Source: Oerskovia merdavium (GTDB lineage: Bacteria; Actinomycetota; Actinomycetes; Actinomycetales; Cellulomonadaceae). Taken from it: a DNA stretch of 64,000 nt. Under the pieces are notes generated by a model, which saw only the letters and a list, made by a program, of their open reading frames with translations, was not told the origin of the DNA and ran no database searches. The stretch is from assembly GCF_014836755.1 (NCBI RefSeq), contig NZ_JACSQF010000002.1:1-64000 (forward strand), read 5' to 3'. Of the stretch, positions 1-64,000 are shown in pieces; the stretch's first letter is position 1, and each line of letters opens with the position of its first letter. The translations under genes and the position numbers were made by a program.

Positions 1-293
1 TCAAGCGTGGGCCGGTCGGATTGATCGGGCACACCAAGTCCGACGCCTCCGAGACCGTCCGCCACCTCGTCGAGGACCTTGCCGACTCGCGCACGGCCAC
101 CCAGCCCGACCCCGACGCGATCATCGAGTTCCTGACCGAGCGCGGCGTGCACCTGGTCCAGTGGTCCGACTGGGAGGTCCTGGACGCCCACGAGCGCGCG
201 CAGGGCGAACCGCACGGTCGCGAGCGCGTCAAGGTCGTGCCCCGTGAGGACATGATCCGCATCGCACGCCGCGAGGACGACGCCACGGCCTGA
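1..293 (+). CDS. FprA-like ferredoxin-NADP reductase, C-terminal part (5' end outside window)
   Basis: This is the last ~97 codons of a gene that starts before the window; the reading frame is already open at base 3 (K-R-G-P-V-G). The stretch KRGPVGLIGHTKSDASETV matches the conserved 'IKRGPxGxIGTNK' segment near the end of FprA-type ferredoxin/adrenodoxin-NADP reductases, where the reductase contacts NADP. The tail (VQWSDWEVLDAHERAQGEPHG) also fits the family's C-terminus. In actinobacteria these flavoenzymes pass electrons from NADPH to ferredoxin. The FAD- and NADP-binding domains are not visible, so the assignment rests on the tail alone. An internal TTG at 21 is unlikely to be a start. 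Confidence 0.75.
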   Translation, partial: KRGPVGLIGHTKSDASETVRHLVEDLADSRTATQPDPDAIIEFLTERGVHLVQWSDWEVLDAHERAQGEPHGRERVKVVPREDMIRIARREDDATA

Positions 294-300
294 GGCGGAC

Positions 301-888
301 TCAGCCCCGGCGCCCCGCGAGGGCGAGGAGCCTCGTGAGCTCGGGCGCGTCGTCGGGCACGGGGAGCGGACCCGCGAACAGGCGGCTCGCCGCGAACATG
401 CCCTTGCGGCGCTGGGCGTAGCCCAGCACGAACGCCACGAGCTGCGTGCCCAGGTCTGCGTCGACCCCCAGGCCCTGGGCCAGGTCCCACGCGTGGACCG
501 TGAGGTCGAACGTCATCTGGTGCGCGTACTCGGTCGCCGGGGCGTCGCCGTACGACAGGTGCACCACGCGGTCCAGGGCGCCGGGAGCCAGGAACGCCTC
601 GCGCGACTGCGTCGAGGCGTCGATCCACGCGTCGATCGGGTCGTCGCCCAGGACGTCGCCGTCGAACACCGACCCCACGTCGGCGACGGTCCGGCCCGCG
701 AGCAGCTCGGGGGCCCAGAGCTGCTCCGAGACCAGGTGGTTGACGAGGTCACGGACGGTCCAGTCGTCGTCGGGCGTGGGCAGGTCCCACTGGTCGTCCT
801 GGACCCGCCGGACCAGGTGGTCGAACGCCCCGATCGCGTCACCGTGCGCCGCCAGGAGGTGCTCGTGCGAGGCCACCGCGGTGCTCAC
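301..888 (-). CDS. TIGR03086/DinB-like metal-binding protein (mycothiol-dependent isomerase-like fold)
   Basis: A 195-residue protein of the mycothiol maleylpyruvate isomerase N-terminal (DinB-like) fold. The motif DDDWTVRDLVNHLV near residue 40 and LTVHAWDLAQGLG near residue 135 carry the two histidines expected to bind a divalent metal. Family members are four-helix-bundle proteins that often use mycothiol; the substrate here is unknown. The GTG start at 888 was chosen because it overlaps the stop of the upstream VOC gene by four bases (GTGA), implying translational coupling. A longer in-frame extension upstream only mirrors the VOC gene in another frame and is not real. Confidence 0.8.
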   Translation of the reverse strand: MSTAVASHEHLLAAHGDAIGAFDHLVRRVQDDQWDLPTPDDDWTVRDLVNHLVSEQLWAPELLAGRTVADVGSVFDGDVLGDDPIDAWIDASTQSREAFLAPGALDRVVHLSYGDAPATEYAHQMTFDLTVHAWDLAQGLGVDADLGTQLVAFVLGYAQRRKGMFAASRLFAGPLPVPDDAPELTRLLALAGRRG

Positions 889-1259
889 GGGTTGCTCAGG
901 ATCGCGAGGACGTTGCGTGCCGGGTCCTTGAACCAGGCGATCGCCGGGCCCTCCGGACCGCGCGCGATGCCCTTGGCATCCTGGTCGAACCCCACGTAGC
1001 GCTCGAACTCCACGCCCTTGGCGACGAGCTCGTCGACCGCGGCGTCGACGTCGTCGACCCCGAAGTTGAGGAGCGTGAACGACGCCGCGACGTGGTTCGT
1101 CTTGGGGTAGACGAACACGTGGCCGCCCGACCCCAGGCGCAGGTCCAGGCCCATGGGGGTCTGGTCGACCTCGATGCCCACGACGTCCGCGTAGAACGTC
1201 CGTGCGGCGTCCAGGTCGTTCACCGAGAAGCTGCTGAATGCGTTCGTCGTCGAGACCAT
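885..1259 (-). CDS. VOC (glyoxalase/bleomycin-resistance fold) family protein
   Basis: A 124-residue single-domain vicinal-oxygen-chelate protein. The opening FSSFSVNDLDAARTFYADVVG is the classic first beta-alpha-beta unit, and the end (GPAIAWFKDPARNVLAIL) is the typical closing strand that supplies a metal ligand or ligand contact. The ATG at 1259 follows an AAGGAG ribosome binding site at normal spacing, so the longer in-frame version is rejected. It heads a two-gene operon with the DinB-like protein. VOC proteins can be lyases, dioxygenases or binding proteins for small toxic molecules; the substrate cannot be read from sequence. Confidence 0.85.
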   Translation of the reverse strand: MVSTTNAFSSFSVNDLDAARTFYADVVGIEVDQTPMGLDLRLGSGGHVFVYPKTNHVAASFTLLNFGVDDVDAAVDELVAKGVEFERYVGFDQDAKGIARGPEGPAIAWFKDPARNVLAILSNP

Positions 1260-1422
1260 CGGGTGCTCCTTGTCCAGGTCGTGCGCAGTGGGGGGAGGCG
1301 CCGTGGGCGCCGCTTTCCACGATGGCACGGAACGAGGTCGCTGACGAGGGGAGCGTCAGGCCCGGTACGTGGTCGGGGCGGCCCGCTTGCCCCGCACCCC
1401 GCTCTCGCGCGAAGGTACCCGG

Positions 1423-3018
1423 GTGCCCCATGACCAGCTGATCCGCCATGTCCTGTTCCCGGGGCGCCACCACCTCGTGACCCGCTTCCAGGTGGACTAC
1501 TTGCGCGCGCTGCGGGCCGGCCTCGTCAGCGACCTCGACGGCGAGCGCGTCCGGTGCTCGCCCGACGCCGTGGTCGTGTGGGCCGTGACGTCCGCGAACC
1601 ACGCGGGCACGCGCCGCAACCCGGTGCCGGGGCACCGCCGCGAGGCGCTCATCGAGCACGTCACGGCGGTCGAGCACCTGCCGAGCCTCGTCGTGCCGGT
1701 CCCGGACGTGGCCCCGCACGCGCGGTTCGCCCACCTCGTGACGACCACGGTCCAGACCGCGACGGGGCACACCGTGACGCTCGACCCGCGTGAGACGGTC
1801 GTGGCCTGCTCGACCCCCGAGGTCATCGCGGCGTACCAGGACCTCGGCTACCGGGTCGTGGGCGTCGAGCTCGACGCGACCGACGCGGACGGAGACGTGC
1901 CCGCCCGCCCGTGGGACGCCGTCGGGCGCCTCGCTGCGGGCGACCCGACGTGGACCGACGTCGCCCACCCGGCCGTGCCGGGCTTCTTCCGGCGCTACGG
2001 CCTCGAGGCGCAGATCGTCCAGGTCTTCGCCGACCCCGTCGTCTCGGGCGACGGCGACCTGACCGCGACCCGCGACTACCGGACGTACGCCGCGGCGTTC
2101 GAGGACGCCTCGCGCCGCAAGTGGGAGCAGGTACGCCCGTACGTGCTCCCCGGCCGGATCGTCGACATCGGGTGCGCGACGGGAGGCCTGCTCGAGCTCG
2201 TCGCGGCCGAGCCCCGGCTGCACGAGTCGGACCTGTTCGGCGTCGACGTCGCGCGCCACCTCGTGGCCGAGGCCGAGCACAAGAAGACGCAGGGCGTGTT
2301 CGCGAACCCGAACGTGTGGTTCGTGCAGGCCAACATCCTGCGCGGCGAGGTCATGCCCGAGCGCAGCGTCGACACGACCGTCACGATCGCGCTCACGCAC
2401 GAGATCAGTTCGTACGGCGACGGTGTGCCCGACGTCGAGCGGTTCGCTCGCCGCGTGCTCGTCCACACGCGTCCGGGCGGGGTGTGGATCAACAGCGACG
2501 TGTGCGGTCCCGCGGACGGTGACCGCCCCGTGCACCTCACGCTCCGCGACGACGACGGCACGCGGCCGGGCGTCGTGACGGATCTCGACGAGTGGGCACG
2601 GCCCGACGTCGCCGCGCACGTCCGCGGGCTGTCGACGGCTTCCCGGCTGCGCCAGTTCGCGCACGACTTCCCTCGGTTGTCGGGTGCGTCGTTCACGGTC
2701 GAGGAGGTCCTGCCCGGGACGTTCCGCCTCACGCTGCGCGACGCGATGGAGTTCCTCACGACCAAGGACTACGCCGACAACTGGCTGTCCGAGTGCCACG
2801 AGCGTTTCTGCGACCTGGACGGCGACGCGTGGACCGGGCTGCTGACGGGCGCGGGCTTCGAGCTGGGGCCCGAGAGCGGGGCGTGGCGCAACGAGTGGCT
2901 CGTCGAGCACTCGTTCGCACCGGTGGCGTCGCTGACCGACTCCGTGACGGGCGAGCACGTCGAGTGGCCCGACACGCACGTGCTGACGGTCGCGCGCCGA
3001 CCGGTGCTCGGGGCGTAG
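1423..3018 (+). CDS. nucleotidyltransferase-like / SAM-dependent methyltransferase fusion protein
   Basis: A 531-residue two-part protein. Residues ~1-170 resemble the NMN-adenylyltransferase/cytidylyltransferase fold: FPGRHHLVTRFQ stands where the HxGH nucleotide motif would be, and TSANHAGTRRNP fits the family's 'TsAN..gTrrNP' region. From about residue 230 a class I methyltransferase follows, with motif I VDIGCATGGLLELV at ~247 and acidic residues in LFGVDVA. The canonical HxGH is degenerate, so nucleotidyl transfer is uncertain. The GTG at 1423 has a GAAGG box 7 bases upstream; a start at 1369 is possible but adds a poor leader. No operon partner is evident; the MFS gene downstream has its own promoter. 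Confidence 0.7.
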   Translation: MPHDQLIRHVLFPGRHHLVTRFQVDYLRALRAGLVSDLDGERVRCSPDAVVVWAVTSANHAGTRRNPVPGHRREALIEHVTAVEHLPSLVVPVPDVAPHARFAHLVTTTVQTATGHTVTLDPRETVVACSTPEVIAAYQDLGYRVVGVELDATDADGDVPARPWDAVGRLAAGDPTWTDVAHPAVPGFFRRYGLEAQIVQVFADPVVSGDGDLTATRDYRTYAAAFEDASRRKWEQVRPYVLPGRIVDIGCATGGLLELVAAEPRLHESDLFGVDVARHLVAEAEHKKTQGVFANPNVWFVQANILRGEVMPERSVDTTVTIALTHEISSYGDGVPDVERFARRVLVHTRPGGVWINSDVCGPADGDRPVHLTLRDDDGTRPGVVTDLDEWARPDVAAHVRGLSTASRLRQFAHDFPRLSGASFTVEEVLPGTFRLTLRDAMEFLTTKDYADNWLSECHERFCDLDGDAWTGLLTGAGFELGPESGAWRNEWLVEHSFAPVASLTDSVTGEHVEWPDTHVLTVARRPVLGA

Positions 3019-3062
3019 GGACGCTCGATCCGTCGATCGGCACGCCGCCCCGCGCGGGGGAC

Positions 3063-3068
3063 TACGAT
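3063..3068 (+). promoter_or_regulatory. leaderless-type -10 element (TACGAT) for the MFS gene
   Basis: TACGAT matches the actinobacterial TANNNT -10 box and ends exactly six bases before the GTG at 3075. No Shine-Dalgarno sequence sits at good distance. The same spacing recurs before several other genes here, suggesting transcription starts at the start codon. Confidence 0.55.
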
Positions 3069-3074
3069 CCGTGC

Positions 3075-4367
3075 GTGGCAATGACGCGCACCGGGGCCCT
3101 GGGGGCCCGCACCTGGACGTCCCTCGTCCTCCTCGGCTTCGTCGGGCAGCTCGCCTGGACGGTCGAGAACATGTACCTCAACGTGTTCGTCTACGACACC
3201 ATCACGGACGACCCGAACGTCATCGCGACCATGGTCGCCGTGAGCGCGGTCGCCGCGACGCTCGCGACGCTCCTGGTCGGCGCGCTCTCCGACAGGGTCG
3301 GGCGCCGCCGCGTGTTCATCGCGGCCGGGTACGTCCTGTGGGGCATCACCACGGCCGCGTTCGGGTTCCTGAGCCCCGAGTCCGTCTCGGGGTTGGTCCC
3401 CGCGGCGAGCGCCGTGGTCGTGGCCGCGGTCGCGGTCGTCGCGCTCGACGCGGTCATGTCGTTGTTCGGCTCGGGAGCCAACGACGCCGCGTTCCAGGCC
3501 TGGGTGACCGACTCGACCGAGCCGGCGAACCGGGGCCGGGTCGAGTCGGTGCTCGCGGTCATGCCGCTGCTGTCGATGCTCGTGGTGTTCGGGGCGTTCG
3601 ACGGCATGACGCGAGCCGGGCAGTGGCGAGGGTTCTTCGTTCTCGTGGGGGCGATCATCGTGGTCGTGGGGGTCGTGTCGTGGTTCCTCGTCCGGGACCG
3701 CGAGCTCACGGTCCGCCAGGAGGACGGGTACCTGCGCTCGGTGGTCCACGGCCTGCGGCCCTCGGCGGTCCGCGAGAACCCGGGCTTGTACCTCGCGCTG
3801 TCGGCGTGGACGATCTGGGGGATCTCGACCCAGGTGTTCCTGCCGTACCTGATCATCTACCTCCAGCGGTACCTGCGGATCGACGGGTACGCGATCGTCC
3901 TGGCCGTGGTGCTGCTCGGCGCCTCGGTCGTGAGCGTGATCGGCGGGCGGATCGTCGACCGGGTCGGCAAGGTCCGCTTCCTCCTGCCTGCGGTCGCGGT
4001 CTACGGGACGGGACTGGTCCTCATGGCGTTCGCGCGAGGCATGGTGCCCGCGATCCTCGCCGGGCTCGTCATGATGTCGGGGTTCATGCTGGTCCTCACC
4101 CCGATCGGGGCGCTGGTTCGCGACTACTCGCCCCCGGACCGCGCGGGCCACGTCCAGGGGCTGCGCATGGTCTTCGCGATCCTCGTCCCCATGCTCGTGG
4201 GACCGTTCATCGGTGCGGCCGTGATCCGTGGGGCCGCCGAGACCTACGAGGAGCTGGGTGTCGTCAAGCAGGTCCCGAGCCCCCTGATCTTCGTCGCGGC
4301 CGCCGTCGTGCTACTCCTGATCCTCGTCCCCGTCACTCTTCTCCGTCGCAAGGAAACCGCTGCATGA
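3075..4367 (+). CDS. MFS transporter (probable sugar/glycoside permease)
   Basis: A ~430-residue major facilitator with about 12 hydrophobic segments. The loop-2 signature GALSDRVGRRRVFIAAG (after helix 2) is the MFS hallmark, repeated in degenerate form in the second half as GGRIVDRVGKVRF. It ends by overlapping the GH2 gene through ATGA, so the two are translationally coupled. This suggests it imports the glycoside hydrolysed by that enzyme (inference). The GTG at 3075 fits a leaderless promoter; the ATG at 3081 is an alternative two codons in. No sugar-responsive regulator is adjacent. Confidence 0.85.
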   Translation: MAMTRTGALGARTWTSLVLLGFVGQLAWTVENMYLNVFVYDTITDDPNVIATMVAVSAVAATLATLLVGALSDRVGRRRVFIAAGYVLWGITTAAFGFLSPESVSGLVPAASAVVVAAVAVVALDAVMSLFGSGANDAAFQAWVTDSTEPANRGRVESVLAVMPLLSMLVVFGAFDGMTRAGQWRGFFVLVGAIIVVVGVVSWFLVRDRELTVRQEDGYLRSVVHGLRPSAVRENPGLYLALSAWTIWGISTQVFLPYLIIYLQRYLRIDGYAIVLAVVLLGASVVSVIGGRIVDRVGKVRFLLPAVAVYGTGLVLMAFARGMVPAILAGLVMMSGFMLVLTPIGALVRDYSPPDRAGHVQGLRMVFAILVPMLVGPFIGAAVIRGAAETYEELGVVKQVPSPLIFVAAAVVLLLILVPVTLLRRKETAA

Positions 4368-6181
4368 GCACCCTCCGGCCCACCCGTTGGGCCGCCGCCC
4401 TCGACCGCCACGCCCCCCTGCCCGAGCACCCCCGTCCTCAGCTCGTGCGCGACAGCTACCTCAACCTCAACGGGCTGTGGGACTACGCGTTCACGGGCCA
4501 GGCGGCGGGCCCGGAGGGGTCGCTGGGTGGGTCCGCGCCCGCGGTCTTCGACGGCGAGATCGTCGTGCCGTTCTCGCCCGAGTCGGTGCTGTCGGGCGTG
4601 GGGCGCCAGCTCCAGCCGTACGAGGCGCTCTGGTACCGGCGCGAGGTGTCTCTCCCCGCGGGCTTCGTCCCGCGCGGCGGGCGGGTCCTGCTGCACTTCG
4701 GGGCGGTCGACCAGTCGTGCCGTGTCCTGGTCGACGGCGTCGAGGTGGGGCGCCACACGGGCGGCTTCCTGCCGTTCGCGTGCGACGTCACCGACGCGTT
4801 CGCCGGTTCCTCCGATGAGCCGCACGAGCTGCTCGTCGAGGTCACCGACGTGAGCGACATGGGCTACCACTCGCGCGGCAAGCAGAAGCTCGACCGGGGC
4901 GGCATCTGGTACACCGCGCAGTCGGGCATCTGGCAGACGGTGTGGGTCGAGGCCGTCCCGACGCTGCACGTCGACCGGCTCGTGCTCGTCCCGGACCTCC
5001 CGGGCGGCTGCCTCGAGGTGACCGTGCACGCGGGCGGCATGCCCGCGGGGGCGAGCGGCGCCGTCGGGCAGGACGCGCCCACGGCGCGCATCCAGGTGCA
5101 CGACGGCGGAGCGCTCGTCGCGCAGGTCGACGCACCTGCGGGGACGGTCGCCCGCGTGCCGGTCCCGGACGCCCACCTGTGGACCCCCGAGGACCCGCAC
5201 CTGTACGACGTGACCGTGACCCTCGGCGACGACGAGGTGCGCGGCTACGCCGGCATGCGGTCGTTCGGCGTCGGCCGGGACGAGCGGGGCGTGCCGCGCC
5301 TGCTGCTCAACGGCGAGCCCTACTTCCACGCGGGCGTCCTGGACCAGGGGTACTGGTCCGACGGGCTGCTCACGGCACCGACCGACGAGGCCATGGTCCA
5401 CGACATCACGACCATGAAGGACCTCGGGTTCACGATGCTGCGCAAGCACATCAAGATCGAACCGCTGCGCTGGTACCACCACTGCGACCGGCTCGGGATC
5501 CTCGTGTGGCAGGACATGGTCAACGGCGGCGAGCGGTACCGATCGACGGTCATCACGGCGCCGGTGGCCGTGCCTCTCCGGATCAGCGACCGGTTCCACG
5601 GACTGTTCGGACGTGCCGACGTCGCGGGGCGCGCGGAGTTCCTTCGCGAGGTCGACGCGACCGTCGAGCACCTGCGCAGCATCGTGAGCATCGCGGTCTG
5701 GGTGCCGTTCAACGAGGGGTGGGGACAGTTCGACGCCGCTCGCGTCGCGGCCCGTGTCAAGGCGCTCGACCCGACGCGGACGGTTGACCACGCGAGCGGC
5801 TGGCACGACCAGCGCGCGGGCGACCTCCGGAGCCTCCACGTGTACTTCAAGCCGTTCCGGGTCCCGCGGCGGCGCGACCGGCGGGTGCTCGTGCTCTCGG
5901 AGTACGGGGGCTACAACCTGCGCGTCGAGGGGCGCGATTTCAGCGAGAAGGACTTCGGCTACAAGAAGCTCGACGACGCCGCCGCGCTCGGGGAGGCGTT
6001 CGCGGCGCTGCACCGCGACCAGATCGTGCCAGCGATCCCGCGCGGGCTCTCCGCGACGGTCTACACCCAGCTCTCGGACGTCGAGGACGAGCTCAACGGC
6101 CTGCTGACGTACGACCGCGAGGTCGCGAAGCTCCCGGCGGACCTGGTGCGGTCGGTCAACGCGGGGCTGCGGCTCGGGTGA
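4364..6181 (+). CDS. glycoside hydrolase family 2 enzyme (beta-galactosidase/beta-glucuronidase-like)
   Basis: A 605-residue GH2 protein: N-terminal jelly-roll sugar-binding domain (~20-190), Ig-like domain (~190-290) and TIM barrel (~295-600). The acid/base glutamate lies in VPFNEGWGQF (Glu ~451) and the nucleophile in VLSEYGGYN (Glu ~513), matching family retaining glycosidases. No signal peptide is seen, so it works in the cytoplasm on a sugar imported by the overlapping MFS transporter. Length is nearer to beta-glucuronidase-type than to the 1000-residue LacZ type. Exact substrate (beta-galactoside, beta-glucuronide, beta-mannoside) cannot be fixed from sequence. Confidence 0.9.
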   Translation: MSTLRPTRWAAALDRHAPLPEHPRPQLVRDSYLNLNGLWDYAFTGQAAGPEGSLGGSAPAVFDGEIVVPFSPESVLSGVGRQLQPYEALWYRREVSLPAGFVPRGGRVLLHFGAVDQSCRVLVDGVEVGRHTGGFLPFACDVTDAFAGSSDEPHELLVEVTDVSDMGYHSRGKQKLDRGGIWYTAQSGIWQTVWVEAVPTLHVDRLVLVPDLPGGCLEVTVHAGGMPAGASGAVGQDAPTARIQVHDGGALVAQVDAPAGTVARVPVPDAHLWTPEDPHLYDVTVTLGDDEVRGYAGMRSFGVGRDERGVPRLLLNGEPYFHAGVLDQGYWSDGLLTAPTDEAMVHDITTMKDLGFTMLRKHIKIEPLRWYHHCDRLGILVWQDMVNGGERYRSTVITAPVAVPLRISDRFHGLFGRADVAGRAEFLREVDATVEHLRSIVSIAVWVPFNEGWGQFDAARVAARVKALDPTRTVDHASGWHDQRAGDLRSLHVYFKPFRVPRRRDRRVLVLSEYGGYNLRVEGRDFSEKDFGYKKLDDAAALGEAFAALHRDQIVPAIPRGLSATVYTQLSDVEDELNGLLTYDREVAKLPADLVRSVNAGLRLG

Positions 6182-6239
6182 CCCGACGGCTCGGTGCCTG
6201 CCCGCTGCTCGACGTGATGCCGGTCCGTCCGGTGCTTCG

Positions 6240-6245
6240 TACGCT
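6240..6245 (+). promoter_or_regulatory. leaderless-type -10 element (TACGCT) for the gene at 6252
   Basis: TACGCT followed by exactly six bases and then the ATG at 6252. It is the same word and spacing as at 36914 and, on the other strand, 49277. Confidence 0.55.
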
Positions 6246-6251
6246 GAGGGC

Positions 6252-6836
6252 ATGCTGCTGACCCGGCAGACGCTCAGCGGGCTCGAGGACGGCACGGTGT
6301 CGCTCGCGTTCCGCCGCTGGCTCGCGCCGCGCGTGCGCGCGGGCGGCCGGATGAGGACACGGATCGGGGTCGTGGAGGTCACCTCGATCGACCGGGTCCC
6401 GGACGTGGACGGGGTGCCCGTCCTGCCCGATGACGACGCCCGCGCCGCCGGGTTCCGCTCGACCGAGGCCGCGCTCGCCTGGGTGGCCGCGAAGGGCGAG
6501 GGGGACCTGTACCGGATCGGGCTGCGGCGCGTGGGGGAGGACCCGCGCATCGCGTTGCGCCAGGAAGCCGACCTGTCGGCCGAGGAGGTCGAGGGGCTGC
6601 GCACACGGCTCGCGCGCATGGACCGCGCGGCGCCAGAGCCGTGGACCCGGTCCTACCTGGACCTGATCGTCGCGCGGCCCGAGGTCGTGGCACGCGAGCT
6701 CGCGACCTCGATCGGGGTCGAGCGCGACTACTTCAAGGTCCGGGTGCGACGCCTCAAGGAGCTCGGGCTCACCGAGAGCCTGCCCGTGGGGTACCGCATC
6801 TCTCCGCGGGGGCGGGCGTACCTCGACGCGACGTGA
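6252..6836 (+). CDS. conserved hypothetical protein with ASCH/PUA-like N-terminus and winged-helix-like C-terminus
   Basis: A 194-residue soluble protein of unknown function. Residues 1-90 (RQTLSGLEDGTVSLAFRRW ... RTRIGVVEVTSID) resemble the ASCH/PUA fold, a small beta barrel often involved in RNA or modified-base binding. The C-terminal ~70 residues (VARELATSIGVERDYFKVRV then LKELGLTESLPVGYRISPRG) read like a winged helix-turn-helix. This suggests a nucleic-acid-binding role, but no catalytic motif is recognised. The ATG at 6252 is supported by the TACGCT-N6 promoter. It stands alone, 70 bases after the GH2 gene. Confidence 0.6.
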   Translation: MLLTRQTLSGLEDGTVSLAFRRWLAPRVRAGGRMRTRIGVVEVTSIDRVPDVDGVPVLPDDDARAAGFRSTEAALAWVAAKGEGDLYRIGLRRVGEDPRIALRQEADLSAEEVEGLRTRLARMDRAAPEPWTRSYLDLIVARPEVVARELATSIGVERDYFKVRVRRLKELGLTESLPVGYRISPRGRAYLDAT

Positions 6837-6987
6837 CGGTGCGCCCTGATGCTCTCGTCCCTGCGGGGCGCGTCCACCGGGTGGTCGCACCAGGCCGGGA
6901 TGAGTACCTGAGCGCCCGCCGGGCTCCACCGGCACGGAGATACACTTCCGCGGACAGCAGGGTACGCCGCGACGAAATGAGCAGTCC

Positions 6988-7605
6988 GTGAAGATCGTCA
7001 TCGTCGGTGGATCGAGGGGCACGGGGGCCCGCCTGGCTTCGCTCGCACAGGGAGAAGGACACGAGGTGACAGTCCTGTCGCGGAGCGGCGGCACCGTCAC
7101 CCCGGGGGTCGAGACCCTGAAGGGGGACGCCGGCGATCCAGAAGTGGCAGCCCGAGCGGTCGCTGGGGCGGACGCCGTCGTGGTGACCGTGGGTGGCGCC
7201 AAGGGGACCTCTCGTCAACGGTCTGCGGTCACGCGGGTCGTCGTGGCGGCGATGCAGGAAGCGGGGGTGCGTCGGCTCGTCGTGCAGTCCTCCTTGGGGG
7301 CAGGTGGCTCGGCAGCGCAGATGCCCGCACTCGTCCGGGTCCTGACACGGGTCGTCCTTGCCTCGGCGCTGGCCGACCACGACGAGCAGGAGTCGGCCGT
7401 CGTGACGTCGGACCTCGACTGGACGATCGTCAGACCGGCCGGCCTGACGAACGGCCCGACGACCGGTGGCTGGACGGCGCGGGAGCTGACCAAGGGCGCC
7501 AAGGGATTCGGGTCGATCCCCCGCGGCGACCTCGCCGCCTGCCTGCTCCGCGTCCTGGAGGACGACTCGACCGTCGGCAGGGCGTTCGGGGTCAGCAACA
7601 GCTGA
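6988..7605 (+). CDS. NAD(P)-binding atypical short-chain dehydrogenase (NmrA/SDR_a5-like)
   Basis: A 205-residue Rossmann protein opening with IVIVGGSRGTGARLASLAQ, the glycine-rich dinucleotide loop. VVTVGGAKGTSR and LVVQSSLGAGG mark strands 4 and 5, and DLDWTIVRPAGLT is the typical 'xWTIxRP' segment of NAD(P)H-binding/NmrA-like proteins. The usual SDR Tyr-x-x-x-Lys pair is not clear, as is common in this atypical group, which includes flavin reductases and redox sensors. The start is a GTG at 6988. No operon partner; the neighbour downstream converges. Confidence 0.75.
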   Translation: MKIVIVGGSRGTGARLASLAQGEGHEVTVLSRSGGTVTPGVETLKGDAGDPEVAARAVAGADAVVVTVGGAKGTSRQRSAVTRVVVAAMQEAGVRRLVVQSSLGAGGSAAQMPALVRVLTRVVLASALADHDEQESAVVTSDLDWTIVRPAGLTNGPTTGGWTARELTKGAKGFGSIPRGDLAACLLRVLEDDSTVGRAFGVSNS

Positions 7606-7655
7606 ACCCTGGACCCAGGGACGTGCGTCGCCGGGGGCTCCAGCGTCCGGTGTGC

Positions 7656-8219
7656 TCAGGACAGCGGAGAGATGTCCACCCCGGGCAGCCCGTCGATGCT
7701 CGTCGCGTTCTTCTTCTGCCAGTACGCGTCGAAGAACTCCGGGTCCCGTCGTTCGTGGTCACGGTCCAGCACGTCGCGGTCGCCCACGAAGTCCATGAAC
7801 GGCACCGAGTACCCGCACGAGTCCGAGACCCGGTCCACGTCGACCACGACGATGCCGCGCTGGCCGATCTCGCGCTCCTTGGCGAACAGCGGGCGCAGCT
7901 CGTCGAACTCGGGCGTCCGGGCGAGCACGTAACGGCCACGACCGTGGAAGCGCACGATGTTGGGCGGTCCCTCGAACGCGCAGAACATGACGATGCGCCC
8001 GTTCTCCTGGAGGTGGGCTGCGGCCTCGGCTCCCGAGCCCGTGTAGTCCAGGTACGCGACCCGGTGCGGGTCGAGCACCACGAACGTTCCGCCCATGCCC
8101 TTGGGGGAGACGTTGACGTGCCCGTCGCCCGCGAGAGGGGCCGTGCCCACGAAGAACACGGGCTGGGACAGCACGAAGCGGGAGAGCCGGGGAGTGATCT
8201 CGTCGTGGACGGTCGCCAT
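7656..8219 (-). CDS. pyridoxamine 5'-phosphate oxidase-fold FMN-binding protein
   Basis: A 187-residue split-barrel flavoprotein. FFVGTAPLAGDGHVNVSPKG is the characteristic PNPOx-like strand pair in which the K of SPKG contacts FMN phosphate, and GRYVLARTPEFDELRPLF continues the barrel. It belongs to the broad PNPOx-like group that reduces or sequesters cofactors and xenobiotics rather than true PdxH; the substrate is unknown. The ATG at 8219 lies six bases after a CAGACT -10-like word, again pointing to leaderless translation. It is transcribed away from the DUF2804 gene's 3' end region. Confidence 0.75.
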   Translation of the reverse strand: MATVHDEITPRLSRFVLSQPVFFVGTAPLAGDGHVNVSPKGMGGTFVVLDPHRVAYLDYTGSGAEAAAHLQENGRIVMFCAFEGPPNIVRFHGRGRYVLARTPEFDELRPLFAKEREIGQRGIVVVDVDRVSDSCGYSVPFMDFVGDRDVLDRDHERRDPEFFDAYWQKKNATSIDGLPGVDISPLS

Positions 8220-8225
8220 GACGGC

Positions 8226-8231
8226 AGTCTG
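8226..8231 (-). promoter_or_regulatory. leaderless-type -10 element (CAGACT on the minus strand)
   Basis: Read on the minus strand, CAGACT is followed by six bases and the ATG at 8219. The identical word and spacing precede the methyltransferase start at 10537. Confidence 0.4.
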
Positions 8232-8304
8232 GCACCGAGGCGGGCGACGCTCAGGTGACGTCCACGCCTCGAGGCGAGCGGCGCCGTCGGGCCTTGCGCC
8301 GTGG

Positions 8305-9288
8305 CTACCAGCGCTGCTGGGCCTCCTCGGCCCACCCGACCAGGCCGTCGAGGTCCACCCACGTGCCCTCGTCGGTGCGAGCGCGGCCCGACCACGTGCC
8401 GAAGCACTGGTGCGTCTCCGTGCCGACCACGAGCATCTCGGTGCGTGCGACCTTCTCGTGGAAGGGCGTGAACACGGCCTCGACCTCGTCTCCCGAGATG
8501 CGCCACGGGGCGAGCCAGTCGTCGCGGTCGTACTGCCAGTCGAGCTTCTGGCCGATCTTGTGGAGGCGGCCGTCGACGAGCAGGGCGTTCTCGGTCGAGC
8601 CCGTGCCGTCCGTCCACTTGTCGCCGAGCTGGATGCCGCGGCCGTGCGCGCTGCCCGCCGCCCAGTTCCACGTCATCGAGTACGGCCAGCGGCCGCGCCC
8701 GTGGTCGAGGACCGCGAAAGAGTCCTCGGCGCTGACCTCGTGCCGGGTGCCGTGGACCGTGAGCGAGCCGGAGACGGGCCGGGCCACGTCCTTGACCGTG
8801 TACTGGAAGAGCCGGTCGCTCCACGGGACCACGACGCCCAGCGACTCGTGCCCCGGCGGGAGCGGGATCGTCAGGTCGAGGCTCACGTCGTGGGACGCCG
8901 CACGGATCCGCGTACCGGCCGGGTCCTGGTCGATGAGGATCGCGAGCTTCTTCGCGCGGGCCTCGGCGCGGCCGGCACCGCTGGTCTCCGGCATCACGAC
9001 ACCGCGGGCCAGGGGCACGACGACGTCGGTCGCGGTCTCCTCGCCCGTCGCCCGGTCGAGGACGTACAGGCCGTGGACCCCCGCGTAGTCGATCGAGGAC
9101 GCCACGACGCCGATCACGTGCGAGGGCGTCACGACTCCCCAGTACTCCCACCGCTTGGTCCGACCCCACCCGCTCAGGTTGGCGCGGTGCAGCGGGGCGC
9201 GCGTCCACCCGACCGCGTCCGGGTTCAGGCGCCCGTCCGGCAGGCACAGGTCGACCGGGGCAGTGATCTCGCGCTCGTGCGTCGTCAT
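8305..9288 (-). CDS. DUF2804 domain-containing protein
   Basis: A 327-residue protein covering the whole DUF2804 family length. Recognisable segments are the opening PVDLCLPDGRLNPDAVGW, the central DHGRGRWPYSMTWNWAAG, and GIQLGDKWTDGTGSTENAL. The pattern of repeated beta strands, many tryptophans and acidic residues suggests a lipocalin-like double barrel as in AttH-type families. The biochemical function is not known. No signal peptide or membrane segment is visible. The ATG at 9288 is preceded by TAGCCT at six bases. Confidence 0.8.
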   Translation of the reverse strand: MTTHEREITAPVDLCLPDGRLNPDAVGWTRAPLHRANLSGWGRTKRWEYWGVVTPSHVIGVVASSIDYAGVHGLYVLDRATGEETATDVVVPLARGVVMPETSGAGRAEARAKKLAILIDQDPAGTRIRAASHDVSLDLTIPLPPGHESLGVVVPWSDRLFQYTVKDVARPVSGSLTVHGTRHEVSAEDSFAVLDHGRGRWPYSMTWNWAAGSAHGRGIQLGDKWTDGTGSTENALLVDGRLHKIGQKLDWQYDRDDWLAPWRISGDEVEAVFTPFHEKVARTEMLVVGTETHQCFGTWSGRARTDEGTWVDLDGLVGWAEEAQQRW

Positions 9289-9294
9289 GTCAGG

Positions 9295-9300
9295 AGGCTA
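9295..9300 (-). promoter_or_regulatory. leaderless-type -10 element (TAGCCT on the minus strand)
   Basis: TAGCCT then exactly six bases then ATG at 9288. A GGAGG on the other strand does not serve this gene. Confidence 0.5.
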
Positions 9301-9444
9301 CTGGTCGGTAGAGGGTCGGTGTGCCGCGGGTTCCTGCGGACGACACTGCGACGTTCGGTGTTCGCAACACGGACGAAACGAGGGAGTCCGAGCATAGGAG
9401 GGCAAGGCCCCGGCGACGGGGCCGCGACGACTGGAGGACGACCC

Positions 9445-9678
9445 GTGACCACACAACGCCCCTACTTCCTCGCCCCGACCAGCCCGCACCGGAGCAACCG
9501 CGCGACGCGCTCGGCCGGGGCCAACGGACGCCTGCCCCGTGTCGTCGAGGCGGCCGAGGCCGGCGGCAAGCCCGTCCGGCGCGCCAACCCCGGCGACGAG
9601 CGGACGATCGACCCCGCGGACCGCAAGCGGCGTGCACGCGCCGCGCTGGGCGACCTGACGCGCGGCCTCGGGATCTGA
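9445..9678 (+). CDS. small basic hypothetical protein
   Basis: A 77-residue arginine/alanine-rich soluble protein (TQRPYFLAPTSPHRSNRATR at the start, DPADRKRRARAALGDLTRGL near the end). The GTG at 9445 has a GGAGG box at 9434, so it looks translated. A small hairpin with a GCGA tetraloop (9406-9423) lies in its leader. No domain is recognised. The basic, low-complexity character and length suggest a disordered nucleic-acid-associated protein, but that is a guess. Confidence 0.55.
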   Translation: MTTQRPYFLAPTSPHRSNRATRSAGANGRLPRVVEAAEAGGKPVRRANPGDERTIDPADRKRRARAALGDLTRGLGI

Positions 9679-9701
9679 ACCTCGTCCGGCTGCTGACGGC
9701 G

Positions 9702-9747
9702 GGTGTCAACGGAGACACCGCTGCATCCCGGCGCCCGTACGCCGGGA
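9702..9747. terminator. pair of hairpins between convergent genes
   Basis: Two stem-loops fill the gap between convergent genes: GGTGTC/GACACC at 9702-9719 and an 8-bp stem TCCCGGCG/CGCCGGGA at 9726-9747. They are well placed to stop transcription from both sides. No clear U-tract is present. Confidence 0.5.
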
Positions 9748-9775
9748 CCTCGCCGTCGCCGACCGGTGATCCGAC

Positions 9776-10537
9776 CTAGGCCGGCTTGCGGGCCTCGATG
9801 AGGAACCGCGTCGTCGTCGCGACGAACGGCCCCTCGGCCTGGATCTGCTCGTGCAGGGCCTCGAGCCGGGGGCGGTACGCCTCGACCGTGAACCCCGGGA
9901 CCATCCAGATCACCTTGCGCAGGAAGTAGACGACCGCGCCGACGTCGAAGAACTCGGTCCGCAGCTCCTCGAAGCGCAGGTCCACGACCTCCAGACCTGC
10001 TGCTCGGGCTGCTGCCCGGTCGTCGTCGGGGTGGCGACCGTTGCGGACCTCGTCGGGCTGCGGGCCCAGGAAGAACTCCACGAGCTCGAACACGCTGTAC
10101 GGGCCGACGTGCTGCGCGAAGTACGTCCCGCCCGGCGCGAGCACCCGGGCGATCTCTTCCCACCACGGCCGGACCGGGTGCCGGCTCACGACGAGGTCGA
10201 ACGCCTCGTCCGCGAACGGCAGGGGAGGCTCGTCCGGGTCCGCGACGACCGCGACCCCCAAGGGGTGCAGGAGGCGGGTCGCCTTCGCGACGTTCGGAGG
10301 CCAGCCCTCGGTCGCGACCGTCAGGCGGGGCAGGCGCGGGACGCTCGCGAGGACCTCGCCGCCGCCCGTCTGCAGGTCGAGCGCCGCGCTCGCAGCGCGC
10401 ATGCGTTCGCCCATCGAGCGGGCGTAGCCCCATGAGGGGCGCTGCTCGGTCGCGCGCCCGTCGAGCCACGAGAAGTCCCAGCCGTCGACCGGGACGGATG
10501 CCGCCTCGGAGACGAGGTCGTCGAAGGTGCGGGTCAT
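9776..10537 (-). CDS. class I SAM-dependent methyltransferase
   Basis: A 253-residue methyltransferase. After an N-terminal helical lid (MTRTFDDLVSEAASVPVDGW), the Rossmann core includes ALDLQTGGGEVLAS (motif I region), LPFADEAFDLVVSRHPV (motif IV, typical 'pF.d.sFDlV.s') and VLAPGGTYFAQHVG (post-II strand). The motif-I loop GTGGGE is a variant of the usual E/DxGxGxG. Similar proteins are annotated in actinobacteria without a known substrate. A CAGACT-N6 word precedes the ATG at 10537, suggesting leaderless initiation. Confidence 0.8.
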   Translation of the reverse strand: MTRTFDDLVSEAASVPVDGWDFSWLDGRATEQRPSWGYARSMGERMRAASAALDLQTGGGEVLASVPRLPRLTVATEGWPPNVAKATRLLHPLGVAVVADPDEPPLPFADEAFDLVVSRHPVRPWWEEIARVLAPGGTYFAQHVGPYSVFELVEFFLGPQPDEVRNGRHPDDDRAAARAAGLEVVDLRFEELRTEFFDVGAVVYFLRKVIWMVPGFTVEAYRPRLEALHEQIQAEGPFVATTTRFLIEARKPA

Positions 10538-10543
10538 GTGGCG

Positions 10544-10549
10544 AGTCTG
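10544..10549 (-). promoter_or_regulatory. leaderless-type -10 element (CAGACT on the minus strand)
   Basis: CAGACT, six bases, ATG at 10537. Same word and spacing as for the PNPOx-fold gene at 8219. Confidence 0.4.
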
Positions 10550-10570
10550 ACAGGCGGGGTGGCGGGGCCG

Positions 10571-10780
10571 TCAGTCCTTTCCGGCGTGGTCGGCGACGAG
10601 GGCGACGATCACCACGACGGATCCCCAGAACGCGAGGCCGGCACCGAGGGCGATCCCCATGCCGTGGGCGCCGTTGCTCGCGCGCCCGCGCTGCTCACCC
10701 GAGCGGACCGACCACGCGGCGCGAGCGGCGAGCGAGACGCCGAGCACCACGAGGACCAGACCGACCAGAACCCATACCAT
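10571..10780 (-). CDS. small two-helix membrane protein
   Basis: A 69-residue protein with two hydrophobic segments (VLVGLVLVVLGVSLAARAA near residues 4-22 and IALGAGLAFWGSVVVIVALV near 43-62) separated by a short basic loop (RSGEQRGRASNG). This predicts a hairpin in the cytoplasmic membrane. No family is recognised. The ATG at 10780 follows CAGAGT by six bases. It is transcribed divergently from the structured RNA region at 10963-11210. Confidence 0.6.
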   Translation of the reverse strand: MVWVLVGLVLVVLGVSLAARAAWSVRSGEQRGRASNGAHGMGIALGAGLAFWGSVVVIVALVADHAGKD

Positions 10781-10962
10781 CGCACCACTCTGCACACAGG
10801 TCTGAGGCGCCCGCAATCGGAAGAAGAATCCGGTATGTAGTGGTTTACGACAGGCTGAGGCTGCCCCGCACCAGACCCTAGCCGGAGGGCGGAAACCGTG
10901 GACGCGGTGCTCACGGGGCGGGATTCCGGTCGGCCGGATCCGCGGCCCGAGGAGCGGACGGG

Positions 10963-11210
10963 GAGGGCTCGGCGGGGCTGATCCGCGGCGTGGGACGGCC
11001 GCTCGCCGAGCCCTCGAAAGAGGCTGCGCGAGGCGAGGACTGGTTGAAATCGGAAGGACTTTCTCCCTTCGCCCGTCAGGCGAGAGCGATTCGTCAACGC
11101 CCGGGAGGAGGGGGTAATGTCCTCCTCGGTGGCGCGAAGTACCCCCTGCATCGCGCCACCACCTAACGTTCCACGAAGCCCCCGTTCGGCCCCGGCCGAC
11201 GGGGGCTTCG
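10963..11210 (+). ncRNA. candidate structured RNA: five consecutive hairpins ending in a terminator
   Basis: The 580-base gap before the PAS-ANTAR gene has no convincing ORF but holds a dense run of stems in + orientation. (1) A 12-bp perfect stem, 10963-10974 with 11004-11015. (2) GTTGA-AATCG (11043-11052) with CGATT-cg-TCAAC (11087-11098), enclosing an inner 5-bp hairpin. (3) GAGGAG/CTCCTC, 11105-11110 with 11122-11127. (4) A 10-bp perfect stem, 11128-11137 with 11151-11160, with a 13-base loop. (5) The terminator at 11174-11210. Loop 3 region holds GGGGGTA (11110-11116) and loop 4 holds TACCCCC (11140-11146), perfectly complementary, so a kissing interaction is possible. The family is not identified: C-rich loops recall actinobacterial 6C RNA, but the layout differs. 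The 5' end is unknown. Confidence 0.5.
11174..11210 (+). terminator. intrinsic terminator-like hairpin
   Basis: CGAAGCCCCCG (11174-11184) pairs with CGGGGGCTTCG (11200-11210) over 11 bp. Inside it a second stem TCGGCC/GGCCGA forms after a one-base bulge. The following TCGTTCG is only weakly U-rich, as usual in high-GC actinobacteria. Confidence 0.7.
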
Positions 11211-11301
11211 TCGTTCGCGGGCACCGGTGCCCGTGCGCAGCGCCCACGGACCGTGATCGCCCAGGACGGCCGTCCTCGCAGGTGAGAGGTCGGAACCGGG
11301 C

Positions 11302-11362
11302 TAGGATCACCGAGGAGTCTGGAAGTAGGCCCGCTCCTTTCCCATGCCTTGGGGGCCTACTT
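11302..11362 (+). promoter_or_regulatory. promoter and start-masking leader hairpin of the PAS-ANTAR gene
   Basis: TAGGAT at 11302-11307 is a good -10 candidate. Starting ten or so bases later, AAGTAGGCCC (11323-11332) is a perfect inverted repeat of GGGCCTACTT (11353-11362), loop 20 bases. The right arm contains most of the GGGGG Shine-Dalgarno (11351-11355) and the first two bases of the TTG start at 11361. If transcribed, the hairpin would hide the ribosome binding site, so translation is probably conditional. This is read directly from sequence; the regulatory effect is inferred. Confidence 0.55.
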
Positions 11363-12038
11363 GACCACTTCGTACAACCCGGCTCGACGATTCGACCCCA
11401 CGCTCGCCGAGGCGCTGCTGCGCGGCGCACCGCAGCCCGTCGGCCAGTTCGTCCTCGACGTGTCGGACCAGTCCTGGTGGTGGTCGGACGAGCTCTACGC
11501 CATGCACGGCTTCCGTCCCGGCGACGTCCTGCCCACCACGGCCCTGATGCTCGCGCACAAGCACCCCGAGGATCGAGCGCGCGTCGAGGAGGTGCTGCTC
11601 GTCGCCGCGACGACGGGCGAACCCTTCAGCTCGGTCCACCGGATCGTCGACGCGCAGGGACGCACGCGGACGCTCGGCGTGGTGGGGCGCGGGCGGGTCG
11701 ACCGCCGGACGGGCGAGACGACGCACGTCTCGGGCTACTTCCTCGACCTCACGACGACGCAGCGCGAGCTCGCCCAGCGGGAGGCGACGGCGGCGATCCG
11801 GGCGTCGTCCGCGAGCCGTTCGACGATCGAGCAGGCCAAGGGGGCGGTCATGGCGATCTACGGGCTCCCCGCCGACGAGGCGTTCGACCTCATGTGCCAC
11901 CACTCCAGCGTGACGAACGAGCCGTTGCGCGAGATGTCGCGCCGGCTCGTCGTCGAGCTCACAGCAGGAGGGACAGACGGGGTGCTGCGACGGGCCGACC
12001 TGGACCGGTTCTTCGAGGGGAAGAGGCCGGTGCGGTAG
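11361..12038 (+). CDS. PAS and ANTAR domain RNA-binding regulator
   Basis: A ~225-residue cytoplasmic regulator. Residues ~20-125 form a PAS/PAC sensor (WWWSDELYAMHGFRPGDVLP, then the C-terminal PAC-like TTHVSGYFLDLT). Residues ~150-205 form an ANTAR domain (RSTIEQAKGAVMAIYGLPAD ... AFDLMCHHSSVTNEPLREMS), whose family binds paired hairpins in mRNA to prevent termination. The TTG at 11361 is favoured because GGGGG lies five bases upstream; an in-frame TTG at 11349 is the alternative. The unusual hairpin leader suggests it may be controlled, possibly by itself, at the RNA level. The mRNA targets are unknown. Confidence 0.85.
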   Translation: MTTSYNPARRFDPTLAEALLRGAPQPVGQFVLDVSDQSWWWSDELYAMHGFRPGDVLPTTALMLAHKHPEDRARVEEVLLVAATTGEPFSSVHRIVDAQGRTRTLGVVGRGRVDRRTGETTHVSGYFLDLTTTQRELAQREATAAIRASSASRSTIEQAKGAVMAIYGLPADEAFDLMCHHSSVTNEPLREMSRRLVVELTAGGTDGVLRRADLDRFFEGKRPVR

Positions 12039-12048
12039 CGCGAGACGG

Positions 12049-12120
12049 TGGGCCCCGTGGGACTCGAACCCACAACCTACGGATTAAAAGTCCGCAGCTC
12101 TGCCATTGAGCTAGAGGCCC
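12049..12120 (-). tRNA. tRNA-Lys (anticodon TTT)
   Basis: On the minus strand a complete 72-base cloverleaf: acceptor GGGCCTC/GGGGCCC with one G-U pair, D-arm AGCTCAATGGCAGAGC, anticodon loop CTTTTAA (anticodon TTT, lysine), and T-arm GTGGGTTCGAGTCCCAC. Discriminator base A; the CCA end is not encoded. It lies just downstream of the PAS-ANTAR gene in the opposite direction. Confidence 0.97.
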
Positions 12121-12261
12121 GGGCACCGTGCGTCACCTCGCAGGAGGCGGCGCCAAGGCCCGCGGAGAGTCTACGCGCCGAGCCCCCGCACGCGGTGACG
12201 TGCCCGTGCGTGGTGGGTGGCGCCGTCGGGCACGCTGCGTGACGGGCGCGGAGTCCCCCGG

Positions 12262-12867
12262 TCAGCGCGGCGCGCGGGCGATCACGTCGAAGACGTGCCA
12301 GTGCTTGGGGCCGCTGAACGACGGGCCGTCCTCGTCCTCCTCGCGGAAGGCGAGGACGTCGAGGCCGTCGAGCAGCGCCTCGGCCTCCTCGCGTGTCAGG
12401 AAGGTCCCGTCGATCGTCCCGGCGAACGAGTCGTTCGCGCCGAACAGGTTCACGGCCAACCACGCACCCGGCCGCAGGGAGCGGCGGACCGCGGCCCAGA
12501 CGCGCGGGAAGTCCCGTGGCGACGCGTACGGGAGGGCGTACCCCGAGTACAGGAGGTCGGTGGGCGGCAGGTCGGTCAGCTCTGCGAACGGCACGACGGC
12601 GACGCTCAGCCTCGTCTCCTCCTCGCCGCCCGTGGTGGTGCGGACGAGCCGAGGAGTGGTGGGGTCGCCGTCGAGCGCGTGGACGCGCCACCCGGCGCCC
12701 AGCAGCGCGGCGGTCTCGACGCCCGCGCCGCAGCCGAGGTCGACCGCCTGCCGGCCCGCGCCCGGGCCCGCGAGGGACAGGACCTCCTGGCAGAGCTCGC
12801 GCGCGGCACGGCCGGGCTGGGCAGCGTTGTAGTCGGCCCAGTGGCCGGGGGAGTGGAGAGCGGTCAC
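12262..12867 (-). CDS. class I SAM-dependent methyltransferase (TehB-like)
   Basis: A 201-residue methyltransferase. Motif I is clear at residues ~42-50 (AVDLGCGAGVETAALLGAG), followed by an acidic residue in WRVHALDGDP (motif II), LPPTDLLYSGYALPY (motif IV) and SLRPGAWLAVNLFGANDSF. The GANDSFAGTID segment and the final KHWHVFDVIARA are typical of small actinobacterial methyltransferases of unassigned substrate. The GTG at 12867 was chosen because the ATG just upstream is closed by a stop. Upstream of tRNA-Lys but not co-transcribed with it in any informative way. Confidence 0.8.
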   Translation of the reverse strand: MTALHSPGHWADYNAAQPGRAARELCQEVLSLAGPGAGRQAVDLGCGAGVETAALLGAGWRVHALDGDPTTPRLVRTTTGGEEETRLSVAVVPFAELTDLPPTDLLYSGYALPYASPRDFPRVWAAVRRSLRPGAWLAVNLFGANDSFAGTIDGTFLTREEAEALLDGLDVLAFREEDEDGPSFSGPKHWHVFDVIARAPR

Positions 12868-12991
12868 GGGGCCATGCTCCCACCGACCTCCGTGCTCACC
12901 GGTGGCGACCCCACGCCCCCGCGTGCGCGGACCCTAACGCGAGCCCGGCCCACCTGTCGCGCCCGATCCCACTGGGTGAGAGACACGCCGT

Positions 12992-13026
12992 GGATCGGCC
13001 CGCGACCTTGCGATCGCGGCCGATCC
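12992..13026 (+). promoter_or_regulatory. leader hairpin upstream of the HesB-like gene
   Basis: A 13-bp stem with one bulged C: 12992-13005 pairs with 13014-13026 around an 8-base loop, followed by TTGTTTGG. The layout is terminator-like, but no + strand gene ends here, so it may be an attenuator or regulatory leader for the gene at 13114. Just after it, AGGCAACCGAAAGG and AGGCAACCGAGAGG form a near-perfect direct repeat, the second carrying the ribosome binding site. Confidence 0.4.
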
Positions 13027-13113
13027 TTGTTTGGTTGGAGGCAACCGAAAGGCGCACGTCGGGGATCGTCGCAAGGCGTCCCGTGCGTCCCCAGGCAACC
13101 GAGAGGAGCTCTC

Positions 13114-13398
13114 ATGCTCACCCTGACCGACAACGCCCGCGATGCAGTCCAGGACCTCACCACGCGGGCCGGAGTGCCCGACGGTGGCGGCCTCCGGATC
13201 GCCGAGTCGGCGCCGCAGTCCGGCGACTTCGAGCTGGCCCTCGTCCCGAGCCCGCTGCCCGACGACACGGTCGTCGAGAGCGGAGACGCACGCGTCTTCG
13301 TCGAGCCGACCACCTCGATCGCGCTCGCGAACCTCACCCTGGACACCGATCCTCGTGCGACCGAGGGACCCGGGTTCGTCCTCACGCCGCAGGCCTGA
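13114..13398 (+). CDS. HesB/IscA-like fold protein lacking cysteines
   Basis: A 94-residue protein with the A-type iron-sulfur carrier layout: MLTLTDNARDAVQDLTTRAG (start helix), GGLRIAESAPQSGDFELALV (core strands) and RVFVEPTTSIALANLTLD (the segment before the family's first cluster ligand). True IscA/HesB/ErpA proteins bind iron or Fe-S clusters through three cysteines; this protein contains none. It therefore probably has another role, despite routine annotation as an Fe-S assembly protein. The ATG at 13114 follows a GAGAGGAG box. It is monocistronic, with a hairpin leader before and a terminator-like stem after it. Confidence 0.75.
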   Translation: MLTLTDNARDAVQDLTTRAGVPDGGGLRIAESAPQSGDFELALVPSPLPDDTVVESGDARVFVEPTTSIALANLTLDTDPRATEGPGFVLTPQA

Positions 13399-13535
13399 CC
13401 GGCCCGGCACCACCTGCGGGGCCTGACCGCCCGCACCAGCACTCGACCGGCTGCGCGGCCCGCCCGTCCCGGGAGCCGACCCCCCTCCTCCTCGGAAAGT
13501 TCCCGGCCCGGCAGGGCTACGCACCCGATCACCTC

Positions 13536-13568
13536 GACGGGCCGTCCGCACGCAGCGGGCGGCCCGTC
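13536..13568 (+). terminator. terminator-like hairpin after the HesB-like gene
   Basis: GACGGGCCG (13536-13544) pairs with CGGCCCGTC (13560-13568), 9 bp, loop 15. It lies 140 bases after the HesB-like stop, in the 288-base gap before the lipoprotein gene. Nothing else is recognised in that gap. Confidence 0.5.
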
Positions 13569-13686
13569 GTCGTGCGCCCGCCCGGGCCTCCCGGCGTCCC
13601 GTCACCCGTCGCGGCCGGCCGCCCCGTCCGGCTCGTCCAGAAAACCCGGGTGTTGCACCTCGCGCCCCGCGAGCCATGAGCAGGGT

Positions 13687-14568
13687 ATGAGAACCACTGC
13701 TCGCCCCGTGCGACCTCGTGCACTGATCGCCGGGCTCCTCGTGACCGCTGCCCTCGCGGGCTGTTCCGCTGCCGGCGCGGCCGACGGGCCGGAGCAGGGA
13801 GGGGACACCTCGCGCTACGGCTACGACGAGTCGACGGCGACGCTCACCCCCGTGTACGAGCTGGTCCCCCAGTTCAACGACCCGCGGGACGGGTACGCCC
13901 GCGACCTCCTCGCCCAGGAGTGCCTGCAGGGCGTCGTCGAGTACCGCCCGGCGGAACCCGGGGGCGAGCCCACCCTGTTCGACGCGCGCACGGGCCAGGC
14001 GCGCTTCGACGAGCAGATCGCGCAGCAGTGGGGGTACCCGCACCTGAGGTCCGAGCCGGCACGGGGCAGCGGGGTACCGGACGGCGTCGAGGTCACCTCC
14101 GCGATGCAGGACGCGATGATCGCGTGCGGGCAGAGGACCGACGAACGGCTGGGGGCCGTCCCGGCCCGCTACCTGAGCACGGTCGAGGCAGCGGGCTGGG
14201 AGGCGGTCGACGGGGACGCGCGGGTCCAGGAGGCGATCCAGGCGTGGCGCACGTGCATGGAACCGGCAGGGGTCGTCGACCTGCCGGAGCGCCCGGTCGA
14301 GATGCCGTCGGAGTCGGTGACCGGTCCGATCGGCAACGCCGACGGGATGGTCGTGGACACGGAGGTCCCGTTGTCGGACCGTGAGCGCGAGGTGGCCGTC
14401 ATCGATGCGCGCTGCCGGGCAGAGGGGTACGACGAGGCGGTGTTCCACGCCCGGGTCGAGGGCGAGCTCGCCGCGATCGGACGAGACGTCGAGGGGTTCG
14501 AGGCGACCCGGGACGACTACCTCGAGTACCAGAAGCGCATCGACGCCGTCATCAACGAGCTGGGCTGA
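13687..14568 (+). CDS. lipoprotein of unknown function
   Basis: A 293-residue secreted lipoprotein: basic n-region (MRTTARPVRPRA), hydrophobic h-region and lipobox LAGC with Cys ~25, so it should be lipid-anchored on the outer face of the membrane. The mature part is acidic with several cysteines (QECLQ, IACGQ, RTCMEP, DARCRAEGY) that could form disulfides, and ends in a helical segment. It resembles lipoproteins found beside peptidoglycan-binding/ABC export systems in Cellulomonas-type genomes. It begins a run of five genes in one direction that includes an adaptor, a MacB-like ABC protein and a sigma factor, suggesting a cell-envelope role. Confidence 0.7.
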   Translation: MRTTARPVRPRALIAGLLVTAALAGCSAAGAADGPEQGGDTSRYGYDESTATLTPVYELVPQFNDPRDGYARDLLAQECLQGVVEYRPAEPGGEPTLFDARTGQARFDEQIAQQWGYPHLRSEPARGSGVPDGVEVTSAMQDAMIACGQRTDERLGAVPARYLSTVEAAGWEAVDGDARVQEAIQAWRTCMEPAGVVDLPERPVEMPSESVTGPIGNADGMVVDTEVPLSDREREVAVIDARCRAEGYDEAVFHARVEGELAAIGRDVEGFEATRDDYLEYQKRIDAVINELG

Positions 14569-14616
14569 TCGGGCGATGGGACAGACGGTGCCCTCGGGCA
14601 GAACGGTGAGAGAAGC

Positions 14617-15837
14617 ATGAAACGTCTCGTGCTCGCCGTCGCGGCGATCGTCATCGTCGGGGTCGGGGCGTGGCTGCTCGCGGTCAGGATGGAGTCGCCT
14701 CAGCAGGCGGCGGCCCGCGCCGAGCCCCCGGCCCCCGAGCCCGTGGTCGTCGCGCTGGACCGTGGGTACCTGAACGGTCCGGTGTCGATGACCGTCGAGG
14801 CCCAGAACCAGCAGAGCGTCGTCATCACACCTCCGGCCGCGCTGACCGGCGTGGTGACGTCCGTCGACCGGTCCGCCGGCGACACGCTGTCGCCGGGGTC
14901 GGTCCCGTTCCGCGTCAACGGGCGACCGGTCTTCGTCCTCGAAGGGGCCTTCGCGCTCTACCGCGACATTCGCCCCGGGGACGAGGGCGACGACGTCCTG
15001 GCCCTGCAGAAGGGGTTGCTGGCCGCAGGGTATGCACTGGGCCGGCCCGACGGGAAGTACGGCCCGCGGACCCAGGCGGCCGTGCGGTCCATGTACCGGT
15101 CGGCCGGCTACGCGGCGCCCGAGGTCGCCTTCGGGACTCTCGACGCTGCGGCTGCGCCCTCGCCCGGAGCGAGTGCTCCGGAGACGGCGGCCCCGGGCGC
15201 CGCGGCGCCGTCGGACGGGACGACGGTCCCGGCGGCCGGTCCGGGGGCTGCGGCCACCGCGAAGGGCCCCGGGGTCCTGCAGTCCGAGGTGCTGACGGTG
15301 CCTCGGCTGCCGGCCGTGGTCGAGGGGATCACGACGGTCGGCACCGGCATCGCCGCTGACACGGGCCTCCTCACCCTCGGGACGGGGCAGGTCGTGCTCA
15401 CGTCGACGCTGCCCCAGGGATCGGTCGGAGCGCTCGCGGTGGATGCCGCCGCTCGGTTCACGGACGACTCGGGCGCGGAGGCCACGGCACGTGTGACGGC
15501 GCTGTCGCCGACGGAGACGGGTGAGGTCACCGTCAGCCTGCTCACCGAGGGCGCCGTCCGCGCGGGCTCCTCCTACGTCCTGACGATCGACAACCCGGCA
15601 GCGGAGGACGGGGAGAGGCTGCTCGCGCCCGTGGCGGCGGTCGTGACACGTGCCGGGCGGACGTACGTGTACGTGCGCGAGGGGCGGGCGGGGCGGGGGG
15701 TGGGGGGCGCGGGCGCGGCGCGGGTGGGGGGGGGGGGGGGGGCCCGCGGGGCCGCCGGGGCGGGCGCCGGCGCGGGCGACGGCGATGCCGGTGACGGTGT
15801 CACGCTGGGTGAGGGGACGGAGGTGCGGGTTGGTTGA
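14617..15837 (+). CDS. membrane-fusion-type adaptor with peptidoglycan-binding domain
   Basis: A 406-residue protein with an N-terminal membrane anchor (LVLAVAAIVIVGVGAWLLAV) and an adaptor-type region (VVITPPAALTGVVTSVDRSA). A peptidoglycan-binding-1 domain follows (GDEGDDVLALQKGLLAAGYA, then DGKYGPRTQAAVRSMYRSAG), and further beta-rich adaptor segments. Such proteins partner MacB-like ABC permeases and bridge them to the wall. The last ~50 residues are abnormal: a glycine/alanine/arginine run encoded by almost pure G+C including 17 consecutive Gs. The true C-terminus probably differs. The gene overlaps the ABC gene downstream by eight bases. Confidence 0.75.
   Translation: MKRLVLAVAAIVIVGVGAWLLAVRMESPQQAAARAEPPAPEPVVVALDRGYLNGPVSMTVEAQNQQSVVITPPAALTGVVTSVDRSAGDTLSPGSVPFRVNGRPVFVLEGAFALYRDIRPGDEGDDVLALQKGLLAAGYALGRPDGKYGPRTQAAVRSMYRSAGYAAPEVAFGTLDAAAAPSPGASAPETAAPGAAAPSDGTTVPAAGPGAAATAKGPGVLQSEVLTVPRLPAVVEGITTVGTGIAADTGLLTLGTGQVVLTSTLPQGSVGALAVDAAARFTDDSGAEATARVTALSPTETGEVTVSLLTEGAVRAGSSYVLTIDNPAAEDGERLLAPVAAVVTRAGRTYVYVREGRAGRGVGGAGAARVGGGGGARGAAGAGAGAGDGDAGDGVTLGEGTEVRVG
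15684..15780 (+). other. extreme G-rich tract, possible sequence or assembly error
   Basis: About 100 bases with almost no A or T, including 17 consecutive Gs at 15726-15742 and several other runs of 4-6 Gs. Translated in frame it gives a GRAGRGVGG-type low-complexity string where related adaptors have an ordered beta domain. Beyond it, DGVTLGEGTEVRVG resembles the normal family ending. Either the tract is a base-calling artefact or a real G-quadruplex-prone insertion. Confidence 0.6.
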
Positions 15838-17779
15838 CGTCGTGCTCGAGAAGGATCTGCTCGGTCCGACCGAATCGGCGGGGCGCCCGCTGATCGAGCT
15901 GCGGGGGATCACCCGCAGGTATGCGAACGGGACCACTGCGCTGGCCGGTGTCGACCTCGTCATCGGACCCGGGGAGCGCGTGGCCGTCGTCGGACGCTCC
16001 GGCAGCGGGAAGAGCACGTTGCTGAACGTGCTGGGGCTGCTCGACGCCCCCGACGAGGGGGAGGTGCTCATCGATGGGCACCCCGTCGAGGCCGCGCAGG
16101 ACCGGGTGCGGGCGGAGTGGCGGTCCTCGGAGCTGGGGTTCGTCTTCCAGCGGTCGCACCTGATCCCCGCGCTGAGCGTGCGCGAGAACGTCCTGCTCGG
16201 GCTGCGCTACTCGAACGCCTCGCTCGACGACGCCGACCAGGTCGTCACCGGCTCGCTGCGCGCGGTGGGGCTCGAGCACAAGGAGCAGGCGCTGGCCCGG
16301 ACGTTGTCGGGCGGGGAGATGCAGCGGGTCGCGATCGCACGGACCCTCGCCCGCCCGGCCCGCCTGTGGCTGGCCGACGAGCCGACCGGGAACCTCGACT
16401 CGGCCCAGTCGCTCGAGATCATCGAGGAGCTCAAGCGTCGCGCCGCGGAGCGTGGGGCGGCTCTCGTCGTGGTCACGCACGAGCCCGACGTCGCTGCGCG
16501 GCTCGACCGTGTCGTCACCCTGCGTGACGGCCTCGTCGTGGCCGACAGCGCCCACGCCACGACTCCGGCCCACGGGCCGGACCAGGACCGGGGAGACCTG
16601 CCGACGCGTGATCGCAGGCCGCGGACCCGGCTCACCGCGCGCCTCGCGCGCACTCTGCGGTTCGTGGCGCAGGGCATCACGTCCAACGCCGGGCGGACCG
16701 CGAGCGGCACCCTCGCGTCCGCGGTCGCGGTCGCCCTGGCCGTCACGGCGCTGGGGCTCGCGCAGAGCGCGTCAGGACAGGTGACCGAGCTCTTCGACGC
16801 GCAACGGGCGACGCAGGTCACCGCGGCGCTGGCCGCGGACGGGACCTCCGACGCCCGATGGCCCGTCCGGGTCGGCACCGTCGCCGAGTTCCCCGGCGTG
16901 ACCGGGGTCGAGCACTGGCGGTATCGCACGGGGGTCCCCGTCGCGAACGGAGCGCTCGCGGCCCTGACGGTCGATCTCGTGGAGGTCGACGAGGCCCCGG
17001 GGGCGATCACCGACACCGCCGTGACATGGGCTCCCGGGGAGGACCGCGTCCTTGCCGAGGACGAGGTGCTGCTGGGCACGGACCTCGCCCGACGGCTCGG
17101 CGTCGCACAGCTGGACGTGAGCCCCGAGATCACGGTCCAGGGCGCCCCGCTCCGGGTCGTCGGGTTGGTCACCGCGTCGAGGTCCGGCACGGCGACCGGA
17201 TCGGCCTTCGTCGGCCCGGGAGCGACCGGCGACCTGGCGGCGTCGCTCTCGAGCGAGCTGTTCGTCGAGACGGTCCCGGGCGCGGCGCGGAACGTCGCAG
17301 ACCGCCTTCACGACCTGGCCGACCCGTTCCAGACCACCCGGATGACCATCCACCCGGTGCTCGAGCCGAACGCGTTCCGCGGAGAGCTCCAGGACAGCGT
17401 TTCGGCCTCCCTGCAGGTGCTCGCCGTCGTGGCCGCGCTCGCAGGGCTGGTCGGTGTCGTCTTCGTCAATCTCCTGAGCGTGAGCTCTCGCACGGCCGAG
17501 CTCGGCGTGCGACGGGCGTTCGGCGCGCGACGGAGCGAGCTCGTCACGCTCGTCGTGGGCGAGTGCACCGCGCTCGCCGTCCTCGGCGCGGTCGTCGGCC
17601 TCGCCGTCGGTTTCGTGGCGATCATGGTGGTGACCGCGGCCGCCAGGTGGCAGCCGATGTTCGACGAGCGCCTCCTGCTCGTCCCCCTCGCCGGTGCGCT
17701 CGTCTTCGGGCTCCTCGGCGGACTACCACCAGCGATCGCCGCCGGAAGGATCGAGCCCGCCGATGCCGTACGGTCCTGA
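15830..17779 (+). CDS. MacB-like ABC transporter, ATPase fused to FtsX-type permease
   Basis: A 649-residue fusion. ATPase at ~20-245: Walker A GRSGSGKST, signature LSGGEMQR, Walker B LWLADEPTGNLD and switch VVTHE. The rest is a permease with one N-terminal helix (~290-310), a large extracellular MacB_PCD-like domain, and three C-terminal helices with the FtsX/MacB hallmark TAELGVRRAFGARRSEL. This type pumps or mechanically transmits across the envelope rather than importing. The TTG at 15830 has GGAGG six bases upstream and overlaps the adaptor gene; GTG at 15842 is an alternative. Together with the adaptor and lipoprotein it forms an envelope export system. Confidence 0.88.
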   Translation: MVDVVLEKDLLGPTESAGRPLIELRGITRRYANGTTALAGVDLVIGPGERVAVVGRSGSGKSTLLNVLGLLDAPDEGEVLIDGHPVEAAQDRVRAEWRSSELGFVFQRSHLIPALSVRENVLLGLRYSNASLDDADQVVTGSLRAVGLEHKEQALARTLSGGEMQRVAIARTLARPARLWLADEPTGNLDSAQSLEIIEELKRRAAERGAALVVVTHEPDVAARLDRVVTLRDGLVVADSAHATTPAHGPDQDRGDLPTRDRRPRTRLTARLARTLRFVAQGITSNAGRTASGTLASAVAVALAVTALGLAQSASGQVTELFDAQRATQVTAALAADGTSDARWPVRVGTVAEFPGVTGVEHWRYRTGVPVANGALAALTVDLVEVDEAPGAITDTAVTWAPGEDRVLAEDEVLLGTDLARRLGVAQLDVSPEITVQGAPLRVVGLVTASRSGTATGSAFVGPGATGDLAASLSSELFVETVPGAARNVADRLHDLADPFQTTRMTIHPVLEPNAFRGELQDSVSASLQVLAVVAALAGLVGVVFVNLLSVSSRTAELGVRRAFGARRSELVTLVVGECTALAVLGAVVGLAVGFVAIMVVTAAARWQPMFDERLLLVPLAGALVFGLLGGLPPAIAAGRIEPADAVRS

Positions 17780-18404
17780 CGTGAGCCGCGACAGCGCCGT
17801 CGAAGCGGCCTTCGCCGGCATGTACCGAGAGACGTACCCGCACGTCCTGGCCTACCTCCGCCGGCGGGTCGACGACGACGCGGAGGACCTCGCGTCGGAG
17901 GTCTACGCCGTGGCGTGGCGCAGCCGGGGTCGCGTCCCGGCCGAGGAGATGCGGCCGTGGCTGTTCGGGGTGGCCCGCAACATCCTGGCGAACGGGCACC
18001 GTGCCACGGTCCGGCGACGGCGCCTCGAGCTCCGGGTGAGCGGCGAGCGTGCGCCGGTGGCCGACGACGGGGCGCTCGCGGACATGTCGATCGACCTCCG
18101 CCGTGCCTGGGCGCTCCTCGACGACACGGACCGAGACGTCCTCTCGCTCGTCTCCTGGGACGGGCTCACTTCGGCCGAGGCCGCTCGGGTGCTGGGCTGC
18201 TCGCGCGCCGCGTTCTCGATGCGCCTCACCCGAGCACGCCGACGCCTGCGACGGTCGCTCGACGCCGTCGAGCACGAGCCCGCCTCGAGCTCGCGGTCCG
18301 CCACCGAGGTGCGGCCCGCCCCGGACGCGAGGTCGGACCCCGATCTGCGGCCTCGCCAGGACGGTCGCTCGATGCCCACGCTCACCGAAGGGAGCACGCC
18401 ATGA
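17763..18404 (+). CDS. ECF-family RNA polymerase sigma factor
   Basis: A ~213-residue sigma-70 family protein. Region 2: FAGMYRETYPHVLAYLRRRV and DAEDLASEVYAVAWRSRGRV, with promoter-melting WLFGVARNIL. Region 4: LLDDTDRDVLSLVSWDGLTSAEAARVLGCSRAAFSMRLTR style helix-turn-helix, seen at residues ~115-150. The last ~50 residues are charged and probably disordered. The ATG at 17763 overlaps the ABC gene; GTG at 17781 is equally possible. It overlaps the next gene by ATGA, the usual layout for an ECF sigma factor and its membrane partner. It probably controls this envelope island, but its target promoter is not visible. Confidence 0.9.
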   Translation: MPYGPDVSRDSAVEAAFAGMYRETYPHVLAYLRRRVDDDAEDLASEVYAVAWRSRGRVPAEEMRPWLFGVARNILANGHRATVRRRRLELRVSGERAPVADDGALADMSIDLRRAWALLDDTDRDVLSLVSWDGLTSAEAARVLGCSRAAFSMRLTRARRRLRRSLDAVEHEPASSSRSATEVRPAPDARSDPDLRPRQDGRSMPTLTEGSTP

Positions 18405-19372
18405 AAGACCCCATGGACGACCCGGTCCTGCAGAAGCTCGCGGCCGCGAACCCGGTCCACGTCGTCCCCCTGACCCCGGAGGAGTTGGCTCGGTCGGAAG
18501 CGGCCCTGCACCGGATCGTGACGACCCCGCACCAGGACCAGCGACGTCGGCCCGCGTCGATGCTGCGCCGATGGGCGACGGTCGTCGCGGCCCTGCTCAC
18601 GTCCGTCGCGGTGGCCCTGGTCGCCACGACACCGGCCTCTGCGGAGCAGGTGCTGCTGGAGGCGGCGGAGAACGCCGCCAAGCAGCCACCCCTCAGCGGG
18701 CAGTACCTGTACATGCGCTCTCAGGTGGAGGACCCGTACTCGTTCCCCTACGAACGCGAGATCTGGTTGTCGAGGGACGACACGGTGCTCCGTGACGAGG
18801 GGGGCGTCTCCTTCATGGCCTTCTACGACGGCAAGGACGGTTTCGACCCGAGCCTCACGCGGGTCATGGACCTCGACGACGAGGGCGAGATGTCCACGTT
18901 CGGGAACGGTGAGTCGATCACGTGGGACGAGCTGGCCGAGCTGCCCACCGAGCCCCGGGCGCTCGAGCGGCGCCTCTCCGAGGGGCTCTCGCCCTCGGGT
19001 CACGGAGACGAGTGGGACCTGTGGACGCAGGTGGTGGGTCTCCTGCGCGAGAGCCCGGCCTCTCCTGACCTCCGCCGAGCGCTCTGGCAGGTCCTCGCCG
19101 CCGCCCCGGGCACCGAGCTGCTCGGGGCGATGACGGACTCGGCCGGTCGTCCGGTGACGGGCATCGAAGCGGACTTCATGCAGGAGATCGGTCAGCGCGA
19201 GGTGCTGCTCATCGACCCGAGCGACGGCACGCTGCTCGAGGTGCGGACCATCGATGCCGACGGCACTCTCGCCTACCGCGCGACCATGCTCGAGCGGGGC
19301 TACCGGGACGTCGCCCCGGACGTCGAGCCCTACCACTGCGGGCCTGGCTCGGTCCCGTACGTCTCGTGCTGA
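18401..19372 (+). CDS. CU044_5270-family membrane-anchored protein, sigma-factor partner
   Basis: A 323-residue protein: ~70 cytoplasmic residues (KDPMDDPVLQKLAAANPVHV), one transmembrane helix (ATVVAALLTSVAVALVATTP), then ~230 outside residues. The outside part has QYLYMRSQVEDPY and REIWLSRDDT segments typical of the CU044_5270 family, which sits beside ECF sigma factors in actinobacteria. The ATG at 18401 overlaps the sigma stop. An anti-sigma role is likely from position and topology, but no zinc-binding HxxxCxxC anti-sigma motif is present. The C-terminus has two cysteines (YHCGPGSVPYVSC) that may form a disulfide. Confidence 0.75.
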   Translation: MKDPMDDPVLQKLAAANPVHVVPLTPEELARSEAALHRIVTTPHQDQRRRPASMLRRWATVVAALLTSVAVALVATTPASAEQVLLEAAENAAKQPPLSGQYLYMRSQVEDPYSFPYEREIWLSRDDTVLRDEGGVSFMAFYDGKDGFDPSLTRVMDLDDEGEMSTFGNGESITWDELAELPTEPRALERRLSEGLSPSGHGDEWDLWTQVVGLLRESPASPDLRRALWQVLAAAPGTELLGAMTDSAGRPVTGIEADFMQEIGQREVLLIDPSDGTLLEVRTIDADGTLAYRATMLERGYRDVAPDVEPYHCGPGSVPYVSC

Positions 19373-19403
19373 TGACGGCCCGGGGCCGCGCGTGCCCGAC
19401 CGC

Positions 19404-20150
19404 TCACGCCCCGACGGGCGACACGATCCAGTAGCCGCCCAGCGCGGCGGCGCCGACCGTCACGAGCAGGAAGACCCCGACCCACACGATCCCCGGGATG
19501 CCGGTGAGGCGTGCGAGCATGTCGGCGTCGGACTGGCGGGCCTTGCCGCGGCTGCGCGAGACCTGCAGCTCGAGGACGGGGCGGACGGCCCCCAGCAGCA
19601 GGAACCACGTGACGGCGTACGCGACCGCGCTCTGCACGGGCGGGGTCGCGGCCCAGGACACGAGCACGAGCGCGACGCCGCTCACGAGCACGGACCACAG
19701 CCCGAACCAGTTGCGGATCTGCAGCAGCATGAGGGTCAGCAGCAGCACGAGGAGCCACAGCAGCCCGACGGCGTAGCCAGCCCTGAGCAGCGCGGCCGCC
19801 CCGAGGCCCACGAGGCCCGGGCCGACGTACCCCATGAAGGCCGTGAGGACCATGCCGAACCCGCGCGGCTTGCCGTACGAGACCGTGAGGCCCGACGTGT
19901 CGGAGTGCAGGCGGATGCCGCTCAGCCGCCGACCCGTGAGGAGTGCCGCCAGGGCGTGGGCGCCCTCGTGCGCGATCGTCACGACGTGCCGCGCGACGCG
20001 CCACACGGGCGTGAAGACCACGACGATCAGGGCCGCGAGCGACATCGACAGCACGATCGCGGAGGCCGGCGCGGGCACCGGCGTGGTGGCGGCCGACCAG
20101 ATCTGACCGATGACGTCGCCCACTGAGCTCATGAAGTCCACGGGCGACAT
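19404..20150 (-). CDS. M50-like (M50B) membrane metallopeptidase
   Basis: A 248-residue integral membrane protein with about six helices. The zinc-protease motif HEGAH is at residues 61-65 inside VTIAHEGAHALAALLTGRR, and later helices include a QIRNWFGLW segment that may supply the third ligand. This matches the small M50B-type family widespread in actinobacteria, whose members are often annotated as possible intramembrane proteases without a known substrate. The gene is convergent with the sigma/CU044_5270 pair and is not part of that operon. Confidence 0.75.
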   Translation of the reverse strand: MSPVDFMSSVGDVIGQIWSAATTPVPAPASAIVLSMSLAALIVVVFTPVWRVARHVVTIAHEGAHALAALLTGRRLSGIRLHSDTSGLTVSYGKPRGFGMVLTAFMGYVGPGLVGLGAAALLRAGYAVGLLWLLVLLLTLMLLQIRNWFGLWSVLVSGVALVLVSWAATPPVQSAVAYAVTWFLLLGAVRPVLELQVSRSRGKARQSDADMLARLTGIPGIVWVGVFLLVTVGAAALGGYWIVSPVGA

Positions 20151-20370
20151 TCCACCACGGTCACATGTGCGGTGGGTGAGGGGTTCGGGCGGGCCACGGG
20201 GGAGGTGAGAGTCCGGTGAGGGATGTGGAGACGTCGATCACCATCGACGCACGCACGCCCCAGTCATGAGAGAGTGGGGACCGTGGCTGCGCATCTCTGC
20301 GCGCCCAGCGTCGTGGAGTTCCCTGGATTTCTTGCGGCGAACCCCGACCCTACGCCCGAGAGGCAAACCC

Positions 20371-22125
20371 TTGAACAACCCCATTCGTGCTGCCGTGCGC
20401 CCGAACGCCGCAGCCCCCCGCACCAACCAGTCGCAGGGACAGCAGTCCCGCGACACCAACCGCCCGGCTCGCGACGACCGGGCCCGCCCGGCCCGCGACG
20501 AGCGTGACGGCCGCGACTCGCGTCCCGCCAAGGTGACCCGCGACGGTCGCCCCGTCCGTGAGCGCGACTCGCGCGACGGCCGCGGCGCCGGCCAGGGCCG
20601 CCCCGCGGGCGCCAACCGTGAGCAGCGCGCTCCTCGTGAGCAGCGCGAGCAGCGTCCCGCCCCCGTCCGCTCGTCGGTCCCGACCGTCGTGCCCGAGGGC
20701 CTGACGTTCGCCGACTTCGCGATCCCCACCACGGTGGTCCGCGAGCTCAGCAGCCAGGGCATCGAGTCGCCCTTCCCCATCCAGGTCGCCTCGCTCCCGG
20801 ACACGCTCAAGGGCCGCGACGTCCTGGGCCGTGGCCGCACGGGCTCGGGCAAGACCCTCGCGTTCTCGCTGCCGGTCGTCACGCGCCTGTCCCAGTCGGA
20901 CACGCGTCGCGCCGCCCGTCGCCCCCGCGCACTGGTCCTGTGCCCCACGCGTGAGCTCGCGAACCAGATCAACGCCACGATGGAGCCGCTCGCGAAGGCC
21001 CTGGGCCTGAACACGACGACCATCTTCGGTGGCGTCGCGCAGAGCCGCCAGGTCAGCGCCCTCAACGCGGGCGTCGACATCGTCATCGCCTGCCCGGGCC
21101 GCCTCGAGGACCTGCTCAACCAGCGCGTCCTGTCGCTCGACGGCATCGAGATCACGGTCCTCGACGAGGCCGACCACATGGCCGACCTGGGCTTCCTGCC
21201 CGGCGTCAAGCGCATCATGGACAAGACCCCGACGCGCGGCCAGCGCCTGCTGTTCTCGGCGACGCTCGACAACGGCGTGGACCAGCTCGTCAAGCGCTAC
21301 CTGAGCAACCCGGTGAGCCACTCGGTGGACTCGGCCGAGTCGCCCGTCTCCAACATGACGCACCACATCTTCGCGGTCCGTGACGCGGACGCGAAGAAGG
21401 ACGTCGTGCAGCAGCTCGCGTCGGGCACGGGCCGTCGTGTCCTGTTCACGCGCACCAAGCACCAGGCCAAGAAGCTCGCGAAGCAGCTCACGGCGCAGGG
21501 CATCCCGTCGGTCGACCTGCACGGCAACCTCGGTCAGGGGGCGCGCGAGCGCAACCTCGAGGCGTTCTCGAACGGTTCGGTCCGCGTGCTCGTCGCGACG
21601 GACATCGCGGCGCGCGGCATCCACGTCGACGAGATCGAGCTGGTCGTCCACGTCGACCCGCCGGCCGAGCACAAGGCGTACCTCCACCGCTCGGGCCGTA
21701 CGGCCCGCGCCGGTTCCGAGGGCGTCGTCGTGACCGTCATGCTCCCCGAGCAGCGCAGCGACGTGAAGGACCTGACCCGCAAGGCGAAGATCACGGCGCA
21801 GCCGCAGTCGGTCGCCCCGGGTGACGCGGCGATCACGTCGCTCGTCGGCGAGGTCGCCGAGTACGTGCGCCCCGCGGACATCACGCCGCCGCAGACGCAG
21901 GCCCGTCGTGGCACGCCGTCGCGCAACGGTGGGACGCGTGCGACGCGCACGGCGGCCCCGGCCAAGTCTGCAGGCCCGACGGCGCAGCGCGCCCAGGGTG
22001 GGCGCGGCCAGTCGGCGCAGGGCGGTGAGGGCGGCGCTGGTGCGCAGGCTCGTCGTCGTGGCGGCCGCGGTCGCGCGCAGCGCGGTGGCGGCTCGGCGAC
22101 GGTGTACTCGTCGTCGTCGTACTGA
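20371..22125 (+). CDS. DEAD-box RNA helicase
   Basis: A ~584-residue RNA helicase. After a ~100-residue arginine-rich disordered head, the Q motif lies at FADFAIPTTVVREL, Walker A is GRGRTGSGKT, motif Ib TPGRL-like is CPGRLEDL, motif II is VLDEADHMADLGF, motif III SAT, and motif VI HRSGRTARAG. The tail is Gly/Arg-rich (RRRGGRGRAQRGGG), typical for RNA annealing. The TTG at 20371 (LNNPIRAAVRP) with GAGAGG upstream is chosen; upstream in-frame codons lack such support. Its ~220-base leader contains a CGTCGAT/ATCGACG hairpin (20232-20249). Such helicases act in ribosome assembly, mRNA decay and cold adaptation. Confidence 0.92.
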   Translation: MNNPIRAAVRPNAAAPRTNQSQGQQSRDTNRPARDDRARPARDERDGRDSRPAKVTRDGRPVRERDSRDGRGAGQGRPAGANREQRAPREQREQRPAPVRSSVPTVVPEGLTFADFAIPTTVVRELSSQGIESPFPIQVASLPDTLKGRDVLGRGRTGSGKTLAFSLPVVTRLSQSDTRRAARRPRALVLCPTRELANQINATMEPLAKALGLNTTTIFGGVAQSRQVSALNAGVDIVIACPGRLEDLLNQRVLSLDGIEITVLDEADHMADLGFLPGVKRIMDKTPTRGQRLLFSATLDNGVDQLVKRYLSNPVSHSVDSAESPVSNMTHHIFAVRDADAKKDVVQQLASGTGRRVLFTRTKHQAKKLAKQLTAQGIPSVDLHGNLGQGARERNLEAFSNGSVRVLVATDIAARGIHVDEIELVVHVDPPAEHKAYLHRSGRTARAGSEGVVVTVMLPEQRSDVKDLTRKAKITAQPQSVAPGDAAITSLVGEVAEYVRPADITPPQTQARRGTPSRNGGTRATRTAAPAKSAGPTAQRAQGGRGQSAQGGEGGAGAQARRRGGRGRAQRGGGSATVYSSSSY

Positions 22126-22184
22126 TCCTTCGTCAGCCGGCCCGACGGGAGCCTCCCGCCGGACGCAGGTGAACGACCCAGCAG

Positions 22185-22220
22185 GGCCCCGGCGGTGATC
22201 TTCGGATCGCCGCCGGGGCC
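22185..22220 (+). terminator. intrinsic terminator with UUCG tetraloop
   Basis: A 16-bp stem (22185-22200 with 22205-22220) carrying one G-U wobble and closed by TTCG at 22201-22204, followed by TTCTGCG. It lies 60 bases after the helicase stop and is one of the strongest terminators in the window. Confidence 0.85.
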
Positions 22221-22301
22221 TTCTGCGTCCGGGGACCGGGCTCGTCGCGCCACCGGGAACACCTGCAGTCCGGCGACGGTTGTCGCTGTCGGAGGTGGAG
22301 C

Positions 22302-22751
22302 ATGACCAACGAGACCCACGACACGACCAGCAGCCTGTTCTCGCAGAAGGTGTACCCGGTCGCCAAGCCCGAGGCCAAGTGGCGCGAGGAGCTGGCCCCC
22401 GACGAGTACGCGGTGCTGCGACAGGCCGGCACCGAACGCCCCTGGACGGGTGAGCTCCTGGACGAGAAGCGCGAGGGCATCTACCGGTGCCGGGCGTGCG
22501 GCCACGAGCTGTTCCGTTCGGACACCAAGTTCGACTCGCACTGCGGGTGGCCGAGCTTCTACGCGCCCAAGGAGTCGGACGCGGTCGAGCTCATCCAGGA
22601 CCGGAGCCACGGCATGGTCCGCACCGAGGTGAGGTGCGCGAACTGCGGTTCGCACCTGGGGCACGTGTTCGACGACGCGCCCCAGACCCCGACGGGCGAC
22701 CGGTTCTGCATGAACAGCCTCAGCCTGACGTTCGAGGACGCCGAGGCCTGA
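22302..22751 (+). CDS. msrB: peptide-methionine (R)-S-oxide reductase
   Basis: A 149-residue MsrB. Structural zinc is bound by two CxxC pairs (CRAC ~63 and CANC ~111). The catalytic cysteine lies in [11 protein letters not shown] near the C-terminus, equivalent to the family's 'RyCiNs', and the substrate pocket is [11 protein letters not shown]. It reduces the R epimer of methionine sulfoxide in proteins using thioredoxin. The ATG at 22302 follows GGAGGTGGAGC. It is a single gene between a terminator and a perfect palindromic terminator, so it has its own promoter. No MsrA is nearby. Confidence 0.95.
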
Positions 22752-22771
22752 GCCGTCCCGGCAGCCGCGTG

Positions 22772-23236
22772 TCAGAGCGGGCGTGACCTCGAGGTCACGC
22801 CCGCTCTGGCGTCCACGACCAGGTCGAGGCCGACCGCGAGCAGCACGCCCAGCAGGTAGAGCAGCAGGTCACGCGCGTTGAACGTGCTCCCGAGCACCCA
22901 CGCCGCCGCGGGCACGACGTCGAGCACCGCGCCGACCGCGGGCGTCGCCTGGAGGGCCTCGACGAGCCAGCACCACGCGAGTGCCACGGCCCCCGCGACC
23001 CACGGCCTCAGCCGCGGGGCCACGAGCACGAGCGCCACGTAGACCGCGACCGCGTACAGCAGGTCCCCGACCACGTCACCGACGGGGTCGGGGACCTGCG
23101 TCGTCACCACGAGGCCCAGGACGACCACGGCCGCGAGGACGGCCAGGACGCGCGGGCGGCTGCGGCGTCGGGCACCGTGCCACCACGGCGCGGAACCCCG
23201 CCGCCCCGCGGGCACCGCGTCCGGCCGACCCGTCAT
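22772..23236 (-). CDS. DUF2809 membrane protein
   Basis: A 154-residue protein with four to five hydrophobic segments (RVLAVLAAVVVLGLVVTT, LLYAVAVYVALVLVAPRL, GAVALAWCWLVEALQATP, DLLLYLLGVLLAVGLDLVVD). The pattern GDLLYAVAVY ... WCWLVEALQ ... FNARDLLLY matches DUF2809, distantly like VanZ-type membrane proteins. The function is unknown. It starts one base after the stop of the MarR gene at 23238, so the two are co-transcribed. Unusually, its last ~11 codons are encoded inside the palindromic terminator. Confidence 0.75.
   Translation of the reverse strand: MTGRPDAVPAGRRGSAPWWHGARRRSRPRVLAVLAAVVVLGLVVTTQVPDPVGDVVGDLLYAVAVYVALVLVAPRLRPWVAGAVALAWCWLVEALQATPAVGAVLDVVPAAAWVLGSTFNARDLLLYLLGVLLAVGLDLVVDARAGVTSRSRPL
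22773..22808. terminator. perfect 36-bp palindrome, bidirectional terminator
   Basis: CAGAGCGGGCGTGACCTC (22773-22790) is followed at once by its exact complement (22791-22808), 18 bp with no spacer. It lies between convergent msrB and DUF2809 genes and includes the last codons of the latter. Its core GTGACCT.GAGGTCAC recurs in the terminator at 29007-29040. Confidence 0.8.
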
Positions 23237-23237
23237 C

Positions 23238-23753
23238 TCAGCGCGTCGCCTGCCAGCGCACGACGTCCTCCGAGTAGCGGTGCAGCAGGCCCGCGAGGGC
23301 TGCGACGTCGTCGGAGGACCAGTCGCTCAGGGCCTGCGAGATCGAGTCGACGCGCCGCTCGTGCGTGGTCCGCAGCAGCGTCGCGCCCTCCTCGGTGAGG
23401 GTGATGATCTGGCCGCGGGAGTCGTCGGGGTCCACCTCGCGGCACACCATCCCCACGGACTCGAGCCGTGCGAGCTGGCGCGAGATGGTCGCGCGCCCCA
23501 CGCCGAACTGCTGCGCGAGGTCCGACCCCCGCACGCCGGGGTTCACGGCGATGTGCGCGAGCAGCGGGTAGGCGCTCGCGTCGAGGTCGGGGTGGATGCG
23601 CTTGGCCATCGCGTTCGCGGACGATCCCGCGCGGCGGGTCAGGACGCGCAGCTCGCGCTCGAGCGCGAACAGGGGCGACTCGTCGCTGGGCGAGGTGGTG
23701 GGTGTTGAGGACACAGTCGGCTCCGGCTGGTCGGTCGGCGAGGGCGAGGTCAC
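23238..23753 (-). CDS. MarR-family transcriptional regulator
   Basis: A ~171-residue winged-helix repressor. The DNA-reading helix lies in LAQQFGVGRATISRQLARLE and the wing in REVDPDDSRGQIITLTEEG, preceded by ASAYPLLAHIAVNPGVRG. The N-terminal ~30 residues are a Pro/Ser/Thr-rich linker. The GTG at 23753 is preferred over the longer frame because a CATGAT -10-like word ends six bases upstream. It is downstream of the EmrB-type efflux gene and upstream of DUF2809 on the same strand, and may control one or both. Confidence 0.85.
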   Translation of the reverse strand: MTSPSPTDQPEPTVSSTPTTSPSDESPLFALERELRVLTRRAGSSANAMAKRIHPDLDASAYPLLAHIAVNPGVRGSDLAQQFGVGRATISRQLARLESVGMVCREVDPDDSRGQIITLTEEGATLLRTTHERRVDSISQALSDWSSDDVAALAGLLHRYSEDVVRWQATR

Positions 23754-23833
23754 GGCCCCATCATGGCGTGCAGCGGGGCCGCCGTGGAACAAGCATCCAC
23801 GACGGCCCCGGGTGAGGTCCGGCAGGTGGGCGG

Positions 23834-25486
23834 TCAGCGCGACGCGCTGCGCCCGGACGGGGCGCCGTCGCCGGCCCCCGCGAGGACGGCCTGCTCGGCG
23901 TCGAAGTCGCCCTCGTGCTCCTGCTCGATCTCGTCGGTCAGGTCCGTCAGGCCGGCCGCGAGCTCGCGCTCGAGACGCTCGTCGAGGCCCGACTTGGTGC
24001 CGAGCGGCACCTCCTTGAGGAACAGGACGCAGATCAGACCGATGACGGCGAGCGGCACGGCCACGAGGAAGATGTCGGCGATGCCGTCGCCGTAGGAGCG
24101 CTCGACCAGGTCACGCAGGGGGGCGGGCAGGGTGCTGACGTCGGGCACGGTGCCACCCGTCGCGTCGGTCGGCACGCCCATCTTGGCCAGGCCGTCCTGG
24201 ATCGAGGTCGTGACCTTGCTCGCGAGGATCGCCCCCAGGACCGAGACGCCGATCGCGCCGCCCAGGGTGCGGAAGAACGCGACCGTCGAGGTGCCGGCAC
24301 CCATCTCGGAGACGTCCAGGGTGTTCTGGACCGCGAGCACGAGGTTCTGCATGAGCATGCCCATGCTGGCGCCCAGGAAGAACAGGTAGACGCTGATGAG
24401 CACGAAGCTCGTCTGGTAGTCGATCGTCGACAGCGCGTAGAGCGACGCGACGAGGAACACGCCACCGGCGACCATGAATGCCTTGTAGCGCCCGGTGCGC
24501 GTGATGAGCTGGCCGATGAGCGTCGAGGCGACGAACGTCCCGATGATCATGGGGATCGTCAGCAGGCCCGACTCGGTCGCGGTCTTGCCGCGGGCCACCT
24601 GCATGTACTGGCTCAGGAAGACGGCCGTGCCGAACATCGCGACACCGACCGCGACGCTCGCGAGGACCGCGAGGACGAACGTGCGGTTCTTGAACAGGTG
24701 CAGCGGGATGATGGGCTCGACCGCGCTCTTCTCGACCAGGACCGCCGCGACCAGCGCGAGGACCGAGCCGACGACCATGACGGCGCTCTGCCACGAGACC
24801 CACTCGAAGTTGTTGCCCGCGAACGTGACCCACAGCAGCAGGGTCGAGACACCCGCGCTGATGAGCAGCGCGCCCCAGTAGTCGATCTTGACGATGCGGC
24901 GGGGGACGGGCGGCAGGTGCAGCGTGCGCTGGAGCACGACGATCGCGGCGATCGCGAACGGCAGGCCCACGAAGAAGTTGAGGCGCCAGCTCACGGTGTC
25001 CGTGAGGACACCGCCGAGGAGAGGGCCGCCGATCTGGCTCACGGCCATGATCGCGCCCATGAGGCCCATGTACTTGCCGCGCTCGCGCGGGGAGATGATG
25101 TCCGAGATCAGGACCATGGCCAGGGCCATGAGGCCACCGGCGCCGATGCCCTGGAGGGCGCGGAACGCGATGAGCGTGCCGACGTTCTGCGAGAGGCCCG
25201 CGAGGGCGGCCGCGACCACGGAGATGACGAGCGCGACCTGGATGAGGACCTTGCGGTTCGTCAGGTCGGCGAGCTTGCCCCAGATGGGCGTGGAGATGGT
25301 GGTCGTCAGCAGGGTCGCGGTGACGACCCAGGTGAACGACGACTGCGACCCCTCGAGGTCGCTGATGATCTTGGGGAGCGAGCTCGAGACCACGGAGGTC
25401 GCGAGGATCGAGACGAACATCCCGAGCAGGATGCCGGACAACGACTCCAGCACCTGCTTCCGGGTCATGGTGGTGGTAGCGCTCAT
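23834..25486 (-). CDS. MFS drug efflux transporter, DHA2 (EmrB/QacA) family
   Basis: A 550-residue, 14-helix drug:H+ antiporter. The signature motif A is GKLADLTNRKVLIQ; motif C of antiporters is seen in AVSQIGGPLLGGVLTDTVSW, with GIGAGGLMALAMVLISDIIS before it. Long C-terminal acidic tail (LTDEIEQEHEGDFDAEQAVL). It lies between two MarR genes on the same strand and immediately downstream of the MarR at 25587-26093, the common arrangement of a drug-responsive repressor and its pump. Likely exports cationic or lipophilic toxins; the substrate is unknown. Confidence 0.92.
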   Translation of the reverse strand: MSATTTMTRKQVLESLSGILLGMFVSILATSVVSSSLPKIISDLEGSQSSFTWVVTATLLTTTISTPIWGKLADLTNRKVLIQVALVISVVAAALAGLSQNVGTLIAFRALQGIGAGGLMALAMVLISDIISPRERGKYMGLMGAIMAVSQIGGPLLGGVLTDTVSWRLNFFVGLPFAIAAIVVLQRTLHLPPVPRRIVKIDYWGALLISAGVSTLLLWVTFAGNNFEWVSWQSAVMVVGSVLALVAAVLVEKSAVEPIIPLHLFKNRTFVLAVLASVAVGVAMFGTAVFLSQYMQVARGKTATESGLLTIPMIIGTFVASTLIGQLITRTGRYKAFMVAGGVFLVASLYALSTIDYQTSFVLISVYLFFLGASMGMLMQNLVLAVQNTLDVSEMGAGTSTVAFFRTLGGAIGVSVLGAILASKVTTSIQDGLAKMGVPTDATGGTVPDVSTLPAPLRDLVERSYGDGIADIFLVAVPLAVIGLICVLFLKEVPLGTKSGLDERLERELAAGLTDLTDEIEQEHEGDFDAEQAVLAGAGDGAPSGRSASR

Positions 25487-25586
25487 ACAGGTCTCACATT
25501 CATAGGTCGTGCTTCTTCGTCGAAACGTCGTGGCAAGGCCCGACGGCGGAGGTTGGGCCGGGTGGGCGGGGTCGCCCGGGGAGTGG

Positions 25587-26093
25587 TCAGGTGTGCGAGA
25601 GCGCCTCGGTGAGGCGCTCCAGGTGGCGGATCGCCTCCCGGAGCTGTTCGGGGGTCCAGCCCACGAACGTCTCGGCGGTACGGCTGGTGAGGAGCGCGAA
25701 GGTCTCCTCGACCTTGGCGCGTCCCGCGGGCGTGAGGGTCACGCTGCGGGCGCGACGGTCGTCGTCGCACGCGGTGCGCTCGACGAGGCCGGCCTCGGCG
25801 AGATGGGTCACCTGGCGGCTCGCGACCGACAGGTCGACCCGCAGGTGGTGCGCGAGCTCGGTGACCTGGAGGGGGCCGCAGCGCTGGAGGAGCCGGAGCG
25901 CTCCGAGCGAGGCCCGGGGGAAGTCGAGCTCGCGCGACAGGCGGGCCGAGACCTCGCGCTGGGCGCGGTTGAGCTCCTCGAGCGCGACCGTGAGCTCCAT
26001 GACGGGGACGTCGAGGGGCTGGGTCGGGGAGGGGGTGGGGGGTGCCGCGTCGTCGAGGGGGGCGTCGAGCGACGGGGTGGTGGAGAGGGACAC
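25587..26093 (-). CDS. MarR-family regulator, probable repressor of the adjacent efflux pump
   Basis: A 168-residue MarR protein with a Pro/Thr-rich N-terminal extension. The reading helix is in LAHHLRVDLSVASRQVTHLA and the wing in RTACDDDRRARSVTLTPAG. It is transcribed first, 100 bases upstream of the EmrB-type gene on the same strand. Two identical-pattern TTGC-N5-GCAA inverted repeats lie just upstream of its GTG start at 26093, as expected for autoregulation of a marR-pump operon. Ligand unknown. Confidence 0.88.
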   Translation of the reverse strand: MSLSTTPSLDAPLDDAAPPTPSPTQPLDVPVMELTVALEELNRAQREVSARLSRELDFPRASLGALRLLQRCGPLQVTELAHHLRVDLSVASRQVTHLAEAGLVERTACDDDRRARSVTLTPAGRAKVEETFALLTSRTAETFVGWTPEQLREAIRHLERLTEALSHT

Positions 26094-26110
26094 GCGAGAA
26101 GGCTCCTTAG

Positions 26111-26151
26111 TTGCTGCAAGCAACGATACTCCGAATGGTTGCTGAGGGCAA
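26111..26151 (-). promoter_or_regulatory. two TTGC-N5-GCAA operator-like repeats upstream of marR
   Basis: TTGCTGCAAGCAA (26111-26123) and TTGCTGAGGGCAA (26139-26151) share the pattern TTGC-N5-GCAA, with starts 28 bp apart, close to three helical turns so both face the same side of DNA. They sit 18-58 bases before the MarR start. MarR dimers bind such short inverted repeats, so these are likely autoregulatory operators. Confidence 0.65.
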
Positions 26152-26240
26152 TGGTTGCAGGGGGCATCTTCTGCGATCCGGTTCACGTGCGTCGGGCTGC
26201 TCCGCCGCGCCCGCGCGAGCCCCGCCGTCGGGCCCCTGCG

Positions 26241-26246
26241 TACGAT
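26241..26246 (+). promoter_or_regulatory. leaderless-type -10 element (TACGAT) for the gene at 26253
   Basis: TACGAT, six bases, GTG at 26253; identical to the arrangement before the MFS gene at 3075. Confidence 0.55.
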
Positions 26247-26252
26247 CGAGAG

Positions 26253-26897
26253 GTGAGCGAACAACCGACCCCCACCCACCGCCCGCGCCGCCCCGCGATG
26301 CTCGACCCGCGCGACGCCGAGGAGCTCCCCGGGGAGATCGACCCCGCGCTGCGCGACCAGATCGCCCACACGACCGCGGCCGCGATCGTGCACGGCGCCC
26401 GCGCGTCCGAGGACCCCGAGGTCGTCGACCGGCTCATCCGGCTCGTCGAGACCGAAGGGCTCGACGTCGTCTCGGGACTCTGGGCCGACTCCGCCCCCTC
26501 GACGCTGCCCGGAGCCCTCTGGCGCCTGTACGTCCTGCGCGAGTGGGTGCGCCGCGACCCCGAGACCGTGACGCTGCGCTACCGGCTCGGCGTCGACGCG
26601 GCCCCCGTCCACGAGGTCGTCGCGGGCGTCGCGAGCCCGCCCGGACCCCAGGACGTGCGCGAGCTCGCCGACGCCGTGCTCTCGGGTGTGTTCGCCGGAG
26701 ACCTCGCCGTGGCCCTCGAGCGGGCCGCCGCGTTCTGCCGCATCCTCGCCACGGGGGCCGCGTTCGACGCCGACACGCGCGAGGTCGCCGACCCGGACTC
26801 GGCGCTGCGCATGACGCGCGGCGCCTCGTCGCTGCTGCGCACCGCCGAGGAGCTCGAGCACGCCGCCGCGCTCTGGCGGGCCGACAAGCTGGACTGA
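26253..26897 (+). CDS. conserved hypothetical protein
   Basis: A 214-residue soluble, acidic, alpha-helical protein with no recognised catalytic motif. Conserved-looking segments are DQIAHTTAAAIVHGARASED, LWRLYVLREWVRRDPETVTL and ADAVLSGVFAGDLAVALERA. The stretch TLPGALWRLYVLREW is typical of a family found in Cellulomonas and relatives, without known function. The GTG at 26253 is supported by a TACGAT-N6 promoter. It is divergent from the marR-efflux operon, with its promoter only ~90 bases from the operators. Confidence 0.6.
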   Translation: MSEQPTPTHRPRRPAMLDPRDAEELPGEIDPALRDQIAHTTAAAIVHGARASEDPEVVDRLIRLVETEGLDVVSGLWADSAPSTLPGALWRLYVLREWVRRDPETVTLRYRLGVDAAPVHEVVAGVASPPGPQDVRELADAVLSGVFAGDLAVALERAAAFCRILATGAAFDADTREVADPDSALRMTRGASSLLRTAEELEHAAALWRADKLD

Positions 26898-27350
26898 CGC
26901 TCCGCCGTCGGGCGTGCGGGAGCGGGGCGCGGTGCTCGCACGGTGCCGTCACCAGCCGGTTCGGAGGCTCCCGCCGAGCGGGCGTAGGATGAACGACGAC
27001 GTCGGGTCGCGGTAGCCCCGGGCTCCAACATCAGCCGCTTCGAGCGGCCTTCGCGCCGACAGGCGCTCCCGGCCCGGCGTCGCCCCCCACCATGACGTGA
27101 GCCCCGTTCCGCCCTGCCCTGGCAGGCGTTCTCGGTGCTGCCGTCGGGGTGCCCGAGCGATTGAACGTTCAGGCGACAGTTCGGTTACATTTGACGGGCG
27201 TTAGGGATGCGTTAACGCGCACCTCGAGCGCTTCTCACCACAGCGTCACCTTCCAACAGAACACCTGTGACATCCAGGTGGCGATCGCTCTGAGCGGTCG
27301 TCATCTCGCCTGTGAAACCCCACCAGCGTCCAGCCCTTCCGGAGCCTCCC
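26898..27350 (+). other. 453-base intergenic region upstream of the phosphate operon
   Basis: No convincing ORF. It holds a TAGGAT word near 26988, a small CCGCT-TCG-AGCGG hairpin near 27041, the phased GTT repeats at 27167-27221 and a ~130-base untranslated leader before the DUF47 start at 27351. The length suggests a regulated promoter. Confidence 0.5.
27167..27221 (+). promoter_or_regulatory. PHO-box-like 11-bp phased repeats upstream of DUF47-pit
   Basis: Units starting GTTCAGGCGAC (27167), GTTCGGTTACA (27179), GTTAGGGATGC (27200) and GTTAACGCGCA (27211) lie on an almost exact 11-bp register (27167, 27178, 27189, 27200, 27211), with one offset by a base and the 27189 unit degenerate. Tandem 11-bp direct repeats beginning GTTC are the hallmark of actinobacterial PhoP boxes. 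Placement before a phosphate transporter fits, but the match to the Streptomyces consensus is partial. Confidence 0.5.
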
Positions 27351-27971
27351 GTGCGCTTGCGCCTCACCCCGCGCGATACCTCGTTCTTCGACCTTCTCGC
27401 TGACTCCGCGCAGCACCTGGTCACCGGGGCAAACCTTCTCGCCGAGCTGCTCGGCGCAGACCGGCCCACCCGCAAGGAGCTCGCCAAGAAGCTGGCCGAG
27501 ACCGAGCACCTGGCTGACGACGCGACGCACACGATCATGCGGCGCCTCAACCAGACGTTCGTCACGCCGTTCGACCGCGACGACATCTACGGCCTCGCCT
27601 CCGCGCTCGACGACTGCATGGACTACATGGAAGAGGCCGCGGACCTCATCGTCCTGTACAAGATCGACGAGCTGCCCGCACGCGTCTCCGAGCAGGTCCA
27701 GGTCCTCCAGCGCGCGGCCGAGCTGACCGCAGAGGCCATGCCGCGCCTGCGCTCGCTCAACGACCTCGCCGAGTACTGGGTCGAGGTCAACCGCCTCGAG
27801 AACCAGGCCGACAAGATCCACCGCAAGCTCCTCGCCGAGCTCTTCGACAACGTCGCCGACCCGATCCTCCTCATCAAGCTCAAGGAGGTCGTCGAGATCC
27901 TCGAGCAGGCCGCCGACGCGTTCGAGAAGGTCGCGAACACCGTCGAGACCATCGCGCTCAAGGAGTCCTGA
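27351..27971 (+). CDS. DUF47 (PhoU-like) phosphate transport accessory protein
   Basis: A 206-residue all-helical PhoU-like protein: TPRDTSFFDLLADSAQHLVT at the start, then EHLADDATHTIMRRLNQTFV with FVTPFDRDDIYGLASALDD, the diagnostic DUF47 segment with metal-binding Asp/Glu residues. It ends with KLKEVVEILEQAADAFEKVA. Family members are encoded directly before PiT transporters and regulate or gate them. The GTG at 27351 has GGAG six bases upstream, better than a start at 27315. The gap to pit is only five bases. Confidence 0.9.
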   Translation: MRLRLTPRDTSFFDLLADSAQHLVTGANLLAELLGADRPTRKELAKKLAETEHLADDATHTIMRRLNQTFVTPFDRDDIYGLASALDDCMDYMEEAADLIVLYKIDELPARVSEQVQVLQRAAELTAEAMPRLRSLNDLAEYWVEVNRLENQADKIHRKLLAELFDNVADPILLIKLKEVVEILEQAADAFEKVANTVETIALKES

Positions 27972-27976
27972 GCTCC

Positions 27977-28981
27977 GTGGAATTCGCTCTTGTCGTCCTC
28001 GTCGTCGCGCTCGCGCTGAGCTTCGACTACACGAACGGATTCCACGACGCGGCCAACGCGATCGCGACGTCCGTCTCGACGCGCGCGCTCACCCCGCGCG
28101 CTGCCCTGCTCATGGCCGCGGTCATGAACTTCACCGGCGCGCTGCTCGGCACGGAGGTCGCGGAGACCATCGCGACCTCGATCGTCGACCTCCAGGACGT
28201 GCCATCGCACACGGCCCTGGTCGTGGTGCTGTGCGCCCTGATCGGGGCCATCGTCTGGAATCTCATCACCTGGTGGTTCGGGCTGCCGTCGTCCTCGACG
28301 CACGCCCTCATCGGTGGCCTCGTGGGCGCCGGCCTCGCCGGCGGGCTCGCGATCTACGGCCAGTCGATCATCGACAAGGTCGTCCTGCCGATGGTCTTCT
28401 CCCCGATCGTGGGCTTCGGCCTCGCGTTCGCCGTCATGGTCGGTCTGCTGTGGCTCTTCCGCCGCGCGGCGCCCTCCAAGACCACGCGCCGCTTCCGCCT
28501 CGCGCAGACCGTGTCCGCCGCAGCCATGGCCCTGGGCCACGGCCTCCAGGACGCGCAGAAGACCATGGGCGTCATCTTCATGGCGCTCCTCACGGTCGGC
28601 TGGGCCAGCCCCGACGAGGGCATCCCGCTGTGGGTCAAGCTCGCCGCAGCGGCCGCGATCTCCGCCGGGACGTACTCGGGCGGCTGGCGCATCATGCGGA
28701 CCCTGGGACGCAAGATCATCGAGCTCGACCCGGCGCGCGGGTTCGTCGCCGAGTCCGTCTCCGCGATCGTGCTCTACGTCAACGCGTTCGCGCTGCACGC
28801 ACCGGTCTCCACGACGCACACCATCACGTCCGCGATCATGGGTGTCGGCGCCACCAAGCGGCTGTCCGCCGTCCGGTGGGGCGTGGCGAAGAACATCGGC
28901 ATCGCCTGGGTCCTGACCATCCCGGCCGCCGCCCTCGTGGCCGCGATCATGTACTGGATCCTGCACCCGATCCTGCTCTGA
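27977..28981 (+). CDS. pit: low-affinity inorganic phosphate transporter, PiT family
   Basis: A 334-residue integral membrane phosphate:cation symporter. The two family signatures are visible: GFHDAANAIATSVSTRALTP near the N-terminus and its inverted partner APVSTTHTITSAIMGVGATK near residue 275, with SSSTHALIGGLVGAGLAGG in between. The GTG at 27977 follows the DUF47 stop by five bases, so both are one operon. The PHO-box-like array upstream suggests phosphate control. A 16-17-bp terminator follows. Confidence 0.93.
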   Translation: MEFALVVLVVALALSFDYTNGFHDAANAIATSVSTRALTPRAALLMAAVMNFTGALLGTEVAETIATSIVDLQDVPSHTALVVVLCALIGAIVWNLITWWFGLPSSSTHALIGGLVGAGLAGGLAIYGQSIIDKVVLPMVFSPIVGFGLAFAVMVGLLWLFRRAAPSKTTRRFRLAQTVSAAAMALGHGLQDAQKTMGVIFMALLTVGWASPDEGIPLWVKLAAAAAISAGTYSGGWRIMRTLGRKIIELDPARGFVAESVSAIVLYVNAFALHAPVSTTHTITSAIMGVGATKRLSAVRWGVAKNIGIAWVLTIPAAALVAAIMYWILHPILL

Positions 28982-29006
28982 GGCTCCGCCTCGTCCGCGC
29001 GTTGCC

Positions 29007-29040
29007 AGGACCAGCGTGACCTTGAGGTCACGCTGGTCCT
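29007..29040 (+). terminator. intrinsic terminator of the phosphate operon
   Basis: AGGACCAGCGTGACCT (29007-29022) pairs perfectly with AGGTCACGCTGGTCCT (29025-29040) around TG, extended by one outer C-G pair, followed by GCTGTTTCC. The core GCGTGACCT/AGGTCACGC is shared with the palindrome at 22773. Confidence 0.85.
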
Positions 29041-29058
29041 GCTGTTTCCGGGGGATCA

Positions 29059-29104
29059 GTTGTCAGAACTGAGCCGGGGGATACCCGGGTGTGCTTCTGA
29101 CAAC
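29059..29104 (+). repeat. 46-bp palindromic repeat, copy 1
   Basis: Begins GTTGTCAGAACTGAGCCGGG and ends GTGTGCTTCTGACAAC. Outer arms GTTGTCAGA/TCTGACAAC are a perfect 9-bp inverted repeat (10 with the flanking A/T) and the inner CCGGG/CCCGG forms a second stem. It lies 18 bases after the phosphate-operon terminator. Confidence 0.9.
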
Positions 29105-29143
29105 TTTGCTGGTGATGTGGCCTGACCGACGTTGCACTGCTTG

Positions 29144-29189
29144 GTTGTCAGAACTGAGCCGGGGGATACCCCGGTGTGCTTCTGACAAC
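29144..29189 (+). repeat. 46-bp palindromic repeat, copy 2
   Basis: Identical to copy 1 except for one base in the centre (ACCCCGG instead of ACCCGGG). It starts 85 bp after copy 1 and its last base is the first base of the complement of the DUF559 gene's stop codon, so gene and repeat abut exactly. Confidence 0.9.
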
Positions 29190-30142
29190 TACGCGGAAGT
29201 CTCCTGCGCTGCCGACCCGAGATGGTGCCGGAGGATGTCGTAGACCCGGTCCGGCTCCAACCGGACGGCACCAGCAGGGACCCTGACGACGATGTCCCGC
29301 CTGCTCGCGTCGAGCTCGGCCGTGCGCAACAGGTCCTCGTACCAACGGTCCGGATCGCTGTGGCCGATCCCGTCGACCTCGACCACCAACCGACGCCCGT
29401 CGCGGAGCCGCCACTCGATGTCGAGGTAGCGCTGGCGTCCCTGCGAGTCCTTGCGTCGCGCCTGCCGTTCAGGGGCGGGCAGGTCGCGCTCGCGGCAGAA
29501 CCTGATGAAGTCGATCTCGGCCAAGGACTGCGAACCGCCGGCGATGTCGACGAGCGAGGTGCGCATGACGCTCCGGAAGCGGACGGCGCCCACCCGATCG
29601 AGCTGTTCGAAGAGCTCGTCGGTCGTGGCCAGCCCCTGCTGGACGGTGGCGGCGAGCAGACCGACGGCGGTGCGGGGGTGTCGTTGCCACGCAGCTGCGT
29701 CGACCGCAGCGCGCGGCGCCGTGTGGACAGGGAGCCCGAGGAACGGACGGATGTCCTCGGGCGCCGGGCGGCGAGACTCGTGGACGACGACGGCGGAGAC
29801 TCGTGGGGGCCTCGCCCCACGAGCGACGACGATGTGGATCCCCGGCCGGGTCCAGCCCGTCAGCCCGCGCATCGACAGTGCGGACCACGAGCCGATGGCG
29901 ACCGTCCCCTGTGCGCTCAGCACCGCGATCCATCGCCGGGCCGGCTCGGTGACAGGGCCGTTGTGAAGCAGGACGACATCGCGGGTTGCGAGCGTCCACC
30001 GTCGCGCAGCCAGCTGTGCGCTCACGTGGTCCCAGGAGACGCCCAGCCCCCGCAGCTGCTTCCGGGTCACCACTCCTTCCTGGTAGTGGTTGATCCGGTG
30101 CAGGCCCGGGACTGACTCCAACGCGTCCGACGTTCCGCTCAT
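29189..30142 (-). CDS. AbiEi-like winged helix plus DUF559 (Vsr/PD-(D/E)xK nuclease-like) protein
   Basis: A 317-residue protein. The N-terminal part (INHYQEGVVTRKQLRGLGVS, RRWTLATRDVVLLHNGPVT) matches the AbiEi-type winged helix found in abortive-infection antitoxin-like proteins. The C-terminal ~110 residues are DUF559, a restriction-endonuclease-like fold: YLDIEWRLRDGRRLVVEVDG gives the expected acidic residues (D, then E-x-D), preceded by AEIDFIRFCRERDLPAPERQ. Whether it cuts DNA is unproven. It is bracketed by two pairs of 46-bp palindromic repeats in opposite orientation. The ATG at 30142 has no clear ribosome binding site. Confidence 0.85.
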   Translation of the reverse strand: MSGTSDALESVPGLHRINHYQEGVVTRKQLRGLGVSWDHVSAQLAARRWTLATRDVVLLHNGPVTEPARRWIAVLSAQGTVAIGSWSALSMRGLTGWTRPGIHIVVARGARPPRVSAVVVHESRRPAPEDIRPFLGLPVHTAPRAAVDAAAWQRHPRTAVGLLAATVQQGLATTDELFEQLDRVGAVRFRSVMRTSLVDIAGGSQSLAEIDFIRFCRERDLPAPERQARRKDSQGRQRYLDIEWRLRDGRRLVVEVDGIGHSDPDRWYEDLLRTAELDASRRDIVVRVPAGAVRLEPDRVYDILRHHLGSAAQETSA

Positions 30143-30260
30143 GCCGGGGATTCTTGGCGGCCGCGACGTCGGGCGTCAGGGGGGACGCGGTCGTCTGTGG
30201 ACGAAGGACGCAGTGAGTGCGCGGTGCACGCCGTCGAACGGTGCGATTCCACCGCCGCCG

Positions 30261-30306
30261 GTTGTCAGAGCTCGCCCGGGGTATGGCCCGGCTCAGTTCT
30301 GACAAC
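30261..30306 (-). repeat. 46-bp palindromic repeat, copy 3 (inverted relative to copies 1-2)
   Basis: Reads GTTGTCAGAGCTCGCCCGGG ... GCTCAGTTCTGACAAC on the + strand. Its reverse complement aligns over the full 46 bases with copies 1-2, starting with the same GTTGTCAGAACTGAGCCGGG. It lies 119 bases upstream of the DUF559 start. Confidence 0.9.
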
Positions 30307-30353
30307 TGGAGCGGGTGAGCTGGGGATCACTGGGGTGCTCCGCCTGGGCATGA

Positions 30354-30399
30354 GTTGTCAGAGCTCGCCCGGGGTATGGCCCGGCTCAGTTCTGACAAC
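30354..30399 (-). repeat. 46-bp palindromic repeat, copy 4 (inverted relative to copies 1-2)
   Basis: Identical base for base to copy 3, starting 93 bp after it. With copies 1-3 it defines a 1341-bp unit (29059-30399) with doubled inverted ends. Confidence 0.9.
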
Positions 30400-30432
30400 A
30401 AAGCGGTGGCCGTCCCAGGTGCTCGGATTCGC

Positions 30433-30488
30433 TCCGAGCTTCCGAGCTTCCGAGCTTCCGAGCCTCCGAGCCTCCGAGCCTCTGGGCT
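30433..30488. repeat. 8-bp tandem repeat, TCCGAGCY x6 plus one degenerate unit
   Basis: Three TCCGAGCT, three TCCGAGCC and a degenerate TCTGGGCT in perfect 8-bp register, in the non-coding gap after the MutT1-like gene's 3' end. The rest of the 30143-30557 gap holds repeat copies 3 and 4 and no gene. Confidence 0.9.
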
Positions 30489-30557
30489 CCCGAGGCGTAC
30501 GAGCGAGCCCACTCCCTGGCTTCGACACAGGGACCGAGCACACACCACCGGCCCACC

Positions 30558-31583
30558 TCAGTGCAGCGGCGGCGCGACCTTCTCTGCCGCGAGCACGCGC
30601 GGCCCCTTGGGGGTGTCCGCGACGTGCGCCACGAGCATCTCTCCCGGCTCCAGGAACGGGTCCCGTGTCGGCAGGGCGTTGGCCACGGGGCGGCGTGAGT
30701 GCTGACCCAGGACGTCGAGGACCGTGGGCAGGACGGGCCGGTGCGTGCAGAGCACGGTCGACCGCTGCGACTCGAGCAGCTCGCGCACGGTGCGCGCAAC
30801 CCGCGAGGGGGACCGCTCGTGCTGCGCCTCGGTCAGGTGGTCGATCGAGAGGGTCTCGAGCCGGGCGGCCTGCGCGTAGGGCGCGATGGTCTGGGCACAG
30901 CGGTCCCACTGGCTCGTCACCACGGTGTTGACCCCGTAGGCCGCGAGCACGGGGACCAGTGCGACGGACTGCGCGTGCCCGGCGGGCGTGAGCGGCCGGT
31001 CCTGCTCGGCCCCGTGCCATGCGGCCCGGGTCACGGCCTTGCCGTGCCGGGCGATCACGACGACGCGGGTCGAGAGCCGTCCGTGCGTGTACTCCTCGAC
31101 GAGCGCGGCGAGCGGACCGCGGTCTGCCTTGCGGGTCACCCGGCGTGCGGCCTCCTCGACGCCGAGCCACTCGGTCGCGTCGATCTCGTCGGGCGACACC
31201 GGGGGCACGGGGGCGCGCGCGGCGAGCGGGCCCGCGTCGCGCACGCGCTTGGCCTGCTGCGCAGCCCAGTAGTGCACGCGCTTCACGCGCCCCTCCGGGG
31301 TCAGGTACTGCAGCCCGGGCAGCGGGACGCCGAGGATCACGGGCTTGCCGGTCTCCTCGGCGACCTCGCGCACGGCGGCGGTCTGGAAGGTCTCGCCCGG
31401 GTCGAGCTTGCCCTTGGGCCACGACCAGTCGTCGTAGCGCGGCCGGTGGACGAGCCGTACCTGCAGCTCACCGTCGCGCACGCGCCACACGAGCCCTCCC
31501 GCCGACTCGATCACGGGGGCGTGCGGGACGTGGGTGGGGCCGAGGGTGTCCACGAGCGGTGCGAACGAGGACGGAGAGCTCAT
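30558..31583 (-). CDS. mutT1: MutT1-like Nudix hydrolase fused to histidine phosphatase
   Basis: A 341-residue two-domain protein. The Nudix box is complete at ~65-87 ([20 protein letters not shown] with TG following). The C-terminal half is a histidine phosphatase with the RHG motif in [13 protein letters not shown] and a later catalytic His in [10 protein letters not shown]. Mycobacterial MutT1 has the same fusion, hydrolysing 8-oxo-dGTP/GTP and diadenosine polyphosphates, and lies beside ppk there as here. The ATG at 31583 overlaps the ppk stop by four bases. It is the last gene of the mshD-ppk-mutT1 operon. Confidence 0.9.
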
Positions 31584-33913
31584 TGACCCATGCCCAGACG
31601 ACGGCGTTGTCGGGTGATGAGGGTCGACTGGATGTCGGTCAGGGCCCCGTCGGGTCCGGTCGAGTGCCGCACCCAGGTCCCGTCCGCCTGCAGGTGCCAC
31701 GACGCGGTCCCGCTGTCCATCGAGATGTCGATGAGGTCGAGCAGGTTCGTGATCTGGTCCGGGTCGACGAGCCGCACGAGCGTCTCGACGCGGCGGTCGA
31801 GGTTCCGGTGCATGAGGTCGGCCGACCCGATGAAGACCTCGGGGCCGGACTCTGGGCCGTCCGCGATGGCCGGGCCGCCCGAGTTGGCGAACGCGAAGAT
31901 GCGCGAGTGCTCGAGGAACCGGCCCAGGATGGACCGCACGCGGATGTTCTCGCTGAGCCCGGGCACCCCGGGGCGGATCGCGCAGATGCCGCGGACCACG
32001 AGGTCCACCTTCACCCCGGCCTGCGAGGCTCGGTACAGGGCGTCGATGATGGTCTCGTCGACGACCGAGTTGACCTTGAACTTGACCCACGCGTCGCGGC
32101 CCTCGCGGGCTGCGACGGCCTCGCGCTCGATCCGTTCGACGAGGCCCGAGCGCACCGAGCGGGGCGCGACGAGCAGCCGGTGGAACCTCGACTGGGGTGC
32201 GTAGCCGCTCAGCTGGTTGAACAGGCGCGTGAGGTCCTGGCCGACCTCGGGGTCCGCGGTGAGCAGCCCGAGGTCCGTGTAGAGGCGCGCGGTCTTGGGG
32301 TTGTAGTTGCCCGTGCCCACGTGGCAGTAGCGCACGAGCCCCTCGGGCTCCTGGCGGACCACGAGCGAGAGCTTGCAGTGCGTCTTGAGGCCGACGATCC
32401 CGTACACGACGTGCACGCCCGCCTGCTCGAGCTTGCGTGCCCACGAGATGTTGGCCTGCTCGTCGAAGCGCGCCTTGATCTCGACCAGGGCGAGGACCTG
32501 CTTGCCGGCCTCGGCCGCGTCGATCAGGGCGTCGACGATCGGCGAGTCGCCCGACGTCCGGTACAGCGTCTGCTTGATCGCGAGCACGTTGGGGTCCGCG
32601 GCAGCCTGCTGGAGGAACGTCTGGACCGAGGTCGAGAACGAGTCGTACGGGTGGTGCAGCAGGATGTCGCGCTCACGGATCGCGGCGAACACGTCGGTCG
32701 GGTTGGCGCTCTCCACCTCGGCGAGGAAACGGTGCGTGGTCGGCACGAACCGCGGGTAGTGCAGGTCCGCGCGGTCCAGGTCGGCGATGAGGTTGAGGCC
32801 CGTGAAGTCGAGCGGCGCGGGCAGCTTGTAGACCTCGTCGTCCGCGACGTCGAGCTCGCGCACGAGCAGCTGGCGGATGCGCGGGCTGATCCCGTCGGCG
32901 ATCTCGAGGCGCACGGGCGGGCCGAACCGGCGACGCAGCAGCTCCTTCTCCATGGCCTGGAGCAGGTTCTCCGCGTCGTCCTCCTCGACCTCGACGTCCT
33001 CGTTGCGGGTCACGCGGAACGTGTGGTGCTCGCGCACCTCCATGCCCGGGAAGAGGTGGTCGAGGTGCTGGGAGATGACGTCCTCGAGCGGCACGAACGA
33101 CGTGGGGCCCTTGTCGGGGTCTGCGGCCTGCGTGCTGGGTGCCGACGGGCGGCCGCGCGAGTCGACCGCGATGAAGCGCGGCAGCAGCGGCGGCACCTTG
33201 ACGCGCGCGAAGTGCTCCTTGCCCGTCGTCGGGTTCACCACGACGACCGCGAGGTTGAGCGAGAGCCCCGAGATGTACGGGAAGGGGTGCGCGGGGTCCA
33301 CGGCCAGGGGCGTGAGCACGGGGAAGATCTGCTTGCGGAAGAACTTGTGCAGGCGCTCCTGCTCGCGCGTGTCGAGGTCCTCCCAGCGCAGCAGCGAGAT
33401 GCCCTCGGTCGCCAGCGCGGGCTGCACCTGGTCGGCGAACACCGCGGCGTGGCGGGCCATGAGCTCGTGCGCACGCTCGCTGATCGCGTCGAGCACCTGG
33501 CGCGGCGTGAGACCGGAGGCGGCCGTCACGGCGAGCCCGGTCGCGATGCGTCGCTTGAGCCCTGCGACCCGGACCATGAAGAACTCGTCGAGGTTCGACG
33601 CGAAGATCGCGAGGTAGCGCACGCGCTCCAGCAGGGGCTGGTTCTCGTCCTCGGCGAGCTCGAGCACGCGCTGGTTGAACGCGAGCCAGCTCAGCTCGCG
33701 GTCCGCGAACCGGTCGGCGGGCAGGGGCTCGGCACTGAGCACCTCCTTGTCGACGGTCCCCGTGACGGGCTCCTCCTCGGCGATGTGCTCGGCGATGTGC
33801 GCCGCGAGCTCAGGGTCGAGGGCGGGCCGGGGACGGGCGTCGCGAGAAGCCTCCGGCTGCTGGTCCGGGCGCGCGGGGGTCCGGACGCCGGGACGGACGG
33901 TGGAGTCGGTCAT
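31580..33913 (-). CDS. ppk1: polyphosphate kinase 1
   Basis: A 777-residue PPK1, longer than E. coli Ppk because of a disordered ~85-residue head. Features: [20 protein letters not shown] at the N-terminal domain, [16 protein letters not shown], the phosphorylated-histidine region [16 protein letters not shown], and [20 protein letters not shown] in the second phospholipase-D-like domain. It makes polyphosphate from ATP and can run backward. Its ATG overlaps the mshD stop and its stop overlaps mutT1, so translation of all three is coupled. Confidence 0.96.
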
Positions 33914-34908
33914 GGCTTCATGGTGGCATCACTCGGTGAACTTTGGGTGACGGGATGCACAGCCGCCGGGCCGTACTGCACGTCCACGGTGTCCTTGCCG
34001 AAGCCCGCGCCGAGGTAGGTGCGGGTCGCTGCGGTGTTGTCGCCGTCGACGTAGAGGACCGCGCGGTCGAGGCCCTGGGCCGCGAGGTGCGCGAGCCCGA
34101 CGGCGGTCAGCACCTTCCCGAGCCCCTCGCCCTGGGCGTCGGGGTCGACGCCGACGACGTAGATCTCACCCTCGCGCACGGGCGCGTCCGAGGACCCGGC
34201 CTGGTCCGTGGGCACCTTGGTCCACAGGAACCCGGCGAGCGACCCGTCCTCGCGCTCGAGCAGGAAGAACCCCTCGGGGTCGAACCAGTCCTCGGCGAGC
34301 CGGGCGTCGAGGTCGGCCTGGGTCAGGCGGCCCTGCTCGGGGTGGTGCGCGAAGGCGCGCGCGTTGACGCGGAGCCAGGCCGCGTCGTCGGGCCCGGGGC
34401 GGAACGTGCGCAGTCGCAGGCCCGCGGGGACCTCGGGACGCTCCCACGTCCCCGGGCGCAGGTCCAGGCCCATCTTCCACAGCTCGCGCACGACGACGAG
34501 CCCCGCGTCGGCCGCGAACGCGCGCGCCGCGGGGAGGTCGCCGTGCGCCCACACGTGCAGCGTGCGGCCGTGCTGGCCGGGCTCGCCCGAGCGGGCGGGC
34601 AGGGTCGCGTCGCGCTGCGCGGTGCGCAGCAGCATGCGGCCGGTCCGACGCCGGCGCGCGGCCGGGTGCACCACGAGCTCGGCGCTCGCGACGTCCCCGC
34701 CGCGGTCGATCTGTGCGTACCCCGTGACGGTGCCCGCACCGTCGTACGCGACCACGTGCGTGAGGTCCTCGTCGTCGACGCCGAGGCGCAGGAGCGGCTG
34801 CTCGGAGAGGGGGGCGACGCCGTCGGACTCGCGGGCGGCGGCGGCCAGAGCGCGGACCTCGTCCGCGGTGGCCGGGTCGAGCGGGCCGATCTCGAGAGGG
34901 GAGTGCAT
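33910..34908 (-). CDS. mshD: mycothiol synthase (Cys-GlcN-Ins acetyltransferase)
   Basis: A 332-residue double GNAT protein. The first domain has [20 protein letters not shown] (acetyl-CoA loop, degenerate) and the second [21 protein letters not shown], a full RxxGxG/A-type loop variant, followed by [19 protein letters not shown]. The length and tandem fold match MshD, which acetylates Cys-GlcN-Ins in the last step of mycothiol synthesis. Mycothiol is made by actinobacteria only, supporting the taxonomic call. First gene of the mshD-ppk-mutT1 operon; a TGGGAT word lies six bases before the ATG. Confidence 0.9.
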
Positions 34909-34944
34909 GGCTCCATCCCATCACAACCGGGCGGACGCACCGGC

Positions 34945-36153
34945 TCAGGGCTGGGCCAGGTGCTCCGAGACGAACTCCAGCCCGTAGGGCAGACCCGCGT
35001 GGACCATGGCCCACGTGTGCCCCTGGCCGGGCTCCTCGCGCAGCGCGACGGTCTGACCGCGTTCGGTGAGGGCGGCGGCCAGCCGGCGGTTCGCCTCGCG
35101 GTCGAACCGCGGGGCCTCGGAACCGCCGTCGAGGAAGACCGCGACGGGCGCCGTGAAGTCCATGGTCGGGATGTAGCGGCTGGGGGAGTTGGCGTCGAGC
35201 TCCTCCTGGGTCGCGAGCATCGCGCGCCCGCCGCCGCCCGGGTCGCCGTAGGGCTCGAGGGCCATGATCGCGCTGAACGTGTCGAGGTGACGCAGGCCCA
35301 GGTTGAGCGCGCAGAACCCGCCGGACGACGCCCCGCCGATCGCGCGGTGGTCCCGGTCCGGGACCGTCGGGAAGGTCTTGTCGACCCACGGGATCACGAC
35401 GTCGGTCACGTAGGTCTCGACCTGCGCGCCGCCCGTCGTGGAGTCCAGGCACTCGGTGTCGCGCGGGGAGGGACCGGTGCCGTTGACGTCGACCGCGACG
35501 AGGATCATGGGCTGGACGAGCTGCGCCGCGAGCAGCGTGTCCATGACGTTGGCGCTGTCGGCCGCCGCGAACCAGTCGCTCGGCTGTCCGGGGCTGCCGT
35601 GGAAGAGGTAGACGACGGGGTAGCGGGTCGGGGCTGACGGGTCGAAGCCCGGCGGCGTGTAGACCCACGTGATGCCGTCGGCCATGCGCAGGTCCGGGGC
35701 CGGCAGCGGCGTCGAGCTCACCGATCCCGTCGCCGACGAGCCCGTGCGCTCCGCGGGCTTGTCGCGATGGCTCGGCGGTGGATCGACGATCCCCCAGCCC
35801 GCCATCGTGGTGCGGAACGCCGCGGCGTTGGGGACGTAGCCCGCGTACGCGTTGACCGCGACCGTCACCGACAGGACCACGAGGAGCCCCGAGGCGACCG
35901 TCCCGACCCAGGCGCGCCACACGCCGCGCGGTCTGCCCGGACCACCTGCGTGGCGTGCTGTCCGTCGCCGCCGGTCCCAGACCACGAGCCCGGCGACCAG
36001 GACGCCGGCGGCCGCGAGCAGACCGACCGTCCACCACGAGGACACCCAGTCGCTGCGCCCCGCGAGCTCGCGCAGCACGGCAGGGGGGAGGGTCGGTGCG
36101 GTGTCGGGCTCGGGCAGCGGGACTGCGCCGGGGAGGGCGTAGGACGGACTCAC
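34945..36153 (-). CDS. membrane-anchored alpha/beta-hydrolase esterase (esterase D/antigen 85-like fold)
   Basis: A ~402-residue protein: two N-terminal transmembrane helices (WWTVGLLAAAGVLVAGLVVW and VASGLLVVLSVTVAVNAYAG), a linker, then an extracellular esterase. The oxyanion/HG region is VVYLFHGSPGQPSDW, the nucleophile elbow is GGASSGG (Ser), and the catalytic His is in GQGHTWAMVHAGL. This matches the PF00756 esterase group that includes mycolyltransferases and feruloyl esterases; the substrate is unknown. GTG at 36153 (with CACCCT six bases upstream) is chosen; GTG at 36177 is an alternative. Confidence 0.8.
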   Translation of the reverse strand: MSPSYALPGAVPLPEPDTAPTLPPAVLRELAGRSDWVSSWWTVGLLAAAGVLVAGLVVWDRRRRTARHAGGPGRPRGVWRAWVGTVASGLLVVLSVTVAVNAYAGYVPNAAAFRTTMAGWGIVDPPPSHRDKPAERTGSSATGSVSSTPLPAPDLRMADGITWVYTPPGFDPSAPTRYPVVYLFHGSPGQPSDWFAAADSANVMDTLLAAQLVQPMILVAVDVNGTGPSPRDTECLDSTTGGAQVETYVTDVVIPWVDKTFPTVPDRDHRAIGGASSGGFCALNLGLRHLDTFSAIMALEPYGDPGGGGRAMLATQEELDANSPSRYIPTMDFTAPVAVFLDGGSEAPRFDREANRRLAAALTERGQTVALREEPGQGHTWAMVHAGLPYGLEFVSEHLAQP

Positions 36154-36318
36154 CCCTCCAGGGTGCCCGCCGTGCACAGGTTCCACCGGGCGAACGCCCA
36201 GGTGGCCGCCAAGGTCCACGGGACGTTCACGGGGTGTCCCCACGCGTGCCGTCGCGCTGTGCGGTGCGTCACGGCCGTGCCGTGGATGAGTCCCGCGGCC
36301 CGCGCGGTTGGTACGGGT

Positions 36319-36901
36319 GTGAGCACCTCTGCACCGGCACACCACCTCTCGACGACCAGGCACATCGACCGGTCCCAGCCCGTCGACGTCGACGTCCTCG
36401 TGGTGGGCGCGGGGCAGGCCGGGCTCTCGGCCGCCTACCACCTGCGGCGGCGCGCCGGAGAGCGTCGTGTCCGTCACGGGCCTGCCGCTCACGCCGGTCT
36501 ACGAGGCGGGGATCGCCTCGGGCGTCCTGCGTCGCCTGCCCATGTTCTCGCGCGTCGTGCCCGACGGCGTCGCGTGGGACGAGGGGGTCCGTCCCGACGG
36601 CGTGACGCACCAGGGCGCCGACGTGATCCTGTGGGCCACGGGCTTCCGGGCCGCGCTCGACCACCTCGGGCCGCTGGGGCTGCGCGGGCCGGGCGGCGGG
36701 ATCGTCATGGACGGGCCGACCGTGGTCGCCGACCCGCGCGTCCAGCTCGTCGGGTACGGGCCGAGCGCGTCGACGATCGGGGCGAACCGCGCCGGCCGCG
36801 AGGCCGTGCGGGCCGTCCTGCGGGTGCTCGAGGGTGCCGCGCCTCGCGACGGTGCGGTGCCGCACGACCGTGCCCGGCCGGTGGTGCCGGGACGGGCGTG
36901 A
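36319..36901 (+). pseudogene. flavin-dependent monooxygenase/oxidoreductase remnant, internally deleted and frameshifted
   Basis: The first ~45 codons from GTG 36319 encode DVDVLVVGAGQAGLSAAYHL, a typical FAD-binding N-terminus. The frame then breaks near 36450. The downstream frame (36450-36901) encodes the C-terminus of the same kind of protein: QGADVILWATGFRAALDHL (the ATG motif) and VQLVGYGPSASTIGANRAGR. The middle, including the NADP-binding domain (an estimated 170 residues or so), is missing, and the two halves are out of frame. The gene is therefore dead unless the break is a sequencing error, which could not restore the missing domain. Confidence 0.8.
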
Positions 36902-36913
36902 GCCCCGCGCCGA

Positions 36914-36919
36914 TACGCT
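36914..36919 (+). promoter_or_regulatory. leaderless-type -10 element (TACGCT) for the MFS gene at 36926
   Basis: TACGCT, six bases, GTG at 36926, directly after the pseudogene. Confidence 0.55.
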
Positions 36920-36925
36920 GCCCGG

Positions 36926-38344
36926 GTGACTCCTGATCCTCTTCCCGGACCTGACGGCCCCCCCGTCGACCGCATCCAGCGGCGGACCGTCTCGGTCCTG
37001 GCCGCGAGCCAGGTCTTCGGCGGGATCGGGGTCGCGACCGGGATCTCGGTGAGCTCTCTGATCGCGTCCGAGCTGTCCGGCTCCGACGCGATCGCCGGGC
37101 TGGCGCAGACGACGGCCGTGGTCGGCGCCGCGCTCGTCGCCCTGCCGCTCTCGCGCCTTGCCGAGCGCCACGGCCGACGCCGGTCGCTCACGACGGGCTA
37201 CGTCGTCGCCCTCCTGGGGGCCGCCCTCGCGGCGACCGCGACCCTGCTCCAGACCTGGCCGCTGCTGCTCGCCGGGATGCTGCTGTTCGGGGCGGGCTCG
37301 GCGACGGGTCTCGCCTCGCGCTTCACCGCGACCGACCTGGCCCGGCCCGAGCGGCGGGCCACCGACCTGTCCGTGGTGATCTGGGCGACGACGATCGGTT
37401 CGGTGCTCGGCCCCAACCTCGCCGGGGCGACCGAGAAGCTCGGTCTCCTGCCCGGCCCGGCCGGGGAGCACGGCGCGCACGGCACGTCGGCCGCACCCCT
37501 CCTCGTCGCAGCCCTGGCGTTCGCCGCGGCCGCCGCGTCCGTCTGGGTCCTGCTCCGTCCCGACCCGCTGCACGTGGCGGCCGCGCGAGCAGCGGCCGGA
37601 TCCGCCGAGACCGCCGAGTCGCGGCCCGGGACGAGCGGGACCGGTGCGGGCGCTGCCGAGGAGGCTGCGCCGTCGGGCGGCGAGGAAGCACCTCCCGAGG
37701 CGGACGTGGTCGCCGCCCCGACCCCCGCGCGCCCCGGCTTCCGCGCGGGCCTCGCGGCCGGGTGGGCCGTGATCCGCGCGTCGGCGACCGCGCAGCTCGC
37801 GCTCGCGGCGATCGTCGTGAGCCACCTCGTGATGGTCGGGCTCATGTCCATGACCCCGGTGCACATGGGGCACGGCGGTGCGAGCCTCCAGGTCATCGGG
37901 ATCGTCATCAGCGCGCACATCGCGGGCATGTACGTGCTCAGCCCCGTGATCGGGTGGGCTGCCGACCGGGTGGGGCACGCGCGCGTCCTCGCGGTGGGCG
38001 GGGTGGTCCTGCTGGCGTCGGCCGTGGTCATCGCGGGCGCGCCCCGCGACGACTCGGGACGGCTCACGGTCGGGCTCGTGCTGCTGGGCGTGGGCTGGTC
38101 GTGCGGGCTCGTCGCCGGCTCGGCGCTGCTCATCGACGCGACGCCGGCCGGGGACCGGACCCAGGTCCAGGGGCTCTCGGACTTCGCGATGAACCTCGGC
38201 GGCGCGCTCGGCGGGGTGCTCGCGGGGATCGTCATCGCGGTCTCGTCGTACGGCGCGCTCGCGTGGGGCGCCGCGGTGCTGCTCGTCGCGTACCTCGTGC
38301 TGGTCGCGGGACGGCTGCTGCGCGCGCCGCGCATCGCGGTCTGA
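36926..38344 (+). CDS. MFS transporter (probable efflux)
   Basis: A 472-residue, 12-helix MFS protein. Motif A is seen as PLSRLAERHGRRRSLTTGYV and its second-half counterpart as GWAADRVGHARVLAVGG. The central cytoplasmic loop is unusually long and acidic (~65 residues, EEAAPSGGEEAPPEADVV). Segments such as LGPNLAGATEKLGLLPG and MTPVHMGHGGASLQVIGIVI match a group of actinobacterial MFS exporters of unknown substrate. The GTG at 36926 is supported by the leaderless promoter. It is not in an operon. Confidence 0.85.
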   Translation: MTPDPLPGPDGPPVDRIQRRTVSVLAASQVFGGIGVATGISVSSLIASELSGSDAIAGLAQTTAVVGAALVALPLSRLAERHGRRRSLTTGYVVALLGAALAATATLLQTWPLLLAGMLLFGAGSATGLASRFTATDLARPERRATDLSVVIWATTIGSVLGPNLAGATEKLGLLPGPAGEHGAHGTSAAPLLVAALAFAAAAASVWVLLRPDPLHVAAARAAAGSAETAESRPGTSGTGAGAAEEAAPSGGEEAPPEADVVAAPTPARPGFRAGLAAGWAVIRASATAQLALAAIVVSHLVMVGLMSMTPVHMGHGGASLQVIGIVISAHIAGMYVLSPVIGWAADRVGHARVLAVGGVVLLASAVVIAGAPRDDSGRLTVGLVLLGVGWSCGLVAGSALLIDATPAGDRTQVQGLSDFAMNLGGALGGVLAGIVIAVSSYGALAWGAAVLLVAYLVLVAGRLLRAPRIAV

Positions 38345-38452
38345 GGCGCTGCGCAGCTTTCGCGCCCGGCGCGTCCGTGCCCGTGGGGGCTCGGCAGTCG
38401 TCTGGGCGTGGCAGGGAGGTGCTCGGGGCGCCCTTGCCCCTGGCAGGAGCCG

Positions 38453-39106
38453 TCAGCGCGCGCCGAGCTGCTTGTAGAAGATCGTCGTCGACACCAGTGC
38501 GCCGCCCGCGACCTTGGCGAACCCCGGGACGGCGCCGACCTCGGACCAGCCCCACCGGCGGTACAGCGACTCGGCGAGGCTGCCCGTCTCGGTGTCGAGC
38601 GTCAGGAGCGAGAGCCGCTCGGCCTTCGCGAAGCGCTCGATCGTGGCCATGAGTCCCGGGGCGAACTTGTTGCCGCGCGCCTGACGGTGGACCAGGAGCT
38701 TGACGACCTCGGCGCGGTGCGTGCCGTTGGCCTTGGACGTCAGGGCGAGCGACGCGGTCGCGACGATCCGACCCGAGTCGTCGCGCCCGACCCACGTGCG
38801 GTGGTCCGGGTCTGCGAGGAACGCCGACCACCACGCGGTCGCCTGCTCCTTGGTCGGCGCCTTGACCCAGCCGACGCTCGCGCCGCCCTGCACGCAGTCG
38901 ATCAGCACGTCGGCGAGGCACGACAGGTCGGCCGTCCGGGCGGCGAGGCTGTCGAGGAGCGAGAGGCCGGCCGCGGGGGCTGCCGCAGGGCCCGGCCTGC
39001 CGGGCGCGCCCGGGCGGCCCGACCGGACGGCGGTCCCGCCGCGGGCGTTCGAGGAGACGAGTGCGCCACCACCGGGCGCGGGGAAGGTGAGAGGTTCGAT
39101 CCGCAT
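38453..39106 (-). CDS. GNAT-family N-acetyltransferase
   Basis: A 217-residue protein. A Gly/Ala/Pro-rich N-terminal third precedes a GNAT fold: RIVATASLALTSKANGTHRA (strands 2-4), VVKLLVHRQARGNKFAPGLM (acetyl-CoA pyrophosphate loop, R-x-x-G-N-K variant of RxxGxG/A) and LLTLDTETGSLAESLYRRWG. Similar small acetyltransferases act on amino acids, antibiotics or proteins; the target is unknown. The ATG at 39106 has a TACCGT word seven bases upstream on the minus strand. Confidence 0.8.
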   Translation of the reverse strand: MRIEPLTFPAPGGGALVSSNARGGTAVRSGRPGAPGRPGPAAAPAAGLSLLDSLAARTADLSCLADVLIDCVQGGASVGWVKAPTKEQATAWWSAFLADPDHRTWVGRDDSGRIVATASLALTSKANGTHRAEVVKLLVHRQARGNKFAPGLMATIERFAKAERLSLLTLDTETGSLAESLYRRWGWSEVGAVPGFAKVAGGALVSTTIFYKQLGAR

Positions 39107-39268
39107 GGCCGTCACGGTAGCCACGGAGCGTTTCGGCCCCGTGAACGGCAGGGACTGTCCCTGTGTCCGGACGACCGTGAGTCCGAGGTCACTGCGGACC
39201 TGACGGCTCGTCGCCGCGCGCGGCGCGCACCGCGCGGGAAGACTGGGGCTCAACCTTCAGGAGGTCCC

Positions 39269-40123
39269 GTGTTCCTCAGCCTGCTCGCCGCCATCACCGC
39301 CGCGATCGGTTACGGCGTCAGCACCGTCATGCAGGCCGTCGCGGCCCGCCGCGCCCAGGGGCTCGCGGTGGTGCGGCAACCCCTCGTGATCCTCGCGTTC
39401 ACGGTCGACCTCGTCGCGTGGCTCTTCTCGCTCGTGGCGCTCGACCACCTGCCGCTCTTCGTGGTCCAGGCCGTGCTCGCGAGCTCGCTCGTCGTGACGG
39501 TCCTGCTCGCCAAGGTGTTCCTCTCGGTGCCCATGCGACGGATCGACGTCGCCGCGATGGCGGCCATCGTGGCCGCGCTCGTGGTGCTCGGGATCGCGGG
39601 CGGGGAGCAGCCCGCGCCCGTGCCGCCCGACTGGTTCACGCCCGTGCTCATCGGGGTGGCCGCGGGCCTCGCGGTCATCGCGCTGATCTTCTACAAGGCC
39701 GGGACACCCGTGCTGCTCGCCGTGATCGGGGCCCTCGGGTACTCCGGGGCGGCCGTCGCGGCTCGAGGCGCGCACGCCTCGGGGGACATCTGGGACACGA
39801 TCTTCCAGCCGCTCGCGATCGCGATCGTGCTGTTCGGGGTCGTGGGGGCGCTCGCGTACCTGCGCTCGCTCGAGCGCGGCAAGGTTGGGACGAACGCCGC
39901 GATCCTCTCGGTGGTCGAGGTCGTCGTCCCCGGGGCCGTGGGCATCGCGGTGCTCGGCGACACGATCCGCTCGGGCTGGGACCCCGCGGTCGCCGTCGCG
40001 GCGCTCGTCGCGCTCGCGGGCTGCGTGGTCCTCGCGACGAGCCCCGCGAACGAGGCGGCCGAGTCCGGGGAGGCGAGCGACGGCGTCGGGCCGTCGAAGG
40101 ACGCGGCGGCAGAGCCCGCGTAG
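39269..40123 (+). CDS. DMT-superfamily (EamA-like) membrane transporter
   Basis: A 284-residue protein with about nine to ten hydrophobic helices and a short polar tail. VFLSLLAAITAAIGYGVSTV opens helix 1, and the tandem repeat of five helices is typical of drug/metabolite transporters (LDHLPLFVVQAVLASSLVVT in the first half, RGKVGTNAAILSVVEVVVPG in the second). Substrate unknown. The GTG at 39269 follows a strong AGGAGG box at 39259. Convergent with acetyl-CoA synthetase, separated by a strong hairpin. Confidence 0.8.
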   Translation: MFLSLLAAITAAIGYGVSTVMQAVAARRAQGLAVVRQPLVILAFTVDLVAWLFSLVALDHLPLFVVQAVLASSLVVTVLLAKVFLSVPMRRIDVAAMAAIVAALVVLGIAGGEQPAPVPPDWFTPVLIGVAAGLAVIALIFYKAGTPVLLAVIGALGYSGAAVAARGAHASGDIWDTIFQPLAIAIVLFGVVGALAYLRSLERGKVGTNAAILSVVEVVVPGAVGIAVLGDTIRSGWDPAVAVAALVALAGCVVLATSPANEAAESGEASDGVGPSKDAAAEPA

Positions 40124-40223
40124 GGCGCTCTCGTCGAGGCCGGCGGGGCGCCGCGGCCCGACGGCAGTGCGCCCCACGTGTAGTGGCGTCACCCGGGGTG
40201 CGTCGGGGCCCCGGTCCCGGTGT

Positions 40224-40256
40224 GCCCGGCGCGCCGCCCAGCTCGGCGCGCCGGGC
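40224..40256. terminator. strong bidirectional terminator between DMT transporter and acs
   Basis: CCCGGCGCGCCG (40225-40236) pairs perfectly with CGGCGCGCCGGG (40244-40255), extended by an outer G-C pair, loop of seven bases. It fills the gap between two convergent genes. Confidence 0.75.
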
Positions 40257-40261
40257 CGGGC

Positions 40262-42304
<2,043 letters not shown>

Positions 42305-42614
42305 TCTTACCTCCGGTGCGCATCGACTCTGGTGCGGGGGCTCATGACGTGAGATCCCCTCGGCCTGCGAGCGGCGCGGAGGGGTGCGAGACACGTCGAG
42401 CGACGGGGCCTGTCCTGCCCCGACTGGGCGAGTCTAGACCCGATCGGGTGACCGGCGTCACTGCTTCTCGAAATGGGCGAGGGTGCTGACAAAAGGGTGA
42501 GCGGCGTCGTCCGGCGCGGGTTCCTCATACGACAACGTCGCAGGAGTGCCACGATGGCCGGAACCCGAACTACTGACCAGGTGAGCACCCTGTGCTCGCT
42601 GCGAAAGGAACGTC
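42305..42614. other. 310-base divergent promoter region, acs / peptide ABC operon
   Basis: No ORF of note. It contains a perfect 12-bp palindrome ACCCGATCGGGT (42438-42449), which could be an operator near the middle of the region, and GAAAGGAA just before the GTG at 42615. Confidence 0.4.
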
Positions 42615-44252
42615 GTGGCGCGATCTCGAGCAGTACGTCCTGTTCTCCCGGTGATCGCCCTGACCGGCGTCCTGGTCCTCACGGCCTGCACCACACCGGG
42701 CGGGAGCGTCGACGGCGCGAGCGCGGCGGGGGCCGACGGCACCGACGGCATAGTGCTCGCCGACGGCTACGAGCTGGGCGGGTACAACCCCGTCGCAGGC
42801 TTCGGGGCCGCAGGCGAGGCCAAGATGTACGACGGCCTGGTCCGCCTCACGGGAGGCGAGGGGATGCCCGGGTTCGAGCCCGCGCTCGCCGCGGAGCTCC
42901 CCACGGCCAACGAGGACGCGACCGTCTGGACCGTGAAGATCCGCCCCGACGTGACGTTCTCCGACGGCAGCACGTTCGGCGCCGAGGACGTGGTCGCGAC
43001 GTACGAGGCGATCCTCGACCCGGCGTCCGCGTCCGAGGCCCGGTCGTCGTTCGACATGATCGAGGAGGTCGTCCAGACCGGCGACGACACGGTCGAGTTC
43101 CACCTCGCATACCCCTACGCGCCGCTCCTGACGAAGATGCTCATCGGCGTCGTGCCCTCGGAGTCCGTCGCGACGCCGGGCCTCGCGGCCGAGTCCACGC
43201 TCAACACCGCACCGATCGGGACCGGGCCGTACACGCTCGTCGACCTGTCCCCGGACCGCGCGGTCCTCGAGGCCAACGAGGACTACTGGGACGGAGCACC
43301 CGAGGTCAAGAAGCTCACGCTCCTCTACGTCCCGGACGACAACACGCGCGCGCAGCGCATGGCCTCGGGCGAGATCGACGGCACCAACCTGCCGCCGCTG
43401 CTCGCCAACACGTTCGAGGGCAAGGACGGCATGACCGTCACGGCGCACACCTCGGCCGACTGGCGCGGCCTCTCGCTCCCCACCGACAACCCCGTCGCGG
43501 GCGACCCCGCGGTCCGCATGGCCCTCAACCTGGCCGCGAACCGGCAGTCGATGATCGACAACGTCCTGGGCGGGCACGGACGCGTCGCGGCGACCCCGAT
43601 CCCCGAGGTCTACGGCGACGCCTACGAGCCCGGCGCGATCTTCACCTACGACCCCGCCCGGGCCGAGCAGATCCTCACGGACGCGGGCTGGATCGAGGGC
43701 CCGGACGGGATCCGGGTCAAGGACGGGCAGCGCGCGCAGATCGCGCTCATGTACAACTCGGTCGACACGGTCCGCCGGGACCTCGCGCAGGCCTTCGCGT
43801 CCGACGCGCTCGCGGTGGGCGTCGAGGTGAACCTCGAGGCGCTGTCCTGGGACCGGATCGACCCGCGCATCAACACCGACTCGACGCTCCTGGGCGGCGG
43901 CGACGAGCCGTTCGACCCGGACACGCAGGCCTACGGCGCCCTGAGCTCGGTGTTCGTCCAGCCCGACGTCGGCAGCATCTACGACAACCCGAGCGACTAC
44001 CAGGACGCGACGGTCGACGCGGCCCTCGAGGTCGGGCGGCGCAGCCTCGACCAGGCCGAGCGCGACGCGGCCTACCGCGAGGTCCAGGACGCGTACATCG
44101 ACGACCCGGGGTACGTGTACCTCGTGTTCCTCGACCACACGTACGTCTCGAAGGACGCGGGCTGGACCATGTCGGGACCCGTCCTCGAGCCGCACGCGCA
44201 CGGCGTGACGTGGGGGCCGTGGTGGTCTCTGCAGTCCTGGACGCGGGACTGA
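42615..44252 (+). CDS. ABC transporter substrate-binding lipoprotein, family 5 (peptide/opine/nickel)
   Basis: A 545-residue extracellular binding protein. Signal and lipobox are VIALTGVLVLTACTTPGGSV (Cys ~21). The family-5 fold is shown by LADGYELGGYNPVAGFG, DVTFSDGSTFGAEDVVATYE, APIGTGPYTLVDLSPDRAVL and LAANRQSMIDNVLGGHGRVA. It delivers a peptide-like or related ligand to the permeases encoded next; the ligand cannot be told from sequence. First gene of a five-gene operon. Its stop overlaps the next start (TGATG). Confidence 0.92.
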   Translation: MARSRAVRPVLPVIALTGVLVLTACTTPGGSVDGASAAGADGTDGIVLADGYELGGYNPVAGFGAAGEAKMYDGLVRLTGGEGMPGFEPALAAELPTANEDATVWTVKIRPDVTFSDGSTFGAEDVVATYEAILDPASASEARSSFDMIEEVVQTGDDTVEFHLAYPYAPLLTKMLIGVVPSESVATPGLAAESTLNTAPIGTGPYTLVDLSPDRAVLEANEDYWDGAPEVKKLTLLYVPDDNTRAQRMASGEIDGTNLPPLLANTFEGKDGMTVTAHTSADWRGLSLPTDNPVAGDPAVRMALNLAANRQSMIDNVLGGHGRVAATPIPEVYGDAYEPGAIFTYDPARAEQILTDAGWIEGPDGIRVKDGQRAQIALMYNSVDTVRRDLAQAFASDALAVGVEVNLEALSWDRIDPRINTDSTLLGGGDEPFDPDTQAYGALSSVFVQPDVGSIYDNPSDYQDATVDAALEVGRRSLDQAERDAAYREVQDAYIDDPGYVYLVFLDHTYVSKDAGWTMSGPVLEPHAHGVTWGPWWSLQSWTRD

Positions 44253-45364
44253 TGACCACGGTCCAGGCGGGGCGCGAGGAGCGCCCGGCCGGTACCGGTC
44301 AGGACGCGGGGCAGGCAGGCACGGTGCCCGACGACGCCCCCCGCCCCTCGGAGGGCCAGGCACCCTCGGTGCAGGACCTGCGCCGGGGGCGCCACCGCGA
44401 CATCTGGGCCATGGTGGGGCGCCGCCTGCTCTTCATCGTGCCGGTCACGGCGGCCGTCTCGGCGGGACTGTTCGCGGCGGCCAAGTACTCGCCGTTCGAC
44501 CCCCTGGTCGGGTACCTCGGCACCCGGTACATGACCACGAGCGACGCCGACAAGGCGATCATCTCGGAGCAGCTCGGGTTCGACCGGCCCTGGTACTCGA
44601 CGTACTGGGGATGGGTGCAGGACCTGTTCGGCGGGGACCTGGGGCTGTCTCGGTCGTTCAACCAGCCCGTCGCTCAGGTCATCGGCGAGCGGCTGCCGTG
44701 GACGCTGCTGCTCGCGGGGACCGCGCTCGCGCTCGCGGTCGTGGTCGCGCTCGTGCTGGGGATCGCGGCGGGCGTGCGCAGCGGCGGGATCCTGGACCGG
44801 GGCGTCACGGCGCTGTGCGTCGTGGTGCAGGGGCTGCCGCCGTTCGTCATGTCGCTCGCGGCGATCGCGGTGTTCGCGCTCGCGCTGGGATGGTTGCCCG
44901 CGGCAGGGCTCACGGACGGGGGAGCGGACCCCACGGTCGGGGGCGTGCTGCGGCACCTGGTCCTGCCGGTCGTGGTCCTCGCGATCTCGCAGGTGCCGTG
45001 GCTGCTGCTCGCGGTGCGCGAGTCGGTCGTGACGTCGAAGGGCGAGGACTTCGTGGCCGGCGCGGTCTCGCGCGGCATCCCGACACCGACCATCACGCGC
45101 CGCCACATCGTGCCGACGTCGCTCGCGCCGTTCGTCAACATCGTCGGGGTGCGCCTGCCCGAGCTGGTCGTGGGAGCCGTCCTGGTCGAAGAGGTCTTCA
45201 GCTGGCCCGGCGTCGCGGGAGCGATCGTCACGTCGGCCCGCGACCTCGACATGGCGCTCCTGGCGTTCCTGACGATCGGGACGACGGTCGTGGTCATGGT
45301 CGGCTCGCTCCTCGCGGACGTCGTCGTGGCCCTGATGGACCCCCGGGTGAGCACCGATGGCTAG
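44252..45364 (+). CDS. ABC transporter permease (DppB/OppB type)
   Basis: A 370-residue permease with ~50 extra charged residues before helix 1 (RRLLFIVPVTAAVSAGLFAA). It has six helices, with the first periplasmic loop LGFDRPWYSTYWGWVQDLFG typical of DppB proteins and the EAA-type coupling loop at DFVAGAVSRGIPTPTITRRH. The ATG at 44252 is the TGATG overlap with the binding-protein gene; it overlaps the next permease by eight bases. Confidence 0.92.
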   Translation: MTTVQAGREERPAGTGQDAGQAGTVPDDAPRPSEGQAPSVQDLRRGRHRDIWAMVGRRLLFIVPVTAAVSAGLFAAAKYSPFDPLVGYLGTRYMTTSDADKAIISEQLGFDRPWYSTYWGWVQDLFGGDLGLSRSFNQPVAQVIGERLPWTLLLAGTALALAVVVALVLGIAAGVRSGGILDRGVTALCVVVQGLPPFVMSLAAIAVFALALGWLPAAGLTDGGADPTVGGVLRHLVLPVVVLAISQVPWLLLAVRESVVTSKGEDFVAGAVSRGIPTPTITRRHIVPTSLAPFVNIVGVRLPELVVGAVLVEEVFSWPGVAGAIVTSARDLDMALLAFLTIGTTVVVMVGSLLADVVVALMDPRVSTDG

Positions 45365-46178
45365 GCGCAACCTCGTGATCGCGGGCTCGGTCCTGGCGGT
45401 CGTGGTGCTCTACGCGGTCCTGGTCCCGTGGCTCGCGGGCGTCGACGACCGGGTCACGGACTTCGCGCAGGCCCGCCAGGCGCCGTCGGCGGACCACCTG
45501 TTCGGCACCGACTCCGCGGGACGCGACCTGTTCGTCCGCATCGCGTCGGGCATCCGGACCTCGCTCGTCGTGGCGCTCCTGTGCGCGCTGCTCGCGACCG
45601 TGATCGGGGTCGTGGTCGGTACCGCCGCGGGGTTCTGGGGCGGGTGGCCGGACCGGATCATCATGCGCAGCACCGACGCGGTCAACGCGCTGCCGCACCT
45701 GCTGCTCGGGATCGTGATCGTCGCGATGTTCCGCGGCAGCCTCCTCGCGATCGTCCTGTCGATCGCCCTGACGCACTGGACGCAGGTCGCGCGCATCATC
45801 CGCTCGGAGATCCTCAGCCTGCGCCAGCGCCCGTACATCGACGCGGCGGTCCTCGCGGGCGCGAGCCGCCGGCAGGTCGCGGTGCGCCACCTGGTCCCCG
45901 CGACCGCGCCGCAGGCCATGATCGCCGTGGTCCTGCTCCTGCCGCACGCGGTGTGGCACGAGTCGACGCTGTCCTTCCTGGGCTTCGGGCTGCCTCCGCA
46001 CGAGCCGAGCCTCGGCACGCTCCTCGAGGAGGCGCGCAGCTCGCTGCTCCTGGGTGGCTGGTGGACGCTCGTCTTCCCCGCGGCCGTGCTCGTGATCGTC
46101 ACGCTCGCCGTGGCGTTCGCGGGACAGGCGCTGCGCAAGGTCATCACCCCACCCCAACCCTCGGAGCTGAGACTGTGA
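45357..46178 (+). CDS. ABC transporter permease (DppC/OppC type)
   Basis: A 273-residue second permease. The segment HLFGTDSAGRDLFVRIASGI is diagnostic of DppC/OppC proteins, and the coupling helix is PYIDAAVLAGASRRQVAVRH. It pairs with the preceding permease to form the channel. Overlaps both neighbours (eight bases before, four after), so the operon is tightly coupled. Confidence 0.93.
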   Translation: MARRNLVIAGSVLAVVVLYAVLVPWLAGVDDRVTDFAQARQAPSADHLFGTDSAGRDLFVRIASGIRTSLVVALLCALLATVIGVVVGTAAGFWGGWPDRIIMRSTDAVNALPHLLLGIVIVAMFRGSLLAIVLSIALTHWTQVARIIRSEILSLRQRPYIDAAVLAGASRRQVAVRHLVPATAPQAMIAVVLLLPHAVWHESTLSFLGFGLPPHEPSLGTLLEEARSSLLLGGWWTLVFPAAVLVIVTLAVAFAGQALRKVITPPQPSELRL

Positions 46179-47086
46179 GCCTGCGCGTCGAGAACCTGAC
46201 CGTGCGCCTGCCCCTGCCGAACGGGTCGGTCGTGCACGCCGCGAGCGACGTGAGCCTCGACGTCCCGCGGGGCACGATCACGGCCCTCGTGGGCGAGTCG
46301 GGCTGCGGCAAGTCGATCCTCGCCTCGGCCGTCATGGACCAGCTCCCGGCAGGGGCGCGCCGGAGCGGGTCGATCACGGTCACGACCCCGCAGGGCGCTC
46401 TGGACGTGTTCGCCGGCGAGCCCTTCCGGGGTCTGCATGCCGCGCTCGTCCCGCAGTCCGCGGCCACGCACCTCACGCCCGTGCGCACCGCGCGCTCCCA
46501 GCTCGACGAGACGATCACGACGCTCGGCTCCCCGCGCACGAGCGACGAGCTGGCTGTGCGCGTGGGCCTCGACCCGTCGGCGCTGGACTGCTACCCGCAC
46601 GAGCTCTCGGGCGGGATGGCCCAGCGGGTGGCCGTCGCGGGGGCGCTCGCGGGCGACCCCTCGGTGATCGTCGCGGACGAGCCCACGGCGAGCCTCGACC
46701 GGGCCCTGACGGACAGGGTCCTGGGGCTGTTGCGCGAGTGCGCCGACGACGGTGCGGCGGTCCTGCTCATCACGCACGACCTCGCGTCCCTGGTCCGCAC
46801 GGGCGTGGCCGACCGGCTCGCCGTCATGTACGCCTCGCGCCTCATGGAGACCGGCCCGGCGGCCGAGGTGTTCGACGACCCCTGGCACGACTACACGCGC
46901 GACCTCCTGGGCGCGCTGCCTTCACGCGGGCTGCACCCGCTGCCGGGCTCGCCGCCGCAGCTCACCGACCTGCCCGACGACTGCGTGTACTTCCTGCGCC
47001 GCCCCGAGACGCGGCAGTCGGGAGGCCCGACAGCCCTGGTCCAGGTCGGCGACCGTTCCTACCGCACGTTGCGCGAGGTGGCCTGA
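46175..47086 (+). CDS. ABC transporter ATP-binding protein (DppD/OppD type)
   Basis: A 303-residue ATPase. Walker A GESGCGKSILASAV, Q-loop in LVPQSAATHLTP, signature LSGGMAQRVAVAGALAG, Walker B VIVADEPTASLDRALTD and switch His in LLITHDLASLV. The C-terminal oligopeptide-transporter extension (PSRGLHPLPGSPPQLTDLPD) has DDCVYFLRRP where an iron-sulfur or cysteine cluster often occurs in OppD/OppF-type subunits; only one cysteine remains. GTG start in GTGA overlap with the permease gene. Confidence 0.92.
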   Translation: MSLRVENLTVRLPLPNGSVVHAASDVSLDVPRGTITALVGESGCGKSILASAVMDQLPAGARRSGSITVTTPQGALDVFAGEPFRGLHAALVPQSAATHLTPVRTARSQLDETITTLGSPRTSDELAVRVGLDPSALDCYPHELSGGMAQRVAVAGALAGDPSVIVADEPTASLDRALTDRVLGLLRECADDGAAVLLITHDLASLVRTGVADRLAVMYASRLMETGPAAEVFDDPWHDYTRDLLGALPSRGLHPLPGSPPQLTDLPDDCVYFLRRPETRQSGGPTALVQVGDRSYRTLREVA

Positions 47087-47748
47087 TGAGCCTCGAGGCG
47101 CGCGGCGTCGTGGCGGGATACCGCCGCAAGCCCCCGGTCCTGACCGACGTCTCGATCAGCGTCCCGGCGGGCACGATCGTGGGACTCTCGGGGCCCTCGG
47201 GCACGGGCAAGACCACGCTCGCCCGTGTCCTGGCGCTGCTCGACGCACCACGCGCCGGGACCGTGACCATCGACGACCAGGTCGCGACGGGCACGCGGTT
47301 CGCGGTCCAGGGGGACCTGCGCGGATCGGTCGCGATGCTCTTCCAGTCGCCGCGAGCCTCGACCGACCCTCGCCTGACGCTGCGCTCGATCATCGCCCAG
47401 CCCGCCGAGGTCGCCCGTCGCCCGGTCGACGTCGAGGGGGTCGCGGCGCGCGTCGGCCTGACCCCCGACCTGCTCACGCGCAGGCCCTACCAGGTCTCCG
47501 ACGGGCAGCTCCAGCGGGCCTGCCTGGCCCGGGCGCTCGCGCAGGAGCCGCGCTACCTGATCTGCGACGAGGCGACCGCGATGCTCGACGCCGCGACGAC
47601 CGCCACGCTCGTGCGCCTCGTCGAGGCCGAGGTCGCCGCGCAGGGCGTGGGGGTCCTGCTCATCAGCCACGACGAGGAGCTGCTCGCCGCGTGCTGCTCG
47701 CAGGTCAGCGCGCTCGCGGACCTGCGGCGGGCGCCGGTCCAGCGCTGA
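47086..47748 (+). CDS. ABC transporter ATP-binding protein (DppF/OppF type)
   Basis: A 220-residue second ATPase, shorter than usual because the C-terminal oligopeptide extension is absent. Walker A GPSGTGKTTLARVLALL, signature VSDGQLQRACLARALAQ (degenerate: the usual LSGGQ is VSDGQ), Walker B YLICDEATAMLD, and switch His in LLISHDEELL. The pair of ATPases with one weak signature suggests unequal catalytic sites. Last gene of the peptide importer operon, followed by a terminator. Confidence 0.9.
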   Translation: MSLEARGVVAGYRRKPPVLTDVSISVPAGTIVGLSGPSGTGKTTLARVLALLDAPRAGTVTIDDQVATGTRFAVQGDLRGSVAMLFQSPRASTDPRLTLRSIIAQPAEVARRPVDVEGVAARVGLTPDLLTRRPYQVSDGQLQRACLARALAQEPRYLICDEATAMLDAATTATLVRLVEAEVAAQGVGVLLISHDEELLAACCSQVSALADLRRAPVQR

Positions 47749-47789
47749 GCGGTCCGCGCCCGGGCGGGGCGGCCGGGCGAGAGGCGTCC

Positions 47790-47821
47790 TGCCCGACGGC
47801 GGTGCGCGGCGCCGTCGGGCA
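47790..47821. terminator. bidirectional terminator between ABC operon and malic enzyme
   Basis: TGCCCGACGGCG (47790-47801) pairs perfectly with CGCCGTCGGGCA (47810-47821), loop of eight bases, in the gap between convergent genes. Confidence 0.75.
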
Positions 47822-47860
47822 CGTCGCCCCGACGAGAGGTCCAGCCGGGCCGGGTGTGGC

Positions 47861-49270
<1,410 letters not shown>

Positions 49271-49698
49271 GTGGTCAGCGTATTCGCCTGTCGTGCGCAG
49301 CTGGTGCACCGAGCAGGTGAGCGGCGGACCCGGCGTGGCGATGGCGCCGGAAGAGGCCCCGGGCACGGGAACGGCGCCCCCGGAGGGGCGCCGTGCTCGC
49401 CAGCGGGACGGGGGTTAACAAGCGTGCTGCGAGGGTAGGTGCTGCAACGGGGCGAGCCCGGTCAGCCAGTCCTATGCGTGGACTTCTCGCGCGTGGGTTC
49501 CGCCCGTCCCTGATGCTGTTGTTCCTCAGTGATACGCCGCTCCGGGACGCCGCGCAAGGGGTGGCGGGGAGAACGGGAGAACCTCCACCGGGTGTTCGAT
49601 CCCGAGCCGGGAGGAGCCGGACAACGGGGACCCCGCGGGTTCGAACAGGCCACGTTCCGGCCCGCTCGTGCGGACCGCCGGGAGAGCCCGGGGCATCG
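49271..49698. other. 428-base intergenic region with a terminator
   Basis: A 10-bp perfect hairpin ACGGCGCCCC/GGGGCGCCGT with CGGA loop (49371-49394) probably ends transcription of the HAD gene, which runs toward it. Between 49395 and 49698 no gene or tRNA was found; two GTTCGA words near 49589 and 49640 lack tRNA context. Confidence 0.5.
49277..49282 (-). promoter_or_regulatory. leaderless-type -10 element (TACGCT on the minus strand) for malic enzyme
   Basis: TACGCT, six bases, ATG at 49270, with no Shine-Dalgarno in between. This is the same word and spacing as before genes at 6252 and 36926. Confidence 0.6.
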
Positions 49699-50574
49699 CT
49701 ACCCGGCACGCCCCGAGCGCTTGCGCACCGCGCGCCACACGAGCCAGCCGACGACCGCGACCGCCACGGCCCCGCCGACCACGACCGCGCCCCGAGGCGG
49801 CGCGAGCTGGGTGCGCAGCGTGACGGGGCGTACGAAGGTGAGCGTGCCCCAGCCGCTCTCGCCCGCGAGGCGGCGCAGCGTCCGGTCGGGGTTGACCGCG
49901 AACCCGTGGCCGACCTCCGCGAGCATGGGAGCGTCGGTGATCGAGTCCGAGTAGGCGTAGGACGCGTCGAGGTCGTAGCCGTGGGTCTCCGCCAGCTCGC
50001 GGATCGCGAGGGCCTTGTTCTCGCCGTACGCGTAGAAGTCGATCTCGCCCGTGTAGCGGCCGTCGACGATCTCCATGCGCGTCGCGACGTAGTGGTCCGC
50101 GCCGAGCACCGCGGCGATGGGCTCGACGACCTCGGAGCCCGAGGCCGAGACGATCACGACGTCGTGCCCCCGGTCGTGGTGGCTCACGATGAGCTCGACG
50201 GCCTCGGCGTAGACGACCGGGTCGATGTACTCGTGCAGCGTCTCCTCGACGATCTGCGAGACCACGCGCACGTCCCAGCCCGTCACGAGCGAGCTGAGGT
50301 GTGCGCGCATGCGCTCGGTCTGGTCCGCGTCCGCGCCGCCGACCATGTAGAGGAAGTGCGCGTACGCGCTGCGCAGCACGTCGCCGCGGCTGATGAGCCC
50401 GCCCGCGTAGAACGGCTTGGAGAACGCGGCGGTCGACGAGGTCGCGATGATCGTCTTGTCCAGGTCGAAGAACGCGGCGACCTTGCGCGGGCGCGTCTCG
50501 CGGGCGCCTGGACGGGGAGGCGCGAGGGGCGCGCTGCGCGGACCGGTCTGCGGTGAGTCCTGGGGCTGGGTCAC
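49699..50574 (-). CDS. HAD-IB family phosphatase with C-terminal membrane anchor
   Basis: A 291-residue HAD hydrolase. Motif I is AAFFDLDKTIIATSSTAAF (DLDKT), motif II VVIVSASGSEVVEPIA, motif III Lys in YGENKALAIRELAE, and motif IV ASYAYSDSITDAPMLAEVG. It ends with a single transmembrane helix (GAVVVGGAVAVAVVGWLVWR) plus a basic tail, which would tether it to the inner membrane face. It resembles SerB-like/CicA-type HAD-IB phosphatases of unassigned substrate. The GTG at 50574 follows TAGGCT by six bases. Confidence 0.85.
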   Translation of the reverse strand: MTQPQDSPQTGPRSAPLAPPRPGARETRPRKVAAFFDLDKTIIATSSTAAFSKPFYAGGLISRGDVLRSAYAHFLYMVGGADADQTERMRAHLSSLVTGWDVRVVSQIVEETLHEYIDPVVYAEAVELIVSHHDRGHDVVIVSASGSEVVEPIAAVLGADHYVATRMEIVDGRYTGEIDFYAYGENKALAIRELAETHGYDLDASYAYSDSITDAPMLAEVGHGFAVNPDRTLRRLAGESGWGTLTFVRPVTLRTQLAPPRGAVVVGGAVAVAVVGWLVWRAVRKRSGRAG

Positions 50575-50580
50575 CCGGTG

Positions 50581-50586
50581 AGCCTA
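50581..50586 (-). promoter_or_regulatory. leaderless-type -10 element (TAGGCT on the minus strand)
   Basis: TAGGCT, six bases, GTG at 50574. Confidence 0.5.
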
Positions 50587-50740
50587 ACCGGCGAGCGCAC
50601 GAGATGTCCCGGTTCGGCAGCGTCGTCGTGCCGCGGGTGCCGTGCGGTCCCGGGCAGATCCACCCGACGGGATGTCGTCGTGCCGCCCGCGCGGTACGTT
50701 CGGCCGGACGGACCGTGGCCCAGCCCCGTGGGAGGCACGC

Positions 50741-52378
50741 ATGATCACGCTCGACGAGCTCCGCGCCATCACGATCTTCGAGCCCCTTCCCCCCGAGCCG
50801 CTCGAGTTCCTCGTCGGGGCGGTCGAGGACATCCGGCTCCTGCCGGGCGAGTACTTCGCGCACGAGGGCGACGAGCGCGCGTTCTTCGTCGTGATCGAGG
50901 GGCGTGCGGAGATCACCAAGATGATCAACGGCGACGAGCGCGTGATCGGGGTCCGCACCCCGGGCATGTTCTTCGGCGAGGTGCCCATGACGCTCAGCAC
51001 GAGCTTCCCGGCGAGCGGGCGCGCGACCGAGGCCACGCGCATCATGAAGCTCGACGCGACGGTCTTCTACGGTCTCGCGGCCATGGCGCCGGCGGTCCCG
51101 GCCCACGTCGCGACCCTGGCGCGCAGCTACCTCGATGCGCTCCAGGCGCACGCCTCGGAGAAGCCCGTGGCCGAGGCGCACGTGATCGGGCCCCGGCTCG
51201 ACGCGGGCGTCCGGGACCTGGCGACGTTCCTCACGCGCAACCACGTGCCGTTCGACCGGGTCGTGGTGGAGGCACCGACCGAGGTCGCGGCGAGGGTCGC
51301 GCTGCCCGCGCACCCGGTCCTCGAGCTGCGCGACGGGTCGCGGCTCGTCGCGCCGACCATGCGTGAGGTCGCGCACACGGTCGGTCTGGCAGTGGAGCCC
51401 ACCGCACCGGACTACGACGTCGTGATCCTCGGCGGAGGGCCCGCGGGGCTGACCGCAGCGGTCAACGCTGCGGCCGAGGGCTTGCGCACGCTCGTCGTCG
51501 AGAGCCTCGCGCCGGGCGGCCAGGCAGGGACCTCGACGCGGATCGAGAACTACACGGGGTTCCCCTACGGCATCTCGGGGGACGACCTCGCGAGCCGCGC
51601 GCTGACCCAGGCGCAGCGGTTGGGCGCCGAGATCGTCGTGACGCGCACGGTCGAGTCGATCGACCCGGGATCGCACCGGGTCGTGCTCGACGGCGAGGAC
51701 GCGCTCGGGGCGCAGGTCGTGATCGTCGCGACCGGGGTCGAGTGGCGCACGTTCGCGCTGCCGGCCGTGGACCGCTACCTCGGCAACGGCCTGTACTACG
51801 GGGCCGCGCGCAGCGACGCGGCCCTCGCCCAGGGGCAGGACGTCTGCATCGTCGGCGCGGGGAACTCGGCAGGGCAGGCGGCGATCTTCTTCTCGCGGCA
51901 CGCCCGGTCCGTCACGATGCTCGTGCGTGGCGAGTCGCTCGCTGCCAGCATGTCGCGCTACCTGATCGACCAGATCGCCGCCAACCCCGGGATCCAGGTC
52001 GAGACCCGGGCCCAGATCGTCGACCTGCACGGTGACGAGGGACTCGAGCACGTCGACGTGCTCGACGCGCGGACGGGGGAGACCGCTCGCCGTGCGCTCC
52101 CGGTCGTGTTCGTGATGATCGGCGCGGACGCCGTGACGGGCTGGCTGCCCGCGGAGGTCGCGCGCGACTCGCACGGGTTCGTGCTCACGGGGGCCGAGGC
52201 CGCGGCCGCACCGCAGTGGACCGCCGAGCGCCGGCCGTTCGCCCTGGAGACGAGCGCCCCGGGGGTCTTCGCGATCGGCGACGTGCGCTCCGGGTCGGTC
52301 AAGCGCGTCGCGGCCGGGGTGGGCGAGGGCGGGATGGCGATCGCGTACGCGCACCAGTACCTCGCACTGGCTCACTGA
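50741..52378 (+). CDS. cyclic-nucleotide-binding, thioredoxin-reductase-like flavoprotein without CxxC
   Basis: A 545-residue three-part protein. Residues ~10-130 are a CRP/cNMP-binding domain (LLPGEYFAHEGDERAFFVVI, GMFFGEVPMTLSTSFPASGR). Residues ~150-215 look glutaredoxin-like (LATFLTRNHVPFDRVVVEAP). From ~224 a TrxR-like flavoprotein follows: FAD loop VVILGGGPAGLTAAVNAAAE, NADP loop CIVGAGNSAGQAAIFFSRHA, and FAIGDVRSGSVKRVAAGVGE. At the site of the redox pair CATC the sequence is GLYYGAARSDA, so no dithiol. It may be a ligand-controlled NAD(P)H oxidoreductase with another acceptor. ATG 50741 has GGAGG at 50731. Confidence 0.85.
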   Translation: MITLDELRAITIFEPLPPEPLEFLVGAVEDIRLLPGEYFAHEGDERAFFVVIEGRAEITKMINGDERVIGVRTPGMFFGEVPMTLSTSFPASGRATEATRIMKLDATVFYGLAAMAPAVPAHVATLARSYLDALQAHASEKPVAEAHVIGPRLDAGVRDLATFLTRNHVPFDRVVVEAPTEVAARVALPAHPVLELRDGSRLVAPTMREVAHTVGLAVEPTAPDYDVVILGGGPAGLTAAVNAAAEGLRTLVVESLAPGGQAGTSTRIENYTGFPYGISGDDLASRALTQAQRLGAEIVVTRTVESIDPGSHRVVLDGEDALGAQVVIVATGVEWRTFALPAVDRYLGNGLYYGAARSDAALAQGQDVCIVGAGNSAGQAAIFFSRHARSVTMLVRGESLAASMSRYLIDQIAANPGIQVETRAQIVDLHGDEGLEHVDVLDARTGETARRALPVVFVMIGADAVTGWLPAEVARDSHGFVLTGAEAAAAPQWTAERRPFALETSAPGVFAIGDVRSGSVKRVAAGVGEGGMAIAYAHQYLALAH

Positions 52379-52388
52379 CGTCGGGCTC

Positions 52389-52424
52389 GTCCACAGGGGC
52401 ACGGCGGGCGCGGTCGTCCACAGG
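52389..52424. promoter_or_regulatory. paired GTCCACAGG motifs upstream of the Tad block
   Basis: GTCCACAGG occurs at 52389-52397 and 52416-52424, starts 27 bp apart, ~150 bases before the ssd start. The same word (within TTGTCCACAGG) is at 59835-59843, ahead of the second Tad block, and its eight-base core is tandemly repeated at 56475-56558. Confidence 0.5.
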
Positions 52425-52564
52425 CCCGACGGCGCAGCCCCCGCCCTCGGTCGTCTCGCCCCAGGATGAGGGTCGGCCCGTGCGGACGGGCCGGTGCGGA
52501 GGAGGTCCGCGGCCCGCTCGTCGGGCCCACGGCTGCCCTGCGCGTCGCGACGAGAGGGGGAGCC

Positions 52565-53389
52565 GTGGGACGGGAAGAGGCCGACGTGGTGGGGGTCGTC
52601 GGGGCGTGCGGCGGGGCCGGGGCGAGCACCGTGGCAGCAGCGCTCGCGGACGGGCTGCGGCGGGCCGGTCGACGACCGGTCCTCGTGGACCTCGCGACCA
52701 CGGGTGCAGGGATCGACGTGCTCCTCGGGATCGACCATCGGGACGGCCCGCGCTGGGCGGACCTCCGCGACGCCCGGGGCGAGGTGGACGGCCGAGCGCT
52801 CGTGGAGCTGCTGCCGACCTGGTCCACCGTGCCGGTCCTCAGCGCCCTCCGCGCCGACCCGGTGGCCCTCGACCCGGGCGTGGTCGTCGACGTGTGCTCG
52901 GCGCTCGCGGACGCGTGCGACGTCCTGGTGCTCGACCTGCCGCGCGCAGCGCTCGCTGCGGGGGCGGTCGCGTCCGCGCTGACCGGGGCCGGGGCCGGGG
53001 CGGGAGCCGGGCCCTGCGAGAGGGGGGACGCCGACCATGCTGCGCTCGTCGGGGCGTGCGACACGCTGTTCCTCGTGACCCCGCTCGAGGTGCCCGCGGT
53101 CGCGGGAGCCGTCGCGGCCGTCACGCTCGCGCGCCGCACCGGAGCCGACCGGTCGATGCGCCTGGTCGCACGGCGACCCGCGCCCGGGCGGCTGGACCCG
53201 TGGGAGGTGAGCGACGTCGTCGGGCTCCCGCTCGCGTGCGTCGCCGGATGGGACCGGACCCTCGCGGCGCGCGTCGACCGCGGGCAGGGCCCACCCGTCG
53301 GAGCACGTCGCCCCCTGGGACGCGCAGGACGCGAGCTCGCGGCGCTCGTCACCGCCCGGACGGTCACACGAAGCCCGGTCCTTGCGTGA
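52565..53389 (+). CDS. Ssd/CpaE-like septum-site/pilus assembly protein
   Basis: A ~274-residue ParA/MinD-superfamily protein. The deviant Walker A is GACGGAGASTVAAALADGL, in which both lysines of the usual KGGxGKT are replaced (C and A), so ATP hydrolysis is doubtful. Walker B-like VLVLDLPRA follows. It is equivalent to mycobacterial Ssd (Rv3660c), encoded directly before TadA and thought to localise the pilus machine or influence division. GTG at 52565 has GAGGGGG upstream; ATG at 52466 would add 33 residues. Overlaps tadA by GTGA. Confidence 0.8.
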   Translation: MGREEADVVGVVGACGGAGASTVAAALADGLRRAGRRPVLVDLATTGAGIDVLLGIDHRDGPRWADLRDARGEVDGRALVELLPTWSTVPVLSALRADPVALDPGVVVDVCSALADACDVLVLDLPRAALAAGAVASALTGAGAGAGAGPCERGDADHAALVGACDTLFLVTPLEVPAVAGAVAAVTLARRTGADRSMRLVARRPAPGRLDPWEVSDVVGLPLACVAGWDRTLAARVDRGQGPPVGARRPLGRAGRELAALVTARTVTRSPVLA

Positions 53390-54534
53390 GCCCGATCGAC
53401 GACGGGCTCCTGGCCGAGGTGCGCGGCCGGCTCGTCGGGGGCACCACGGCCGACGACTCCGAGCTCCGGGCGGCGCTGCGCGGCACCGGGCGCGTGCTCG
53501 GCAGCGACGCCCTGACCGACCTGACCCGGCGCGCACGTGCCGAGCTGTACGGGGCCGGACCGCTCCAACCCTTGCTCGAGGACCCTGACGTCACCGACGT
53601 CCTGGTCAACTCGCCCGCCGAGGTCTGGGTCGACCGCGGGGCAGGCCTCGAACGTGCGCCCGTGCACCTTGGGAGCGTGGCCCAGGTCCGGGCGCTCGCG
53701 GTCCGGCTCGCTGCCGCGGGCGGACAGCGGCTCGACGACGCGAGCCCGCTCGTGGACGCGCGGCTGCCCGACGGCACCAGGCTGCACGCAGCGATCGCTC
53801 CCGTGTGCGAGTCGGGGGCCGTGATCTCGTTGCGCGTGCTGCGCTCGCGGGCTTTCACGCTCGACGAGCTCGTGGACTCGGGCGGGCTGCCCGCCCCGTG
53901 GGGCCCGGTGCTGCGGCGCCTCGTCGCGGCGCGCGCCAACATGCTCGTCTCGGGCGGCACGGGGACGGGCAAGACGACGCTGCTCGCCGCGCTGCTGTCC
54001 CTCGTGCCGGGGCACGAGCGCGTCGTGTGCGTCGAGGAGGCGCGCGAGCTCGTGCCCGACCACCCGCACGTCGTCCCCCTGACCGCGCGGCGCCCCAACG
54101 TCGAGGGTGCAGGGGCGGTCGACCTGGCGGACCTGGTTCGTAACGCCCTGCGCATGCGCCCGGACCGGATCGTCCTGGGCGAGTGCCGTGGTGCCGAGGT
54201 CCGCGAGGTCCTCATGGCCCTCAACACGGGTCACGACGGCGGGCTCGCCACGATCCACGCCAACTCCGCGTCGGTCGTCCCCGCGCGGCTCGAGGCCCTC
54301 GCTGCGTTGGCGGGGATGACGCGCGAGGCCGTGGCCGCCCAGGCAGCGGGGGCGCTCGACGTGGTGCTGCACCTGCGCCGGTCCGGGCGGGTCCGGTACC
54401 TGGCGGAGATCGGTGCCGTGCGCGACGTCCGGGGTGAGCTCGTGGTCGAGCCCGTCGCGACCTGGGACGGCGTGCGGGAACCGGTCGCGGCCGAGGGATG
54501 GGACGCGTTCGCCGACCGGTGGAGCGGGGTGTGA
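53386..54534 (+). CDS. tadA: Tad pilus secretion ATPase TadA (CpaF)
   Basis: A 382-residue type II/IV secretion ATPase. The N-domain has LYGAGPLQPLLEDPDVTDVL, followed by Walker A SGGTGTGKTTLLAALL, the Asp box VCVEEARELVPDHPHVVPL, Walker B MRPDRIVLGECRGAEVREVL, and the His box TGHDGGLATIHANS. It powers assembly of Flp-type pili. It overlaps genes on both sides by four bases (GTGA), the tightest possible coupling. Confidence 0.95.
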   Translation: MSPIDDGLLAEVRGRLVGGTTADDSELRAALRGTGRVLGSDALTDLTRRARAELYGAGPLQPLLEDPDVTDVLVNSPAEVWVDRGAGLERAPVHLGSVAQVRALAVRLAAAGGQRLDDASPLVDARLPDGTRLHAAIAPVCESGAVISLRVLRSRAFTLDELVDSGGLPAPWGPVLRRLVAARANMLVSGGTGTGKTTLLAALLSLVPGHERVVCVEEARELVPDHPHVVPLTARRPNVEGAGAVDLADLVRNALRMRPDRIVLGECRGAEVREVLMALNTGHDGGLATIHANSASVVPARLEALAALAGMTREAVAAQAAGALDVVLHLRRSGRVRYLAEIGAVRDVRGELVVEPVATWDGVREPVAAEGWDAFADRWSGV

Positions 54535-55220
54535 GCGGCGATCTCGCGGTCGCGGTCACGGTCGGGTGCGCGGTCTGGGTGGCCGTGGCTCCTGCGGGTC
54601 GGCGAGCCGCAGAGGTGACGGCCGGTCATCGGGTGCGGTCGGCGGGGTGGCGAGAGGGCTCCGGGGTGGTCGTGCGGGCTCTCGGTCGACGTCCGGTCGC
54701 CGGGCGTTCGGTGCGCGTGCTCGTCTCGCACGTCGCGTCGTTGGTGCGCTCGGGGAGCGCGCCCGGCCACGCGTGGGCGACCGCGGCCGGCGTGCGGGTG
54801 GACCCCCGGGGTGTCCCCGAGACCGCCGACCTGCGCGTGGTCGTGGGCGCACACGGCTCGGACGAGGCGTCGGGGCAGGTCGCGGCGGTCGTCGCGGCGA
54901 GCCGGTTGGCGGCCGACGTGGGGGCACCCCTCGGGGCGGTCCTCGAGTCGATCGCCCAGGCGCTGTCCGCAGAGTCGGAAGCGCGGGCCGACCGGGAGGC
55001 GTCGCTCGCCGGCCCTCAGGCGACGGCGCGCGTGCTGCTGTGGCTCCCGGCGGTCGGGGCGCTGCTCGGCGTGGTGCTGGGGGTCGATCCTGTGGCGACC
55101 GCGCTGGGTGGTGGGGTGGGATCTGCTGGGCTGCTGGCGGGCGGGGTGCTGCTCCTCGTGGGTCGCCGGTGGTCAGGTCGACTGGTCGCGAGGGCCAGGG
55201 CGGCAGGGGCACCGCCGTGA
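54531..55220 (+). CDS. tadB: Tad inner-membrane protein TadB
   Basis: A 229-residue T2SSF-domain protein with an N-terminal helix, a helical cytoplasmic domain (GSDEASGQVAAVVAASRLAA, LSAESEARADREASLAGPQA) and two C-terminal membrane segments. Part of the platform for the TadA ATPase. GTG start overlapping tadA. Confidence 0.88.
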   Translation: MSGDLAVAVTVGCAVWVAVAPAGRRAAEVTAGHRVRSAGWREGSGVVVRALGRRPVAGRSVRVLVSHVASLVRSGSAPGHAWATAAGVRVDPRGVPETADLRVVVGAHGSDEASGQVAAVVAASRLAADVGAPLGAVLESIAQALSAESEARADREASLAGPQATARVLLWLPAVGALLGVVLGVDPVATALGGGVGSAGLLAGGVLLLVGRRWSGRLVARARAAGAPP

Positions 55221-55801
55221 GCGCCGACTGGCCGCTCGCGGTGGCGTTGTCGTGCGGGTTCCTGGTCGCGGCGAGCCCGTGGTGCGTCGCCCGGGCGGGA
55301 GTGCGGGCTCGGCTCGGTGACCTCGTGGCCGTCGCGGCGGCTCCCGGCCGGACGCCGGCGACGGGCGGGCCGGTCGAGATCGGTGTCCTGCTCGAGCTGC
55401 TCGCGGCTGCGGTCCGCGCGGGGACGAGCGTCCCGCGTGCGCTCGAGGCGGTGGGCCAGGCGGTCGGAGGGCCCGACGGCGTCGCCCTCCACCGCGCCGG
55501 GGCGGCGGTCGTGCTCGGGGCCGGGTGGGCCGAGGCGTGGTCCGGGGCGCCGACGCGGCTGGACGTGGTGCGTTCGGCGCTGGCACCCGCCTGGGAGCAG
55601 GGAGCCGCTCCGGGGGAGTCGTTGCGCGTGGCGGGCGAGCAGCTCCGGCGAGACCAGCAGGCGGCCGCACGGCAGGCCGCAGCGAGGCTCGCGGTGCACC
55701 TGGTCCTGCCGCTGGGCGTGTGCTTCCTGCCGGCGTTCGTCCTCATCGGGCTGCTACCCGTGCTGCTGTCGTTGGGCGGTGGGGTGCTCGGTGGTGGGTG
55801 A
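55217..55801 (+). CDS. tadC: Tad inner-membrane protein TadC
   Basis: A 194-residue second T2SSF protein. The central domain EIGVLLELLAAAVRAGTSVP with PRALEAVGQAVGG, and RRDQQAAARQAAARLAVHLV followed by a hydrophobic pair (LVLPLGVCFLPAFVLIGLLP), matches the C-terminal helices of TadC. GTG overlap with tadB. In related actinobacteria the prepilin-like DUF4244 gene follows immediately; here ~4.2 kb of unrelated genes intervene. A short open stretch (GTG 55794 to 55904) after it may be a remnant only. Confidence 0.88.
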   Translation: MSADWPLAVALSCGFLVAASPWCVARAGVRARLGDLVAVAAAPGRTPATGGPVEIGVLLELLAAAVRAGTSVPRALEAVGQAVGGPDGVALHRAGAAVVLGAGWAEAWSGAPTRLDVVRSALAPAWEQGAAPGESLRVAGEQLRRDQQAAARQAAARLAVHLVLPLGVCFLPAFVLIGLLPVLLSLGGGVLGGG

Positions 55802-55917
55802 GGGGTGGCTGGTGCTGGTGCTGGCCGAGCTCGGCGGCGGGGAACGGATGCCGCGTGATGGTGCGGACGGTCGTGCCGAGGACGCGGGACTGGCGGCGTG
55901 GTAGCCGAGGGTGGGGG

Positions 55918-56229
55918 TCAGCGGCGCCCACGCTGCGAGCCGTCGTCGAGGAGGTCGTCGACTGGACAGCCGAACGCTGCGGCGATGGTGCCGAGGTCGT
56001 CGAGCGACCAGGCGACCTTGCCCGTGAAGCGCTGCGAGATCGCGCTGCGCGACCGACCGAGCAGCTCGGCGAGGTCCTCCTGGCTGATGTCGCGCCGTGC
56101 GGACTCGAGCCGGATCGCGCCGGCAGCGACCCGGCTGAGCGGTACCCCGTACCCGGAGGTCAGGGGGAGATCGTCGAGCGGCCACGACGGGCCTTCCGGG
56201 ATCATGTGGGCGAGTGGTCGGGGGAGCAT
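55918..56229 (-). CDS. XRE-family helix-turn-helix regulator
   Basis: A 103-residue protein. A ~40-residue leader is followed by an HTH_XRE domain: IRLESARRDISQEDLAELLG, then RSRSAISQRFTGKVAWSLDD and LGTIAAAFGCPVDDLLDDGS. The HTH is complete, so it should bind DNA as a dimer. It begins the block inserted between tadC and the DUF4244 gene, on the opposite strand to the Tad genes. Start at ATG 56229 chosen; longer in-frame versions lack support. Confidence 0.75.
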   Translation of the reverse strand: MLPRPLAHMIPEGPSWPLDDLPLTSGYGVPLSRVAAGAIRLESARRDISQEDLAELLGRSRSAISQRFTGKVAWSLDDLGTIAAAFGCPVDDLLDDGSQRGRR

Positions 56230-56474
56230 GTGTGCCTCGCAGGGGTGTGTGGGAATCGGGAGTCGTGTTCGATGAGCGGGCCGTGGTTTCGCTGAGCGAA
56301 CAGCGCTCGCCACAACCCTTGGGGGACTCGCCAGACGTTCCTGGACTGCTCGCCGCGGGGTCCTGAACCCGTGGAGTCTCTGAGGCAGCCAGCCACGTGG
56401 ACGAGGTTCAGCGATGCTGCTGATCGGATGCCATTGATTCATGCTGGCCGGTCGGCGGGCCATGGGTCAGGCTT
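56230..56474. other. intergenic region before the octamer array
   Basis: No gene recognised. It holds small inverted words (CGCTGAGCGAACAGCG near 56291) and leads into the TCCACAGG array. Confidence 0.4.
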
Positions 56475-56558
56475 TCCACAGGTCCACAGGTCCACAGGTC
56501 CACAGGTCCACAGGTCCACAGGTCCACAGGTCCACAGGTCCACAGGTCCACAGGTCCA
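56475..56558. repeat. 8-bp tandem repeat TCCACAGG x10 plus a half unit
   Basis: Ten perfect units from 56475 to 56554 and a partial TCCA, ending 11 bases from the stop of the ECF42-like gene. Every unit junction spells GTCCACAG, the core of the GTCCACAGG motifs upstream of both Tad blocks. Confidence 0.95.
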
Positions 56559-56569
56559 GTCCGCCCGAG

Positions 56570-57847
56570 CTAGCCGACCAAATCCTCACGGACCTCCGCG
56601 AGCCGCCGCGTCAGATGCTCTCGCTCGGCCGCGTTCCCGCACCGGCCGATCGCCTCCTCGAACGACGCCACGGCCTCGGCAGGTCGGCCCGCACGCGCCA
56701 GCAGCTCGGCACGGGTCGCGGGTAGCCGATGGTTGGTCCGGAGCGCCTCGTCGATCCCCTCGAAGTCGTCGATCAGCGCGAGCCCGGCGGTCGGCCCCTC
56801 GGCCTCCGCGACCGCGACCGACCTGGCGAGCCGGACCATGGGCGAGCCCGTGGCCGCCTCGAGCTCGGCGTACAGGTCGGCGATCCCGCCCCAGTCCGTG
56901 TCGGTAGCGCGTCCCGCGACAGCGTGTGCGGCGGCGATCGACGCCTGGAGGCGGTACTCGTGCGCGAGGCCAGTGACGCCGTCGGGCACGGAGGCCAGCA
57001 GCGCGAGACCCGACGCGATCTCGCCGCGGTGCCACCGCGCCCTGTCCTGGTCCGCCAGCAGCACCAGGGCCCCCTCGACGGAGACGCGTGCGTCACGCCG
57101 CGAGTGCTGGAGCACCATGAGGGCGAGCAGCGCCCGCACCACGGAGCGCCCCGGCAGGAGCTCGTCGAGCAGGCGTGCCAACCGGATCGCCTCGCCCGCC
57201 AGGGCCACCCGCAGCACGTCGGGCCCCGTGCCCGGCGCGTACCCCGCGGTGAAGGTCAGGTACAGGACCGAGGCGACGTCGTCGAGCCGGTCGTCCAGGC
57301 GCTCGGGCGCCGGCACCTCGAACGGGATGCCCGCCGCCACCAGACGCTTCTTCGCACGCGTCAGACGCGCCGCCATGGTCGCGTCCTGGACCAGGAAGAG
57401 CCGCGCGATGTCCGGCACGGGCAGGCCTGCGACGAACCGCAGCGTCAACGCCGCACGCGACTCGACCGACAACGCCGGGTGGCAGCACGAGAAGACGAGG
57501 CGCAGCCGGTCGTCGGGCAGGTGCGCGCCGTCGTCGATCATGCCCGGCGTGCCGTCCGCCGCCTCGGCCGCGGACTGCGCCTCCACGATCATGAGCGGCT
57601 CCTTCTGGGCCGCGACCGCCTCGGCGCGCAGACGGTCGAGGACGCGCCGCCCGGCCGCTGTCCGCAGCCAGGCGGCAGGAGAGTCCGGCACGCCGTCGAC
57701 GGGCCACGTCCTCGCCGCGGCCGCGAACGCGTCCGCGAGCGCGTCCTCCGCGAGGTCCGGACGGCGGTAGCGCGCGACGAGCATCGCGAGCAACCGCGCC
57801 CAGTGGTCGCGCCACGCCGAGGCGAGCGCGTCGTCGACGAGCGTCAC
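56570..57847 (-). CDS. ECF42-type sigma factor with C-terminal DUF6596/TPR-like extension
   Basis: A 425-residue protein. Region 2 is in RRPDLAEDALADAFAAAART with DSPAAWLRTAAGRRVLDRLR; region 4 is in RAALTLRFVAGLPVPDIARL and TMAARLTRAKKRLVAAG. A ~220-residue helical extension follows, with LGL-type repeats (TNHRLPATRAELLARAGRPA, AVASFEEAIGRCGNAAERE). This layout is characteristic of the ECF42 group, whose genes neighbour DGPF/YciI proteins, as here. The extension is thought to be needed for activity. The GTG start at 57847 lies 22 bases after the stop of the YciI gene. Confidence 0.9.
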   Translation of the reverse strand: MTLVDDALASAWRDHWARLLAMLVARYRRPDLAEDALADAFAAAARTWPVDGVPDSPAAWLRTAAGRRVLDRLRAEAVAAQKEPLMIVEAQSAAEAADGTPGMIDDGAHLPDDRLRLVFSCCHPALSVESRAALTLRFVAGLPVPDIARLFLVQDATMAARLTRAKKRLVAAGIPFEVPAPERLDDRLDDVASVLYLTFTAGYAPGTGPDVLRVALAGEAIRLARLLDELLPGRSVVRALLALMVLQHSRRDARVSVEGALVLLADQDRARWHRGEIASGLALLASVPDGVTGLAHEYRLQASIAAAHAVAGRATDTDWGGIADLYAELEAATGSPMVRLARSVAVAEAEGPTAGLALIDDFEGIDEALRTNHRLPATRAELLARAGRPAEAVASFEEAIGRCGNAAEREHLTRRLAEVREDLVG

Positions 57848-57869
57848 GGCTGCGCGACCGACGACGACG

Positions 57870-58217
57870 TCACAGGCCGTCCACGTCCACGACCGGACGC
57901 AGCTCGACCGTGTACTGCGGCAGGAGGGTGACGGCCTCGATCGCGGTGTCGATGCTCGGCAGCACGGCGACGTAGAAGCCCCCGAGCTGCTCGGCGAGCT
58001 CGGCGAACGGCCCCTCGGTCACGACCACCGCACCCTCGCGGCTGCGGACCGTCGTGGCCGCGGCGACCGTGCTCAGCGCCTCCGCGGCCACGATGCTCCC
58101 GTGGTTCCTGAGGAACGCGGCGAACTCGTCGTGCTGGGCCATGTACCGCGAACGTTCCTCCGCGGAGGCATCGGCCCAGACCCGCTCGTCCCCGTACAGC
58201 AGGAACATGACCTTCAC
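57870..58217 (-). CDS. YciI/DGPF-domain protein
   Basis: A 115-residue YCII-fold protein. MKVMFLLYGDERVWADASAE starts the ferredoxin-like fold, YMAQHDEFAAFLRNHGSIVA supplies the conserved His, and VVTEGPFAELAEQLGGFYVA contains the E/DGPF motif that names the family. DGPF proteins co-occur with ECF42 sigma factors, and may act as small sensors or enzymes; the function is unresolved. Middle gene of the DGPF-DGPF-sigma operon. Confidence 0.85.
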   Translation of the reverse strand: MKVMFLLYGDERVWADASAEERSRYMAQHDEFAAFLRNHGSIVAAEALSTVAAATTVRSREGAVVVTEGPFAELAEQLGGFYVAVLPSIDTAIEAVTLLPQYTVELRPVVDVDGL

Positions 58218-58220
58218 GGC

Positions 58221-58616
58221 TCAGGCCTCCGCCCGTGCGCCGGCGGTCGCGGCGGCGTCGTCGACCCCGCCGTGATCCACCGTGGGGCGGATCTCGTACG
58301 TGCAGCCGTCGCCCGCGAAGACCTCGTCGATGATCGTCACGAGGCCCGGCAGGTCGTCGCTCACGACCAGGTAGATGCCGCCGATCTGCTCGGCCAGCTC
58401 GGTGAACGGGCCCTCGGTCGTCCCGACCCCCGGGCGGACGAGGGTCGCCGTCCCGGCTGCCTCGAGCTCGACACCGCCCGAGATCCGGTGACCCTCCGCC
58501 TCGACACGGCGCGAGAACTCCTCGTGCTGGGCCATGATCTCCTCGGCCAGGTCCGGGCGCATGGCGGGCGTGCCGTCTTCCGGGGCGTGGATGAGGACTG
58601 CGTACTCGGTGCTCAT
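58221..58616 (-). CDS. YciI/DGPF-domain protein, second copy
   Basis: A 131-residue relative of the next gene: EYAVLIHAPEDGTPAMRPDL, IMAQHEEFSRRVEAEGHRIS and GTTEGPFTELAEQIGGIYLV (DGPF region), with a short alanine-rich tail. The ATG at 58616 follows a GGAGGA box. The gap to the second DGPF gene is three bases. The two copies are diverged, not a recent duplication. Confidence 0.85.
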   Translation of the reverse strand: MSTEYAVLIHAPEDGTPAMRPDLAEEIMAQHEEFSRRVEAEGHRISGGVELEAAGTATLVRPGVGTTEGPFTELAEQIGGIYLVVSDDLPGLVTIIDEVFAGDGCTYEIRPTVDHGGVDDAAATAGARAEA

Positions 58617-58751
58617 GATTCCTCCAGGTGGTGCGGATGGATGGTCCTTCATCACGATGACGCGCGACCACCGACGGAATCGACAGCCCCTCGCGACCAG
58701 TTTCGCGGGTGGTCGCGGCGGGCGCGAGAGACCGCGGGGCACGGGCGTGCG

Positions 58752-58780
58752 CAGTACCGGTCACAAGCTGACCTGTACTG
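58752..58780. promoter_or_regulatory. 29-bp inverted repeat, likely operator of the hydrolase gene
   Basis: CAGTACCGGTCA (58752-58763) and TGACCTGTACTG (58769-58780) are inverted repeats matching at 11 of 12 positions around CAAGC. It lies directly upstream of the CACGAT -10-like word (58785-58790), so a bound repressor would cover the -35 region. The size fits a TetR-type dimer site. Confidence 0.65.
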
Positions 58781-58796
58781 GTCGCACGATGGCGGC

Positions 58797-59795
58797 ATGA
58801 GCTCACCGACAAGTCCCGGTACCCGATGGAGAGAAACCCCGATGCCCGACCTCAGCGACTTCCCCGAACCCACCCTCGTTCCTGTCAACGGAGTGGAGCT
58901 CGAGGTCTTCGAAGCCGGCCGGCACAACGCAGGACGGCCCGTCGTGCTGTGCCACGGCTGGCCCGAGCATGCCTCTTCCTGGCGCCACCAGGTGCCCGCC
59001 CTCGTCGCGGCGGGCTATCACGTCATCGTGCCGAACCAGCGAGGTTACGGCGGCTCGTCCCGCCCGGCCGACGTGACGGCGTACGACATCGAACACCTGT
59101 CGGGCGATCTCGTCGCGCTTCTCGATCACTACGGGTACGACGACGCCACGTTCGTCGGTCACGACTGGGGTGCGTTCGTCGTCTGGGGGCTGACGCTGCT
59201 GCACCCGCACCGTGTCAACAGGGTGATCAACCTGAGCCTGCCGTACCAGGAGCGCGGAGAGCGGCCCTGGGTCGAGCTCATGGAAGAGGTGCTGGGCGGC
59301 GACTTCTACTTCGTCCACTTCAACCGACAGCCAGGCGTCGCGGACGCCGTGCTCGACGAGAACACCTCCCAGTTCCTCCGCAACCTGTACCGGAAGAACG
59401 AGCCCCCCAGAGCACCAGAGCCCGGCATGGCGATGATGAACCTCGCCCGGGCGCAGACGCCGCTCGGCGAGCCCGTCATGAGCGAGAGCGAGCTGGCCGT
59501 CCTCGTGTCCGCGTTCGAGTCGACCGGTTTCACAGGAAGCATCAACTGGTACCGGAACCTGGACCGCAACTGGCGTCTCCTGGCGGGCGTGGACCCGATC
59601 ATCCGGCAGCCGACACTCATGATCTACGGCGACCGGGACCAGGTCGCGCGGTCCGAGAGGCTGGCAGAGTTCGTCCCCCAGGTGGACGTGGTCACCCTGG
59701 ACTGTGGTCATTGGATCCAGCAAGAGCTGCCGGGGGAGACCAACCGAGCGATCCTCACCTGGTTGGCGCAGCAGGAGGCCGTCAGAGGGTCATGA
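58797..59795 (+). CDS. epoxide-hydrolase-like alpha/beta hydrolase
   Basis: A ~332-residue alpha/beta hydrolase. HGWPEHASSWRHQVPALVAA gives the HGxP oxyanion motif, TFVGHDWGAFVVWGLTLL the nucleophile elbow GHDWGA with Asp (as in epoxide hydrolases and haloalkane dehalogenases), YGDRDQVARSERLAEFVPQV the acid region, and LDCGHWIQQELP the catalytic His. Substrate unknown. ATG 58797 fits the CACGAT-N6 leaderless pattern; ATG 58842 (MPDLSDFPEPTLV) is the conserved-domain alternative. Divergent from the DGPF operon behind a palindromic operator. Confidence 0.85.
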   Translation: MSSPTSPGTRWRETPMPDLSDFPEPTLVPVNGVELEVFEAGRHNAGRPVVLCHGWPEHASSWRHQVPALVAAGYHVIVPNQRGYGGSSRPADVTAYDIEHLSGDLVALLDHYGYDDATFVGHDWGAFVVWGLTLLHPHRVNRVINLSLPYQERGERPWVELMEEVLGGDFYFVHFNRQPGVADAVLDENTSQFLRNLYRKNEPPRAPEPGMAMMNLARAQTPLGEPVMSESELAVLVSAFESTGFTGSINWYRNLDRNWRLLAGVDPIIRQPTLMIYGDRDQVARSERLAEFVPQVDVVTLDCGHWIQQELPGETNRAILTWLAQQEAVRGS

Positions 59796-59962
59796 CCGCG
59801 CCTCGCGGGAGCGCCTGGCCTCTGCGAGCGGGTTGTCCACAGGATCTCCCGCGGGGTGCCGCTCCACAGCGGCGACCCTCGGCCCAGCGCGCGAGGGCCG
59901 CCGTTCGCCACAGTGGGCGGCACGGCCCGCGACAGGCGGGCCACGAGAGCCAGGAGGCACCC

Positions 59963-60175
59963 ATGAAGGCCATGCACCGAGCGAGAGCGACGGGAGCGGG
60001 GCTGCTCGTCCGCGTCCGCGGTGACGATCCGGAGTCCGGTCTCGCGACCGCCGAGTACGCGGTGGCGACCATCGCCGCCGTCGGGTTCGCGGGCCTGCTG
60101 ATCGCGATCCTCAAGAGCGGCGAGGTGCGCGAGATGCTGCTCGGCATCATCCAGCGCGCCCTGTCGATCGGGTGA
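59963..60175 (+). CDS. DUF4244 Flp-pilin-like protein
   Basis: A 70-residue prepilin-like protein. A basic leader precedes DPESGLATAEYAVATIAAVG, in which cleavage after the glycine would leave the type IV pilin Glu at position +5, followed by the hydrophobic helix GFAGLLIAILKSG. It matches the DUF4244 proteins (mycobacterial Rv3656c) encoded beside tadC. The ATG has AGGAGG at 59952. Overlaps tadE by four bases. Confidence 0.85.
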   Translation: MKAMHRARATGAGLLVRVRGDDPESGLATAEYAVATIAAVGFAGLLIAILKSGEVREMLLGIIQRALSIG

Positions 60176-60612
60176 GCGTGACGGCCATCAGCACGTGGGC
60201 GCCGCGGTCGGCGACCTCGCGGCAGGGGACGTGGGGTCGGTCGCGGCGTCGGCAGGGGCGGGGACGGAGGTCACCGGACCGTGAGCGCGGCACCGTGACC
60301 GCCGAGCTCGCCCTCGCACTGCCCGCGGTCGTCCTCGTGCTGGTGGCCGTCCTCACGCTCGCCGCAGCGGCGAACGCGCAGCTCCAGGCCGCCGACGCCG
60401 CTCGCGCCGCAGCCCGGGCCGTCGCGATCGGTGAGGACGACGCGGTGGTGCGCGCCGTCGTCGTGCAGGTGGCCGGGGCCGACGCCACGGTCGCCGTCTC
60501 GCGCGGCGACCCGTGGGTCGAGGTGCGGGTCGCCAAGCCGGTGGTCGGTGGCTGGCTGTCGAGCTCGCCGCTCCAGGCACGCGGGGCCGCGGTCGCGTGG
60601 AACGAGCCGTGA
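60172..60612 (+). CDS. tadE: TadE-like pseudopilin
   Basis: A 146-residue protein with a ~38-residue basic head and then RERGTVTAELALALPAVVLV, a TadE-type prepilin signature (Glu at +5 after the cleavage glycine). A long helix and a beta-rich C-terminal domain follow (DATVAVSRGDPWVEVRVAKP). A minor pilin of the Tad machine. GTGA overlaps with both neighbours. Confidence 0.85.
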   Translation: MSVTAISTWAPRSATSRQGTWGRSRRRQGRGRRSPDRERGTVTAELALALPAVVLVLVAVLTLAAAANAQLQAADAARAAARAVAIGEDDAVVRAVVVQVAGADATVAVSRGDPWVEVRVAKPVVGGWLSSSPLQARGAAVAWNEP

Positions 60613-60962
60613 GGCCCGGCGACCGGGGTTCGGGGACCGTGCTCGCACTCGGTCTGATCGCGGTCGCGCTCGTCCTGGGGCTCGCGCTCGCGGCCTTGTC
60701 GTCCGCGCAGGGCGCGCGGGGACAGGCTCAGACGGCAGCGGACCTCGCGGCCGTCGCCGGGGCGACCGCCCTCCAGGGGGGTTGGGACGCGTGCCCGACG
60801 GCGCGCGAGACCGCGGAGCGCAACGGCGCCGTGGTCGCGGCGTGCGTCGAGCAGGGCGACGGGGTGGTCAGGGTCGACGTCACGCGCGAGGCGACGGGAT
60901 GGGCCGGGGCGCTGGGGACGGCGCGGGCCGCGGCACGGGCGGGACCGGTGTCGGCACGGTGA
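60609..60962 (+). CDS. Rv3654c-like TadE-like protein of the helicase/secretion neighbourhood
   Basis: A 117-residue protein: GDRGSGTVLALGLIAVALVL is a prepilin-like N-terminus, and QAQTAADLAAVAGATALQGG is the DUF2134/TadG-like segment with a conserved alanine-rich helix. It corresponds to the small protein after TadE in actinobacterial Tad loci. GTG start overlapping the tadE stop. The next gene is convergent. Confidence 0.8.
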   Translation: MRPGDRGSGTVLALGLIAVALVLGLALAALSSAQGARGQAQTAADLAAVAGATALQGGWDACPTARETAERNGAVVAACVEQGDGVVRVDVTREATGWAGALGTARAAARAGPVSAR

Positions 60963-60983
60963 CTCGTCGGGCCCGGGCCACGG

Positions 60984-63785
60984 TCACGCAGGCGCGTACG
61001 CGAGCACCGCGTCGAGCAGCCGGACCGCCGCGGCCTTGTCGAGCGGGTTGTTGAAGTTGCCGCACTTGGGCGACTGCACGCACGCGGGGCAGCCGTCCGT
61101 GCACGGGCAGCGCGAGATCGCGGCCCGGGTCGCGCGCAGCCACGTCGCCCCCAGGTGGAAGCCGCGCTCGGCGAAGCCCGCGCCGCCCGGGTAGGCGTCG
61201 TACACGAACACGGTCGCCTGCTCGGTGTCGACGTGCATCGCGGTCGACACCCCGCCCAGGTCCCAGCGGTCGCACGTCGCGAGCAGCGGCAGGAGGCCGA
61301 TCGACGCGTGCTCGGCCGCGTGGAGCGCTCCCGGCGCCGTCTCGGCGTCGATGCCCGCGGCCTCGAGGACGTCGGCCGGGACGGTCCACCACACGGCGGT
61401 CGTCGGGAGCGTGTGCTCGGGCAGGTCGAGCGGTTCGACACCCAGGATCTGGAGGTCCGGCAGGCGTCGGCGCTGGAAGCTCACGACCTGGCTCGTGACC
61501 TCGACAGGCCCGAACCCCCAGCCGATCGGCCCCCACCAGCGCTGGATCGCAGGGTGTGCGGCGTCGTTCGGTGCCGAACCCTGCGGGACGGACGGCTCGT
61601 CGCCCGGGGCGGGCTCCGCCGTCGGGCCGTCGCCCGACGGAGCCGAACCGACCGAGGCCTGGGCCTCGCCCCGGCCCTCGTCGCGGATCCCGTGGATCGC
61701 GATCTCCGTGACGGATCGCGACCACGTCCCGAAGTCGACGTCCCGGCGTGCGACGAGCGCGACGCCGTCGCGCAGGTCGAGGGTCTCCACGACGTAGCTC
61801 ACACCCTGGTGCACGTAGACCGCGCCGTCGTGGACCGACCCGTCGGCCGAGGCCGCGTCGACCGTGCCGAGCAGGCGGCCCGTGCCGGACTCGACCACGC
61901 GCACGGGCGAGCCGCCTGAGCCGCGCAGGTCGGTCATCGCGGCGGCGGACTGGGCGTGGGTCCAGTACCACCCGGACGCCCGACGGCGCAGCGCACCCCG
62001 CGCGACGAGCACGCCCAGGAGCTCGGTCACCGCGGCCGGGTCGCCGAACGTCGTGAGGTCCGACTGCCGGAGCGGGACCTCGGCGGCCGCCGCGCACAGG
62101 TGCGGTGCGAGGACGTACGGGTTGGCGGGGTCGAACACCGTGGCCTCGAGCGGGGCCGCGAAGATCGCCTCGGGGTGGTGCACGAGGTAGGTGTCGAGGG
62201 GGTCCTCGCGCGCGACGAACGCGACCAGGCCGTCGGCTCCTGCCCGCCCCGCGCGGCCCGCCTGCTGCCAGACCGACATGCGCGTGCCCGGCCAGCCCGC
62301 GATGAGGACCGCGTCGAGGCCCGAGATGTCGACACCGAGCTCGAGCGCGTTGGTCGTCGCGAGGCCGCGGACCGCGCCGCTGCGCAGCGCCTGCTCGAGC
62401 GCTCGGCGCTCCTCGGGCAGGTACCCGCCGCGGTACGCCGCGACGCGGCGCGCGAGCTGGGGCGAGACGACGCGCAGGTGGTCCTGGGTCTGGGTCGCGA
62501 CGGCCTCGGCCCCGCGGCGAGACCGGGTGAAGGCGAGCGTGCGGGCGCCCGCGGCCGTGAGGTCGGCCAGGAGGTCCGCGGCCTCGGCGGTCGCGGACCG
62601 GCGCGGGCGCTCGGGCGGGTCGCCGGGGGTCGCGGGCTCGTCGGGGTCGCTCGTCAGGCCCAGCTCGTCGTGGGCCGTGGGGTCGATCAGCAGGGCCTCG
62701 GCGAGTGCCGCGTCGGCCGCCGGGTCGTTCGCCGCCGCGGCGCGGGCCTGCGCGGCCTCGTAACCCAGGACCTCCGGGGGCTGCCAGAGCGCGAACGTCT
62801 TGCGCCCCGCGGGGCTCGTGTCGGTGTCGACCGTGACGATCTGCTCGGGCGGGACCCCGATGAGCCGGCCGGCGCTCGCCGCGGGGTCGGCCGTGGTGGC
62901 CGAGGCGACGACGAAGGTGAGGCGGTTCCGGGGGGTGCCGGCCGGAGCGGACGACCCGGCTGGTGGCGCCGGCGCGTAGTGCGCCTGGAGCCGGGCGAGC
63001 CGCCGCAGCACGAGCGCCACGTGCGCCCCGAACACGCCCCGGTAGGAGTGCCCCTCGTCGACGACGACGTAGCGCAGGTTCCGCAGGAACCGCGCCCAGC
63101 GGCGGTGGTTGGGCATGAGCGCGAAGTGCAGGAAGTCGGGGTTGGTCAGCACGACGTCGGCGTACTCCTGGACCCACTTGCGCTCCTCGAACGAGGTGTC
63201 GCCGTCGCACGTCGAGACCTTGACGTCGTTCGCGCGCGACGCGTCGAGCAGGCGCTGGAGACCGTTGACCTGGTCGGCCGCGAGGGCCTTGGTCGGGCTC
63301 AGGTAGAGGACCGTGCCGCGCGACCGGGCGCTCTCGATCCGGCCGGGCGCCAGCGTCTCGGCCGCGCGGTCGGCGCGCACCGCGGTGAGCGCGGGCAGCC
63401 AGAACGCGAGCGACTTGCCCGAGCCGGTCGAGGTCGCGAGCGCGACGTGCCGACCCGACCAGGCGGCCTCGGCCGCCTCGACCTGGTGCGCCCACGGTCG
63501 CTCGACGCCCATCGAGCGGTAGCCCGCCACGAGCGAGGCGTCGGCCCAGCCGGGCCAGTCGGCGTGCTGACCGGGGCGCCCGGGCAGGTGCTCGACGTGC
63601 GTCAGCCGGTCGGCGCGGCGGCCGCCTGCGAGCAGGACGTCGAGCAGGGCGCCGGGACGGTCGGGCACGGTCGGCAGACCCGTGCTGGTGCGGTCGCGAG
63701 CGTCCGGGTCGCCGGTGGGCGAGGAGCCGCGCGACGGGCTGGTCGACGCGGCGTCCGGTTCCGGGGTTCGCGACGGGCTGGGCAC
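60984..63785 (-). CDS. DEAD/DEAH superfamily 2 helicase with C-terminal DUF1998 zinc cluster (MrfA/YprA-like)
   Basis: A 933-residue SF2 helicase. Walker A is VALATSTGSGKSLAFWLPAL, motif II RYVVVDEGHSYRGVFGAHVA (DEGH), motif III ATTADPAASAGRL region, motif V TTNALELGVDISGLDAVLIA and motif VI WQQAGRAGRAGADGLVAFVA. The C-terminal DUF1998 has four cysteines in CPCTDGCPACVQSPKCGNFN. It matches B. subtilis MrfA, a DNA-repair helicase for mitomycin damage, and the helicase that closes Tad loci in mycobacteria (Rv3649). GTG start at 63785. Convergent with the Tad genes. Confidence 0.92.
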   Translation of the reverse strand: MPSPSRTPEPDAASTSPSRGSSPTGDPDARDRTSTGLPTVPDRPGALLDVLLAGGRRADRLTHVEHLPGRPGQHADWPGWADASLVAGYRSMGVERPWAHQVEAAEAAWSGRHVALATSTGSGKSLAFWLPALTAVRADRAAETLAPGRIESARSRGTVLYLSPTKALAADQVNGLQRLLDASRANDVKVSTCDGDTSFEERKWVQEYADVVLTNPDFLHFALMPNHRRWARFLRNLRYVVVDEGHSYRGVFGAHVALVLRRLARLQAHYAPAPPAGSSAPAGTPRNRLTFVVASATTADPAASAGRLIGVPPEQIVTVDTDTSPAGRKTFALWQPPEVLGYEAAQARAAAANDPAADAALAEALLIDPTAHDELGLTSDPDEPATPGDPPERPRRSATAEAADLLADLTAAGARTLAFTRSRRGAEAVATQTQDHLRVVSPQLARRVAAYRGGYLPEERRALEQALRSGAVRGLATTNALELGVDISGLDAVLIAGWPGTRMSVWQQAGRAGRAGADGLVAFVAREDPLDTYLVHHPEAIFAAPLEATVFDPANPYVLAPHLCAAAAEVPLRQSDLTTFGDPAAVTELLGVLVARGALRRRASGWYWTHAQSAAAMTDLRGSGGSPVRVVESGTGRLLGTVDAASADGSVHDGAVYVHQGVSYVVETLDLRDGVALVARRDVDFGTWSRSVTEIAIHGIRDEGRGEAQASVGSAPSGDGPTAEPAPGDEPSVPQGSAPNDAAHPAIQRWWGPIGWGFGPVEVTSQVVSFQRRRLPDLQILGVEPLDLPEHTLPTTAVWWTVPADVLEAAGIDAETAPGALHAAEHASIGLLPLLATCDRWDLGGVSTAMHVDTEQATVFVYDAYPGGAGFAERGFHLGATWLRATRAAISRCPCTDGCPACVQSPKCGNFNNPLDKAAAVRLLDAVLAYAPA

Positions 63786-63852
63786 GTCTTCGAGTCTCCC
63801 ACCTGGGGCGTGCCGGGCCGAACCGTCGAGCGGACGCTGTCCCCCGGGACCG

Positions 63853-63919
63853 CGAGGTAGGACGTCCTGCGCGACGTAGTACGCGAGGGGTTCTACCTCG
63901 CGCAGGACGTTCTACCTCG
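63853..63919. repeat. 22-bp inverted repeat with internal alternative hairpin
   Basis: 63853-63874 and 63898-63919 are inverted repeats matching at 21 of 22 positions (CGAGGTAGGACGTCCTGCGC start against TACCTCG end). Within the loop, CGCGAGG (63882-63888) can pair instead with CCTCGCG (63896-63902). TTCTACCTCG is also a direct repeat (63891 and 63910). Two mutually exclusive folds are possible. Confidence 0.75.
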
Positions 63920-63927
63920 GCAACTCA

Positions 63928-63959
63928 GGCAGTGCCGCAGTGACGCAGTGCCGCAGTGC
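63928..63959. repeat. 8-bp tandem repeat, CGCAGTGC x4 (one unit CGCAGTGA, first unit GGCAGTGC)
   Basis: Four units in exact 8-bp register just before the window end. The stretch 63786-64000 shows no gene. Confidence 0.85.
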
Positions 63960-64000
63960 CGCGGCGCGCGTCCGCCGCCCTCAGCCCGCGAACACCTGCC

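Follow-up and report, generated by a model that had tools for sequence, protein, structure and literature searches.

A predicted AbiEi–PD-(D/E)XK nuclease gene framed by dispersed palindromes in Oerskovia and related actinobacteria: evidence for a probable REP-like system with an unrelated enzyme

A nuclease-like gene between four palindromes

Why should a single nuclease-like gene be enclosed by four copies of a short palindrome, two on each side and in opposite orientations? This question arises from a 64,000-nucleotide stretch of the Oerskovia merdavium genome (contig NZ_JACSQF010000002.1, positions 1 to 64,000), here called the window. The initial annotation proposed either a mobile cassette with double inverted ends or a REP-like system built around a DUF559 nuclease. 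Its description of four 46-bp copies sharing GTTGTCAGA/TCTGACAAC ends was confirmed in coordinates, lengths, identities and orientations. The locus comprises the following features:

29001..29046, plus strand: probable decayed fifth palindrome copy (GTTGCCAGGACCAGCGTGACC...), of a palindrome type that is intact in the G043 and G059 lineages
29059..29104, plus strand: palindrome copy 1, downstream outer
29144..29189, plus strand: palindrome copy 2, downstream inner; shares its last base with the stop codon of the gene
29189..30142, minus strand: gene P0001 (ORF and translation, 317 aa), with an AbiEi-type N-terminal half and a predicted PD-(D/E)XK (Vsr/DUF559-like) C-terminal nuclease
29213..29545, minus strand: predicted PD-(D/E)XK nuclease domain, about residues 200-310 (invariant active site, AF2 model, weak DUF559 match, 3hrl profile match)
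29585..30106, minus strand: AbiEi-like DNA-binding half, residues 13-186 (PADLOC AbiEi profile, Foldseek AbiEi folds)
30261..30306, minus strand: palindrome copy 3, upstream inner; in inverted orientation to copies 1 and 2
30354..30399, minus strand: palindrome copy 4, upstream outer; same sequence as copy 3

All four copies have the structure GTTGTCAGA-N28-TCTGACAAC and are exactly 46 bp long. Copies 3 and 4 are identical and a single base differs between copies 1 and 2, while the two pairs match each other at 81-83% in inverted and at only 70-72% in direct orientation. The ends read TGTCAGA, and GTAG is absent from the window palindromes. A scan for the end pattern gave no match in 100 dinucleotide shuffles of the window. 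The stop codon of the gene (29189-29191), described earlier as touching copy 2, indeed overlaps the last base of that copy.

From reading the sequences of its neighbours, we take the gene to be flanked by a phosphate permease gene (pit) at one end and by NUDIX/SixA and polyphosphate kinase genes at the other. Directly behind the pit gene, positions 29006-29041 form an inverted repeat, and thus a hairpin, within 29001-29046. Intact counterparts of the latter segment exist (GTTGTCAGAACCAGCGTGACC... in G059), and sister genomes contain its sequence at further places; the segment is probably a decayed fifth copy, belonging to the palindrome type of the sister species. A short 8-bp tandem run of TCCGAGCT/TCCGAGCC units lies directly outside copy 4 (30433-30488).

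An AbiEi-like half joined to a predicted nuclease

In the ORF list of the window, P0001 is the one plausible candidate between the palindromes. The PADLOC AbiEi profile matched its residues 13-186 (E=6.8e-20), and the top Foldseek matches were the AbiEi antitoxin 6y8q and Rv2827c (1zel). For the C-terminal half, an alignment of 45 homologues with identities down to about 23% revealed invariant residues E209, D241, E255, D257, H261, D270 and R273. The AF2 model had a mean pLDDT of 86.8, and a profile match to the endonuclease-like 3hrl was obtained (E=0.008). Pfam DUF559 itself scored 12.7 bits, below its cut-off of 20.6, so the nuclease assignment rests on the conserved residues, the alignment and the fold. 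This qualifies the DUF559 label of the initial annotation. The protein retains a complete set of PD-(D/E)XK active-site residues and is predicted to be a nuclease. Its relatives match Pfam AbiEi_4 and REase_MTES_1575, and no HUH domain was found in P0001 by Pfam.

The gene is under purifying selection, with dN/dS values of 0.08-0.16 in four homologue pairs, and a 97%-identical copy is present in Oerskovia enterophila. Proteins of the AbiEi plus PD-(D/E)XK family of Actinomycetes occur in 241 of 297 sampled genomes, often in seven or more copies. A contig search with one protein alone returned only two relatives, and tblastn found no family relatives on plasmids. The genomes G202 and G248 of genus g39 each hold at least 11 family matches, with matched palindromes at both loci inspected there (L262 and L242). 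The number of such genes in this genus is thus very large.

Pairing of gene and palindrome across the family

The association between gene and palindrome was assessed with a pairing score, in which the left palindrome of a gene shares an arm with its right palindrome. Three short loci (L159, L162 and L165) were removed as artefacts of overlapping flanks, and gapped local alignment of flanks was discarded because the alignments ran on into homologous genes and low-complexity stretches. At 67 of 113 homologue loci from the class Actinomycetes the gene had matched palindromes to its left and right, versus 0/113 in far flanks (1-1.5 kb) of the same loci. Sliding windows (0/564) and flanks swapped between loci (2/486) served as further nulls. 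The remaining 46 loci, including the three other DUF559 genes of the source genome, failed the strict pairing test. In a phylum-wide search 4 of 24 usable loci passed, two of which are themselves class members; pairing is thus hardly seen outside Actinomycetes. Palindrome density was highest within 300 bp of the gene ends.

Other homologues carry other palindromes (TGTCAGTAC, TGTCAGGAC, CGTCCGCACTC, CTCTGTTTCTCAGG, GCGATTGGGCCCG, CCGAACAGGCGG and more), the GAACGAGCGTGACC and CGTCCGCACTC types being those of other lineages. Similarity of palindromes followed similarity of proteins (Mantel r 0.467; maximum of 2000 permutations, 0.082). The Mantel set consisted of 97 hand-listed loci from which some failing loci without palindromes were omitted, an omission that has no bearing on the correlation among palindrome-bearing loci; the unbiased pairing count is the 67/113 given above. 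Even within one genome, paralogues are about 28-51% identical and have unrelated palindromes, as illustrated by L140, L167 and L170, three paralogues of one genome with three different matched pairs. The pairing of the palindrome with the gene family is thus specific, and every gene lineage has a palindrome of its own.

These data bear on another reading of the locus, that ordinary transcription terminators or chance palindromes surround an unrelated gene. The palindromes do follow stop codons, as terminators would. Yet no T-run was found 3' of the window palindromes, the units have a fixed length and shared ends, and the palindromes co-vary with the protein. The reading is already contradicted by the pairing nulls, the Mantel test and the far-flank control, and we regard it as extremely improbable.

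The source genome also contains a distant second family member (L166, C7:11310-12248). It has a single in-frame TAG and lies between copies of a palindrome of its own (CGAGCATGCGGTTGGCG...), which is decayed on one side.

Dispersal of the window palindrome type

A search of the whole genome and its relatives, as the initial annotation had proposed, found 9 exact copies of the 46-bp palindrome in the source genome and 89 exact copies with GTTGTCAGA ends across 200 family genomes. Copies with the 7-base ends numbered 11 in the source genome and 58 in O. enterophila, and all those listed are of exactly equal length. Some source-genome copies lie at gene ends, and one is inside a histidine-kinase gene. 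Exact GTTGTCAGA-end palindromes were present in 16 of the 200 genomes, 10 of which carry a close homologue of P0001 (p about 3e-6, Fisher), and 77 of the 89 copies fall in genomes with such a homologue. Three genomes (G002, G131 and G140) hold 2-4 exact palindromes each without a close homologue. Three observations had been named in advance as speaking against a link: a repeat found nowhere else, a repeat spread with no tie to the gene, and relatives that hold the gene without repeats. Each was looked for and none was found.

Copies of the window type have conserved ends and a conserved CCGG block, while five middle positions per arm vary independently. Pairing within copies in the variable arm was not above that in shuffles. 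A conserved full hairpin was therefore dropped for this type, since the arm middles lack within-copy co-variation. Judged from the aligned copies, the conservation pattern is more in keeping with a protein that recognises two half-sites than with a strict hairpin. Nearly perfect palindromes are found in other types, among them that of G104. Many window-type copies have an ACTGATC-like extension on one side only, which could mark orientation. One O. enterophila site (site E) is empty in three relatives.

A small tandem palindrome group lies beside a cell-wall hydrolase-like gene in both the source genome (L012, 8676-8857) and O. enterophila (L191), where the spot by the hydrolase-like gene contains about 2 kb of extra DNA. 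Furthermore, the source genome holds 20 exact copies of a second dispersed palindrome family, GAGCACGAGGTTGCGG...CCGCAACCTCGTGCTC, of which all listed copies are exactly 53 bp (e.g., C3:36243-36295 and C46:119487-119539). No nuclease gene was found beside the 10 copies examined (L265-L274). This family is similar to the palindromes around the broken paralogue at C7:11310.

Recent copies and empty sites

We used BLAST to search 20 lineage palindromes against their own 20 genomes and obtained matches in all 20, with 5-65 match rows each (both strands counted). Among the matches listed, a genome held its own type, except for a few related genomes such as G087 and G104. In G104, 20 sampled copies were nearly identical over ACG-TGTCAGACGTACAGGTCACCCGAGGGACCTGTACGTCTGACA-CGT and had unrelated flanks, which indicates a sharp-ended unit. 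These recent copies measure about 46-48 bp; none of the 20 lies within a predicted coding ORF, and 18 lie beside a stop codon. The palindrome is thus a discrete unit of about 46 bp that exists in many copies.

Several of the G104 sites are empty in sister species, some carry the same unit and some another palindrome type. At the G104 site L278 and its counterpart L317 in a relative, unrelated palindromes occupy the same intergenic site, which suggests a shared site preference among different palindrome families. The insertion edges are blurred in most alignments, and no consistent or clean target-site duplication was seen in the insertion-site alignments examined. Of the two hallmarks that the initial annotation had suggested looking for, empty sites and target duplications, the first was therefore found and the second was not.

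The placement of these copies also bears on whether P0001 is an autoregulated AbiEi-type regulator, with the palindromes as operators of its own expression and the dispersed copies as its regulon. In its favour are the resemblance of the N-terminal half to AbiEi, the position of one palindrome pair upstream of the gene, and the fact that AbiEi and Rv2827c both repress their own promoters via 23-bp inverted repeats (PMC7319586). Against it, matching palindromes lie downstream of the gene as well, the 20 recent G104 copies are species-variable and mostly past stop codons, and the nuclease active site is invariant. Moreover, no AbiEii-type toxin ORF was found between the palindromes in the window. 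We consider this explanation unlikely.

The gene stays at one locus

The gene occupies an orthologous locus with the same neighbours in four Oerskovia species (G000, G023, G043 and G059), with protein identities of 57-97%, and in the genomes examined each palindrome type goes with a single gene. Three relatives without the gene have at most one intact palindrome each. In G085, where the gene is absent, palindrome remnants alone separate the two neighbour genes, as expected from gene loss.

If gene and double inverted ends transposed as one cassette, the solo palindromes would be scars of that movement. Such a cassette would accommodate the inverted framing of the gene, the G085 remnants at a site without it, and homologues that are widespread and often multiple per genome. 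However, the constant gene locus together with the G085 remnants argues against a transposing cassette. Paralogues at about 28-51% identity with different palindromes are not recent copies, the solo units have exact ends and are not gene remnants, and target duplication is lacking from the alignments. Membership among transposon cassettes was rejected, as neither near-identical gene copies at several sites nor a target duplication was found. The cassette proposed in the initial annotation is not supported: the gene is single for its type, it keeps the same neighbours in four species, and only the palindromes disperse. We now judge it quite unlikely. Palindromes disperse while the gene stays put.

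A further reading is a defence or selfish nuclease whose palindrome is a self-tag or target, in a homing-like or toxin-like manner, and spreads via break repair or selection of the tag. The AbiEi homology to a phage-defence family, the intact Vsr-like nuclease residues and the large paralogue sets with private palindromes agree with such a role. However, no modification enzyme or toxin partner adjoins the gene in the window, and the copies are species-variable and freely lost, which a required tag would not be. We hold this reading to be very unlikely.

Proposed mechanism

There is strong support for the REP-like reading of the initial annotation: copies of the palindrome are dispersed, their occurrence over 200 genomes is tied to that of the gene, and other family members have palindromes of their own. 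The best explanation, which we believe to be probably correct, is a REP-like system with an unrelated enzyme, in which the nuclease binds its own palindrome and drives its dispersal. We infer that the enzyme cuts and mobilises the palindrome. A resident, vertically inherited gene encodes a two-part protein, of which the AbiEi-like half would bind the palindrome. AbiEi binds two 23-bp inverted repeats as two monomers (PMC7319586), and since the unit here measures 46 bp, two monomers on the two inverted 23-bp halves of each palindrome are a reasonable and probable arrangement. The nuclease half may then cut at or beside the palindrome, and repair or strand transfer would place new copies of it between genes, mostly right behind a stop codon. 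The paired framing palindromes would keep enzyme and substrate together and may also permit loss of the gene by deletion.

Whether this extends to the whole family is, in our estimate, an even question: its members may largely be palindrome-dispersing nucleases, each paralogue propagating a private palindrome of about 40-60 bp, so that the REP/RAYT lifestyle would have been reinvented with different chemistry. The findings suggest that there is a class of tiny mobile DNA that is widespread, served by an enzyme of its own and as yet undescribed.

Comparison with known systems

A close parallel is the REP/RAYT system (TnpA-REP, 'REPtrons'), in which a palindrome-framed resident nuclease gene is accompanied by dispersed copies (PMC8266576, PMC3733652, PMC2817692). 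Both share a single resident nuclease gene framed by palindromes, often as inverted pairs, many dispersed non-coding copies that lie mostly downstream of genes, and a palindrome type that tracks the gene lineage. In contrast, the enzyme here is predicted to combine AbiEi with PD-(D/E)XK, whereas RAYT is a HUH Y1 transposase that recognises and cleaves its palindrome in single-stranded form. The palindromes have no GTAG tag, the units are about 40-62 bp long compared with 20-40 bp in REP, and the copy numbers in the genomes counted are in the tens as opposed to hundreds. Since the defining RAYT enzyme and tag are absent, the system is not a member of REP/RAYT. It is new with respect to the open-access literature, with neither enzyme nor repeat of a known kind and a lifestyle analogous to that of REP/RAYT. 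The initial annotation knew of no description of such a pairing, and our search of the open-access literature likewise turned up no paper in which DUF559 or AbiEi-nucleases are connected with dispersed palindromes.

With respect to the protein, the AbiE type IV toxin-antitoxin systems (AbiEi, Rv2827c) share the AbiEi fold of the N-terminal half. They differ in that a predicted nuclease domain follows this half here, no toxin gene adjoins P0001 in the window, and repeats are found not only upstream but also downstream and dispersed. Vsr, DUF559 and REase_MTES_1575 proteins share the PD-(D/E)XK fold and active-site pattern; they are described as repair, restriction-like or conflict-system domains, and palindromic repeats are unreported in the papers found.

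The analysis offers a specific role for a heavily multiplied, uncharacterised actinobacterial gene family and a source for the scattered palindromes in these genomes. If it is correct, REP-like elements have at least two origins, with enzymes that are unrelated to each other, and one resident nuclease serving many tiny palindromes would be a recurring solution. CGTC-tagged REPs are likewise dispersed palindromes, reported without a known dedicated transposase (Di Nocera 2013, PMC3733652). They are described mainly from alpha-Proteobacteria, with stems of 8-9 bp and loops of 4-5 bp, and Actinobacteria are unmentioned (PMC3733652). Some of the palindromes studied here carry CGTC near their ends, and the question is raised whether orphan palindromes such as the CGTC REPs have unrecognised nucleases of the AbiEi plus PD-(D/E)XK kind.
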